Below, piece after piece: positions 1 through 44,859 of a stretch of 44,859 nucleotides of DNA. The stretch comes from Spirochaetota bacterium (GTDB taxonomy: Bacteria; Spirochaetota; UBA4802; UB4802): positions 1 through 44,859 of the forward strand of contig JAOAIH010000021.1 in NCBI GenBank assembly GCA_026414805.1, written 5' to 3'. Positions within the stretch are counted from its first letter, which is position 1; each line of letters begins with the position of its first letter. The notes under the pieces were generated by a model. That model was not told the DNA's origin. It worked only from the letters and a program-made list of their open reading frames with translations, and did no database searches. A program made the position numbers and the translations under genes.

Positions 1-42
1 CTTCTAAGCCGTGGGTCACAGGTTCGAGTCCTGTCTGGCGTG
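1..42 (+). tRNA. tRNA-Arg(TCT), 3' part (cut by window edge)
   Basis: The window opens inside a tRNA. Bases 1-7 form an anticodon loop CTTCTAA with anticodon TCT at 3-5. They are followed by the 3' anticodon stem (8-12), a 5-nt variable loop, a perfect T-arm ACAGG-TTCGAGT-CCTGT (18-34) and the 3' acceptor strand ending near 42. The U33 position and the canonical TTCGA T-loop fix the register. CCA does not appear to be encoded. The 5' half lies outside the window. Confidence 0.9.
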
Positions 43-258
43 CATTCCTTCCAACAATATATGCATATCAAGATAGTTATAACCACAAATTAAGATTGCC
101 TCACAATACGGTGATATCGTTGTACATCATTGCCATGTGGAATTAAAAAAATAAATTACATAATTTTTATGGTTGCAAATTATTGTAGTAATATATAAAT
201 TACTAAAATTATTTGTTTTATCTTTATGTATAATACAAAATACCTTCTAGGAGGATGT

Positions 259-621
259 ATGAGTAAAAAGATTGCGTATATTGTGACCCATGCGGATGAT
301 GACCCGGAAATGGCTTCTATTCCGTTTGTTTTGGCAAATACTGCTCTTGCTATGGATGTAACGCCAGTCATTATATTACAGGGCAAAGCGGTAATGCTTG
401 CCATGAAAGGATTTGCCCAACATATTCATTTTGAAGGGTTTAATCCACTTAATGAAATGATACATACATATATTGAAGCAGGCAATAAGCTTCTTGTATG
501 TACACCCTGTATGAACAAAAGGAAAATCAAAGTGGAGGATTTAATTGAAGGCGCTGAAGCCATAGGCGGCGCAAAAGTGAATGAGATAGTTCTTGAAAGT
601 GATGCGGTGTTAACCTACTAA
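259..621 (+). CDS. DsrE/DsrF-family small protein
   Basis: A 120-residue soluble protein. An AGGAGG at 249-254 just before the ATG at 259 sets this start over an in-frame ATG at 226. The opening MSKKIAYIVTHADDDPE, the run of small alternating beta/alpha segments and a CTPC-type motif near residue 80 (VCTPCMNKRKI) match the DsrE-like fold family. Family members act as sulfur carriers in sulfur oxidation or tRNA thiolation, or are uncharacterised 'peroxiredoxin-like' proteins. Here there are no other dsr or tus genes nearby, so the substrate cannot be named. The gene stands alone downstream of a tRNA and converges with the M28 peptidase, with only 8 bases between the two stop codons. Confidence 0.8.
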   Translation: MSKKIAYIVTHADDDPEMASIPFVLANTALAMDVTPVIILQGKAVMLAMKGFAQHIHFEGFNPLNEMIHTYIEAGNKLLVCTPCMNKRKIKVEDLIEGAEAIGGAKVNEIVLESDAVLTY

Positions 622-629
622 ATTATAGC

Positions 630-1865
630 TTATTTATCTTTTATCAATTGCGGACACCCTTTGATTTTCTTGTCCAGAAATTCAGTAACACTATTAACTA
701 TCTCAATGGCTGCTTTCACAACATCAGCGTGAATGTTTTCTACTGTATCATTCATAGTATGATATACGCTGTGTTGCTTTTCAACTTCAGTGGGGAGAGC
801 AATTAATGTTGTTGCCCGTGCACCAGCCTGTGCAAGTGGTGCAGCATCGGTTGCGCCAGTTCCCGGATACATGGCAAATGTGCTGGCAGCGTATCCTTTA
901 CTATGAGCTGTTGCCACACACGTCTTTGCAAACTCTTCTGAAAGCGTGACAAATCCATTGACATCGCTGGTCAAAAATTTGATTAGTTCTGGCCTGTACA
1001 GACTGTCAATGTTCAGATGATATGTTGGCATACAGCCAATGAGCTTTTTGTATTCATTTGCAAATGCTTTTGATCCTTTGAGGCCACATTCCTCACCATC
1101 AAAGCTTGCAAAAATTAAACGGGTGTAATGTGGGCGATAGTTACTGTAAAATTTTGCCAACACTACGGTAATGGCACTTGCTATTAAGTTATCCCCTGCA
1201 CCTGGCGTTGCACGATTGCTTTTGAAAAAGAGCATCTGCATGTTGAGAATGCCAAGCAGTATAATTACCACCATAAAGATTGCATGCACTGTGTGTAAAT
1301 TATAACTGTATCTATTTATCACAATTAGCCACGCCAAAATAAGTGATCCTACCATGGAAAGAATAATGGATGCAACGCGTATGCGATACAATCGTGGTGT
1401 GGTGCGCATAAACCTGAATTCATACGCACTGTCGTGATGACCACTGATAATGATCTGCTGGCGCACTTCTTTCTTTGGATTAATCATTCCAATGGCATTG
1501 TAGCCTGTTTGTGGTGTGTACAAAAAATCAAATGTGGCTTTGTATAGAATGAACTGACGTATTGCAATACTATTGGCAAGTGTGAATATGAATGCGGCTA
1601 CGATATACAATTTAATGAGTAAAAAAATTACCGCAGCTATGTAGAGCCATGGAACAAGCGTTAAGAATCCTAAAAAAGCGTGTGGATGAGTAATAAAGGA
1701 TTGTAACTGTACGGAGTGGCAATATGCTTTATACAAATAGAAAAATATTCGTGCTGTAAGATGTGAGTGCTCTGAGCAGGATGGCCTTGGGCCAATATTG
1801 TCGATTATAGTTTTTACAATTGTGAAGGCAAAATTGGTGAGGGAGTTAAGTGTTCTTTTTGTCAT
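630..1865 (-). CDS. Membrane-anchored M28-family metallopeptidase
   Basis: A 411-residue zinc aminopeptidase-like protein. The full set of M28 metal ligands can be seen: H143 and D145 in SGHHDS, bridging D225 in GAGDN, catalytic/ligand E258-E259 in DGEECGL, D287 in NIDS and H379 in YHTMNDT. Unlike classic secreted M28 enzymes it has hydrophobic segments before the domain (about 62-105) and a second pair inserted between the first and second ligands (about 163-213). It is therefore probably an integral membrane peptidase. No cleavable signal peptide is obvious. It is transcribed away from the arsenic genes and its substrate is unknown. Confidence 0.85.
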   Translation of the reverse strand: MTKRTLNSLTNFAFTIVKTIIDNIGPRPSCSEHSHLTARIFFYLYKAYCHSVQLQSFITHPHAFLGFLTLVPWLYIAAVIFLLIKLYIVAAFIFTLANSIAIRQFILYKATFDFLYTPQTGYNAIGMINPKKEVRQQIIISGHHDSAYEFRFMRTTPRLYRIRVASIILSMVGSLILAWLIVINRYSYNLHTVHAIFMVVIILLGILNMQMLFFKSNRATPGAGDNLIASAITVVLAKFYSNYRPHYTRLIFASFDGEECGLKGSKAFANEYKKLIGCMPTYHLNIDSLYRPELIKFLTSDVNGFVTLSEEFAKTCVATAHSKGYAASTFAMYPGTGATDAAPLAQAGARATTLIALPTEVEKQHSVYHTMNDTVENIHADVVKAAIEIVNSVTEFLDKKIKGCPQLIKDK

Positions 1866-2226
1866 GGTGTTGTTATGGTAAACTCTATCTTATTTTAGTG
1901 AAGCCTTTTAAAAAAGCGATGTAATTATACATTATTGCATTCTTTAAGTGATTGCAAAATAAATGTATCACAATATTTCCAAAAGAACACAGAGTGTAAA
2001 ATAGTACAAAATTTCTGTAAACAGTCTATTCAAAGCTAAAAGCTAATAGTTAGTAACTATCGCCAGTACTTTAAAAACCCATACAACTACTACGATGTGA
2101 TATAACCTAATTCAAGAACTTTTTATGCATAAAAAAAGTTTTATTAAAGAATAATTTTTTAGAACCTATTTGGTTATTTGGCTATATTGCCAAATATATA
2201 ATAGTTTAAAGAACCAAGGGTATTTT
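1866..2226. other. Intergenic region between the M28 peptidase and arsR
   Basis: A 361-base AT-rich spacer between divergent genes with no open frame worth calling. It holds one copy of the iterated word (CTATCGCC, 2057-2064, in AGTAACTATCGCC) and, at its right end, the arsR operator/promoter described separately. The upstream region of the peptidase must also lie here but shows no clear -35/-10 pair. Confidence 0.6.
2175..2202 (+). promoter_or_regulatory. Likely ArsR operator with -10 box
   Basis: A perfect 8-bp inverted repeat TATTTGGC (2175-2182), a 6-base spacer and GCCAAATA (2189-2196) abut a consensus TATAAT (2197-2202) about 25 bases upstream of the arsR start. ArsR/SmtB repressors typically bind imperfect 12-2-12-type palindromes overlapping their own promoter, so self-repression is the natural reading. 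The -35 element is not clear (TTGGTT at 2170 gives a long spacer). Assignment to ArsR is an inference from position and symmetry. Confidence 0.6.
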
Positions 2227-2571
2227 ATGGAACAATTAGTAAATCAAAAGTATAAAACCCGTGCTGCCATCATGAAAGCGCTAGCACATCCAAGCAGGCT
2301 TATGATGATAGAAGAGCTTGAAAAAGGCCCGCGTTGTGTATGCCAGCTGCAGGAGATTGTTGGTGCTGATATGTCAACAATTTCCAAGCATTTAGCGGTA
2401 CTTAAGAATGCTGGGCTTGTGTATGATGTAAAGCACCGGACAACCGTATACTATCATCTCAAAACACCGTGCGTTCTGGATTTTTTGGGATGTGTGGATA
2501 GGGTAATTGAACAAAATGTGGCGCAGCAATTGCAGGTAGCACAGTGTTGTGTAAATACAGTGCGGCAGTAG
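2227..2571 (+). CDS. arsR: ArsR/SmtB-family metalloid-responsive repressor
   Basis: A 114-residue winged-helix repressor. The segment ALAHPSRLMMIEEL, a recognition helix MSTISKHLAVLKNAGLV and a wing KHRTTVYYHL are all characteristic. Cysteines 37 and 39 (RCVCQL) match the alpha3 'CVC' As(III)/metal-binding motif of ArsR-type sensors. Additional cysteines near the C-terminus (GCVD, AQCC) could supply a third ligand. The ATG at 2227 is preferred to the longer frame from 2170, which would run through the operator. In the absence of metalloid it should repress the ars genes; binding of arsenite or similar should release it. It heads the ars cluster, but 195 bases and a separate promoter lie before the permease. 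Confidence 0.92.
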   Translation: MEQLVNQKYKTRAAIMKALAHPSRLMMIEELEKGPRCVCQLQEIVGADMSTISKHLAVLKNAGLVYDVKHRTTVYYHLKTPCVLDFLGCVDRVIEQNVAQQLQVAQCCVNTVRQ

Positions 2572-2670
2572 AAAGGTGTATATGGTTTTTACAAGAACAG
2601 TCACAAAAGTGGCAGGTGAGTGTATGTATGCACATATTTAATTATGCATTATAATATTTTGATCCTCTTT

Positions 2671-2719
2671 CACCATATTGGGTGGTGCTTTTGGCAACGA
2701 AAACGCTTTACAATATATT
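2671..2719 (+). promoter_or_regulatory. Promoter for the ars permease operon, with adjacent inverted repeat
   Basis: TTGGCA (2691-2696), a 17-base spacer and TATATT (2714-2719) make a good sigma-70-type promoter 54 bases before the permease ATG. Just upstream, CACCA (2671-2675) and TGGTG (2683-2687) form an inverted repeat that could bind a regulator. It is unlike the TATTTGGC operator in front of arsR, so whether ArsR acts here is open. Confidence 0.5.
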
Positions 2720-2772
2720 ACTAAACGTCTTTTGAAGCTGTAATCGTATTTAACTTATAGAGGAATGTGTAT

Positions 2773-4065
2773 ATGGATTGGAAAGCTGAAGTAAAAAAAT
2801 TATTGTACATCATGGTTATCTTTCTTGCTTTTTATTATTTACCACTTGGGAATCCTCGTTTTAACAATGCAGTTTTTGAAGCATTAGAACTTACCAAATG
2901 GTATGCACGAGAACATGTGTTGCTGTGCCTTGTTCCTGCGTTTTTTATTGCAGGAGCTATCGCCGCATTTGTGAGTCATAACAGTGTCATGAAATATTTG
3001 GGTCCCACCGCACCAAAGGTACTGGCGTATGGCGTTGCATCGGTATCTGGTACAATACTTGCGGTGTGTTCGTGTACGGTGCTTCCACTTTTTGCAGGTA
3101 TTTATACAATGGGTGCAGGATTAGGCCCAGCAACTGCGTTCTTGTATTCCGGGCCTGCCATCAATGTGCTGGCAATTATATTGACTGCACGCGTGTTAGG
3201 ATTAACAATAGGCGTTGCACGGGCTCTAGGTGCAATTTTGTTTAGTGTAATAATTGGCGCAGTGATGCACCTTATCTTCAGGAAAGAAGAAATTCAAAAA
3301 GCAAAAGCAATGATGGATATCCCTGAACCTGAAACAAGGCGTCCACTGTGGCAAACAGTTATTTATTTTTCACTGATGGTTGCAATACTGGTGTTTGCCA
3401 ACTGGGGAAAGCCTGCAACTGCCGAAGGTTTGTGGTATACAATCTTCAGCTACAAATGGGAAATCACTGCTGTTTCTTCAGTTCTTTTTGGACTTACCCT
3501 TGGTGCGTGGTTTGGTGTGAAGTGGTGGAAGATAATTGCTTCTTTTGTTGTTGTGGGTGCTGTAGCAGTGATAGGTAGCCCCATGGTATCATTTGCTACT
3601 GGTATTGTTGCACTTACATTGATTACTGCAACTGAAAAAGGTGAGATGGTACACTGGCTACAGCAAACGTGGTCATTTACACAGCAAATACTTCCATTGC
3701 TACTTGGTGGCGTGCTTGTTGCTGGGTTTTTGCTTGGGCGACCAGGACATGATGGCATTATTCCCTCAGAGTGGATTAGTACTGCTGTTGGGGGTAATTC
3801 CCTATTTGCCAATTTCATTTCCTCACTGATGGGTGCATTTATGTACTTTGCTACACTCACCGAAGTTCCAATTCTTCAGGGATTACTTGGTAGTGGAATG
3901 GGGTATGGACCAGCACTTGCTTTGCTTTTAGCAGGGCCAGCACTGTCTCTTCCTAGTATGCTGGTAATACGCAGTGTTATTGGTACAAAAAAGACTGTTA
4001 TCTATGTGTCGCTGGTTGTAATTATGGCAACAATTTCAGGACTTATATTTGGGATGATATATTAG
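2773..4065 (+). CDS. arsP: ArsP/YraQ-family permease
   Basis: A 430-residue polytopic membrane protein of the COG0701 permease family, whose characterised member ArsP exports trivalent organoarsenicals. The signature AVCSCTVLPLFAGIYTMGAG carries the conserved Cys-Ser-Cys (C99, C101), and the halves are related (GPAINVLAII and later GPALSLPSMLVI). About ten membrane segments are visible. AGAGGA at 2759-2764 favours the ATG at 2773 over a GTG six bases earlier. It is followed 11 bases later by a small thioredoxin-like gene, a pairing common for this family next to ArsR. Family members may also be generic metalloid permeases, so the organoarsenical role is inferred from family and context. A copy of CTATCGCC lies inside the gene at 2957. 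Confidence 0.85.
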   Translation: MDWKAEVKKLLYIMVIFLAFYYLPLGNPRFNNAVFEALELTKWYAREHVLLCLVPAFFIAGAIAAFVSHNSVMKYLGPTAPKVLAYGVASVSGTILAVCSCTVLPLFAGIYTMGAGLGPATAFLYSGPAINVLAIILTARVLGLTIGVARALGAILFSVIIGAVMHLIFRKEEIQKAKAMMDIPEPETRRPLWQTVIYFSLMVAILVFANWGKPATAEGLWYTIFSYKWEITAVSSVLFGLTLGAWFGVKWWKIIASFVVVGAVAVIGSPMVSFATGIVALTLITATEKGEMVHWLQQTWSFTQQILPLLLGGVLVAGFLLGRPGHDGIIPSEWISTAVGGNSLFANFISSLMGAFMYFATLTEVPILQGLLGSGMGYGPALALLLAGPALSLPSMLVIRSVIGTKKTVIYVSLVVIMATISGLIFGMIY

Positions 4066-4076
4066 GAGGTTTTTTT

Positions 4077-4310
4077 ATGAAAAGAATTGAAATACTTGGT
4101 ACAGGGTGCCAGAAATGCACCATGCTGCAAAATCTTGCTGAGCAGGCTGCCAGAGAATTGGGCATTGAATATGAAATCAAAAAAGTCAGCGATATCAAGC
4201 AGATTACAAGCTATGGGGTGATGATAACACCAGCACTTGTTGTAGATGGTAAGGTAAAGGTTGCCGGCAAAGTCCCATCGCTTGATGAGATAAAAAAATT
4301 AATTCAATAA
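4077..4310 (+). CDS. Small thioredoxin/glutaredoxin-like redox protein
   Basis: A 77-residue protein of the TM0996/MTH895 small thioredoxin-like family. The redox motif is C11-Q-K-C14 in GTGCQKCTML, followed by the cis-proline strand (VMITPALVVDGKV). AGGAGG directly overlaps the end of the permease stop, and the ATG is at 4077. These miniature disulfide proteins are often found between ArsR, the COG0701 permease and Acr3. They are thought to deliver reducing equivalents or hold a metalloid thiolate, but no substrate is established. Translation is likely coupled to the permease. Confidence 0.88.
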   Translation: MKRIEILGTGCQKCTMLQNLAEQAARELGIEYEIKKVSDIKQITSYGVMITPALVVDGKVKVAGKVPSLDEIKKLIQ

Positions 4311-4331
4311 AAAACAATAGGAGGTGGTAGT

Positions 4332-5375
4332 ATGTCTGAAAGTGTGGCAAAAAAGCTTTCATTTGTAGATCGTTTTTTAACGCTGTGGATATTTATTGCA
4401 ATAATAATGGGTGTTGTAGTTGGTTATTATCTGCCTGGTATAAAAGATTTCATTAATTCATTACAGGTAGGAACTACCAGTATACCAATAGCTATTGGTC
4501 TTATCCTAATGATGTATCCCCCGCTTGCAAAGGTTAAATATGAGGAAATGGGGAAGATATTCCGGAATAAGAAGTTGTTGGGAATATCGCTGCTGGTGAA
4601 CTGGGTTATTGGCCCTGTTGTCATGTTTGTGCTGGCGGTGCTAATTTTACGATCATACCCTGAATATATGATTGGCGTTATCCTTGTTGGGCTTGCGCGG
4701 TGTATTGCAATGGTAATTGTGTGGAATGAACTTGCTGGTGGCGACCGTGAGCTTGCAGTTGGGCTTGTTGCATTCAATGCAGTGTTTCAGGTATTGTTTT
4801 ATGCGGTGTACATCTATTTATTCATAACGTTAGCGCTCAATTGGCTTGGCCTTACTGAAGGGCTTGATATATCAATTTCGATGAGTGAATCAGCTAAAAC
4901 AGTGTTTATTTATTTAGGCATACCATTTTTAGGTGGTCTTATCACACGGTTTAGTTTGATAGCGCTTAAAGGCAAGGACTGGTACGAAAACAATTTTATT
5001 CCCAAAATAAGCCCCATCACATTAATTGCATTGCTTTTTACTGTTGTTGTAATGTTTTCAATGCAGGGCAGTAAAATAATTGAACGACCACAGGACGTCA
5101 TTATAGCTGCATTACCTATGCTTATATACTTTGTTGTAATGTGGTTTGCAACATTTTTTGTGGTCAGAAAAATCACAGGTGATTATCCAAAAACAACCGC
5201 AGTGGCTTTTACGGCTGCATCCAATGATTTTGAATTAGCCATAGCAGTTGCCATAGCAATTTTTGGCATACATTCAGGACAGGCATTTGCTACTGTCATT
5301 GGGCCACTTGTGGAAGTTCCTGTGCTCATTGGACTTGTCAATGTGGCACTGATATTCAAAAAACGATTTTTTTAA
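4332..5375 (+). CDS. acr3: Acr3-family arsenite efflux transporter
   Basis: A 347-residue, roughly ten-helix transporter that extrudes As(III) (sometimes Sb(III)) using the proton motive force. The Acr3 signature [22 protein letters not shown] is intact, including the essential membrane cysteine C124. The later [19 protein letters not shown] block, also diagnostic, is present. TAGGAGGTGG lies just before the ATG at 4332. It follows the small redox protein by 21 bases and should be cotranscribed. With ArsC reducing arsenate to arsenite elsewhere in the island, it supplies the main efflux step. Confidence 0.95.
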
Positions 5376-5399
5376 AAAATCAAGCATAACAAATTTCCT

Positions 5400-6485
5400 A
5401 TGCATTTTGAATGGATGGGCAGGCAGGAGAAGCAGGATGTAGCTACAGCCATACATCAGGTGTACATTGAGCTTTCTACTGCCTGTAATTTATCATGTAC
5501 CACCTGTGTGCGCAATTCTATACATAATTTTGCGATAGCTCATTTTAAAAAATCCTTGATGAATAAAATAATCCCGCAGTTGCAAAAGCTCTCACTACAG
5601 CAAGTAGTGCTCCTGGGATTTGGCGAAGCATTGTGCCATCCTGATATACAGTGGCATCTGCAAAAGCTTGCCACATTGTCGGTGCCAATAGTTCTTGTGA
5701 CAAATGGAATGCTAATAAATGAATTGTTGGCAGAAATTTTTGTGGCACTTCCGCTTGAAGCTGTGTATATTTCAATTGATGATGCAGCAGGAGTAGATCC
5801 ACCAAATCGACGTGGTGCTAACGTATCTATTCCTCTTGCAGTTATCAGTTTAATAAATGAAATTAAAAACAAGAAGCAATCACATAAACCGTTGGTAGGT
5901 GTTGAAACTGTTGCTACAACGCATAACGTGAAAGCTTTAACCACCATTATCGATGAAGCAAAAAAGTGTGGTGCTCAGCGCTTCATTGTAAGCAATGTAT
6001 TTCCCTACATAGAAGATATCAGTGATTCAATATTGTATTCAGTAGATGGTAAACACGATGGATTGAAACATATTCGCAAAATATTTTCAAAAGATAATAG
6101 TGTTGATATAGCCGGCGGCAATGCATCAGTGCTCAGGAGTTGTCCCTTCATTGAAAAGGGAACAATTTTTATAACAGCAAATGGAGATGTTGTCCCATGC
6201 CTTGAGTTGGCATATACGCATACTGCATATTATTTTGGAAATCCAAGAATCCATCAAAAATACTCTTTTGGAAATATTGCAGAAAGAGATATCACACAAA
6301 TCTGGAACAGCTATGAATTTGTTCGTTTTAGAGAAACATTTAAGTATTTTGAGTTTCCCGATTGCTCTTTATGTGTGGAACCAGATATGTGCTATCACCG
6401 AACAGTGGAACACAAGGATTGCTACTGGAATACATCCCCCTGTGGTGAGTGTTTATGGGCTAAAGGGATAGTACTGTGTCCATAA
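5400..6485 (+). CDS. Radical SAM/SPASM protein, similar to tungsten-enzyme cofactor maturases
   Basis: A 361-residue radical SAM enzyme. C29-x3-C33-x2-C36 (ACNLSCTTCVR) would bind the SAM [4Fe-4S] cluster, and GFGEALCHPD is the usual second strand motif. The C-terminus (about 319-361) is a seven-cysteine auxiliary cluster region, CSLC...C...C...CGECLWAKGIVLCP. That ending resembles, from memory, radical SAM maturases associated with tungsten aldehyde oxidoreductases (the cmo-like group); no such oxidoreductase is in the window. It is not the ArsS/DUF3641 arsenosugar enzyme. It begins 24 bases after acr3 and should share its transcript, though no clear ribosome site is seen and ATG 5415 is an alternative start. 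Role in arsenic handling is unknown. Confidence 0.75.
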   Translation: MHFEWMGRQEKQDVATAIHQVYIELSTACNLSCTTCVRNSIHNFAIAHFKKSLMNKIIPQLQKLSLQQVVLLGFGEALCHPDIQWHLQKLATLSVPIVLVTNGMLINELLAEIFVALPLEAVYISIDDAAGVDPPNRRGANVSIPLAVISLINEIKNKKQSHKPLVGVETVATTHNVKALTTIIDEAKKCGAQRFIVSNVFPYIEDISDSILYSVDGKHDGLKHIRKIFSKDNSVDIAGGNASVLRSCPFIEKGTIFITANGDVVPCLELAYTHTAYYFGNPRIHQKYSFGNIAERDITQIWNSYEFVRFRETFKYFEFPDCSLCVEPDMCYHRTVEHKDCYWNTSPCGECLWAKGIVLCP

Positions 6486-6617
6486 GCTTTAACTTATGCA
6501 TTGGAAGTTTTGAAAGGCAAACGAAATCTTTCTTTAAATATGATTCGACGTTTACATTATGCGCTTAACATACCTGCGGAAGTGCTAATTAAAGATAGAA
6601 AATCTAAACAATCATAA
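6486..6617 (+). pseudogene. Remnant of a HigA-type antitoxin (C-terminal part)
   Basis: Directly after the radical SAM stop codon, and in the same frame, an open stretch encodes ALEVLKGKRNLSLNMIRRLH followed by YALNIPAEVLIKDRKSKQS and a stop at 6615-6617. This is the typical end of an XRE/HigA antitoxin (second half of the helix-turn-helix, then LxIPAEVLI). There is no start codon, ribosome site or N-terminal half, and no HigB toxin alongside. It is read as a decayed fragment left by an insertion or rearrangement at the 3' end of the ars operon. Alternatively it might once have been fused by read-through, but the upstream protein already has a complete C-terminus. Confidence 0.65.
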
Positions 6618-6694
6618 CAGTCCAGATTAAAATCATAATCACAACAGAGAAGTATACGTGTTCTTCACTGAAGTGATTATGATAGTGAAAATTT

Positions 6695-7642
6695 TTATAA
6701 GAAGCTTGTGACAGAGAAATTTGCATACCACTTTCTGTCAGGTGTATCGGTGAGGTCATTATCATATTTGGTGTACGCTGGAATTGAAACAGATGCATTA
6801 AGTGCAATAACAGAATAAATTCTGAATAAGGCACCTACAATGACATCTGATGTCTTCAATGAATCATTCAATCCAAATGAAAATCCCCAGGAATCCTTGA
6901 TTGTTGTTTCATTTATATTTATGTAGTTAATTTTTATAAAACCTTTAATAGAATCCAATGTATACTCACAACCTAACAATATACCGTATACATTACCCCT
7001 ATCAACTTTATTAGAATTTATTTCTGTATTTTCATACACTATACCCAATGCACTTGCATATAAGCGTAATTTCTCAAGTGGTAAATATGAAAATGATTGA
7101 GTAATTGAATATGAGCGTGATCCGCTTCCTAGAGGGACTAACATTGCATTATCCGTTTTTTCTGCATCACCTGTAGGGAATGTCACTGCTATAGAAGTTA
7201 TACTGTCAAATACGTCAGAGAATGAGTGTAAATAAGAAGCACCAGCTTTAATATCGCCTAATCCATCTGCTTTTGATGTGGTGGATGTCCAGCTGTTTTT
7301 TATTTCTCTGTATACATACGGTATGCTTAATTCAAATTTAAGCTTTGACCATAGAATATACGATAGTGGAATAGAATAGATTTTAGTATAGTCAGAATAA
7401 TGGGATGCAATTCCTGCACTGGCTGTTTTGCCAAGTTCCATTAGATCATGTGGCATTAACACAACATCATTAGTAATAATTGAGTCAATAACAACTGTAT
7501 CAGCTTTATACATGGTAACATCAGTAGCGCCCTCACTATCAGGGGGCACGTAGTATTGAGCTTGAAGGCTTGTTGAAGGAATGAGAAAACAAAAAATAGT
7601 AATCGAAAAAAAGACAAGAGAATAAAAAATTTTTTTAAACAT
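6695..7642 (-). CDS. Outer-membrane beta-barrel (transporter-like) protein
   Basis: A 315-residue secreted protein. AAGGAG about ten bases upstream selects the ATG at 7642 (MFKKIFYSLVFF...), which gives a clean signal peptide ending near SLQAQ. The mature part has many alternating hydrophobic strands, a glycine-rich DGLGDIKAGASYLHSF segment and an aromatic-poor C-terminus ending in FSVTSFL. DGLGDIxxG is common in the phenol-degradation 'MetA-pathway'/transporter-like outer-membrane family, so a porin-like barrel of about 12-14 strands is likely. It is inserted on the opposite strand between the ars operon and arsC. Function is not known; a link with arsenic is only positional. Confidence 0.65.
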   Translation of the reverse strand: MFKKIFYSLVFFSITIFCFLIPSTSLQAQYYVPPDSEGATDVTMYKADTVVIDSIITNDVVLMPHDLMELGKTASAGIASHYSDYTKIYSIPLSYILWSKLKFELSIPYVYREIKNSWTSTTSKADGLGDIKAGASYLHSFSDVFDSITSIAVTFPTGDAEKTDNAMLVPLGSGSRSYSITQSFSYLPLEKLRLYASALGIVYENTEINSNKVDRGNVYGILLGCEYTLDSIKGFIKINYININETTIKDSWGFSFGLNDSLKTSDVIVGALFRIYSVIALNASVSIPAYTKYDNDLTDTPDRKWYANFSVTSFL

Positions 7643-8084
7643 AGATGCTATCTCCTTGATTATAGTTATGATAGTAAAATGCAAAAACTTCAGGCTACAA
7701 AATTATCTGTCAATAAATAATTTACTCTCATTCTATTTTTATGAGATAATAGTGGCACTTTTTTTGACTTATTATCACATTGCCCACTGTTAGTTACTGG
7801 CCAATAGTTAAAATAAATATTAAAATATTCACTATGATCCGGAGGGGGTGATTGTGTTATAGTTAAATTGCATCATCATTGATGGATTTTTGCAATGATT
7901 GATATGTACAATGAGATTTTTTTTATTGCCTTTTGTTTATGTATACTGTATGACATTGACCCTACAGTATTGTAAGGTATATATTATGGTATTGTATTGT
8001 AAAATATCTTAACAAAAAATTTACATTATATTGCAAATAAGAGCGATATGATAAAAGAAAGCAATTGAAAATTAAGAGGTAATT
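7643..8084. other. Intergenic region upstream of arsC and the outer-membrane protein
   Basis: A 442-base AT-rich spacer between divergent genes. No open frame of note is seen. A short ATCCGGAGGGGGTGATTGTG at about 7837-7856 looks like a ribosome site but leads only to a stop after four codons. The right half holds the arsC promoter and direct repeats listed separately. None of the iterated GGCGATAG words occurs here or anywhere between 5.6 and 10.2 kb. Confidence 0.5.
7956..8007 (+). promoter_or_regulatory. arsC promoter region with direct repeats
   Basis: TTGACC (7956-7961), an 18-base spacer and TATATT (7980-7985) form a credible promoter about 100 bases before arsC. Two copies of GTATTGTAARRTAT (7967-7980 and 7994-8007) lie 27 bases apart, one in the promoter spacer and one just after the -10 box. 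That is the placement expected for a repressor or other regulator site. They do not resemble the TATTTGGC palindrome upstream of arsR, so separate control of arsC is possible. Confidence 0.45.
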
Positions 8085-8543
8085 ATGGAAAAAAAGATTT
8101 CAATTTTATTCTTGTGTACTGGTAATTCATGCCGCAGTCAAATGGCAGAGGGTTTTGCTAATGCTTTACGTGGTGATGTTATAAATGCATATTCTGCAGG
8201 GTTAGAACCAAAAGGTGTGGATCCAAATGCCATTTTAGTAATGAAAGAAGCTGGGGTTGATATATCGCATCATACATCAAAGCATGTGAACGAGTTTAAA
8301 AATACACATTTTGATTATGTTATCACTGTATGCGGGCATGCTAATGAAAACTGCCCGCTTTTCCCGGGTAAAACAAAGGTGTTGCATCGTGGATTTGAGG
8401 ACCCACCACAGCTGGCAAAAGATGCAAAAACAAGGGAAGAAGCATTGCAGCATTATCGCCGTGTACGTGATCAGATTAAAGAGTTTATAATGGAATTGCC
8501 TGGTTGGCTTGATAAAGAACAGACTGAATTTATTATTAATTGA
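8085..8543 (+). CDS. arsC: Arsenate reductase, low-molecular-weight-phosphatase type
   Basis: A 152-residue ArsC of the thioredoxin-coupled LMW-PTP class. The P-loop C11-TGNSC-R17 is intact, and C83 and C90 (CGHANENC) correspond to the second and third redox cysteines of the Staphylococcus ArsC relay (C10-C82-C89). The FEDPP general-acid loop is also present. It reduces As(V) to As(III), which Acr3 would then export. GAGG precedes the ATG. Although functionally part of the ars set, it sits 2.7 kb away from acr3 behind an opposing gene and has its own promoter. Confidence 0.95.
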   Translation: MEKKISILFLCTGNSCRSQMAEGFANALRGDVINAYSAGLEPKGVDPNAILVMKEAGVDISHHTSKHVNEFKNTHFDYVITVCGHANENCPLFPGKTKVLHRGFEDPPQLAKDAKTREEALQHYRRVRDQIKEFIMELPGWLDKEQTEFIIN

Positions 8544-8549
8544 TAGTTA

Positions 8550-9920
8550 TTATATTTCAATAATAATCACACAAATATCATCGTTGATGTAATCGTTGGT
8601 GAAATGGCTATGTACATATTCCTGAATTTTATGAACTAATTCCTGGGCTGAAAGCTTGCTGTTTTGTTTTAGTATGTCAAAGAAAATAGTGCTATCTAAG
8701 CACTTTTTTGAGGCAAAATTATACAATTCAATAATTCCATCAGTGTACAGAACTATCTTTGAACCTTTTTTCAGCTTTACCGATGATACTTCAAAATACT
8801 TTCCTTTTTTTGCAAGTTCACGCTTTTTAATTATGCCTATGGGAAATGGTTTTCCCGTTTTGGGAAGCTCACGTAGTATGCCATCGTTATGAACGATTAC
8901 AGGCAAATAATGAGCAGCGCTGGTGTAATATAATTCTTTTTTGCTGAAGTCAACAATACAGTATAGGGCTGTTACAAAGTTTGTTCCTATGTTACCGGTT
9001 AAATATTCGTTTAGATAATACAGTAATTTATCGGGTTTTACGTGATATTTTTTCCCAACCACCAGATAATGTTTTAACAAAGCTGTAATGAATGCTGAAG
9101 AAATACCATGTCCGGTAACATCGCTTACAAAAATGCCTATGTTGGTTTTGGTTTTATTTAAAGGTATGAAATCATAAAAATCACCACCCAGATTGTAATA
9201 TGGCCTGTAGTATACTGCAATTTGTTTGGTTGGTGGGTTTGCTGGCATTATGTAACGGTGTAATTGTGATGCAAAATCAAGGTCCTTTTCCATTGTGAAT
9301 TTATATTTAGTGAGTATTTCTTCATTCATCTCAATCTTATGGTTCAAAATATAGTCATTGAAATTCCTGCGTTCTGTGATGTATGCCAAAAGGCTTAAGA
9401 AGAATGCTGTTGTGATGGGATTGGAAAGGCTGGTCCACTCATGTTCGGTGATATGCGTGGTTGCTGTTAAAAGTGCAATAAAGATTAATAAGGGAAGAAT
9501 AAACAATAATGGTAAGTAGCGAATTGCTCCCGATGATATAAGAAATAACACAATAAAAACAGTTTGAATACCTGCTGCTGTATTTGAAATATATGTTTCA
9601 GGATAAATTGGATTTAAAAATATATGATAAGCAATTCCTAAAATCATGAATATACCAGTAGCAAGTGTTACTGTATAGAGCGGGATAACATAGTGAATAT
9701 AATTTTTTAATAACGTCATAGCAAGTACTAAGTAAAAAACCATAAAGATTACTGGCACTAACCTAAACCATAAGGTAAAATCAAAATGTAAAATATAAAT
9801 GTCTTGATACAGAAATAATATAATTATTACTGCAGCAATAGGTAAGATGATTTTACTGGTTGCAAGTGTCCTTTTGCATTGGTCAATATAGTATTGTTTT
9901 TTTAAATTTTTGTTTTCCAT
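8550..9920 (-). CDS. Membrane PP2C/SpoIIE-type serine phosphatase
   Basis: A 456-residue protein with about six N-terminal membrane helices (residues 20-190), a short linker and a cytoplasmic SpoIIE/RsbU-like phosphatase domain (about 215-456). Seen motifs include YYRPYYNLGGDFYDF (first metal-binding Asp), VSDVTGHGISSAFITALLK, LYTDGIIELYN and the C-terminal NDDICVIIIEI. In this family such enzymes dephosphorylate anti-anti-sigma factors or similar partners in response to a membrane signal. No partner anti-sigma pair is adjacent. The gene converges with arsC, 6 bases apart at the stops. The ATG at 9920 lacks a strong ribosome site. Confidence 0.88.
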   Translation of the reverse strand: MENKNLKKQYYIDQCKRTLATSKIILPIAAVIIILFLYQDIYILHFDFTLWFRLVPVIFMVFYLVLAMTLLKNYIHYVIPLYTVTLATGIFMILGIAYHIFLNPIYPETYISNTAAGIQTVFIVLFLISSGAIRYLPLLFILPLLIFIALLTATTHITEHEWTSLSNPITTAFFLSLLAYITERRNFNDYILNHKIEMNEEILTKYKFTMEKDLDFASQLHRYIMPANPPTKQIAVYYRPYYNLGGDFYDFIPLNKTKTNIGIFVSDVTGHGISSAFITALLKHYLVVGKKYHVKPDKLLYYLNEYLTGNIGTNFVTALYCIVDFSKKELYYTSAAHYLPVIVHNDGILRELPKTGKPFPIGIIKKRELAKKGKYFEVSSVKLKKGSKIVLYTDGIIELYNFASKKCLDSTIFFDILKQNSKLSAQELVHKIQEYVHSHFTNDYINDDICVIIIEI

Positions 9921-10218
9921 GAGCTATAAACCAGCAGTTGAACGCTGATGTATTTATAATAGAAAAATTGAGCGTTAATGTCAATATAAACATTTCAATT
10001 TATATATTTAGTATAATTTATTACAATTACACAAACATTTCTCCTTCATTAAAAGGAATTGTCCCCCTCTACATATAGCTTCTAAAAATTTTGATCAAAA
10101 ATGTTGGTGCAGCATCATCCTACCCTTTCTTGAGGATGGACTCCGTACACAATCAAAAATGCTTAAAACATGTTGGAATCGATAGTCAGTATTTGAAGGA
10201 AAGCGGGCTATTAATATC

Positions 10219-10246
10219 TTGACAAAATTATGTATGATTGTATTAC
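10219..10246 (+). promoter_or_regulatory. Promoter for the acyl-CoA (MaoC) operon
   Basis: TTGACA (10219-10224), a 16-base spacer and TATTAC (10241-10246) lie about 55 bases before the MaoC start. The leader contains a copy of the iterated word, CTATCGCC at 10271-10278, just before an AGGAGG (10289-10294). The rest of the 379-base gap from 9921 holds no gene that I can support. Confidence 0.55.
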
Positions 10247-10299
10247 ATAATCTGATGCTATTATCATGAGCTATCGCCACCATTATACAGGAGGTATGT

Positions 10300-11151
10300 A
10301 TGTCGCTCAATGAAAAGGTAATTGGTAAACAATACAAATCCGACCCTGTAAAAATATCGCAACATGAAAGCATTTACTATGCCCTAGCATATAACGAAGA
10401 CAACGATGCCTACTTTGACAACCGAAGGCCAGGTGGAATTATTGCACCACCTATGTATGCGGTATTTTACGGAGCAGGTCCAACCGCACAGATCATCTTT
10501 GATGCAGAAATTGGCATGAACATGATGTTTGTTGTGCACTATAGTCAGTACTTTGAGTGGGTCAAACCCGTGAAGCCAAATGACGAGGTTACCTCAGAAG
10601 GTACTATTACACATATTACTGTAAAAGAAAAGGGGAGTATTTTAGGCTGGGAGACAGTTACTAAAAATCAGCATGGAGAGGTGGTGGTGAAGGCAAAATG
10701 GGAATTCTTTGACAGAAGTGCTGGTTCAGGAAAACCCGATGAAAAGCCAGACACAGAAACCGCTCCATCGCAGTTTGTGTTTGAAGACACAATGAAAGTT
10801 AAGAATGGGCAGACGTATATCTATGCTGAACCATCAGGCGATCATAATCCCATTCACATTGATGATGAGTTTGCAAAAAAAGTTGGGCTGCCAGGCATTA
10901 TATTGCAAGGGCTGTGTACTATGGCGTTTTGTCATAAAATGGCTGTGGACCATCTGACAGGTGATCGTGACCCATTAAAGGTGAAGGAATTATATGTGCG
11001 CTTTGCGCGGCCTGTGTTGCCTGGGCAAACACTCACTTTTAAAGGCTATACAATAGAAAAGCTTGCAGAAAAAACAAAATACGGAATAATTGCGTTAAAT
11101 AACGATGGCAAGGAAGTGCTGCGCAATGCGTGGTGCTCTATTGCCCAATAA
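10300..11151 (+). CDS. MaoC-family (double hotdog) enoyl-CoA hydratase/dehydratase
   Basis: A 283-residue two-hotdog protein. The N-terminal half (about 1-145, with GGIIAPPMYAVFY) is a FAS1-dehydratase/MaoC_N-like domain. The C-terminal half (about 165-283) has the hydratase-2 catalytic motif EPSGDHNPIHIDDEFAKKVG and the following GLPGIILQGL. The D and H of that motif are the expected catalytic pair. It would hydrate enoyl-CoA to (R)-3-hydroxyacyl-CoA or run in reverse. AGGAGG five bases before the ATG supports the start. It is first in a four-gene module with an SDR, a KAS-like/DUF35 protein and a thiolase; length matches Mfe2-type hydratase modules. Confidence 0.9.
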   Translation: MSLNEKVIGKQYKSDPVKISQHESIYYALAYNEDNDAYFDNRRPGGIIAPPMYAVFYGAGPTAQIIFDAEIGMNMMFVVHYSQYFEWVKPVKPNDEVTSEGTITHITVKEKGSILGWETVTKNQHGEVVVKAKWEFFDRSAGSGKPDEKPDTETAPSQFVFEDTMKVKNGQTYIYAEPSGDHNPIHIDDEFAKKVGLPGIILQGLCTMAFCHKMAVDHLTGDRDPLKVKELYVRFARPVLPGQTLTFKGYTIEKLAEKTKYGIIALNNDGKEVLRNAWCSIAQ

Positions 11152-11178
11152 AAATACTGTTTAAAGCAGGAGGGTATT

Positions 11179-12078
11179 ATGGCTATACGTTTTGATGGTA
11201 AGGTTGCAGTTGTTACCGGTGCTGGTTCCGGATTAGGACGTACCTATGCACTGGAATTTGCCAAACGTGGAGCGATGGTGGTTGTAAATGATTTGGGCAG
11301 TTCACGTGATGGCTCAGGTGCCAACAGCAGTGCTGCAGATGCTGTTGTAGAGGAAATCAAAAAGCAAGGAGGTAAGGCTGTTGCTAATTATGATTCAGTT
11401 GCCACAGTGCAAGGTGGAGAAAACATCATAAAGACTGCTATGGATGCATTTGGCAGGGTAGACATTGTAGTCAATAATGCAGGAATCTTGCGCGACAAGA
11501 CTTTTGTGAAGATGACCGAGGATGAGTGGGACATTGTACTGGCAGTTCATCTTCGCGGGGCTTTTTGCGTCACTTCTCCGGCATTTAAAATAATGCGCGA
11601 GCAAGGATGGGGCAGGATCATCTTTACAGCATCAGGAGCTGGTTTGTATGGTAACTTTGGGCAGACTAACTATGCTTCAGCAAAGATGGCATTGGTTGGT
11701 CTTATGAATGCGCTCAAATTAGAAGGGGCAAAATACAATATTTTGGTTAATACGATAGCTCCGGTAGCAGCTTCCCGAATGACAGAAGATGTATTGCCAA
11801 AAGAAATCTTTGAAAAACTTAAACCAGAGTATGTTACACCGCTGGTAATGTATTTATGTTCAGATGAATGCAAGGATACAGGAATGATATTTAACTGCGG
11901 TGGTGGATGGTACAGCCGAACAGCTATTATGTGTGCAAGCGGCACTATAATTCAGGGAAAAGAAGTCACTGCAGAAGATATCATGGCACAGTGGAGCAAA
12001 ATTACCGACTTAAGTGATGCGAAGGCATTGAACAATATTGGCGATACATTTGCGTACATGGCACCATTGTTAAAATAG
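11179..12078 (+). CDS. SDR dehydrogenase, peroxisomal MFE-2 type (3-hydroxyacyl-CoA)
   Basis: A 299-residue short-chain dehydrogenase. The cofactor loop TGAGSGLGR (13-21), NDLG, NNAG and the catalytic S152, Y165 and K169 (SGAGLYGNFGQTNYASAK) are intact. The NDLGSSRDGSG stretch after beta2 and the ATVQGGENI region resemble the dehydrogenase part of eukaryotic multifunctional enzyme 2. This fits an (R)-3-hydroxyacyl-CoA dehydrogenase paired with the preceding MaoC hydratase. Acidic D39 after beta2 suggests NAD over NADP. Gap to the MaoC gene is 27 bases with AGGAGGG before the ATG, so cotranscription is likely. Confidence 0.9.
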   Translation: MAIRFDGKVAVVTGAGSGLGRTYALEFAKRGAMVVVNDLGSSRDGSGANSSAADAVVEEIKKQGGKAVANYDSVATVQGGENIIKTAMDAFGRVDIVVNNAGILRDKTFVKMTEDEWDIVLAVHLRGAFCVTSPAFKIMREQGWGRIIFTASGAGLYGNFGQTNYASAKMALVGLMNALKLEGAKYNILVNTIAPVAASRMTEDVLPKEIFEKLKPEYVTPLVMYLCSDECKDTGMIFNCGGGWYSRTAIMCASGTIIQGKEVTAEDIMAQWSKITDLSDAKALNNIGDTFAYMAPLLK

Positions 12079-12189
12079 CAGCATATTATAACATGCCATA
12101 AGGATATAGTGGGATGCGTTTTGTAGAAACACAGAGTAATGGTGTGTAGTACGTTGTTACTGTTATTTAAAGTGTAAGATATGAAAATG

Positions 12190-12348
12190 TCATTCCCAAC
12201 CTGATTTGGAATTTTTATATGTTATGCAGTGCGTGAAACGGAATTGTACGGTGAATCTGATCCTAAAGTCCTGGTTTGGAATGGCGGAGTGAGTATTAAA
12301 TGCTGAATCGATCCTTAAAATAAATTTAGGACATGGTTCAGCATGACT
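12190..12348. repeat. Degenerate copies of the dispersed 'CATTCC...GGAAT' repeat
   Basis: The gap between the SDR and the KAS-like gene contains weakened copies of the same short repeat that forms the array at the right window edge. One forward unit begins GTCATTCCCAACCTGAT (about 12190). Two reverse units end in GGTTTGGAATGG (about 12286) and GGTTCAGCATGAC (about 12346). Each keeps a short inverted-repeat core. It interrupts an otherwise compact operon, and the second half could still be transcribed through it. Confidence 0.55.
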
Positions 12349-12375
12349 CATAGAATTGCAAAAGGAGGTTCGTCA

Positions 12376-13818
12376 ATGATTGGAATAGTATCGTATGGGG
12401 GTTATATTCCGCTGAGGCGATTGTCCCGCATGCAGGTAGTACAGCAGATGGCATGGTATAATCCACTGCTGTATATGCTAATGTCGGGCGAGCGTTCAGT
12501 AGCTAACTGGGATGAAGATGCCATAACAATGGCTGTAGCTGCTTCATTTGATGCATTGGATTATGGGGATGCAAAAAACATAGATGCGGTATACGCTGCA
12601 TCAACATCATTTCCTTTTGATGACAGGCAGAATGCAGCAATAATAGCCCAGGCTTTGAGTATGCATGATGGTGCGCGCACTGTAGATGTTACGGGTTCAC
12701 TTAAGGCTGGTGTATCTGCAATTGTTGCAGGTCTTGATGCAATTGAATCTGATTCGGCGCGCAAGGTACTAGTAACTGCAAGTGACAGGCGCTATACAAG
12801 GGCTGCTTCTACGTTAGAGCTTTTGTATGGTGATGGAGCAGCAGCACTGGTACTTGGCAGAGAAAACATTATTGCTGAATACCTTGGATCATGTTCATAT
12901 CATGAGGATTTTGTTGACCATTATCGTGGCTCTGAAAAGCGTTTTGATTATCCATGGGAAGAACGGTTTATTCGTGATGAAGGCTTTGGTAGGATTATAC
13001 CAAAAGCAATAAAAGCATATTGTGAAAAATATCACACAGATATAGCAGAGTTTGCTACTGTTATTTATCCATGTCCGTTTTCTCGTGAACATTCAGGAAT
13101 TGCAAAAAAAATCAAAGCCTCTTTAGCACTTCCAAATCTTCATGACAGCGTGGGCGATACCGGAGCAGCGCATCCGCTGGTAATGCTGGCATATGCGTTG
13201 GATACTGCCAAAGCTGGTGATAAAATTCTTGTGGTTGGATTTGGACAGGGGTGCGAAGTTATTGCGTTTAAGGTAACTGAAGCAATTGAGAATGTAAAGC
13301 GCCCCAAAGGCATCACAAAGAGTATTGCACGTAAAAAAGATATTCCTTATCCAAAATATTTAAAATTCAGGGATTTAATTGACGCTGATATAAGTATACG
13401 AGCCGAAGCAATGCCCAATACGTCGCTTACTGCACTGTGGCGGCACCGTAAAATGGTACATGGATTCACTGGATACAGATGTAAAGCGTGTGGCACACCG
13501 CAATTTCCACCATATCCAGTGTGTGTCAACCCTTCCTGCAATACATCTGGAGCAATGGAAGATTACAGCTTTGCTTGCAAACCGGGAACAGTACTCATGT
13601 ATACTGGTGACATGTTAGCTGCATCTGTTGACCCGCCTGCAATTTATGGCCTTGTTGAATTTGATGGAGGTGGAAGGACGCTGCTTGATTTTACTGATTG
13701 TGAACTAGAAAATCTTAAAGTGGGTACACGGGTTGCCATGTCATTTAGAATCAGGCGGCAAGATGATATGCGTGGCTTTACAGGATATTTCTGGAAAGCC
13801 GTACCACTAATGGAGTAA
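12376..13818 (+). CDS. HMG-CoA-synthase-like (KAS III fold) protein fused to a DUF35 domain
   Basis: A 480-residue fusion. Residues 1-310 are thiolase-fold, closest in style to HMG-CoA synthase/KAS III (GIVSYGGYIPLRRL, YGDGAAALVLG, GDTGAAHPLVMLAYAL). The C-terminal part (about 355-480) is a DUF35 protein: a zinc ribbon C369-x2-C372...C...C (RCKACGTPQFPPYPVC) plus an OB-fold. The place of the catalytic cysteine (C-K-A-G-T in the family) reads S-L109-K-A-G, so the nucleophile seems absent. Archaeal HMG-CoA synthase, thiolase and DUF35 form a channelling complex; here the DUF35 is covalently joined and a thiolase follows 11 bases later. AAAGGAGG selects the ATG at 12376. Product cannot be named. 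Confidence 0.82.
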   Translation: MIGIVSYGGYIPLRRLSRMQVVQQMAWYNPLLYMLMSGERSVANWDEDAITMAVAASFDALDYGDAKNIDAVYAASTSFPFDDRQNAAIIAQALSMHDGARTVDVTGSLKAGVSAIVAGLDAIESDSARKVLVTASDRRYTRAASTLELLYGDGAAALVLGRENIIAEYLGSCSYHEDFVDHYRGSEKRFDYPWEERFIRDEGFGRIIPKAIKAYCEKYHTDIAEFATVIYPCPFSREHSGIAKKIKASLALPNLHDSVGDTGAAHPLVMLAYALDTAKAGDKILVVGFGQGCEVIAFKVTEAIENVKRPKGITKSIARKKDIPYPKYLKFRDLIDADISIRAEAMPNTSLTALWRHRKMVHGFTGYRCKACGTPQFPPYPVCVNPSCNTSGAMEDYSFACKPGTVLMYTGDMLAASVDPPAIYGLVEFDGGGRTLLDFTDCELENLKVGTRVAMSFRIRRQDDMRGFTGYFWKAVPLME

Positions 13819-13829
13819 GGAGGAATGTT

Positions 13830-15038
13830 ATGGCTACTGGAATTAAAGATAAAGTTGCAATTATAGGAATGGGATGCACAAAATTTGGTGAGCGGTGGGA
13901 TGCAGATGCAAATGCACTTATGGTAGAGGCTTTTAATGAGGCGATAGCTGATGCAGGTATTGACCCCAAAGAGATTCAGGCAGCATGGCTTGCTACCTGT
14001 TTTGATGAGGTCAACGTGGGTAAAAGTGCTCTGTCAGCATCAATAGCATTACGGCTACCAAATATCGCAGTAACCCGTGTTGAGAATTTCTGCGCAAGTG
14101 GCACCGAGGCATTCAGGGCAGCAGTGTATGCGGTTGCATCCGGTGCGTATGATATTGTGCTTGCAATTGGTTGTGAAAAGCTCAAGGATATTGGGTATGG
14201 AGGGTTACCCGAATTCAGCCAGGCTATTGGTATTTTAAACAGCCTTTGGTTTCCTAATATAACCGCCCCGGGCTGCTTTGCCATGCTTGCAGGAGGATAC
14301 TGCGCAAAGTATGGCTTAAAGATGGAAGATGTAAAGCGAGCCATGGCACATATATCAGTCAAAAGCCACGCAAACGGTGCACTCAATCCCAAAGCGCACT
14401 TGCAGCGCCCAGTTACAGAAGAGCAGGTATTACAATCACCCATGATTGCGTATCCGCTTGGCCTTTTTGACTGCTGTGGTGTGAGCGATGGTGCTGCGTG
14501 TGCCATCGTGTGCAGCATTGATGTGGCTAAAGGATTGAAGAAAAAAAATTTTGTAACAGTGAAGGCGCTCCAGATTTCTGTTTCAAATGGTGAGGAAATG
14601 GCATTCTCCAACTGGGATGGCGCACATGTAGTAAATACTGAAAAAGCTGCTGTGCGTGCCTATCAAGAAGCAGGTATAAAAAACCCACGTGAAGAGTTGA
14701 GCCTTTTAGAAGTACATGACTGTTTCTCAATAACCGAGCTTGTGACAATGGAAGACCTTCACATCTCTGAACGTGGTAAAGCTGTGAACGATGTCCTGGA
14801 TGGCTTCTTTGACAGTACAGGTAAAATTCCCTGTCAGATTGATGGTGGACTTAAATGTTTTGGACATCCAATTGGCGCATCAGGGCTTAGGATGGTGTAT
14901 GAAGTCTATCTCCAATTGCATGGAAGGGCTGATAAACGCCAATTGAAGGATCCAAGGTTAGGGCTTACGCATAACCTTGGCGGCTTTCCCATGTTGAATG
15001 TAGTGAGTGTTGCGATAGTGGGCCGATACAACAATTAA
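13830..15038 (+). CDS. SCP2-type thiolase (acetyl-CoA acetyltransferase family)
   Basis: A 402-residue thiolase of the SCP-x/archaeal kind. It shows the nucleophile C88 (ENFCASGTEAF), H296 in the HDCFSITE box and H346 in GGLKCFGHPIGASG. The usual second cysteine (CxGG) is replaced by THNLGGFP, as in SCP2-type thiolases. It would cleave 3-ketoacyl-CoA, condense acyl-CoAs, or act as a retro-aldolase with the DUF35 partner as in sterol side-chain systems. AAGGAGG before the ATG and the 11-base gap tie it to the preceding fusion protein. Copies of GCGATAG lie within it at 13941 and 15012. Confidence 0.9.
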   Translation: MATGIKDKVAIIGMGCTKFGERWDADANALMVEAFNEAIADAGIDPKEIQAAWLATCFDEVNVGKSALSASIALRLPNIAVTRVENFCASGTEAFRAAVYAVASGAYDIVLAIGCEKLKDIGYGGLPEFSQAIGILNSLWFPNITAPGCFAMLAGGYCAKYGLKMEDVKRAMAHISVKSHANGALNPKAHLQRPVTEEQVLQSPMIAYPLGLFDCCGVSDGAACAIVCSIDVAKGLKKKNFVTVKALQISVSNGEEMAFSNWDGAHVVNTEKAAVRAYQEAGIKNPREELSLLEVHDCFSITELVTMEDLHISERGKAVNDVLDGFFDSTGKIPCQIDGGLKCFGHPIGASGLRMVYEVYLQLHGRADKRQLKDPRLGLTHNLGGFPMLNVVSVAIVGRYNN

Positions 15039-15063
15039 AGTTGCTGTGTAAAAATATTCAGGC

Positions 15064-15093
15064 TTGACAAAATATTCTTGCTTTTGATGTATA
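15064..15093 (+). promoter_or_regulatory. Putative dapA promoter
   Basis: A perfect TTGACA (15064-15069) is followed, 18 bases on, by TGTATA (15088-15093) within a run of alternating TA that extends to 15104. Transcription would start near the left arm of the GGCGATAG hairpin, giving a leader of some 55 bases. The leader is too short for a lysine riboswitch. Confidence 0.5.
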
Positions 15094-15102
15094 TATATAG
15101 TA

Positions 15103-15125
15103 TAGGCGATAGTAACTATCGCCTA
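15103..15125 (+). terminator. Hairpin made of two inverted GGCGATAG words
   Basis: TAGGCGATAG (15103-15112), loop TAA, CTATCGCCTA (15116-15125): a perfect 10-bp inverted repeat followed by AATTTTTTAT. It has the form of an intrinsic terminator for the thiolase operon, but it lies at or just after the likely dapA start point, so it could also act as a leader hairpin. It is built of two copies of the octamer that is scattered through the whole window. Confidence 0.55.
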
Positions 15126-15157
15126 AATTTTTTATAAAACCTGAAAGTGAGGATTGC

Positions 15158-16036
15158 ATGTTTGAAGGTGTTTTCACAGCCCTTGTTACTCCGTTTAAAA
15201 ATGGCAAAATTGACTATAATTCACTTGAGAAAATTATTGAGCATCAGATTGCAGGTGGGGTTGATGGAGTTGTTCCCATGGGGACAACTGGTGAGTCGCC
15301 CACAGTAAGTTATGAGGAACATGAAGAGTTCATTGTGCGCGTTGTAAAAATGGTAAATAAGCGAGTAAAAATTATCGCTGGTACTGGTTCCAACTCAACT
15401 GATGAAGCCATTTATCTTTCAAAAGCAGCGCAGGATGCGGGTGTGGATGCTGTGCTTTTGGTTAACCCATATTATAACAGGCCCCCACAGCGTGGACTTA
15501 TTGCTCATTTTGAACAAATTGCAACAGCAATATCTATTCCGGTGGTATTGTACAATATTCCAGGAAGAACAGGCATAAATTTTTTACCTGAAAGTGTTGC
15601 AGAACTTGTAAAGCGTGTTCCCAATATTGTAGCCATGAAGGAAGCTAGTGGTGATATTGCTCAAATGATGAACCTGATTGAACTATGTGGCGACAGAATC
15701 ACCCTACTTTCTGGTGATGATAATTTGTTGTTGCCTGTGCTGGGTATTGGTGGAAAAGGGATTATATCAGTGCTATCAAATTTATTGCCTGCAGATGTAA
15801 AAGCAGTAGTTACGTTATTTCAATCTGGTAATTATGAAGAAGCTAGGAAGAAATTCTACAAATTGTTACCTTTATGTCGTGCGATGTTCTATGAAACAAA
15901 TCCTATTCCCATAAAGGCAGCTATGGAAATGGCAGGATTCTGCTCATCTGAGGTGCGTTTGCCACTTGTTCCACTGTCAGAAGATAATCGCAAAAAACTA
16001 AAGGAAGCATTAATTGCCTATGGAGTAAAACTATGA
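15158..16036 (+). CDS. dapA: 4-hydroxy-tetrahydrodipicolinate synthase
   Basis: A 292-residue (beta/alpha)8 enzyme condensing pyruvate with aspartate semialdehyde in lysine/meso-diaminopimelate synthesis. GTTGES near residue 43, Y132 in LYNIPGRT and the Schiff-base K161 in VAMKEASG are all in place, and length matches the family. GAGGA lies before the ATG. The stop codon overlaps the dapB start by four bases (ATGA), so the two are translationally coupled. No T-box or lysine riboswitch is visible ahead; control may be only through the promoter and the hairpin at 15103. Confidence 0.97.
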   Translation: MFEGVFTALVTPFKNGKIDYNSLEKIIEHQIAGGVDGVVPMGTTGESPTVSYEEHEEFIVRVVKMVNKRVKIIAGTGSNSTDEAIYLSKAAQDAGVDAVLLVNPYYNRPPQRGLIAHFEQIATAISIPVVLYNIPGRTGINFLPESVAELVKRVPNIVAMKEASGDIAQMMNLIELCGDRITLLSGDDNLLLPVLGIGGKGIISVLSNLLPADVKAVVTLFQSGNYEEARKKFYKLLPLCRAMFYETNPIPIKAAMEMAGFCSSEVRLPLVPLSEDNRKKLKEALIAYGVKL

Positions 16037-16821
16037 AGATAGGAATTTGCGGAATAGCTGGTAGAATGGGCAGGGCAATACTTGCCGCATCTTTAGAAAA
16101 AGGGCATACTATTTCACAAGGCTTGGATGCACCGCAATGCCCGATGTTGGGACAGGATGTGGGAAGTGCAATTGGTAAAAAGTTAAATGTTGCTATTGAG
16201 TCATTACCAGATACAGCACTTAATGCTGATGCTATTATTGATTTTTCTGCACCCGCTGCTACCGAAGTGCTATTACATAAAGCAGTACAGCAAAAAATAC
16301 CGTTAGTAATAGGAACAACCGGATTTTCTGATGCACAAAAAGAACGTATACAGAAAGCATCCGATTCTATTCCTATTGTATTTTCACCAAATATGTCGGT
16401 TGGGGTTAATCTTTTATTCAAGCTCACACAGCTGGCTGCATCAGTTTTAAAGCAAGGATATGATGTTGAGATATTTGAAGCACATCACCGGTTGAAGAAA
16501 GATTCACCATCAGGTACTGCAAAAAAGCTGATTGATATTGTGATGGAAACCCGAAAAGATTTACACAACGCAAAGCTAATGCACGGGCGTGAAGGTATAG
16601 TAGGGGAGCGAACAGATAATGAGATTGGCGTTATGGTAATGCGCGGTGGTGATATTGTGGGTGAGCATACCGTATATTTTATTGCCAGTGGCGAACGTAT
16701 TGAATTAACTCACAGGGCAACCAGCCGTGATAATTTTGCACGAGGTGCAGTTATGGCTGCCGAATTTATAGTAAATAAAAAGCCCGGACTTTATACTATG
16801 TTCGATGTGCTGGGATTGTAA
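16033..16821 (+). CDS. dapB: 4-hydroxy-tetrahydrodipicolinate reductase
   Basis: A 262-residue NAD(P)H-dependent reductase following DapA. The N-terminal GICGIAGRMGRAI dinucleotide loop, IGTTGFSDAQ, FSPNMSVGVN and the catalytic/substrate motif EAHHRLKKDSPSGTAKK are complete, as is the dimerisation strand ending FARGAVMAAEF. It starts inside the dapA stop codon. The combination supplies diaminopimelate for peptidoglycan and lysine. Two regulatory genes follow closely on the same strand. Confidence 0.97.
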   Translation: MKIGICGIAGRMGRAILAASLEKGHTISQGLDAPQCPMLGQDVGSAIGKKLNVAIESLPDTALNADAIIDFSAPAATEVLLHKAVQQKIPLVIGTTGFSDAQKERIQKASDSIPIVFSPNMSVGVNLLFKLTQLAASVLKQGYDVEIFEAHHRLKKDSPSGTAKKLIDIVMETRKDLHNAKLMHGREGIVGERTDNEIGVMVMRGGDIVGEHTVYFIASGERIELTHRATSRDNFARGAVMAAEFIVNKKPGLYTMFDVLGL

Positions 16822-16826
16822 TAACA

Positions 16827-17795
16827 ATGGCCGATAATGATGTAAAAAATAGTGAAATTGTTTCATTTGAAGAAAATCCTTATTCGCCTGAAATAAAAAA
16901 GCCTGAGGATATAGTCAGGCTTTTTTATATACATAATGTCCCAATTTTACCAGTGATATCTAAACGCGGCATCTTATTGGGGATTTTAAAGAAAGAAGAT
17001 GTAATAGCTGAGCTCAGTGATATTGCTCGCAGTGCAGTGAAGATTGATGAATTTGTACAGAAATTAGCTAAAAAAATGACCATGGATGAGCTGTTACCCC
17101 AGGTAGCAAATGTTAAAGAGCTCATTACAATTGACCTTTTTGGAGAAGTGCAGGGGCGCATGTCGCGCCTGGATTTGTTTATGGCAGCCGAAGGGCACTA
17201 CGAAAAAAGAGATAATGAAAAAGCAAAAGTAAAAGAAGAAAAAGAAAGTCAAACAAAAGATGCCGTTATTGAGTGGCTCATCTATTTGGTTTTGGAACAT
17301 ATTCCACGGGCATTGTATGCTGTAAACAGTAATGGGAAAACAATATTTTTTAACGGACATTTTGAAGATGTATATGTAAAAGCTTTTCCTGAATCTAGTG
17401 ATGTGGACGTAGCATTAACTGAAAAAATATTAATGGATACATCAAAAAACGATGTATACACATCGTATGTATATAAACGACAGTTTTTTTATAATAGGGA
17501 ACTGAAGGTATATTATGAACGAGTTCCTCTCAAGAGTGACAATAAAACAGTGGGATATCTTTTCATGTTTGAAAGAGATATTACAAAGCAGGATTTGCTT
17601 GTGCCTGATATTATATCCCCTTCGGATGGGATTGATGAATTGCTTTCACGCGCTGAGCGTTCTATCCTAGTGCAAGCATTAACCCAATCAGATTTTGATG
17701 TGTCACAAACAGCAAAGATGCTTAATATAACTGTTGCTGATTTAAAAAAAAGAATTAAACATTATGACATAACTTTCACAAAAAAAGATGGTTAA
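16827..17795 (+). CDS. CBS-PAS-Fis-type helix-turn-helix regulator
   Basis: A 322-residue protein that reads as a single CBS motif (about 22-60: VPILPVISKRGILLGILKKEDVI), a charged linker (130-145, rich in K and E), a PAS-like domain (about 150-255: AVNSNGKTIFFN ... VGYLFMFERDITKQ) and a C-terminal Fis/HTH_8 segment (about 272-316: RAERSILVQALTQSDFDVSQTAKMLNIT). It resembles the sensory and DNA-binding ends of NtrC-type activators without the AAA+ domain. It may bind a nucleotide or small ligand and act as a DNA-binding regulator. It starts 5 bases after dapB and likely shares its transcript, with a weak ribosome site. Confidence 0.72.
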   Translation: MADNDVKNSEIVSFEENPYSPEIKKPEDIVRLFYIHNVPILPVISKRGILLGILKKEDVIAELSDIARSAVKIDEFVQKLAKKMTMDELLPQVANVKELITIDLFGEVQGRMSRLDLFMAAEGHYEKRDNEKAKVKEEKESQTKDAVIEWLIYLVLEHIPRALYAVNSNGKTIFFNGHFEDVYVKAFPESSDVDVALTEKILMDTSKNDVYTSYVYKRQFFYNRELKVYYERVPLKSDNKTVGYLFMFERDITKQDLLVPDIISPSDGIDELLSRAERSILVQALTQSDFDVSQTAKMLNITVADLKKRIKHYDITFTKKDG

Positions 17796-17803
17796 ATCTT
17801 TTG

Positions 17804-19876
17804 ATGACTGAGCTAGCACAAAAAAAAATCAATGTATTGCTCGTTGAGGATCTCACCTATGATGCGCAACTTGAAAAAACAATTTTAGAGAAATCAAATC
17901 TGCGTTGTGACATAGTGTGGGTTTCAAATAAAGATGAGTTTTATACCGCATGCAAGGAATTTGTGCCTGATGTTGTTGTGAGTGATTATCACCTGCCTGA
18001 TATAACTGCAGAAGAAATTGTGGAGTATATCAACACAAATTGTAAATATGTACCTGTGATAATTATTAGTGGTGCTATCGGCGAAGAAACAACAGTAGAA
18101 ATAATAAAAAACGGCGCTGTGGATGTGTTGTTAAAGCAGCATCTATTTAAATTACCACAGGTAATAGAAAGAGCTATTGCAGAAACTCAGAAAAAAAAGG
18201 ATCTGGATGAAGCTTTAGAGAAATTAACAAAAACCAAAGAGTTGCAAGAATTAATTTTACAGAATGTTCCAGTAGGGATAATTGTTGTAAAAAAAGATGG
18301 GGAGATAGTTGAGATAAATAACCATGCGCTTATGCTTTTGGGTTACAATCAGGATACAAGGCCTCAGCATTTTTCTGCAAAAAGCTTCTTTGTTGAAGCT
18401 TCGCAGTGTACACACTTTTTTAAAGTGCTTAATGCAAAAAAAATAATTCAAAATTATGAGGCAAAAGTTTGCCGCAAAGATGGAGCTATACGGATTTTTT
18501 CTTTTTGTGCTGTTATGCATACTATTGACCAAAAGCAGTATATTTTCACAGCTATAATTGATGTTACTGAACAGAGAGTGCTTGAAGATAGAGTTTTGTT
18601 TTTATCATTTTTTGACCCTCTTACACAATTGCCTAACAGAGCTTTATTGAAAGACCGGATTGATCTGGCGCTAATGCGCGCACGACATAACAAACGATAC
18701 GTTGCTGTTATCACACTTGATGTTGACCGCTTCAAGTATGTGAATGATTCGTTAGGCCATAAGATTGGAGATGATATACTTTTGGAAATATCTCAAAAAT
18801 TGTCAAAAACATTACGTGATGGTGATGTCGTTGCACGTATAGGAAATGATGAGTTTGGAATAATGCTTATTGATATTGCCCGTAATGAAGACATTATTTC
18901 GGTAATTAACAAAATACGGAACATCTTTACACAACCATTTCATGTAGGCACAAATGAGCTTTTGATTACTGCAAGTATGGGAGTTGCACTATTTCCAAAT
19001 GATGGGGGCAGCGCTGAAGAATTGCTTCAGAATGCAGATATAGCACTTGCAAAAGCTCGTGAGCAGGGACGTTTTACATGCCAATTTTATACAAAGGATT
19101 TAAACAGGAAAGTTTCTGATTATATAAGCTTGGAAGCTAAGTTAAAAAGAGCTATCGCACAAAATGAGTTTGAGCTATATTACCAGCCTTACTTCAATAT
19201 CAGAACCAAAAAAATAGCGGGAATGGAAGCTTTGCTGAGATGGAATAGTGATGGAAAAGTTATATCACCTGCAACATTTATTCCTGTCCTAGAAGATAGC
19301 GGACTTATCATTGACGCAGGCAGGTGGATTATAGAAGATGTATGCAGGCAATTATTACAATGGAAAAAGACGGGATTGCAGGTTAAACCGGTTTCGCTCA
19401 ATGTATCACCAATTCAGTTCCAAAAACCCGATTTTAAAGATATGGTTATAGATACTATTCCCTCGTTTTCTATGGATACTGGATACATTGTGCTGGAAAT
19501 TACTGAAAGCACCTATATGCGAAATATTGAGTATACCAAACACGTTATGCAAGTATTAAAAGATAGAGGATTGCATTTTGCAATAGATGATTTTGGGACT
19601 GGATATTCCTCACTGAGTTCTCTTCTGGCGCTATCATTTGATTATTTAAAGATAGATAGATCCTTTATTGTAAATGTCGATAATGACCCGAATTCATCAA
19701 TTTTAATACGGGCAATAAATACCATGGCACATACAATAGGTATACGGACTATTGCTGAAGGTGTGGAAACTGAATCACAATTACAGTTATTAGCAGATTT
19801 GCGTTGTGATTTTGCCCAGGGATTTTATTTCAGTAAGCCATTGAAGGTTGATAAACTAATTGAGTTATTAAAGTAA
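17804..19876 (+). CDS. REC-PAS-GGDEF-EAL cyclic-di-GMP protein
   Basis: A 690-residue response regulator. The receiver (1-125) has the acidic pair E15-D16, phospho-acceptor D61 (VVSDYHLPD), S94 and a lysine in LLKQHL. A PAS domain follows (about 140-260). The GGDEF domain (about 265-430) carries RIGNDEFGIM, so the signature is GNDEF and cyclase activity is doubtful. The EAL domain (about 440-690) is complete: EALLRW, LNVSPIQF, LEITESTYM, DDFGTGYSS, YLKIDRSF, IAEGVETE and FAQGFYFSKPL. It probably hydrolyses c-di-GMP, gated by phosphorylation and perhaps by GTP bound to the GGDEF. ATG at 17804 is preferred to the adjacent TTG. It lies 8 bases after the CBS-PAS-Fis gene. Confidence 0.92.
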   Translation: MTELAQKKINVLLVEDLTYDAQLEKTILEKSNLRCDIVWVSNKDEFYTACKEFVPDVVVSDYHLPDITAEEIVEYINTNCKYVPVIIISGAIGEETTVEIIKNGAVDVLLKQHLFKLPQVIERAIAETQKKKDLDEALEKLTKTKELQELILQNVPVGIIVVKKDGEIVEINNHALMLLGYNQDTRPQHFSAKSFFVEASQCTHFFKVLNAKKIIQNYEAKVCRKDGAIRIFSFCAVMHTIDQKQYIFTAIIDVTEQRVLEDRVLFLSFFDPLTQLPNRALLKDRIDLALMRARHNKRYVAVITLDVDRFKYVNDSLGHKIGDDILLEISQKLSKTLRDGDVVARIGNDEFGIMLIDIARNEDIISVINKIRNIFTQPFHVGTNELLITASMGVALFPNDGGSAEELLQNADIALAKAREQGRFTCQFYTKDLNRKVSDYISLEAKLKRAIAQNEFELYYQPYFNIRTKKIAGMEALLRWNSDGKVISPATFIPVLEDSGLIIDAGRWIIEDVCRQLLQWKKTGLQVKPVSLNVSPIQFQKPDFKDMVIDTIPSFSMDTGYIVLEITESTYMRNIEYTKHVMQVLKDRGLHFAIDDFGTGYSSLSSLLALSFDYLKIDRSFIVNVDNDPNSSILIRAINTMAHTIGIRTIAEGVETESQLQLLADLRCDFAQGFYFSKPLKVDKLIELLK

Positions 19877-19946
19877 TATAATCAGAGGGCCCTAGTTTAA
19901 GCATAGAGGCCATCTTTGACATATTATTTAACATTAAAAAATTGTC

Positions 19947-19975
19947 TTGACGGGCCTTATTCCCAACCCTATAAT
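19947..19975 (+). promoter_or_regulatory. Strong sigma-70 promoter for the lipoprotein pair
   Basis: TTGACG (19947-19952), exactly 17 bases, then consensus TATAAT (19970-19975). It is the best promoter match in the window. It leaves a leader of nearly 140 bases before the lipoprotein ATG. The leader holds one GGCGATAG (20014-20021) and a small hairpin CACCTG-GTTG-CAGGTG (20072-20087). Confidence 0.65.
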
Positions 19976-20119
19976 GAGATGCATAATTTTTAAGAAAATG
20001 TTTTGAAGGTTTTGGCGATAGCTGCAGCCAACATGCAATTTATAGTTAAGAATGTGAATGAAAATATTTAACACCTGGTTGCAGGTGATGATGAAGAATA
20101 ATCAAATAGGGGGAGGTTT

Positions 20120-20680
20120 ATGAGAAAAATATTTATTATATCATTGGCACTATATATTAGCATGATTTCCTGTGCAACCAAAAAAGGTATTGTAGCACGC
20201 AAGAGTACTGTTACTCCCGGATCGAGGATTGTTGTTATTGCAAATCATCCCAATAATATTAAAAATGTTATTATTGCCAGGTTTATGAACAAAAACTATT
20301 CAGTTAAAGCATTTAACGCTTCTGATTTATATACTATTGAAGATGTCTATGACATAAAAGATTTTAAAAAAGTTGCCTACATGCAACCTTTAAAAAATGA
20401 CAATATGGTGTCATTTGAAAAAGCAGTTGAGAATATCTATAAACTGCATATTTATAATTACGAATTGAGTAAGGCTGAAGCCCTCAGCGATTTGCGTACT
20501 AAGTATGGCACTCAATATCTTATTTTAATGGAACTAAAGGATTGGCAGAAAGTATCCTGGGCACGTGCCATTGATCTAACCAATATGGAAGTGATCTGGG
20601 TTGAAAATTATCCTGCACAGTATAAGGATACACTAGAGACAGTTGTTGACCACTTTATTTCAAGTATGAGCGGGCAGTAA
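20120..20680 (+). CDS. Predicted lipoprotein of unknown function
   Basis: A 186-residue protein with a lipoprotein signal: basic start MRKIF, hydrophobic core and lipobox ISC at C18. GGGGAGG before the ATG supports the start. The C-terminal third (YLILMELKDWQKVSWARAIDLTNMEVIWVENYPAQ) is visibly related to the end of the next protein (YLIIAVFDSSRSSCWVRAIDIKTKQLIFMHSNVAA), so the two are distant paralogues or share a domain. The pattern of predicted strands around a RAID motif with a closing helix is reminiscent of CsgG/FlgO-like or TolB-N-like folds, but I do not recognise the family. It is cotranscribed with the following gene 11 bases away. Confidence 0.7.
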   Translation: MRKIFIISLALYISMISCATKKGIVARKSTVTPGSRIVVIANHPNNIKNVIIARFMNKNYSVKAFNASDLYTIEDVYDIKDFKKVAYMQPLKNDNMVSFEKAVENIYKLHIYNYELSKAEALSDLRTKYGTQYLILMELKDWQKVSWARAIDLTNMEVIWVENYPAQYKDTLETVVDHFISSMSGQ

Positions 20681-20691
20681 TTGTTAGGACT

Positions 20692-21753
20692 ATGAAAAAA
20701 ATTGGCCTTTTAATATGTGTGTGCATACTGATGTTTTCAGGTACACTATATGCTAGACCCACTGTTGCTTTTGGATATTTAACAAACAAAAGCGGCAATC
20801 CAAATTTCAATTATATGGAGATTATATTTCCAAATTCTTTTGCATCTTCTATTGAAGCAGTGTATGATTGTACCGTAATAAAGCCCCTTAAGTTAAATGA
20901 ACTTCTTGAAAAAAAACAATTAAAATTAGAAAAGCATTATGAAAACCATGAATTGCCACAAATTGCAAAAACTATAGACTGCGACCTCTTTATCTTTGGT
21001 TATTTTCTTCCATTGGCTGATAATACCATTAAGATTGTATTAACATTATATGAAAGTGGCTCAAATCAGATTTTTACATTTACAAATATTGGCCGTATGG
21101 AGACAGAAATTTTTAAAATTATAGATAGAATCACGCTGGTAGTGTTTGATTTCTTTGGTAAGGATGGCTTTTTTATGTCAAAGCCAATTGTGCGTGGCAG
21201 TTCAGTGGGGCTGATTACCAATCTTAATCCGGAAGAACTCAATGTTGTATATGCTGAATTCTTCAATGCAGGATATTCAGTGAGTGCTATACAGGGCAAT
21301 GAAATCGATAGCTATTATGCACATGAAAGTGAAATTATGAATTATTTTCAATATATTAGTACAGATGCAAACTCATACGATATCATAACTGACTGGAGTA
21401 AATTTAAAATGACTTTGGGCACTTGGGAAAGCAAAAAAAAGAAAGAATGGCAGGAGGATTTGAAAAAAATATATGAAATGTATGATCTCAATTATAAAGT
21501 TTTAAAAAATACAGTACTGGAAAAATATAAAAATATATATCCAGCATGTGATTATCTAATTATTGCGGTTTTTGACTCCTCTCGTTCCAGCTGCTGGGTA
21601 CGGGCTATTGATATAAAAACAAAGCAATTGATATTTATGCATTCAAATGTGGCAGCAACAGGTATTAACCGCGATTTGCAGAAGACAACTCATCAGCTTA
21701 TTACTATTATGCAAACACCAACTGCTTTGCCACAGAAAACCAAGAAAAAATAA
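20692..21753 (+). CDS. Secreted protein related to the preceding lipoprotein
   Basis: A 353-residue protein with a Sec signal peptide (MKKIGLLICVCILMFSGTLYA-RP). The N-terminal half (VAFGYLTNKSGNPNFNYMEIIFPNSFASSI ... DCDLFIFGYF) looks like the nucleotide-free CsgG/TolB-N-type fold used in outer-membrane assembly proteins. The C-terminal half repeats the theme of the neighbour, with a RAIDI strand near residue 312. Two lysine-rich stretches (KSKKKKEW..., QKTKKK at the end) flank the last domain. No enzyme motif is seen. Likely periplasmic, working with the lipoprotein. No firm function can be given. Confidence 0.65.
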   Translation: MKKIGLLICVCILMFSGTLYARPTVAFGYLTNKSGNPNFNYMEIIFPNSFASSIEAVYDCTVIKPLKLNELLEKKQLKLEKHYENHELPQIAKTIDCDLFIFGYFLPLADNTIKIVLTLYESGSNQIFTFTNIGRMETEIFKIIDRITLVVFDFFGKDGFFMSKPIVRGSSVGLITNLNPEELNVVYAEFFNAGYSVSAIQGNEIDSYYAHESEIMNYFQYISTDANSYDIITDWSKFKMTLGTWESKKKKEWQEDLKKIYEMYDLNYKVLKNTVLEKYKNIYPACDYLIIAVFDSSRSSCWVRAIDIKTKQLIFMHSNVAATGINRDLQKTTHQLITIMQTPTALPQKTKKK

Positions 21754-21761
21754 AAATGTAA

Positions 21762-22340
21762 TTATTCGTAATCTTCGGTTAAGGATTTATTCTTACCCCA
21801 TAAGGTAAAACGAACACCAACTAAAAACTGCAATCCGCCAATACTTGCATTTTTAAAATCGGTAGTATACAGTGACTTAGAATAGCCAAATTCAATAAAT
21901 GGAGCTACCCATTGTGTGAGTAACCATTGGCTTCCTACCCAAAATCCATATCCTATGCCTGTTTCACCTAAATCTTCAATGCCTACCCAATCATTTTTTG
22001 GCTTAACCTCTGTTCGTGATACTCCCGCTGCGGCGCTGAGACTAACTGCAACAGGAAATTGTTTAATAAAATAGAGATATTCACCACCTACCAATCCCTG
22101 TATCTGCATATATTCAGTTTCATAGATTGTATCGGGATCTTCGGTTGTTGTGGTGAATGTTTGCCTGTAAAAAATATTTATATCATCACGTATGCTTGCA
22201 GCTATCTTCAGCCCAAAGCCATTTTGAAGTTTAGCATCTCCGGCATCATTGAGCATAAATATACCATCAACATAAATATTTGCCATTGCAAACGAAGTGC
22301 TTGCAAGTATAATGACTGTTATTGTTATTATCCGCTTCAC
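21762..22340 (-). CDS. Small outer-membrane beta-barrel protein
   Basis: A 193-residue protein. GGAGG-TTACC-GTG shows that the GTG at 22340 is the start, rather than the ATG codons further upstream; this gives a standard signal peptide (KRIITITVIILASTSFAMA). The mature part is glycine- and aromatic-rich with alternating strands (GFGLKIAASI, GGEYLYFI, GIGYGFWVGSQWLL, GGLQFLVGVRFTLW), typical of an eight-stranded porin-like barrel. It is read convergently with the secreted-protein pair, 8 bases apart at the stops. A palindrome sits just before its ribosome site (22356-22373). Family not recognised. Confidence 0.65.
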   Translation of the reverse strand: MKRIITITVIILASTSFAMANIYVDGIFMLNDAGDAKLQNGFGLKIAASIRDDINIFYRQTFTTTTEDPDTIYETEYMQIQGLVGGEYLYFIKQFPVAVSLSAAAGVSRTEVKPKNDWVGIEDLGETGIGYGFWVGSQWLLTQWVAPFIEFGYSKSLYTTDFKNASIGGLQFLVGVRFTLWGKNKSLTEDYE

Positions 22341-22355
22341 GGTAACCTCCATGAA

Positions 22356-22373
22356 TATATTTGGCCAAATATA
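22356..22373. promoter_or_regulatory. Perfect 18-bp palindrome upstream of the beta-barrel gene
   Basis: TATATTTGGCCAAATATA is fully self-complementary and ends 16 bases before the GTG of the minus-strand barrel gene. Its half site TATTTGGC is identical to the half site of the arsR operator at 2175-2182, with different spacing (contiguous here, six bases apart there). It could be a repressor site in the 5' leader or simply a hairpin at the ribosome site. A second inverted repeat CCCTAT-N8-ATAGGG lies further upstream (22410-22429), with a GGCGATAG copy (complement strand, 22395-22402) between them. Confidence 0.4.
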
Positions 22374-22458
22374 AGGGATTGTTTGGCCCATGAACTATCG
22401 CCTCACTTTCCCTATGTTAGAGTATAGGGTATTAATTATATTTATGTCAATATAAAAA

Positions 22459-22501
22459 ATGATTTTTAAAACTTCTTTTATACTTTATATGATTTTTAAA
22501 A
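22459..22501. repeat. Pair of 13-bp direct repeats
   Basis: ATGATTTTTAAAA occurs at 22459-22471 and again at 22489-22501, 30 bases apart, in the AT-rich gap between the divergent barrel gene and the amidase. The spacing (three helical turns) would suit a cooperative DNA-binding protein, but the sequence is simple and chance is possible. The rest of the 291-base gap shows no gene. Confidence 0.35.
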
Positions 22502-22619
22502 TAGTAGAAAAAATATTTTTGCAAAACATCATAAAAAAGACTTGCAGTAACAAAATATACGGGAATCAATTTAATAAAATACCTTTTTTATTCGACATTA
22601 TAAATATAGTTAACATAGG

Positions 22620-22633
22620 ATTACACGTGTAAT
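22620..22633. promoter_or_regulatory. 14-bp palindrome overlapping the amidase start codon
   Basis: ATTACACGTGTAAT is a perfect palindrome whose last two bases are the first two of the amidase ATG (22632). It separates the start from AGGA at 22617-22620. As DNA it may be an operator; as RNA it would pair across the initiation region. Either would lower translation or transcription of the cell-wall hydrolase. Confidence 0.4.
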
Positions 22634-24299
22634 GAAAAATGTAGTGATAGCACTATTGCTTTTACCTGTATTTGTGTTATTGAGCTCTGCTGTCTATGCT
22701 GAGCATCCCGACATTATTGCTACTATTATAAATGAGGAACAAAATAAAGATCATTCAGATGAATTGCAACAGATGTTGCATTTTATTGATGATTTATATA
22801 ATAATCTTAGTACCCGTGTAAAAAATGGTGAAAAAATAGTTATATTTTTTGATCCGGCTCATGGAATTGATGATGATGGTAAGTGGGAAGGTGAAAAAAC
22901 AGGCAGGTTGAGTTGTACTGGTTTACCCGAAGAATATTATTCACTGGCGATTTCGCGTAAACTCTATCAACTATTGAAAAAGAATCCATATATTGACGTT
23001 GTAAGTACTCAGGATTATATAGATGCTTTAGAAGGCAAGACTGATAATTATTACAATATAACCTTCAGAGAAACAGTAGAACTGGCAAAAAATGCAAAGG
23101 CAGTTCTGGTAATTTCAGAACACTTTAACAACACTGCTGCAATATTCAAGGCGTATGGGCTTGCAAATGTTAAGGGTATACATATAACCTATAGTAATGG
23201 GAACGCATACCTTACACATATTAGGGAAGAGCATAAAGGATTTTTGACATTGTACAATAAATTTGATGCCAGTGGTTTTTCATATACAGTGGCTAGTAAA
23301 GTTAAAGACAAACTGTTAACAAATGGCTTGAAGGTAAATAGCTGGAATTATGGTACTGTAGCAGATGATCGGTTTAGTTACTTTGTTAATTATCCCATCT
23401 CGGTAATATTTGAATCAGGTTTTATATCCAATCCCGATGATGAAGCAATAGTAAACAATCCTGAATCCCAAAAGCTTATTGCACAGTCACACTATGAAGC
23501 TATTCTGGAAACTATAGCACTTACTTTTGGTATAGATATTTCAGGCTTCTGGGGGCCGCGTATAGTTGATGATGTTAATCCGTCAAGAAATTTAATGTTA
23601 CTCAAATTATCACGAATTGCCTGTTACTATATTTCAAAAAGTGATACTGAAAAAGGATTGCAGGTGCTGTCGCAATTGCTAAAAGTTTGTGATCCAGTTA
23701 AAGATGCTGCAATTATAGAAAACATTCATGACATGAAATACCGTGTAGAGCGATCAAGGGAGTTATATGCTAAAGCTATCGCCCTGAAAAGAAAGGGAAA
23801 AATCAAAAGTGCTCGCTATACAATGCGAAAGGCAATAGGACTTGTCAGCAGGTCGCCGGTCTTTTATGAATTGCGTAAAACATATCGCAGTGAATACAGG
23901 GATCTTAAAGAAGTAGAACAGCAGCAATCTATTGCACCAAAATACCCCATTCCTGATAAGGCGGTTAATACAATGGCTTCGTCCATTATCAAACCGGTAT
24001 TAGTGGTACTTGAAAAAGATATGACTCCACAAGAAGCCATTTTCAATGCACTACGGTGTGATGAGACAACATTGAAAAAGATAGCCGGGCAGTTTGTTCA
24101 GGCAAAAGTAAAGGTTGGTAAAAAAAGATTTGAAAAACCAACAGGAGAAGGTATATACATAGTACAGCTTTCACCAAAAGGGAATATCAGGAGTGTAAAG
24201 CGTGTTGCAATTGTAAAACTTGATCCCTTTAAGTATCAAAATCAGTTGTATTTAAAGAATTCGTATTGTGTGCCAAAAGAAAAAAATAAATCATTATAA
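22632..24299 (+). CDS. N-acetylmuramoyl-L-alanine amidase (Amidase_3) with long C-terminal region
   Basis: A 555-residue exported protein (signal peptide MKNVVIALLLLPVFVLLSSAVYA). The zinc amidase fold spans about 65-295: ligand H in FFDPAHGIDDDG, E in GLPEEYYSLAISRKL, H in VISEHFNN (usually SIHAN) and catalytic E in VIFESGFISNPDDE. It should cleave the N-acetylmuramoyl-L-alanine bond of peptidoglycan in the periplasm. Residues 300-555 form a second region of helices (TPR-like alternation around 320-420) and a C-terminal strand-rich segment, and I do not recognise it. The usual SIHAN motif is altered to SEHFN, which keeps the metal ligand. Its 3' end overlaps the next gene by 32 bases. Confidence 0.85.
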   Translation: MKNVVIALLLLPVFVLLSSAVYAEHPDIIATIINEEQNKDHSDELQQMLHFIDDLYNNLSTRVKNGEKIVIFFDPAHGIDDDGKWEGEKTGRLSCTGLPEEYYSLAISRKLYQLLKKNPYIDVVSTQDYIDALEGKTDNYYNITFRETVELAKNAKAVLVISEHFNNTAAIFKAYGLANVKGIHITYSNGNAYLTHIREEHKGFLTLYNKFDASGFSYTVASKVKDKLLTNGLKVNSWNYGTVADDRFSYFVNYPISVIFESGFISNPDDEAIVNNPESQKLIAQSHYEAILETIALTFGIDISGFWGPRIVDDVNPSRNLMLLKLSRIACYYISKSDTEKGLQVLSQLLKVCDPVKDAAIIENIHDMKYRVERSRELYAKAIALKRKGKIKSARYTMRKAIGLVSRSPVFYELRKTYRSEYRDLKEVEQQQSIAPKYPIPDKAVNTMASSIIKPVLVVLEKDMTPQEAIFNALRCDETTLKKIAGQFVQAKVKVGKKRFEKPTGEGIYIVQLSPKGNIRSVKRVAIVKLDPFKYQNQLYLKNSYCVPKEKNKSL

Positions 24300-25230
24300 C
24301 GTTGGCAACTGGTATGGCAAGCCGTACCATTTCTTTGGCGATTATCTTTACCATAAGTTTGGCGCAAAAATTCTTAAGCTTTCAATTAACGCTAATCTTG
24401 GTTGCCCCAACAGAGATGGTACAATAGACACTGGTGGCTGCATATTTTGTTCTTTAGGCTCAGCATCACCTACTGCTGAAAAGGCCATGTCGATTCACCA
24501 ACAGATGCAAGCGGCAGTTAGTGGGTTTAATCGTGGTATGTATACGCCGCACTACATTGCATATTTTCAAGCATTTACCAACACCTATGCTTCGGTGGAT
24601 ATTTTGAAAAAGCTTTACGATAGTGCATTAGAATTTAATAATGTAGTGGGCCTTATGATAGGTACTCGCCCTGATTGCGTGCCTGATGATGTGCTTGATT
24701 TAATAGCCAGTTATAAAAAGAGCAATTTTGAGTTGTGGCTTGAGATTGGTATGCAGAGCATGCATGAGAAAAGCTTGAGCCTCCTCAATAGAGGCCATAC
24801 ACATTCCCAGACAATTGATGCAATCATGAGAGCTTCAAAGCGCGGCATTCCGGTATGTGTCCATGTTATTCTTGGGATACCATCTGAAAGCTGGGATGAC
24901 ATGATGGCTACTGCAAATGAAATCAGTAAACTTCCTATCAGTGGTGTTAAAATTCACCATCTGCATGTTATTAAAGGCACTCCACTTGAAATGATGTATA
25001 ATAGTGGTGCGGTGAACTTATTGTCGTTTAAGCAATATGTATCGTATGTATGTGACTTTATTGAGCGCCTGAGGGGCGATATTATTATTCATCGGCTGCT
25101 AGGTGATCAGCCCAAAGATATGTTAGTAGCTCCTGCTTGGGGCTTGCATAAGGGGACGGTATTAAAAGCCATAGAGGATGAATTGCTGCGTCGGGGTACT
25201 TATCAGGGATTTTTGTGCGATAGTTACTGA
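24268..25230 (+). CDS. TIGR01212/YtqA-family radical SAM protein
   Basis: A 320-residue radical SAM protein of the oxygen-independent-coproporphyrinogen-oxidase-like TIGR01212 group. The FGDYLYHKFGAKILKLSINANLGCPNRDGT opening, the widely spaced cluster cysteines (C in GCPNRDGT, then GGCIFC) and the end WGLHKGTVLKAIEDELLRR are typical. The start shown is a GTG inside the amidase gene, chosen because no in-frame ATG occurs before the conserved region; the exact start is uncertain. Biochemical role of the family is not established, though tRNA modification has been suggested for relatives. The last codons contain GCGATAGTTACTG (25217-25229). Confidence 0.85.
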   Translation: MCQKKKINHYNVGNWYGKPYHFFGDYLYHKFGAKILKLSINANLGCPNRDGTIDTGGCIFCSLGSASPTAEKAMSIHQQMQAAVSGFNRGMYTPHYIAYFQAFTNTYASVDILKKLYDSALEFNNVVGLMIGTRPDCVPDDVLDLIASYKKSNFELWLEIGMQSMHEKSLSLLNRGHTHSQTIDAIMRASKRGIPVCVHVILGIPSESWDDMMATANEISKLPISGVKIHHLHVIKGTPLEMMYNSGAVNLLSFKQYVSYVCDFIERLRGDIIIHRLLGDQPKDMLVAPAWGLHKGTVLKAIEDELLRRGTYQGFLCDSY

Positions 25231-25280
25231 TAATTTTATGGTTGCGCTTATATATAATCGTATTATATTACTCAATTTAA

Positions 25281-25390
25281 CATCCTGAATCCCGATTTGC
25301 ATCGGGACAGGCATGATTTAGTAATTTGTCACATTGAACTCGTTTTAGGATCTCAATGAAAAATAGATTCAGGGGTAGGTCCGGAATGAC
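25281..25390. repeat. Dispersed short palindromic repeat copies
   Basis: Between the radical SAM and nucleosidase genes lie degenerate units of the same repeat as at the window end. One has a strong stem CCCGAT-TTGC-ATCGGG (25291-25306) inside a CATCCTGAAT...GGACAGG frame. A reverse-type unit ends AGGTCCGGAATGACATT near 25390. The stem is not followed by a T-run, so it is not a classical terminator. Confidence 0.55.
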
Positions 25391-25432
25391 ATTGATAAAA
25401 GCCTATTTGTTTTATAGAAAGGGAGAGACATC

Positions 25433-26221
25433 ATGAATCTGCGTCCTGATACCTATGCACGTTCAACACTTGAACGCTATACCGGTTCATCAATTGATGA
25501 TTTTGGTTCATATATCATTTTGTGCAATTTCCAGCGGTATGTGGATGATTTTGCTTCAATGACAGGTGCAAAGGTGCATGCTGGCTACTGGAGTTGTGCA
25601 CATAGCCATGAACGCAACATATCAATAATAAATTTTGGTGTTGGTTCTCCTTCAGCGGGCATTGTTGTACATTGCTTATCATATCTTGATAGAATTCAGG
25701 CAGTGCTCATGTTGGGCATGTGTGGTGGAATTGATGACAATCTTCAAGTTGGTGATTTTTTAATACCAACTGCAAGCGTACGGGATGAGGGAACCAGCAT
25801 CCATTATATACCAAAAGATGTCCCAGCCCAGCCAAGTTTTTGGATTAACCGAATTTGTGAAAAGGTAATCACAAAGGAAACCGGGCAGGCTCCAAAAACT
25901 GGAATAATGCTTACAACGGATTATCGTATGTGGGAATTTGATAATGAATTTATTGATTATATCCTTAAACACAGAATACTGGCAATAGATATGGAGATAG
26001 CCACATTATTTGCTGTTGCGTATGCAATGAATGTCCCTATTGGTGCAATTATGCTTATTTCAGATTTACCATTGAAAAAAGGTGGTATAAAAAGCAAGGA
26101 AAGCGCAAGCCTTGTGTTCAATGCTTTTACACAAAAACATCTTCAACTTGGTATCAAGGTGATAGAGAATATACAGCAAAAAAGCGGCGAAGGACTTACT
26201 AGATTGCGAAGTGAATGGTAG
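25433..26221 (+). CDS. AMP-nucleosidase-like phosphorylase-superfamily protein
   Basis: A 262-residue member of the purine nucleoside phosphorylase/nucleosidase superfamily, of the length of the AMN-like group (as in Chlamydia and Bacteroidetes) rather than E. coli Amn. Seen motifs: INFGVGSPSAGIVVHCL (phosphate/base loop), VLMLGMCGGIDDNLQVGDFLIPTASVRDEGTS, the AIDMEIATLFAVAYAM active-site segment with the purine-binding Glu, and ISDLPLKKGGIKSK. It would hydrolyse AMP to adenine and ribose 5-phosphate. There is a GGGAGAG ribosome site. It lies downstream of the repeat region and upstream of a CsgG-like lipoprotein. Confidence 0.85.
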   Translation: MNLRPDTYARSTLERYTGSSIDDFGSYIILCNFQRYVDDFASMTGAKVHAGYWSCAHSHERNISIINFGVGSPSAGIVVHCLSYLDRIQAVLMLGMCGGIDDNLQVGDFLIPTASVRDEGTSIHYIPKDVPAQPSFWINRICEKVITKETGQAPKTGIMLTTDYRMWEFDNEFIDYILKHRILAIDMEIATLFAVAYAMNVPIGAIMLISDLPLKKGGIKSKESASLVFNAFTQKHLQLGIKVIENIQQKSGEGLTRLRSEW

Positions 26222-26257
26222 AATAAATTTTTCTTGCTATTTTCCCATCCATAATGT

Positions 26258-26767
26258 ATGAATTTAACTATGAAGGCAAGAGGTAATGTAATCTTCATTA
26301 TAATTATAATTCTTATTGCAAGTTGTGCATCACAAAGAATACAGACGACTACATCCCCCGAAGATGCTGCAGTAGTGTTGGCAGCTCAGATAAAACCTGT
26401 ATTACAGAAATTGTCTGAAATAAAATCAATCAATGTTGCAATTGTTCCCTTCAGTGGTCCTAAAGGGATACCAACTAATTTTGGAAAAAAAATGGCTGCT
26501 TTACTACAAAAAAATCTTTTGTCTGATAAATGGATGATCATTGAACGGGAACAGTTAGAGAAAATTATGATTGAACATAAATTGGTGATTGCAGGATTAG
26601 CTTCTGAGAAAGAATATGTAAAGGCCAGTACAATAGCAGGTGCTGATTTTGTTATTATGGGGAATACCTTTTATGGAAAAAAAGCTTTTATAAACGTTAA
26701 AGTAATAAATGTATCATCTTTGGCTGTAGAAGGTGTAGCACAGGTATACATAGCATTTCAAGAATGA
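26258..26767 (+). CDS. CsgG-like small lipoprotein
   Basis: A 169-residue protein with a lipoprotein signal ending in IASC (C23), then a domain (about 55-165) with VAIVPFSGPKG, LLQKNLLSDKWMIIEREQLEKIMIEHKL and AGADFVIMGNTFYG. This is the fold and wording of CsgG/FlgO/LpoB-type outer-membrane assembly proteins ('IERxxLxxILxEQ ... AGADxLVxG'). It is much shorter than CsgG itself, so a pore is unlikely and a soluble or accessory role is more likely. Start is uncertain between 26258 and the ATG at 26270; neither has a strong ribosome site. Confidence 0.75.
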   Translation: MNLTMKARGNVIFIIIIILIASCASQRIQTTTSPEDAAVVLAAQIKPVLQKLSEIKSINVAIVPFSGPKGIPTNFGKKMAALLQKNLLSDKWMIIEREQLEKIMIEHKLVIAGLASEKEYVKASTIAGADFVIMGNTFYGKKAFINVKVINVSSLAVEGVAQVYIAFQE

Positions 26768-26816
26768 TGTAAATAATGTATTTTTTTATAACTAAAGAGA
26801 AAAGGGGGATATCAAA

Positions 26817-27323
26817 ATGCCAGCAATGAAGGTTACGGCACAGGGCAAACCATTAACGTTAGAAGGTCATATGCCAGAGGTAGGCGATAAAGCGCTTGAT
26901 TTTACAGTTCTTGATGTAAATTTTACAGCTGTTTCACTTTTAGATTTTAAAGATAAAATTGTTATTATCAGTGCTGTCCCTTCGTTAGATACTTCGGTAT
27001 GTCAGCTTCAGACAACTAGATTCAATCAGGAAGCTTCTGTGCTGGATGCAGTGGTTTTGACAATAAGTATGGATTTGCCATTTGCTCAAAAGCGCTTCTG
27101 TGATTCATTCAATGTGAAAAATATAAAAACGTTATCTGATTTTAAGGATAAAAGTTTTAGTTTAAGTTATGGTGTTTACATAAGAGAATTGGGATTAATA
27201 GCACGCTCTGTATGGATCATTGATAAAGCTGGCACAATCTCTTACAGGCAAATTGTACCAGATATTACTCGCGAGCCGGATTATGATGATGTGATAAAAG
27301 CAGCTAAAGCAATTGGAGCATAG
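26817..27323 (+). CDS. tpx: Thiol peroxidase
   Basis: A 168-residue atypical 2-Cys peroxiredoxin. Peroxidatic C62 in SLDTSVCQLQTTRFN (with T59 and the family's conserved R) and resolving C95 in QKRFCDSF are placed as in bacterial Tpx. It reduces hydrogen and alkyl peroxides using thioredoxin. AAAGGGGG lies before the ATG. It is monocistronic and converges with the penicillin acylase, with a shared hairpin between them. Confidence 0.96.
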   Translation: MPAMKVTAQGKPLTLEGHMPEVGDKALDFTVLDVNFTAVSLLDFKDKIVIISAVPSLDTSVCQLQTTRFNQEASVLDAVVLTISMDLPFAQKRFCDSFNVKNIKTLSDFKDKSFSLSYGVYIRELGLIARSVWIIDKAGTISYRQIVPDITREPDYDDVIKAAKAIGA

Positions 27324-27328
27324 TATTT

Positions 27329-27353
27329 AAAAAAAAGGTTCCTTGACGGAACC
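27329..27353 (-). terminator. Intrinsic terminator between tpx and penicillin acylase
   Basis: GGTTCC (27337-27342), loop TTGAC, GGAACC (27348-27353), preceded on the plus strand by a run of eight A. On the minus strand this reads as a hairpin followed by eight T, so it is a good terminator for the penicillin acylase gene. For tpx the hairpin is followed by CTTTCAT and would be weaker. Confidence 0.75.
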
Positions 27354-27367
27354 CTTTCATATTACAG

Positions 27368-29764
27368 CTATGGAAGCAAAGTCATTATGAATTTTGCATT
27401 ACGCTGGATCAATTCACTATCAATGTAATCATTGTGATATTTCATCTCAACGTACATTTGTGTTTGATTGCAATAGTATGGGCTTGCTGTATGGCCGCTG
27501 ATACCTGTAGGAATTACAGTGAGTGATTCATTGAGATTATGCATGGGGTATATATGCCGCTGTGAAGCGCCGTCGGTTATTACAAATGGATTAGTAAGCT
27601 TATACGAATAGGGGCATACAGTATGGAAGCTGCCACCAACAGGGTATGGTCCTCTATTATATCTAAACATCCAGTCTAAAATCTTAACCTCTCCCAAAGG
27701 GTGTTTTAAAACCAATTTATGAGCGCTTCCCCATTTCCATTTTACAGGATTGTTGCCAAAGTCATTCTTACAAGATAATACTGCATCTTTCAGTGATCTG
27801 GCAACTATATCATTGAAAGATTCTTTAGGTGTTGTTGTTACATCATCGCACCAGATTGAACCATTGTTTATCCGTATGGTATCGATGAAAAGATTTACAA
27901 GAACTCTTTCCTTCATGAGTTCCTGGTAGAGTTCATCTCCCAATTCATCATGGAAGATATTGTATGCAAGCTTAATGTAAAATGTATCAAACAGTGTAGC
28001 AGCGATGCTATCAACACTGTAGCTGCAATCCCACTCTTTTATAATGGTGTAAATATTTTTCAGCTGGTCCATTAAGGAGCTATCGCCCTCAATAATTTGT
28101 AAGAGTAATGGCTTCCACGTTTTTGCTAATTCACTAACCTGATCAGTTTGGATTGTTTTAAAGTCATTAACTGATAATTTTTCTTTTTGTGTTAGAAGTG
28201 TGACTATACGGTTATACCGCCATGGCATTTCAAACCAATAGCTGATGTAGAAGGGATATTTTTCCATAACAGTTTTATTGTTGGCTGAGGCAACAAAGCC
28301 CTGTGAAGGATTAAACACATGAGGCTGTCTTTCAAATGGAACAATTCCTTTCCAATCATATTCGCTAGTCCAACCTGGATTTATCATCATAGGATTGCCT
28401 TTACGGATAGGGATGCCCGCTGCACAGTATAATCCTATATTGCCGTTAACATCTGCATACACAATATTTTGACTTACCGAGCGAAAATGACTTATAGCAT
28501 TTGTAAAATCTTTCCAGTTTTTTGCACGGTTCAGCATGTACACTGTTAACAGTTCATTGCTTGGTTCATTGCCCATCCATCGCATTGAAATTACGTCATT
28601 CATTTTCTTAAAATCAGTAATCACTGGTCCGCGGTGAGTGAAAAGAATTTCTTTTGTTACAGATTGGCCCCCCTTTATTTTTATTTCTTCCTTAACTACA
28701 GTAAAGTTTTTCCATGTGCCATTAAACTGGTACTGCAGTTTATTAGCAGGATTCACTTTTTCCAGGTAGAAATCCATATCATCAACCATTACATTAGTCA
28801 TACCCCAGGCAATATGCTCATTGTGCCCGCATACTATACTTGGCTCTCCGGGGATTGCAACCCCGGTAACATTGAGTTTGCCATCAACTACCTGATGCAT
28901 CTGATACCATATTCCGGGTATGAAAAGCCCAAGGTGCATGTCATTTGCAAGTATTGGTTTTCCGGTTACACTTTTTTTACCAGAAACAGCCCAGTTATTG
29001 CTGGCAAAAAATATTCCAGCACCAATGTCTATAAGCTTTTGTGTTGCACCAAGAATTGTGTCCGAAAGCTCTGGTAAATCCTCTTGCCGTACATATTGTT
29101 GATAGATGACATCAGTAATATATTTAACATCTGGTGTTAACGCTTTTGCATGAACCTGGTCAACTTTTTTCCATATCTTGTACAGAATGGTTTCGGTAGT
29201 CCATGGCATAGTAAGGTCCCACGCCATATAGCCAATTAAGTTGACTGAATCTTCCACCTTCCAGTTTTCTGGTTTATATCCCAGGATTCTAAATTCAAGT
29301 GGTAGATTTTCGTTGTAATGAAATATATACTGATTCACACCGTCAGCAAATGCCTGCAAATGAGCAATCACGTTTGGGTCGGTATGCGCTATTACATATT
29401 TTGATTTCTTTGTTATTTGTAATGCACGCATGAGCACGTCGGTTTCAAGCATGCTATCACCAAAAATTTCGGACAGCCTTCCAGTGGTAACACGGCGAAG
29501 CAAATCCATTTGCCACATTCTATCTTGAGCCATTATAAATCCCGTAGCAAGATAAAGGTCTTTTTCATTCTTTGCATAGATATGGGGTATGCCATACTCA
29601 TCGCGGTAGACCTTAACAGGTTGCAACAATCCCTTAAGCTGCAACTGCCCTGAATATTGTGGCAATCCTGATTTTGCCAAGTTTGTAATATATAGAACTA
29701 GTGCCAGGCATAGGGCAATTATCAAAATAATTAAGCCAATAATTATTTTCTTTCCCCTATTCAT
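27368..29764 (-). CDS. Penicillin acylase family (Ntn) hydrolase
   Basis: A 798-residue precursor with an N-terminal membrane/signal segment (residues 6-27) and an S45-family fold. VYRDEYGIPHIYAKNEKDLYLATGFIMAQDRMWQMDLLRR is the alpha-chain start. S255 in FFASNNWAVSG would be the autocatalytically exposed N-terminal nucleophile of the beta chain. Known members cleave amides such as penicillin G, cephalosporin side chains or acyl-homoserine lactones. Genomic context does not point to a substrate. GGGAGG precedes the ATG at 29764. Length fits the family and no disruption is seen. A CTATCGCC copy lies within it at 28080. Confidence 0.92.
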   Translation of the reverse strand: MNRGKKIIIGLIILIIALCLALVLYITNLAKSGLPQYSGQLQLKGLLQPVKVYRDEYGIPHIYAKNEKDLYLATGFIMAQDRMWQMDLLRRVTTGRLSEIFGDSMLETDVLMRALQITKKSKYVIAHTDPNVIAHLQAFADGVNQYIFHYNENLPLEFRILGYKPENWKVEDSVNLIGYMAWDLTMPWTTETILYKIWKKVDQVHAKALTPDVKYITDVIYQQYVRQEDLPELSDTILGATQKLIDIGAGIFFASNNWAVSGKKSVTGKPILANDMHLGLFIPGIWYQMHQVVDGKLNVTGVAIPGEPSIVCGHNEHIAWGMTNVMVDDMDFYLEKVNPANKLQYQFNGTWKNFTVVKEEIKIKGGQSVTKEILFTHRGPVITDFKKMNDVISMRWMGNEPSNELLTVYMLNRAKNWKDFTNAISHFRSVSQNIVYADVNGNIGLYCAAGIPIRKGNPMMINPGWTSEYDWKGIVPFERQPHVFNPSQGFVASANNKTVMEKYPFYISYWFEMPWRYNRIVTLLTQKEKLSVNDFKTIQTDQVSELAKTWKPLLLQIIEGDSSLMDQLKNIYTIIKEWDCSYSVDSIAATLFDTFYIKLAYNIFHDELGDELYQELMKERVLVNLFIDTIRINNGSIWCDDVTTTPKESFNDIVARSLKDAVLSCKNDFGNNPVKWKWGSAHKLVLKHPLGEVKILDWMFRYNRGPYPVGGSFHTVCPYSYKLTNPFVITDGASQRHIYPMHNLNESLTVIPTGISGHTASPYYCNQTQMYVEMKYHNDYIDSELIQRNAKFIMTLLP

Positions 29765-29875
29765 GGTAAAACCTCCCTATTGTCTTTTTGTTATTATATA
29801 ACAAATGATTGAAAAAAGTAAAGAAATTATTTTAAAAAGTAGCAATAAAGAATTTAATTATAGTAAAATTTTTGA

Positions 29876-29902
29876 TTGACGTACCGTTTTTGTAAATATA
29901 CT
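29876..29902 (+). promoter_or_regulatory. Putative promoter of the small helical protein
   Basis: TTGACG (29876-29881), 15 bases, TATACT (29897-29902), about 45 bases before the ATG at 29947, which has TGGGAGG ahead of it. Spacing is a little short. Confidence 0.4.
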
Positions 29903-29946
29903 TCTTTTAAAATATATACATACAACTTACTTTGGGAGGATGAGAA

Positions 29947-30396
29947 ATGCAATTTGAAACTACAACATGCATAACACAGGAACATCGTGAACTTTTGGAG
30001 TATTATGCTGATATGTGTGGCCTATCAATGAGTGATATAATAACATCACTTATACACTATGCTGCGTTATGCGAAAAAAGAATTCCAAAAACTTTTAGAA
30101 ACATACAGTATAGAAAAAGGGATAAGAAGAAATGGGGAAGAATTCATCTGTATATTAGATATAACGAATATGAATTTTTACTGGATATGAAGAAAATGTG
30201 GAAGATGAGTGTTGCATTGTTGATTGAGTATTGCATTGAAAATGTGTTAGAAGAATTTATAAAAGTACTGTTGCAAGAAGACGATACATATAGTTATCGG
30301 TTTACAAATTACACATTTAAGTTTACAAAGGTTCATGGATTTCATAGTTATCAAATAATATGGGGATTACCACCAGAAAAAATGCCACAAACATAA
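29947..30396 (+). CDS. Hypothetical basic protein with two possible ribbon-helix-helix units
   Basis: A 149-residue soluble protein with no motif I can name. Two stretches have the strand-helix-helix rhythm of ribbon-helix-helix DNA-binding units: residues 3-45 (TTCITQEHRELLEYYADMCG and on) and 65-105 (RIHLYIRYNEYEFLLDMKKM and on). They are separated by a very basic linker (RNIQYRKRDKKKW). The C-terminal 40 residues are aromatic. TGGGAGG precedes the ATG. It stands alone, divergent from the penicillin acylase. A DNA-binding role is only inferred from the pattern. Confidence 0.55.
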   Translation: MQFETTTCITQEHRELLEYYADMCGLSMSDIITSLIHYAALCEKRIPKTFRNIQYRKRDKKKWGRIHLYIRYNEYEFLLDMKKMWKMSVALLIEYCIENVLEEFIKVLLQEDDTYSYRFTNYTFKFTKVHGFHSYQIIWGLPPEKMPQT

Positions 30397-30717
30397 AAAA
30401 ACCCCCCAATTAAATTGAACCAACAAAAAAATATAATGTAAACATGTCAACCATTGAATTGTTGGAGATTATGTCCATGCGCAATGACCAAAAAAGCTAG
30501 TGCAAAAAATATATTTAAGCGTAAAATATTCATTTGTAACTATCACTTCTGCTATATAATGATGTTACAGTAGTGTAATCTAAAGTCTTGTGCAATCACA
30601 GCCTTATCTCTTTTTGGGTTGATTTGGTGCTGGATATATGATTTATTGTATAGCTATTGAATGACTATACATCTAAACCAATTGCTTCAACAGTTTGTGT
30701 GTGTGGAGGAAGGTAGT
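30397..30717. other. Intergenic region without genes
   Basis: A 321-base AT-rich gap. No open frame is supported; the frame from 30661 is an upstream extension of the next gene. TTGTAA (30534) and TATAAT (30555-30560) could be a promoter with a short spacer. A near-copy of the iterated word (AACTATCAC at 30538-30546) differs at one base. No repeat or RNA structure was recognised. Confidence 0.45.
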
Positions 30718-31278
30718 ATGCACAATATTGATTCTTATTATACTCAACCAAACATCAGATTGCCGGCTATAAATCAGTTGGGGATTGTGGTACAGGATAT
30801 AACTCAGGCAGTAAAAAATTACACTAATATACTTGGAATTGGTCCCTGGTTTAGATCAAAGACTGTGAGTCACCAGGCTATCTTCAGGGGCAAACCGATA
30901 ACTATTGATGTGGATATTGTCCTTGCGTTTCATAAGGGTATTGAAGTTGAGCTCATACAATTGAAAGGCGGTGATGAATGCATATATTCACAACTTATAG
31001 CACAATCCGGTGATGGTATTCACCATGTTGGATCGCTGGTGCTATCGTACAATCAGGGGATGAAGCGTGTTAAAGATGCTGGCATTGAAGTGATTCAGTC
31101 AGGAGTCATCATCACACAAGGGGGTGCAGTGACACGCTATGCATATCTTGATACGGTAAAGCAGTGTGGCATCATTACCGAGCTTATTGAAACACGATTG
31201 TATGGATTACCAGTTCCACAAAATAAATTTTTTATGGAAATAGGCTGTTGTACTGGTGATGTGGAAAAAGTACAGTAA
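30718..31278 (+). CDS. VOC-superfamily (glyoxalase-fold) protein
   Basis: A 186-residue protein. GGAGGAAGG before the ATG at 30718 favours this start over 30661. The opening INQLGIVVQDITQAVKNYTNILGIGPW is the first VOC beta-alpha-beta unit, IEVELIQLKGGDECIYSQLI the second, and GIHHVGSLVLSYNQGMKRVKDAGIEVIQSG the second half, ending TELIETRL. Histidine in GIHHVG and Glu residues in VELIQL and ELIE are at metal-ligand positions. Overall it looks like the glyoxalase_4/methylmalonyl-CoA-epimerase-like group. Substrate is not clear; no mutase gene is near. Confidence 0.8.
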   Translation: MHNIDSYYTQPNIRLPAINQLGIVVQDITQAVKNYTNILGIGPWFRSKTVSHQAIFRGKPITIDVDIVLAFHKGIEVELIQLKGGDECIYSQLIAQSGDGIHHVGSLVLSYNQGMKRVKDAGIEVIQSGVIITQGGAVTRYAYLDTVKQCGIITELIETRLYGLPVPQNKFFMEIGCCTGDVEKVQ

Positions 31279-31298
31279 ATGCTTGGCGATAGCTCCTG

Positions 31299-32090
31299 CT
31301 ACTGGCTCCCTGTTATGTATAACACTGCAAGTGCAAGTAACTCTCTCATTGCTTTGGTGGAATTAGCTAAATTAGAGAACGTTGGCAAAAAGCTATAATA
31401 GCTGTACCGCATGTCCAATTTGGAATCGCAGATAACAGGAGTAATATGAAGATTAGTGTTGCTGAAATAAATATATGCTCTGGGCAAGTGATATGCAGAG
31501 GTAACCAATGCAACATGGGTGAAATTTTTTCTATTACAGATTTGTGCTACATAGTGTGCATTATCAAAAGTATCACGGCTTTTGCTTTCAATAATAATGT
31601 CCTTTTGCGGTACTTGCAGATGGCGCAACACTGAATACATTGTATAGCTTTCCTGTATATTGAAATCAGCCGAACCTCCTGAAAGTATCACAGGTTTATT
31701 TATTAATGTATAAAGAAAATATCCGGCAAGCAGTCTATTTGCAGAATCTTCTGTAAAATTGCCATTTTCATACACACCACCCCCCAAAATTACAATGGCA
31801 TCTATTTCTTTACTGTATACATTTTGATTGTTATTCCCATTTGAGTTTTTTATATTTGCAATATGAAGTAAGGGAGTTATCGCTTTTGCTTTATTTTCCA
31901 ATGGTAAAAAAATAAAATCTTTTACAGGCTCAATTGAAAGGGCGTACAACATAAGAGCGCATATTAAAGAAAGTATTGTTACAGCTTTCCTTTTTGCACA
32001 CACACCAATGATAGCAAAGATAATAATTACTATCCCTGGTGGCAATACAGCACTGGTTATAAGTTTTTTAATGAAAAACATGGGCATCAC
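31299..32090 (-). CDS. YdcF/ElyC-family (DUF218) membrane protein
   Basis: A 263-residue protein with two N-terminal membrane helices (about 9-55) and a periplasmic DUF218 domain. The domain has AIVILGGGVYENGNFTEDSANRLLAGYFL, PVILSGG, E in IIIESKSRDTFDNAHYVAQI and VALVTSAYHLPRAYIYF, the conserved motifs of ElyC/SanA/YdcF. Relatives in E. coli influence peptidoglycan and outer-membrane integrity. It is convergent with the VOC gene; GGCGATAG lies between the stops (31285-31292). Confidence 0.87.
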   Translation of the reverse strand: MMPMFFIKKLITSAVLPPGIVIIIFAIIGVCAKRKAVTILSLICALMLYALSIEPVKDFIFLPLENKAKAITPLLHIANIKNSNGNNNQNVYSKEIDAIVILGGGVYENGNFTEDSANRLLAGYFLYTLINKPVILSGGSADFNIQESYTMYSVLRHLQVPQKDIIIESKSRDTFDNAHYVAQICNRKNFTHVALVTSAYHLPRAYIYFSNTNLHITPVICDSKLDMRYSYYSFLPTFSNLANSTKAMRELLALAVLYITGSQ

Positions 32091-32303
32091 CTTACATTCG
32101 TGCTATTCTCACCATGTATAAAAAGCTACGGGGTGTTTATCCTTAAACTAAAACTTGAACATCAACAAATAATTTCAACAGTAACTATCGCTTACAATAA
32201 AACAATACTGATGTAGACCTGCATACTGTAAAGCAATAAATTTAACATGCATGTAACATTTATATTTACTTTTCAATTGAATATGATAGTATACGCGCTA
32301 TCT

Positions 32304-32317
32304 ATGGTAATTACCAT
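32304..32317. promoter_or_regulatory. 14-bp palindrome ahead of the glutamate synthase operon
   Basis: ATGGTAATTACCAT is perfectly self-complementary and ends 22 bases before the ATG of the first glutamate synthase gene. Position in the leader or at the start point suggests a regulator site. The 249-base gap it lies in also holds AGTAACTATCGCTT (32182-32193), a copy of the iterated heptamer. Confidence 0.45.
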
Positions 32318-32339
32318 TAAATACTGAAAAGAGGGAACT

Positions 32340-33395
32340 ATGTGTGGCATAGTAGGTATCATAAACACTGATCGTACCAAAATTGACGGAAGCTATATTC
32401 GCGAGGCAATCCGTATCCAAAATGAGCGAGGGAACGGCCTTGGAGGTGGTTTTGCAGCATATGGCATTTATCCTGAACATAAAGATAATTATGCAGTTCA
32501 TATTATGTATCAGGCAGGCCGGCACAGTGATGTTATTAAAAAAATTGAAAATTTTCTGGAACAAAAAACCAAGGTTCATCATTCTGAAGAAATCCCTGTG
32601 TATCCAACAAGCGTGATTCCATCAGGACCATACTTTAAACGCTACTTTGTTAATCCCTTAAAAGAACAAATACCCGTTGGTAAAAATGAAGATGATGCTA
32701 TGGTTGATATTGTGATGGCAATTAACAAAATGGGAGATGCGTATGTCATTTCTTCAGGTAAAGATATGGGGGTATTTAAGGGAGTAGGATTCCCTGAAGA
32801 CATTGCTGATTTTTTCCGCATACAGGATTACAAAGGCTACATGTGGATTGCTCATAACCGTTTTCCCACCAACACTCCTGGATGGTGGGGTGGTGCCCAT
32901 CCGTTTACAATACTTGATAAAGCTGTAGTCCATAATGGTGAGATAACAAGTTATGGCACCAATAAACGGTGGCTTGAGATGTTTGGTTACTTCTGCATGC
33001 TTCAGACTGATACTGAGGTTATAAGCTACATCTTTGACAAGCTTACCCGCAAAGATGGCTTGAGTGTTGAGGATGCCTGCTTTGTGATGGCACCTGCATT
33101 ATGGGAAGACATAGAATATGAAAAGTCACATAAAAAAATGCTTCTGCGCCAGATGTATGGTCAGGCTATTGTTAATGGTCCGTTTGGAATAGTACTCACA
33201 CATTCAGGTGGGGCGATAGTTCTTAATGATAGGAACAAACTTAGGCCAGTAGTTTGTGCGCGTGTTGGCTCAACCTACTACGCATCATCAGAAGAATGCA
33301 GTATACGATTACTATCTCCAAAAGTTGATGAGCTTTGGTCGCCAAAAGGTGGTGAGGCTGTTATTATAAATTTAGCTAAGGAGGAGGCGGCATAA
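32340..33395 (+). CDS. gltB: Glutamate synthase, glutamine amidotransferase subunit/domain
   Basis: A 351-residue class II glutamine amidotransferase, the separately encoded first domain of a split (archaeal-type) glutamate synthase. The nucleophile is C2 (MCGIVGII), exposed after Met removal. MWIAHNRFPTNTPGWWGGAHPF and VHNGEITSYGTNKRWLE are the standard substrate-binding motifs. It releases ammonia from glutamine for the FMN domain encoded next. GAGGGA is before the ATG. The stop overlaps the next start by one base (TAATG), so the subunits are coupled. Confidence 0.9.
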   Translation: MCGIVGIINTDRTKIDGSYIREAIRIQNERGNGLGGGFAAYGIYPEHKDNYAVHIMYQAGRHSDVIKKIENFLEQKTKVHHSEEIPVYPTSVIPSGPYFKRYFVNPLKEQIPVGKNEDDAMVDIVMAINKMGDAYVISSGKDMGVFKGVGFPEDIADFFRIQDYKGYMWIAHNRFPTNTPGWWGGAHPFTILDKAVVHNGEITSYGTNKRWLEMFGYFCMLQTDTEVISYIFDKLTRKDGLSVEDACFVMAPALWEDIEYEKSHKKMLLRQMYGQAIVNGPFGIVLTHSGGAIVLNDRNKLRPVVCARVGSTYYASSEECSIRLLSPKVDELWSPKGGEAVIINLAKEEAA

Positions 33396-34336
33396 TGGCT
33401 TCAATGAAGAATAACTGGAAAACCATACCTCCTTTTCACCCTGAGATTGATTATTCACGGTGTGATTATAGAAACGGTTGTACCCTGTGTGCACATGAGT
33501 GCTCATGGGGCGAGATTGCTTTAAAACCAGAAAAACTGGATAATGGAACTATAGTGTATAAGCCAGTGGCAAATCTTACGTCGTGTGGTTCATGCCAGCG
33601 CTGTGTGAAGATGTGCCCGTATAATGCAATTCATATTGTTCAAAGTCCCATGTATACAAGCCATGGTTACTGGACGCCCGAGTATGTGGGCAATATCTGG
33701 AAGCAGGCGTCATCTGAAGGCGGAGTGCTTCTGGTGGGCAATGGTGCAACGGGGCCCCAGCGGCGTTATTTTGACCACCTGATGTTTGATGCATGCCAGG
33801 TTACAAACCCATCGATTGACCCGTTGCGCGAACCAATGGAAATTCGTACGTATTTGGGCCGCCGTCCTGCAAAATGGGGTGAAGACACATATCCGCTTCT
33901 AAAGTTAGAAGTTCCTATTATGTTTGGTGCTATGAGCTTTGGAGCATTAAACCTTAGAGTACATGAGGCCGAAGCAAAAGCAACTAAGGAAATTGGGACA
34001 TACTGGAACACTGGTGAAGGTGGATTCCACAAGTCACTGCGTGAAAAATATGGTGCCAACACAATTGTTCAGGTGGCATCGGGACGTTTTGGTGTAAGTG
34101 AAGATTATTTAAAGTCTGCAGCTGCAGTGGAAATAAAGATAGGCCAGGGTGCCAAGCCAGGCATTGGCGGTCATCTTCCTGGTGAAAAGGTTTCAAAACC
34201 AATATCAGAAACACGAATGATCCCGGAAGGGAGTGATGCATTGTCACCAGCACCGCATCATGATATTTACTCAATAGAAGACTTACGGCAGCTTATTTAT
34301 GCAATCAAGGAAGCAACTGAGTATAAGGTCTGTTAG
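33395..34336 (+). CDS. gltB: Glutamate synthase central (FMN/ferredoxin) subunit, N-terminal part of a frameshifted gene
   Basis: The 313-residue open frame begins with a ferredoxin-like cysteine set (CDYRNGCTLCAHEC, CGSCQRCVKMCPYNAIHI), then the start of the FMN-binding glutamate synthase barrel (PIMFGAMSFGALNLRVHEAEAKA, NTGEGGFHK, KIGQGAKPGIGGHLPGEKV, SPAPHHDIYSIEDL). It ends prematurely in EATEYKVC at a TAG (34334-34336), in the middle of the barrel. The missing rest is in the +1 frame from 34332. Either one base is inserted or two are missing near 34328-34333. GGAGGAGG lies before the ATG. The amidotransferase upstream and the GltD-type fusion downstream are intact. Confidence 0.85.
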   Translation: MASMKNNWKTIPPFHPEIDYSRCDYRNGCTLCAHECSWGEIALKPEKLDNGTIVYKPVANLTSCGSCQRCVKMCPYNAIHIVQSPMYTSHGYWTPEYVGNIWKQASSEGGVLLVGNGATGPQRRYFDHLMFDACQVTNPSIDPLREPMEIRTYLGRRPAKWGEDTYPLLKLEVPIMFGAMSFGALNLRVHEAEAKATKEIGTYWNTGEGGFHKSLREKYGANTIVQVASGRFGVSEDYLKSAAAVEIKIGQGAKPGIGGHLPGEKVSKPISETRMIPEGSDALSPAPHHDIYSIEDLRQLIYAIKEATEYKVC

Positions 34337-34919
34337 CGTTAAAATTGCTGCAGTACACAATGTTGCAGCAATTGCTAGCGGCATTGCACGAGCGGGTGCA
34401 GATATTATTGCCATTGACGGTTTTAGGGGTGGTACCGGTGCTACACCTCTGCAGATACGACAGAATACCGGCATTCCTATTGAGCTTGCCATAGCTGCTG
34501 CTGACGAACGTCTGCGGCAAGAGGGTATACGTAACCAGGTGAGCCTGGTAGCAAGCGGTGGCATTCAGTGTTCTTCGGATGTTTTAAAGGCAATATGTTT
34601 GGGTGCTGATGCAGTGTATGTTGCAACTCCAGTACTTATTGCATTGGGCTGTGGTATGTGCCAGCGGTGTTTTACCGGCAAATGTGCGTATGGCATAACA
34701 ACAAATAAGCCCGGGCTTGCAGAACGCATTGATGTTGATGAAGCAGCGTGGGCATTGAAGAATCTACTTCATGCATGGGCCGAAGAAATTGAAGAGCTGA
34801 TGGGGTCAATGGGTATTAATGCAATTGAAGCTATGCGTGGCAACAGAGACAGGCTGCGTGGTGTTGGCCTTAATGAAGAAGAACTCAGAATATTAGGCGT
34901 CAAACATGCTGGTGCATAA
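34332..34919 (+). CDS. gltB: Glutamate synthase central subunit, C-terminal part after the frameshift
   Basis: Continuation of the broken FMN subunit in the next frame: VSVKIAAVHNVAAIASGIAR, then AGADIIAIDGFRGGTGATP, the barrel's flavin/glutamate-site strands, and the [3Fe-4S] cysteine region CGMCQRCFTGKCAYGITTN. It ends normally at 34919 with an AAAGGAGG for the next gene. Together the two parts make about 508 residues, the expected size. The frame is open back to 34299 but has no start codon with a ribosome site in the right place, so this part probably cannot be translated alone unless by frameshifting. Confidence 0.82.
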   Translation, partial: VSVKIAAVHNVAAIASGIARAGADIIAIDGFRGGTGATPLQIRQNTGIPIELAIAAADERLRQEGIRNQVSLVASGGIQCSSDVLKAICLGADAVYVATPVLIALGCGMCQRCFTGKCAYGITTNKPGLAERIDVDEAAWALKNLLHAWAEEIEELMGSMGINAIEAMRGNRDRLRGVGLNEEELRILGVKHAGA

Positions 34920-34933
34920 AGGAGGATTGGGAA

Positions 34934-37108
34934 ATGGTGTTGACTTCAACTTTGAATGCCAAAGGCATTTATTATAAAATGTTAAATCGTCAAATACGGG
35001 AGATTATCGCAAAGGGCGAATCTTCTATAACGCTTGAGAATGTGTTAGGCCAACGATATATTGGTGGAGGGCTTAACAACACTGTCACTATAACAATTAA
35101 TGGTACACCAGGGCAGGACCTTGGTGCATTTATGAATGGACCTGTAATAATTGTCCATGGCAATGCCCAGGATGGCATTGGCAATACCATGAATAGTGGT
35201 ACTATCATTGTGCACGGAAAAGCAGGTGAGATCCCCGGGCATTCAATGCGGGGTGGACAAATTTTAATTCGCGATGATGTTGAGTACCGTGCAGGTATAC
35301 ACATGAAAGAATATGGCCAACAGATTCCTCTACTTGTTATTGGTGGTACTGCAAAAGATTATTGTGGTGAATACATGGCTGGTGGGCGCGTTGTGGTGTT
35401 GAACCGTTTTGATAAAAAAGAACCAGTTGGAAATGATATTGGAACGGGTATCCATGGTGGTGCTATTTATATCAGGGGAAATGTTGATTCGCGTCGTTTG
35501 GGTGTGGGCGCAATTATGGCACAAATGGACAATGAAGATATTGAGTTTTTGCAGAAGGTGCTTAATACATTCAAATCAGCGTTTCCTTATGTTGAGCTAT
35601 CGCATATAAACTTACACGACTTTGTAAAGATTACTAAAAAAGGGCACAGGCCCTTTGCTAGCCTGTATGCTCCCGCGATGAATATCAAATCAAAAAAACC
35701 AATACATCTTAACCTTACACCGCCATGCACCTATGCATGTCCAAGTGGCATTCCAACCCCTATTTTTATCAATCTTATCAAGGACGGAAAGATTAAGGAA
35801 GCACAAATGCTTATGGATGAATACACCCCATTTAGGATGTCGGTGTGTGGTACAGTGTGCCCTGCGCCTTGTATGGATGCATGCAGCCGCAATATGATTG
35901 ATGGGCCAATGAATATTCCCTACTTAGCGCGCGAGTACTATCCTGATTTTAATCCTTTGGTATATGGAAAGCCAAAGGATAAAAGAATAGCAATTATAGG
36001 TGCAGGCCCAGCCGGGTTGTCAGCTGCATGGCAACTAGCACGAAGAGGGTATAAAGTAACGGTATTTGAAAAAACTGCTGATATTGGTGGTAAAGTGCGC
36101 ATGGCAATTCCTAAAGACAGGCTGCCTGATGAAGTGTTAAGCAAAGATTTACAAAGGATTAAAAGTTTACCTATTGAGTTTAAAGTTTCTACTCCTGTTG
36201 ATAAAAAGCTTTTTGCAAAAATTTATAATGACTTTGATGTTGTGCTTGTTGCTACTGGCGCGTATGTTTCGCGGATGCTTCAGGTTAAGGGTGGGGAGCG
36301 CATTGTGTCAGGCCTTGAGTTTTTAATTGGCATAAACGATGGCAATCCAATGGACCTTAGCGATAAAGATGTTGTTATCATTGGTGCAGGCAATGTTGGC
36401 ATGGATATTGCATGTGAATCATGGCGTCATGGTGCAAAAAGTGTTACAGCGGTTGATATTCAAAAGCCGCTTGCTTTTGGAAAAGAAAAAGAAATGGCTG
36501 AAAGGCTTGGCACAAAAATTTTGTGGCCACGTACTGTTGATCATATTGATGAGTCGCATATCCATTTTACTAATGGAGAGTCCATCAAAGCTGATGTAGT
36601 ATTTATAAGCATTGGCGAAAGGCCGGATCTTTCATTTTTAGGTGATACGGTGTTGTTAAATGAGCGGGGGGCGATAGTAACCGGTGATAAATCCTTCAAA
36701 ACTTCAGACCCAAAAGTGTTTGCCTGTGGGGATATTGTGAAAACAGGACTTATCACTGATGCAATTGGAATGGGCAGAATTGCTGCAATGGAGATACATG
36801 CAATGCTTGCAGACGAGGATTTTATCTATCCTGAAAAGACTCTGGTACCAAGACGAAGGATTAATATTGCATATTTTGGTGGTGAAACACGTGAAGTTGA
36901 CAGATGTATAAGTTGTGGCACATGTATTTTCTGTGATAAATGTGTGGAGGCATGTCCCCAGGGAGCAATCACTCGCAATGGAGAAATTTTTACAATTGAT
37001 CCTGAATTGTGTACAGCATGTTATACCTGTGTCAATGTGTGCCCACGTGGTGCGTTGCAACCGGGTGATTTTGACGAGGTAGTGCAGGACGTTCTTTTCA
37101 AGAAGTGA
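34934..37108 (+). CDS. gltD: Fusion of GltB C-terminal (GXGXG) domain with GltD-type NAD(P)H oxidoreductase
   Basis: A 724-residue fusion. Residues 1-240 form the GXGXG beta-helix domain that closes glutamate synthase large subunits (NGTPGQDLGAFMNGP, NAQDGIGNTMNSGTIIVHG, GGAIYIRG). Residues 250-645 are a GltD-like FAD/NAD(P)H enzyme: N-terminal cluster cysteines (CTYACPSGIP, CGTVCPAPCMDAC), FAD loop IAIIGAGPAGLSAAW, second dinucleotide loop VVIIGAGNVGMDIA and the late ACGDIVKTGLITDAIGMGR. The C-terminal 70 residues carry two [4Fe-4S] motifs (CISCGTCIFCDKCVEACP, CTACYTCVNVCP). Electrons from NAD(P)H would pass to the FMN subunit. AAAGGAGG before the ATG; it follows the broken subunit by 14 bases. 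Confidence 0.9.
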   Translation: MVLTSTLNAKGIYYKMLNRQIREIIAKGESSITLENVLGQRYIGGGLNNTVTITINGTPGQDLGAFMNGPVIIVHGNAQDGIGNTMNSGTIIVHGKAGEIPGHSMRGGQILIRDDVEYRAGIHMKEYGQQIPLLVIGGTAKDYCGEYMAGGRVVVLNRFDKKEPVGNDIGTGIHGGAIYIRGNVDSRRLGVGAIMAQMDNEDIEFLQKVLNTFKSAFPYVELSHINLHDFVKITKKGHRPFASLYAPAMNIKSKKPIHLNLTPPCTYACPSGIPTPIFINLIKDGKIKEAQMLMDEYTPFRMSVCGTVCPAPCMDACSRNMIDGPMNIPYLAREYYPDFNPLVYGKPKDKRIAIIGAGPAGLSAAWQLARRGYKVTVFEKTADIGGKVRMAIPKDRLPDEVLSKDLQRIKSLPIEFKVSTPVDKKLFAKIYNDFDVVLVATGAYVSRMLQVKGGERIVSGLEFLIGINDGNPMDLSDKDVVIIGAGNVGMDIACESWRHGAKSVTAVDIQKPLAFGKEKEMAERLGTKILWPRTVDHIDESHIHFTNGESIKADVVFISIGERPDLSFLGDTVLLNERGAIVTGDKSFKTSDPKVFACGDIVKTGLITDAIGMGRIAAMEIHAMLADEDFIYPEKTLVPRRRINIAYFGGETREVDRCISCGTCIFCDKCVEACPQGAITRNGEIFTIDPELCTACYTCVNVCPRGALQPGDFDEVVQDVLFKK

Positions 37109-37173
37109 TAATGAAAAAATATTTCTTGATAATTTTTCAATTTTACTAATTATTACAAACATGTTAAATATCT

Positions 37174-37198
37174 TATAATTGGATATTAGCTGCTAATA
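37174..37198 (+). promoter_or_regulatory. -10 box and inverted repeat upstream of glnN
   Basis: TATAAT (37174-37179) is followed by TATTAGC (37184-37190), a single T and GCTAATA (37192-37198), a perfect 7-bp inverted repeat just where transcription would begin. A nitrogen regulator or GlnR-like repressor site is possible. A second TTGACT (37205) has no good partner -10. No sigma-54 type -24/-12 pair was seen. Confidence 0.45.
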
Positions 37199-37280
37199 AC
37201 TCAATTGACTTTTGTGTACTTAAAAGTTCAATGAACCATCATCATAACAAAGGTTTTAAAATTAAAAGCGAGGTTTATGT

Positions 37281-39449
37281 ATGAAGCGTTTTATTAAAAA
37301 TATTGCATCTGAGCGTGATTATGTGGTAACTCGGGAAAAGGAGATGCCTGTATCCCAGTATTATGGTGAGGATACATTTAATTTTAAAGTAATGCGCCAG
37401 AAATTACCTGCCAATGTATGTAAAAAACTAATACGAATCATTAAGGATGGCGAAAAGTTAGATCCTGAAATTGCAGAAACCGTTGCACATGCAATGAAGG
37501 AATGGGCAATAGAAAAGGGTGCCACACATTTCTGCCACTGGTTCCAGCCAATGACTGGTGCCACTGCTGAAAAGCATGATTCATTCATTGAGTTTACAGA
37601 ATATGGCGAAGTAATAGAGCGTTTTAGCGCAGAAACTCTGGTAAAAGGTGAGCCAGATGCATCAAGTTTCCCTAGCGGTGGACTGCGTTCAACTTTTGAG
37701 GCACGAGGCTACACTGCATGGGATCCTTCAAGTCCTGCATTCATCCTTAGAAGTGGAATAGGTGCAACACTGTGTATCCCGTCTGTTTTCCTTTCATATA
37801 CTGGTGAAGCGCTGGATAAAAAGACACCACTTTTGAGATCCATTCAAGCAATCAATAAGAGTGCTTTGAGGGTAATGCGTCTTTTAGGTAATGATAAAGC
37901 AACAAGAGTAATATCAACAGTGGGTCCTGAACAGGAATATTTTCTTATTGATATGGATTACTACTACAAGCGCCCGGATTTGGTGCTGACAGGAAGGTCT
38001 CTTTTGGGAGCTGCACCCACCAAAGGACAACAGTTGGAAGATCATTATTTTGGTAGTATAAAAGAACGGATTTTGTCCTACATGCACGATGTTGAAGAGG
38101 AGCTTTATAAATTGGGCATTCCAGCAAAAACACGGCACAATGAAGTTGCACCAAGCCAGTATGAGATAGCTCCAATATTTGAAGAAGCAAACATTGCGGT
38201 TGACCATAACCATTTAGTGATGGAAACGCTCAAACGTGTTGCACAGAAACACCGTCTGGCTGCGCTTCTTCACGAGAAGCCATTTGCAGGCATTAATGGT
38301 TCGGGAAAGCACTGTAACTGGTCATTGTCGGATAATTTAGGCAATAACCTTCTTAATCCAGGGCATTCGCCACAGGATAATATACAGTTTTTAGTCTTTT
38401 TAACTGCAACCATTAGAGCTGTGTACTATCATGCTGATTTATTGCGAGCATCGGTTGCATCCAGTGGCAATGACCACAGGTTAGGTGCAAATGAAGCCCC
38501 ACCAGCAATTATCTCAGTATTTTTGGGCGAACAGCTTACTAAAATACTCAATGATATTGAACAGGGAGTCATAAGCAAGGCAACTAATAAAGCTATTATT
38601 GATTTAGGTCTTTCCACTTTGCCAGTACTCAGCAAAGATAATACCGACCGCAACCGTACGTCACCATTTGCATTTACTGGTAACAAATTTGAGTTTAGAG
38701 CGGTGGGCTCTTCACAATCTATTGCATTTCCTGTTACAATTCTTAATACCATTGTTTCTGAAAGCCTTGATATTATCGCTGATAAGATTGAAACAAAAAG
38801 TGGTGATGTGCGCCAGGCAGCAATTGATGTCATTCGTGATGAAATAAAGAAGATAAAACCCATACTATTTATGGGCGACAATTACTCAAAGGAATGGGAA
38901 GAAGAAGCAGCACGAAGAGGTCTGCCCAATAAAAAAGTAACCGTGGAGTCATTGCCGGATTTAGTTACAGAGAAAGCTATTAAGCTTTTTGAAAAGTATG
39001 GTGTGCTTTCGCCGGTAGAATTGGAAGCACGGTATACAATACGATTAGAGCGTTACATAAAAGAAATGGATATTGAAGCAAAGACTATGCTTGATATGGT
39101 GCAAACCAAAATACTGCCGGCAACCCTGCGGTATCAAAATTCTATTGCTTCATCATGCTTAAGAGTAGTTGATTTATTAGGTGAAAATGCACCAATAGAT
39201 GCACAGAAAAAACTATGCACTACAATTACATCACTCAATAATGATATAATAAAAGAAGCAGATACCCTTGAAGAATTAATTGCCAAAGCAAGTAATATTC
39301 ATGATGAGCTTGAAAAAGCAAAATTTTATGCCTATACCATAAAAGATCAGATGAATACACTGCGTGCCAAAGCAGATAAGCTGGAAACCCACACAAGCGA
39401 CAACTTGTGGCCATTCCCACGCTTCTGGGAGATGCTGTTTATATCGTAA
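37281..39449 (+). CDS. glnN: Glutamine synthetase type III
   Basis: A 722-residue GSIII, far larger than types I and II. The family opening (YGEDTFNFKVMRQKLPANVCKKL), HWFQPMTGATAEKHDSF, GGLRSTFEARGYTAWDPSSPAFI, GPEQEYFLID, HNEVAPSQYEIAPIFEEAN, FAGINGSGKHCNWSL and NRTSPFAFTGNKFEFRAVGSSQS are all present, covering the glutamate- and ATP-site loops. It makes glutamine from glutamate and ammonia and so forms the GS-GOGAT pair with the operon just upstream, although it has its own promoter region (172-base gap). No damage is seen, in contrast with the broken gltB. Confidence 0.97.
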   Translation: MKRFIKNIASERDYVVTREKEMPVSQYYGEDTFNFKVMRQKLPANVCKKLIRIIKDGEKLDPEIAETVAHAMKEWAIEKGATHFCHWFQPMTGATAEKHDSFIEFTEYGEVIERFSAETLVKGEPDASSFPSGGLRSTFEARGYTAWDPSSPAFILRSGIGATLCIPSVFLSYTGEALDKKTPLLRSIQAINKSALRVMRLLGNDKATRVISTVGPEQEYFLIDMDYYYKRPDLVLTGRSLLGAAPTKGQQLEDHYFGSIKERILSYMHDVEEELYKLGIPAKTRHNEVAPSQYEIAPIFEEANIAVDHNHLVMETLKRVAQKHRLAALLHEKPFAGINGSGKHCNWSLSDNLGNNLLNPGHSPQDNIQFLVFLTATIRAVYYHADLLRASVASSGNDHRLGANEAPPAIISVFLGEQLTKILNDIEQGVISKATNKAIIDLGLSTLPVLSKDNTDRNRTSPFAFTGNKFEFRAVGSSQSIAFPVTILNTIVSESLDIIADKIETKSGDVRQAAIDVIRDEIKKIKPILFMGDNYSKEWEEEAARRGLPNKKVTVESLPDLVTEKAIKLFEKYGVLSPVELEARYTIRLERYIKEMDIEAKTMLDMVQTKILPATLRYQNSIASSCLRVVDLLGENAPIDAQKKLCTTITSLNNDIIKEADTLEELIAKASNIHDELEKAKFYAYTIKDQMNTLRAKADKLETHTSDNLWPFPRFWEMLFIS

Positions 39450-39456
39450 TGAATTT

Positions 39457-39484
39457 AAAAAAGGGGCGTATTGCCATACGCCCC
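39457..39484 (-). terminator. Terminator between glnN and the HDAC-like gene
   Basis: GGGGCGTAT (39463-39471), loop TGCC, ATACGCCCC (39476-39484): a perfect 9-bp GC-rich stem with six A before it on the plus strand. On the minus strand it is stem plus T-run, ending the HDAC operon. On the plus strand it lies 14 bases after the glnN stop and may slow that transcript as well. Confidence 0.8.
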
Positions 39485-39493
39485 TACATTGTA

Positions 39494-40801
39494 TTAATAC
39501 ATCACATATTTTTTATTTTTTCTGTCTATAAGCTGTACATATTTATATCTGTCGCCCGAAAGGGCATGCTCAAGCAGGCGGTATCCTTCATTGTGGCACC
39601 TGTCACATGCGCCTAGCGGAATTTCAATACCTAAACATAATGGATTGACAGTTGATGTTGTTTCAATTTTAAGCACACCACGGCATTCTTCACATACCAT
39701 AATGGATTCTAACTGCATCTCACGGATGTTATCGGTGTCATAATATATTTCTTTTTTTCGCACATCATAATTGCCCGGCATTAGTTTAAAAGAGGGTTTT
39801 TTGCATTCCTCATATCGTTTTAAAACTTGGTCGCACAGTCGTTTGATATATTTTGTTATCTCTTTATCCTGAGCTAAGTCTTTCTGCGAATAATCCGGTT
39901 CACGCACATACGAATAATCAAGGCCTGCCATGGCAAGTGTTATGCCCAGATTGACATATGGCAGCGCCCCTTGAATTGAGTAACCACCTTCAAGCACAGC
40001 AATATCAGCATTAAGCATTTCAGTAAGCCTGGCATAACCTTGGGCCGAAAAATTCATATTGGTAATAGGGTCTGAATAGTGATTATCCTGCCCTGCAGAA
40101 TTGACAACCAGATCAGGTTTGAAATCCTTCAGAATAGGAAGCACCACTCGCTCCATTGCCATCAGAAATCCTTCATCAGAAGTATTTGGAGGCAATGGTA
40201 TATTAATAGTGGTGCCAAGTGCATTAGGCCCACCAAGTTCATGAATAGCGCCGGTACCGGGATATAATGTGCGTCCGTCTTGGTGCATTGAAATATACAG
40301 CACATCCTTATCATGCCAGTAGATATCTTGGGTTCCGTCACCATGATGGCAATCAGTGTCTACAATAGCTATCTTTTTTACAGGATAATGTTCACGTATA
40401 TATTCTACCATAATGGCTTCAATATTTATATTACAGAAACCTCGTGCACCATGAACAACCTTCATAGCATGATGACCAGGAGGACGAACCAGCGCAAATG
40501 ATTTATTAACTGTTTTTTCAAGTACTAATGTTGCAGCTTTTATTGTGCCACCTGCTGATATCAAATGTGATTCGGTAGTTACTTTTGAAACATCAGGGAA
40601 GCAAAAATGTGTTCGCATAATATCATCATGTGAGGCTATATCAGGCTTATACTGATAAATACCAGGAATGTCAAATATGCCTTCTTCATTAAATTGGTCT
40701 AATGTATACAGTAGTCGTTCTTCCCGCTCGGGGTGCAAGGGGTGAATTGCCCAGTCAAACGCAGGGAAAAACACAACACCCAGTGTAGACTTTGCTTTCA
40801 T
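39494..40801 (-). CDS. Histone-deacetylase family protein with C-terminal zinc-ribbon-like tail
   Basis: A 435-residue arginase-fold deacetylase. RPPGHHA, DTDCHHGDGTQDIYW (zinc ligands D and H), NSAGQDNHYSDP (third ligand D) and LEGGYS are all present, so catalysis is likely; bacterial members act on acetylated small molecules, polyamines or proteins. After the catalytic domain (to about 300) comes a helical segment and then a tail with CEEC ... C ... CDRC (MVCEECRGVLKIE ... GACDRCHNEGY), which could bind zinc and is unusual in the family. Its ATG overlaps the TGA of the hydantoinase-like gene (ATGA), making this the last gene in a five-gene operon. Confidence 0.9.
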   Translation of the reverse strand: MKAKSTLGVVFFPAFDWAIHPLHPEREERLLYTLDQFNEEGIFDIPGIYQYKPDIASHDDIMRTHFCFPDVSKVTTESHLISAGGTIKAATLVLEKTVNKSFALVRPPGHHAMKVVHGARGFCNINIEAIMVEYIREHYPVKKIAIVDTDCHHGDGTQDIYWHDKDVLYISMHQDGRTLYPGTGAIHELGGPNALGTTINIPLPPNTSDEGFLMAMERVVLPILKDFKPDLVVNSAGQDNHYSDPITNMNFSAQGYARLTEMLNADIAVLEGGYSIQGALPYVNLGITLAMAGLDYSYVREPDYSQKDLAQDKEITKYIKRLCDQVLKRYEECKKPSFKLMPGNYDVRKKEIYYDTDNIREMQLESIMVCEECRGVLKIETTSTVNPLCLGIEIPLGACDRCHNEGYRLLEHALSGDRYKYVQLIDRKNKKYVMY

Positions 40802-42477
40802 ATTTTCAGTATGTCCTTGCATTGATGTAAAATTCCCGGTTTTACCTGGCAGTGAACACGGATATTTTTTCCTATAGTTTCAAATCCTTCCACCATGTTG
40901 AATGAGTAGACCTGTAAAATTTCAATTTCACGCTCTTTTTCATCAACACCAATTGATTCCAGATATTGCATCATGTAGTTAGTTGCATCCTCAATAGCGT
41001 TGTCAACATCGTAGTGCTGTGGTATGCGGATGTTGACATTAAGGTTTGGTACAAGGAGGCGACAGCGCTGTGTATCAGCAAAAAGTTCAATATCAACGGT
41101 AGTGCGCGCAACTGCTGCACCAATTGCATTGGCAACTTCGCAGAACTGTGGCACTTTAACATTCCATCCAAACCGCTGTGCAATAAGATTAGCTAGCGGC
41201 TTTGCCGGGCCACCAATAAGATAGATAGTTTTTGGCTTCAGCACCTTTCCCTTAAGGAATTCGTGGATTGTATATACAGGTCGCGAATTAACCTCATCTA
41301 TCATAGCTCTGACTTCGTTATGAATGATATCAAGAGCATAGGTAATTGCCTGGTTTGCTATTGTGTGTGCAGGTATTCCAGATGATTTTTCTAATGCAAG
41401 TATTCCTGCTTCAGAACGTGCAGTATCCTTGAAATGTATTGTGCCAATTACATTGAGCGCATCAATGATTGTTGGGTTTTGACCACCTTCGGCCATTGAC
41501 ATACCTAATCGCTGTGGGCCGGCAGTAACAGTTGTGCCATCCACCTTTATTGCAGAATCTCCACCAATGCCAATTGATTTTGTTTTAAGCGACCGCACCA
41601 ACGTGTTATGACTGTTAAGCTTTATGCCATCCTTTTCAATTAAAGGCGCACCATCAGCAAACAGGGCAATATCACAGGAGGTGCCACCGATATCAAGCAT
41701 AACAGCGTCTTCAGTAATATTACATAGCGCCATGGTGCCAATTACGCTTGCAGCAGGTCCGGATAAAATTGATTCAACAGGCACGTTGCGTGATACATGC
41801 AGCGGGATAGTCCCCCCATCAGCTTTGAGTATATTAACCGGAGCTATCACCCCAAACCCTTTAAGGCTTTCTTCTATAGCGTAAGAAAATTTATTGTAAA
41901 GGCGCCACACCGCTGCGTTGTAGTATGCCGTTGCAATACGCCGTGGGAAGTTAAGATTGCCTGATAAGGTGTGCCCAACACTGATAAAGTCAGCTTCTGC
42001 AAGTTTTTGCTGAATATACTGTTCGTGGATTGGGTTTCGGGTTGAAAATTTTGAAACAACTGCAAATACTTTTATGCCTTTTTTACGACATTTTTTTATG
42101 GCTTTATCTATTTGATTCAGGTTAAGCAGTGAAATTTCAGTACCACGGTGGTCAATCTGGCCGTCAATGCAGAAGTAGTGGTTGCCAATTTCATAATGTT
42201 TGGGATTAATGCCAGGTCCTGCAGAAACAAAAATCCCCACCTCTTCACACTTATTTTCGATGATTGCATTTGTAGTAAGTGTTGTACTTAAGTTTACACG
42301 TTTAATATGAGATGGTTCAACACCGCTAAGAACCCTGGTAAATGCCTCATTAATGCATTCTAACAGGTTATGATGTGTGGTAACAACTTTAGTATGAGCT
42401 ACAACACCAGAATGGTCTATTATTACAGCATCTGTATGTGTGCCTCCAACATCAAGTCCCAAGTACATACTAATCAC
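40798..42477 (-). CDS. Hydantoinase/oxoprolinase family (HyuA-like) protein
   Basis: A 559-residue ASKHA-fold protein. GLDVGGTHTDAVIIDHSG and MLDIGGTSCDIALF are the two phosphate loops, LSTTLTTNAIIENK the family linker, and VESILSGPAASVIG the adenosine-side motif. Relatives hydrolyse ATP to open cyclic amides (hydantoin, 5-oxoproline) or carboxylate acetone or acetophenone, usually with a HyuB-type partner. No HyuB is next to it here. AGGA five bases before GTG 42477 and GTGA overlap with the TPM gene support the GTG start; ATG 42468 is an alternative. It is coupled to the HDAC gene downstream. Confidence 0.88.
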   Translation of the reverse strand: MISMYLGLDVGGTHTDAVIIDHSGVVAHTKVVTTHHNLLECINEAFTRVLSGVEPSHIKRVNLSTTLTTNAIIENKCEEVGIFVSAGPGINPKHYEIGNHYFCIDGQIDHRGTEISLLNLNQIDKAIKKCRKKGIKVFAVVSKFSTRNPIHEQYIQQKLAEADFISVGHTLSGNLNFPRRIATAYYNAAVWRLYNKFSYAIEESLKGFGVIAPVNILKADGGTIPLHVSRNVPVESILSGPAASVIGTMALCNITEDAVMLDIGGTSCDIALFADGAPLIEKDGIKLNSHNTLVRSLKTKSIGIGGDSAIKVDGTTVTAGPQRLGMSMAEGGQNPTIIDALNVIGTIHFKDTARSEAGILALEKSSGIPAHTIANQAITYALDIIHNEVRAMIDEVNSRPVYTIHEFLKGKVLKPKTIYLIGGPAKPLANLIAQRFGWNVKVPQFCEVANAIGAAVARTTVDIELFADTQRCRLLVPNLNVNIRIPQHYDVDNAIEDATNYMMQYLESIGVDEKEREIEILQVYSFNMVEGFETIGKNIRVHCQVKPGILHQCKDILKI

Positions 42478-43304
42478 CAGCTTCCTGATGCTCCACCACC
42501 GCCAAAACTGCCACCGCCGCCGCTAAACCCTCCACCTGATGAAAAACTCCCACCGGAAGAAAATCCACCACTATAAAATCCACCGCCTCCGTGTGGCATG
42601 GATGCAATGATGATACCAGCTAAAAATCCTACAACAGCTAAAATAATAAGCGCTGGCAGACCAAACCCAAAGAATGCTCCAATTATGGGAAGCACCACAG
42701 CGCCAAGTACTCCGCTGGTAATGCGTCCCAGAGCACTTATAAACATCATAACTATAAAGGCAATCCAGATAAAAGTGGCATAATCAGGAGCAGCTTTTTT
42801 AGGTTTCAAGCTGTTTGCATCAAATTTACCTTTTACAATGTCAATGATTGCGTCAACGGCTTTTGCAATGCCGGCATCGTAATCGCCATTTTTAAATTCA
42901 GGGATAATAATATAATCAATGATTCTGCCTGCAAGAAGGTCGGTTAAGGTTTCTTCTAGTCCTTTGCCAACCTCAATGCGCACCTTGCGATTATCGCGCG
43001 CAACTAATATAATAACGCCATTGTCCAGCCCCTTTTGCCCAATCTTCCATTTTTCCGCAAGTCGTATGGAGTAGCTTTCGATATCTTCACCACCAATTGA
43101 TGGTACTGTTACCACCACTACCTGTGTTGAATCTTCTTTTTCCAGCTGCGCGAGTTTAGATTCCATTTCAGCTTCAACATTATCTGAGAGTATGTCTGCA
43201 TAATCATTGACGTGTGCGCGCAGTGGAGGAATCTCGACAAGTTCCTGGGCAACAGCACCTGTAGCTATCGCACATGCTATACACACTGTAGCAAGCCACT
43301 TCAT
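42474..43304 (-). CDS. TPM-domain protein with glycine-rich tail (YgcG-like)
   Basis: A 276-residue exported membrane protein. It has a signal peptide (MKWLATVCIACAIATGAVAQ), TPM domain (about 30-150: VNDYADILSDNVEAEMESKL, VVVVTVPSIGGEDIESYSIRLAEKWKIG, NGVIILVARDNRKVRIEVGKGLEETLTD), two or more membrane helices (about 178-235) and a tail of glycine and serine repeats (GGGGFYSGGFSSGGSFSS and on). This is the YgcG plan, usually found next to LemA. Role is not settled (phosphatase in plant thylakoid TPM; unknown in most bacteria). Its start overlaps the previous gene's stop by ATGA. Confidence 0.88.
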   Translation of the reverse strand: MKWLATVCIACAIATGAVAQELVEIPPLRAHVNDYADILSDNVEAEMESKLAQLEKEDSTQVVVVTVPSIGGEDIESYSIRLAEKWKIGQKGLDNGVIILVARDNRKVRIEVGKGLEETLTDLLAGRIIDYIIIPEFKNGDYDAGIAKAVDAIIDIVKGKFDANSLKPKKAAPDYATFIWIAFIVMMFISALGRITSGVLGAVVLPIIGAFFGFGLPALIILAVVGFLAGIIIASMPHGGGGFYSGGFSSGGSFSSGGGFSGGGGSFGGGGASGSW

Positions 43305-43960
43305 TGATTGTCACCAATTATTATGTTTTTAAGCTCATCCACATCGTCTGCCCTGTATGGGTATTCTTTGGAAAGCCGTGCTGTAATTGTTTCAATTGCT
43401 GTGCATAAAGCAGGCACAAACTGCTTTTGCTTAATGCCGTCAATAATTATCTTTACACAGTTGTCCCAAAATTGGGGCTCAATTTTTTTATGTGCATCCT
43501 CATCGGCAAGTATCCACACTTTTTTTTCAAGAAGCGTAATATAAATAAGCACGCCGTTTTTATCAGCGGTTTTGTACAGGCCATTTTTGTAAAATGCAGT
43601 GATGGCAGCTTCACGCACTTCAGCTTCTACCTCGCGCGGATTTAAAAAAAGGCGCGTTAAAAAAATGCTTTTAGCGATAGTTACTTTAAATACAAGAAAC
43701 AGCAGTGAAAAAAACGCAATGAAAATCCACAGGTTGTCTTTGTGAAAGTAAAAAAGCGGAGCAATGTAGTAGGTAAGTGCAATTGCGATCGGAAGCGATA
43801 AGGCTGCAGATGCATAAACACTTGCAAGCGGGTAATGATAGCTTGCATTGACTATCATTGGAACAATCTCTGCGCTTGTCTGTTTCTCGGCTTTTTTCAC
43901 AGCATCAATGATGCACTGTGCATCCGACTGCGACAATATTTTTGCAACAAGGTCTTTCAT
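43301..43960 (-). CDS. Second TPM-domain membrane protein
   Basis: A 219-residue protein. The TPM domain is split around two membrane helices: SAEIVPMIVNASYHYP near the start, hydrophobic stretches at about 48-70 and 75-97, then REVEAEVREAAITAFYKNGLYKTADKNGVLIYITLLEKKVWILADEDAHKKI. It has neither signal peptide nor glycine-rich tail. This is the usual second TPM protein of lemA-TPM-TPM clusters. It follows lemA by 13 bases, a gap that consists almost wholly of CAGTAACTATCGCC, a full copy of the iterated word. Confidence 0.85.
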   Translation of the reverse strand: MKDLVAKILSQSDAQCIIDAVKKAEKQTSAEIVPMIVNASYHYPLASVYASAALSLPIAIALTYYIAPLFYFHKDNLWIFIAFFSLLFLVFKVTIAKSIFLTRLFLNPREVEAEVREAAITAFYKNGLYKTADKNGVLIYITLLEKKVWILADEDAHKKIEPQFWDNCVKIIIDGIKQKQFVPALCTAIETITARLSKEYPYRADDVDELKNIIIGDNQ

Positions 43961-43973
43961 CAGTAACTATCGC

Positions 43974-44567
43974 CTACTCAAATGAAACTTTAGGGGCTTG
44001 TTTTGCACCCTCTTCAGCTTTAAAGTACTCTTTGCGCTCTAAGTGAAGCAAGAGGCTGTTGGTTATGTTGTAAGGAAAGATTCGTATTGATGAATTGAAT
44101 TCCTTGACTGCTTCATTGTAGCGCTGGCGTGCCACGTTAATGCGATTTTCAGTGCCTTCAAGCTGGTGCATGAGATCGGTGAAATGCGCGTCAGCTTTTA
44201 AATTTGGATAACGCTCAATAACCACCATAAGGCGTGCCAGTGCACTAGAAAGCTCTCCCTGTGCAGCCTGGAATTGGGCTATCTTTTCAGGGTTGCTTAA
44301 GTCTTTTGGCGATAGTTGAATGGAAGTGGCCTTTGCCCGCGCTTCAATGACAGCCTGCAGTGTCTGCTTTTCGTGCGCGGCATAACCTTTAACAGTAGCT
44401 ACCAGGTTTGGAATAAGGTCAGCTCTTCGCTGCAGCGCCGATTCTAAGTCACCGTATGCTTTGAACACTTCTTCTTCAAGCATCTGAAGTTTGTTGTATC
44501 CGCATCCGGTAAAAGAATAAAGTGAAAGTGCAATAATAACCGGTAATACGTAGGAAAATTTTTTCAT
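43974..44567 (-). CDS. lemA: LemA-family lipoprotein
   Basis: A 197-residue protein. GGAGGAACAAT before the ATG at 44567 selects this start (MKKFSYVL) over 44594. There is a lipobox TGC near residue 22, then the LemA helical repeat: [57 protein letters not shown], ending with the typical [22 protein letters not shown]. The domain forms a long antiparallel helical bundle outside the membrane. It starts the operon with two TPM genes. The gene carries GGCGATAG at 44308-44315. Confidence 0.93.
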
Positions 44568-44610
44568 TATTGTTCCTCCAAAAAAGGATTTCATTAGCTT
44601 TTATCGTTAT

Positions 44611-44859
44611 GGATCCTGTATTGTGTTCAGGATAACTCCTGGTCATTCCAGGCTTATCCTGAATCTTTCACCACGCATCGTCATTCCGGACTCGATCCGG
44701 AATCTCTCGTTACACACTGTCATTCCGGGCTTGACCCGGAATCTTTCATCACACATTGTCATTCCGGACTTGATCCGGAATCTACACTCACCATCAAGAT
44801 CCTGAGTCAAGCTCAGGATGACGCTTGTGATAAGATCCTGAACCAAGTTCAGGATGACG
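44611..44859. repeat. Array of short palindromic dispersed repeats at the window edge
   Basis: Upstream of lemA, four direct units start with GTCATTCC at 44642, 44680, 44719 and 44758 (period 38-39 bases). Each has a core CATTCCGG-N8-CCGGAAT that is itself an imperfect inverted repeat. They are flanked by units of the related AGGATCC/TCAGGAT type, at about 44611-44636 and, in reverse orientation, at about 44785 and 44830 to the end (AGATCCTGA...TCAGGATGAC). Reading frames through such arrays give the familiar spurious VIPDLIRNL peptide. The same family, decayed, is at 12.2 kb and 25.3 kb. The array continues past the edge, and the lemA promoter may lie within it. Confidence 0.85.

What the first reader, a model, noticed from the sequence alone, without database searches (positions are those of the whole stretch)
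15103..15125. Inverted pair of the iterated word forms a terminator-like hairpin before dapA
TAGGCGATAG-TAA-CTATCGCCTA followed by AATTTTTTAT is the only place in the window where two copies face each other. Uptake sequences in Pasteurellaceae and Neisseria commonly occur as such inverted pairs at gene ends and serve as terminators. Here it sits between the thiolase stop and dapA, at the likely dapA transcription start.
Basis: partly seen in the sequence, partly recalled or inferred. Interest (0 to 1): 0.55.

Follow-up and report, generated by a model that had tools for sequence, protein, structure and literature searches.

The report
Hairpin of iterated word before dapA
The hairpin is real but is simply two copies of a short word meeting head to head; the surprise is the word itself, which one genus of uncultured spirochaetes carries about 800 times per genome and keeps almost unchanged, much like the DNA uptake tags known from Neisseria and Haemophilus.

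Summary
Observation confirmed. 15103-15125 is a perfect 10-bp inverted repeat (TAA loop) made of two GGCGATAG copies, followed by a T-run, between a thiolase stop and dapA. Its reading as an uptake-sequence-style terminator is only partly supported. It looks like an intrinsic terminator (-13.5 kcal/mol; 19th of 176 T-tailed hairpins by energy), but it is the only one of the 176 that contains the word. Facing pairs are no commoner than random placement gives (9 in five genomes, 7.6 expected). The other five facing-pair loci lack a T-run. The hairpin also lies downstream of a conserved dapA promoter-like block, so a strong terminator there would also stop dapA. Three congeners keep the hairpin; a fourth (dinB upstream, not thiolase) lacks it.

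The larger result is the word. GGCGATAG[CT]T[CA][CA]TG is a non-palindromic, strand-neutral, degenerate motif with 745-847 octamer copies in each of five genomes of one Spirochaetota genus, not enriched in other genomes searched. Copies are conserved (49/65 against 15% for control 8-mers), also at third codon positions; the arm differs between species. This anatomy matches DNA uptake sequences, which a 2025 paper says are known in only two families. Uptake itself is untested, and no dedicated competence pilus was found.

The parts
15064..15069 (+). TTGACA, candidate -35 of the dapA promoter, inside a 23-nt block (CTTGACAAAATATTCTTGCTTTT) invariant in five congeners
   Evidence: Alignment A1. 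The consensus scanner did not list it, because its spacing to a -10 hexamer in this genome is 20, outside the scanner's 16-18.
15090..15099 (+). TATATATATA, candidate -10 region of dapA; transcription start inferred at about 15100-15108
   Evidence: Sequence and alignment; the position is an inference.
15103..15125 (+). Perfect 10-bp inverted repeat with TAA loop (the reported hairpin)
   Evidence: Kept in G001, G003 and G004, absent in G002.
15105..15112 (+). Word copy 1, GGCGATAG; its arm TAACTA runs into copy 2
15116..15123 (-). Word copy 2, GGCGATAG, with the better-matching arm TTACT
15128..15133 (+). T-run after the stem; a T-run is kept in G002 where the hairpin is absent
13830..15038 (+). 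Thiolase ORF upstream
   Evidence: PF22691, PF00108.
15158..16036 (+). dapA, dihydrodipicolinate synthase
   Evidence: PF00701, E 1.7e-96.
1133..1140 (+). word copy
2057..2064 (-). word copy
2957..2964 (-). word copy
10271..10278 (-). word copy
13940..13947 (+). word copy (inside the thiolase ORF)
20014..20021 (+). word copy
22395..22402 (-). word copy
23776..23783 (-). word copy
28080..28087 (-). word copy
31285..31292 (+). word copy
33212..33219 (+). word copy, exact in all four congeners
36670..36677 (+). word copy
43967..43974 (-). word copy
44308..44315 (+). word copy

Best explanation
The hairpin is a local by-product of a genome-wide iterated DNA motif, tTTkkGGCGATAG[C/T]T[C/A][C/A]TGnnAA. 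Two copies overlap head to head in the 5' leader of dapA, at the frequency random placement would give. The motif itself is most likely an uptake-sequence-like recognition tag of this spirochaete genus: a surface DNA-binding protein would prefer DNA carrying it, so that imported and recombined DNA keeps restoring the core. In RNA the palindrome is predicted to fold into a strong stem next to a U-run. I think it exerts at most partial termination, damping thiolase read-through and perhaps early dapA transcripts; it is not a dedicated terminator of the kind that paired uptake sequences form in Neisseria. Shown here: motif, copy number, strand neutrality, genus restriction, core conservation, chance-level facing pairs, predicted hairpin stability, promoter-like block upstream. 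Inferred: uptake, receptor, any termination. My split for the hairpin's own role: some termination or attenuation 0.45, no role beyond the two words 0.40, 5'-end mRNA protection 0.15.
For: Word 823 against 58 for the reversed control in the genome. 745-847 copies (10- to 14-fold over control) in 5 of 5 congeners; in the 54 other relatives at most 1.8-fold. 13-mer 198-319 copies in 5 of 5 congeners and 0-2 in each of 41 others of the order. 14-mer 116-181 in 5 of 5 and 0-4 in each of 387 others of the phylum sample. Logo with fixed core and degenerate arm. Copies in all five stop-free frames. 54 with and 45 against the gene strand. Core exact in 49 of 65 ortholog comparisons against 383 of 2564 for same-composition 8-mers. 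Third codon positions 110/133 identical against 55% elsewhere. Arm shift between species, C at position 8 in G000 and T in the other four. Facing pairs at chance. One of 176 T-tailed hairpins contains the word. Invariant TTGACA block upstream of the hairpin in all five species, also where thiolase is not the upstream neighbour. Stem -13.5 kcal/mol, z -6.1.
Against: No uptake experiment exists. PF03772 (ComEC) was found in 4 of 5 congeners but not in G000, and it is equally common in relatives without the word. No PilT over the cut-off in any of 20 genomes; the one secretion operon read in full looks like type II secretion, and G002 had no PilB/GspE-type match at all although it carries the word. 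For the hairpin: ranking 19th of 176, and 20 of the 26 strongest (-12 or lower) T-tailed hairpins sitting at gene 3' ends, both favour a real terminator. No other obvious T-tailed stem was seen between thiolase and dapA in G000 (sequence). All six distinct facing-pair loci lie between genes or at a gene start. Facing pairs 100-200 nt apart were 6 against 1.2 expected in the sampled DNA, though orthologous loci are counted repeatedly there.
Confidence: 0.55

Rival explanations
1. The hairpin is the intrinsic terminator of the thiolase operon, built from two uptake-type words as in Neisseria.
For: Stem plus U-run; within the best ninth of T-tailed hairpins; about 64 nt after the thiolase stop. 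In G002, where thiolase is elsewhere, the dapA hairpin is absent and thiolase has its own classical T-tailed stem.
Against: It lies downstream of the conserved dapA promoter-like block, so it would also stop dapA. Facing pairs are not in excess and the other five loci lack T-runs. The T-run is kept in G002 without the stem.
Confidence: 0.25
2. The hairpin is a dapA leader element: an attenuator, or a 5' stem that protects the dapA mRNA.
For: Predicted start at about 15100-15108 puts the stem at the very 5' end. Stem kept in G001, G003 and G004, in G003 with a 7-nt longer loop. z -3.6, -3.0 and -4.3 for the G000, G001 and G003 leaders.
Against: The arms are identical in the four species that have the stem, so there is no covariation. 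Both arms are words, which are conserved anyway. The stem is absent in G002 (leader z +0.8), which keeps the promoter block. No Rfam family matches at E 1 or better.
Confidence: 0.25
3. The iterated word is a replication- or recombination-oriented motif such as Chi or KOPS.
For: RecB-, RecC- and RecD-sized ORFs sit together in the genome (named from size, order and N-terminus only). Hundreds of copies are typical of Chi (recalled).
Against: No polarity: 54 with and 45 against genes (p 0.42); 40 forward and 37 reverse in windows of positive GC skew, 7 and 4 in negative. The degenerate arm and the single-genus restriction do not fit.
Confidence: 0.08
4. The word is a HIP1-like iterated site linked to a DNA methyltransferase or another intracellular DNA-binding protein.
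For: Many copies, both strands, mostly in genes; shares GGCGAT with extended HIP1 (recalled). HIP1 is tied to orphan methyltransferases (PMC4390886, start of abstract in the search listing only).
Against: The word is not palindromic and has a one-sided degenerate arm and flanking A/T preferences. No methyltransferase search was made.
Confidence: 0.25
5. The word is a remnant of a mobile element or a coding artefact (a frequent peptide).
For: Many copies.
Against: No strong similarity beyond about 24 nt around the core. All five stop-free frames on both strands. Third positions conserved.
Confidence: 0.02

Closest known systems
Uptake signal sequence (USS) of Pasteurellaceae
   Same: Hundreds of copies, non-palindromic core of 8-9 bp plus degenerate flank and A/T preference, no orientation bias, mostly in genes, lineage-specific (PMC1939737, PMC1852404, passages). 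H. ducreyi also favours outward close pairs near 25 nt (PMC1852404, passage).
   Different: Different sequence and phylum. Density one per 3.9 kb. Almost never in terminators (1 of 42 T-tailed hairpins at 3' ends, against 17-29% of terminators). No uptake shown, no receptor known.
DNA uptake sequence (DUS) dialects of Neisseriaceae
   Same: Genus-restricted word with an invariant part and dialect-like shifts between species (PMC3630211, passages).
   Different: In Neisseriaceae inverted pairs are numerous and their DUSs do not overlap (PMC3630211, passage); N. meningitidis has 231 close hairpin pairs (sum of Table 4 of PMC1852404). Here there is one facing pair in the genome, and its copies overlap.
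Rho-independent terminator
   Same: GC-containing 10-bp stem, short loop, T-run.
   Different: Sits after, not before, the promoter-like block of the next gene; two A's between stem and T-run; no 3'-end data.
HIP1 of cyanobacteria
   Same: Highly iterated octamer.
   Different: HIP1 is a palindrome (GCGATCGC; PMC4390886, abstract start); this word is not and has a one-sided arm.

Membership tests
DNA uptake sequence (DUS/USS) | Short word over-represented hundreds to thousands of times | tested here: met
   823 against 58 reversed control; 745-847 in 5 of 5 congeners.
DNA uptake sequence (DUS/USS) | Non-palindromic core with degenerate flank | tested here: met
   Logo from 90 copies.
DNA uptake sequence (DUS/USS) | No orientation bias | tested here: met
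   only contigs were available, not a closed chromosome.
DNA uptake sequence (DUS/USS) | Lineage-restricted with dialects | tested here: met
   for restriction; for the C/T shift at position 8.
DNA uptake sequence (DUS/USS) | Close inverted pairs used as terminators (usual, not defining) | tested here: not met
DNA uptake sequence (DUS/USS) | Competence machinery (ComEC, pilus, DNA receptor) | tested here: inconclusive
   ComEC in 4 of 5 congeners, none in G000. No PilT over the cut-off in 20 genomes; the operon read is type-II-secretion-like. Receptor not searched for.
DNA uptake sequence (DUS/USS) | DNA carrying the word is preferentially bound or taken up | not testable with these tools
   Needs an experiment; the congeners identified here are uncultured assemblies.
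Intrinsic terminator | Stable stem followed by a T-run | tested here: met
Intrinsic terminator | Located after a gene and before the next promoter | tested here: not met
   The conserved TTGACA block lies upstream of the stem; the promoter itself is inferred.
Intrinsic terminator | Transcripts end in the T-run | not testable with these tools
   No RNA data.
Chi/KOPS | Strand polarity relative to replication | tested here: not met
   (proxies: gene strand and GC skew on contigs).
HIP1 | Palindromic octamer GCGATCGC | tested here: not met
   The word is GGCGATAG.

The most novel reading that the evidence does not exclude
A genus of Spirochaetota has independently evolved a self-recognition uptake sequence with species dialects, a third lineage besides Neisseriaceae and Pasteurellaceae and the first outside the Proteobacteria. 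It would be read by an unknown receptor without a recognisable type IV competence pilus, and it would not have been co-opted for termination except by accident at dapA.
Probability: 0.45. Interest if true: 0.85.

Novelty: new variant of a known kind. Interest (0 to 1): 0.62.

Why it matters
[quoted passage not shown] An uptake-type motif in a spirochaete genus would show that the trick evolved more than twice. It would also give a clean case in which the motif is hardly ever used in terminators, which separates the uptake role from the termination role debated for Neisseria and Haemophilus. If the motif is not for uptake, it is still a selected genome-wide DNA signal of unknown reader.

Tried and rejected
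Rejected: a general terminator role for word pairs; Chi/KOPS; peptide or mobile-element artefact; a known RNA family at dapA (no match at E 1 or better). Covariation could not help, since the arms of G000, G001, G003 and G004 are identical. A long-range pairing between the promoter spacer and the dapA ribosome-binding site appears in folds of three read-through leaders, but it has no compensatory change and would exist only in read-through RNA. Other genera of the phylum showed no comparable iterated word in 40-102 kb samples of eight genomes; G008 had a 10-mer at 7 copies, not followed. The literature search for the word itself returned 649 papers holding the letters; the ten listed looked like primers and unrelated sequences by title. 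Searches for uptake sequences with spirochaetes listed no paper on a spirochaete uptake sequence; only openly licensed PMC papers are held.

Weak points of my own tests: gene calls are a home-made ORF and codon-score method. Ortholog comparisons are pooled over four related genomes, so the p-values overstate independence. Orthologous pairs are counted more than once in the pair counts; merging by eye leaves 6 distinct facing loci and about 16 distinct outward loci (16 against 7.6 gives p 0.005, still against an expectation not merged by orthology). Genome sizes of G001-G004 are rounded by the tool. The dialect test used counts rounded from the percentages. For one search, 65 of 84 possible comparisons (21 words in four genomes) could be aligned; 19 were dropped for lack of alignment. 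In one search, 17 of the 28 outward pairs and all 9 facing pairs had loci to examine.

Full report
What is there. The window carries a perfect 10-bp inverted repeat at 15103-15125 with a TAA loop and a T-run at 15128-15133. It lies between a thiolase ORF (13830-15038) and dapA (15158-16036), both identified by Pfam. The two arms contain one GGCGATAG each. The octamer occurs 16 times in the window against 0.39 expected, and 823 times in the 3.24-Mb, 186-contig assembly against 58 for the reversed control.

The organism. dapA relatives at 92% and 85% identity are Spirochaetota assemblies. The tool puts G001-G004 in the same genus as the window.

The word. Built from 90 copies in 434.5 kb of the own genome, the motif is GGCGATAG followed by [C/T]T[C/A][C/A]TG, with T/G-rich positions just before and AA at positions 16-17 after. 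One-mismatch forms at core positions 1, 3 and 4 (counted from 1) are also over-represented against reversed controls, so exact counts understate it. In an enlarged sample of 580 kb, 99 of 125 copies lie in called genes and 26 outside, against 88.8% coding sequence, so there is a modest intergenic enrichment (p 0.0016). Genic copies use all five stop-free frames and lie 54 with and 45 against the gene.

Distribution. Five of five genomes of the genus hold 745-847 octamer copies, 10 to 14 times the reversed control; the 54 other relatives searched reach at most 1.8 times, and the one other genus of the family is below its control. The 13-mer GCGATAGYTMMTG occurs 198-319 times in each congener and 0-2 times in each of 41 other genomes of the order. 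The 14-mer occurs 116-181 times per congener and 0-4 times in each of 387 other genomes of the phylum. Samples of 40-102 kb from eight other genomes showed no word of similar density.

Conservation. Aligning 65 kb to four congeners (74-79% identity), the octamer is exact in 49 of 65 alignable comparisons against 383 of 2564 for 8-mers of the same composition. Inside genes, third codon positions within words are identical in 110 of 133 cases against 55% elsewhere. Flanking positions return towards the background level, while the arm varies within its allowed letters. The window's species prefers C at position 8 (53%), the other four prefer T (70-84%). At shared sites, C in G000 with T in the relative was seen 14 times and the reverse never (comparisons not independent). 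This looks like a dialect shift.

The pair. With a spacer of 0-30 nt, facing pairs number 1, 2, 1, 3 and 2 in G000-G004, 9 in all against 7.6 expected from random placement. Four of the nine are the dapA pair and its orthologs. Outward pairs number 8, 8, 1, 4 and 7, 28 against 7.6. So the orientation in excess is the other one, and 13 of the 17 outward pairs examined lie in genes. Facing pairs lie between genes in 8 of 9 cases, the ninth at a gene start; only the dapA locus has a T-run.

Terminators in general. In the 434.5-kb sample I found 176 T-tailed hairpins. Of the 26 with -12 kcal/mol or lower, 20 lie at gene 3' ends, so this genome does use intrinsic terminators. The dapA hairpin ranks 19th. 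It is the only one of the 176 that contains the word, and thus 1 of the 42 at 3' ends. In Neisseria about 55% and in Pasteurellaceae 17-29% of high-confidence terminators contain the uptake word (PMC1852404, passages).

The dapA leader. The block CTTGACAAAATATTCTTGCTTTT is invariant in five species, including G002, where the gene upstream is a DinB-like ORF (named from its N-terminus) and thiolase sits on another contig with its own classical T-tailed stem. Together with the TATA-rich stretch after it, I read it as the dapA promoter, although the consensus scanner did not list it because the spacing in the window's species is 20. The stem then lies at the 5' end of the dapA RNA. G001, G003 and G004 keep both words and the stem, G003 with seven extra loop bases; G002 has neither, yet keeps the T-run. 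Because both arms are words, and words are conserved anyway, this does not show selection for the stem.

Interpretation. The hairpin is best seen as two uptake-type words that happen to overlap head to head in a transcribed leader. The RNA stem is predicted to form (-13.5 kcal/mol, z -6.1) and may cause some termination or attenuation, but a strong terminator here would shut dapA off. The word matches published uptake sequences in anatomy: copy number, degenerate flank, strand neutrality, coding and non-coding placement, and dialects (PMC1939737, PMC3630211, PMC2397512, passages). What is missing is uptake itself and its machinery. ComEC-family proteins are present in 4 of 5 congeners, but also in 15 of the 15 other relatives tested. 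No PilT passed the cut-off in 20 genomes, and G002 had no match at all. The secretin-ATPase-platform-pseudopilin operon resembles type II secretion (the pseudopilins are named from their N-termini and order only). A HIP1-like or other intracellular reader therefore remains open.

Novelty. A 2025 paper says that only Neisseriaceae and Pasteurellaceae are known to discriminate DNA this way (PMC12616744, passage). My searches for spirochaete uptake sequences listed none. I file the motif as a new variant of a known kind, with membership in the uptake-sequence class unproven.

Noticed in passing
window 30166-30319 (inside ORF 29947-30396): Matches dozens of places in the four congeners, often at contig ends; a dispersed repeat family. 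The 149-aa ORF has no Pfam match.
   Followed up: no
window 25281-25394: Intergenic stretch also repeated in several congeners.
   Followed up: no
G004 sample and window: A second iterated word, CCGGAATGAC/GTCATTCCGG (13 copies in 96 kb of G004; ATTCCGG 13 times in the window), possibly an inverted-repeat element.
   Followed up: no
L070-L086 (outward pairs): Outward word pairs 9-30 nt apart exceed chance (28 against 7.6) and sit mostly inside genes with A/T-rich spacers; the reason is unknown.
   Followed up: partly
G342 contigs C125 and C146: The only non-genus genome with 4 copies of the 14-mer, on two contigs; perhaps stray contigs of this genus.
   Followed up: no
window 15070-15085 and 15146-15155: The promoter spacer can pair with the dapA ribosome-binding region in folds of three read-through leaders; no compensatory changes.
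   Followed up: partly
L169 2208-11049: Three adjacent large ORFs that look like recC, recB and recD (named from N-terminus, size and order only).
   Followed up: no
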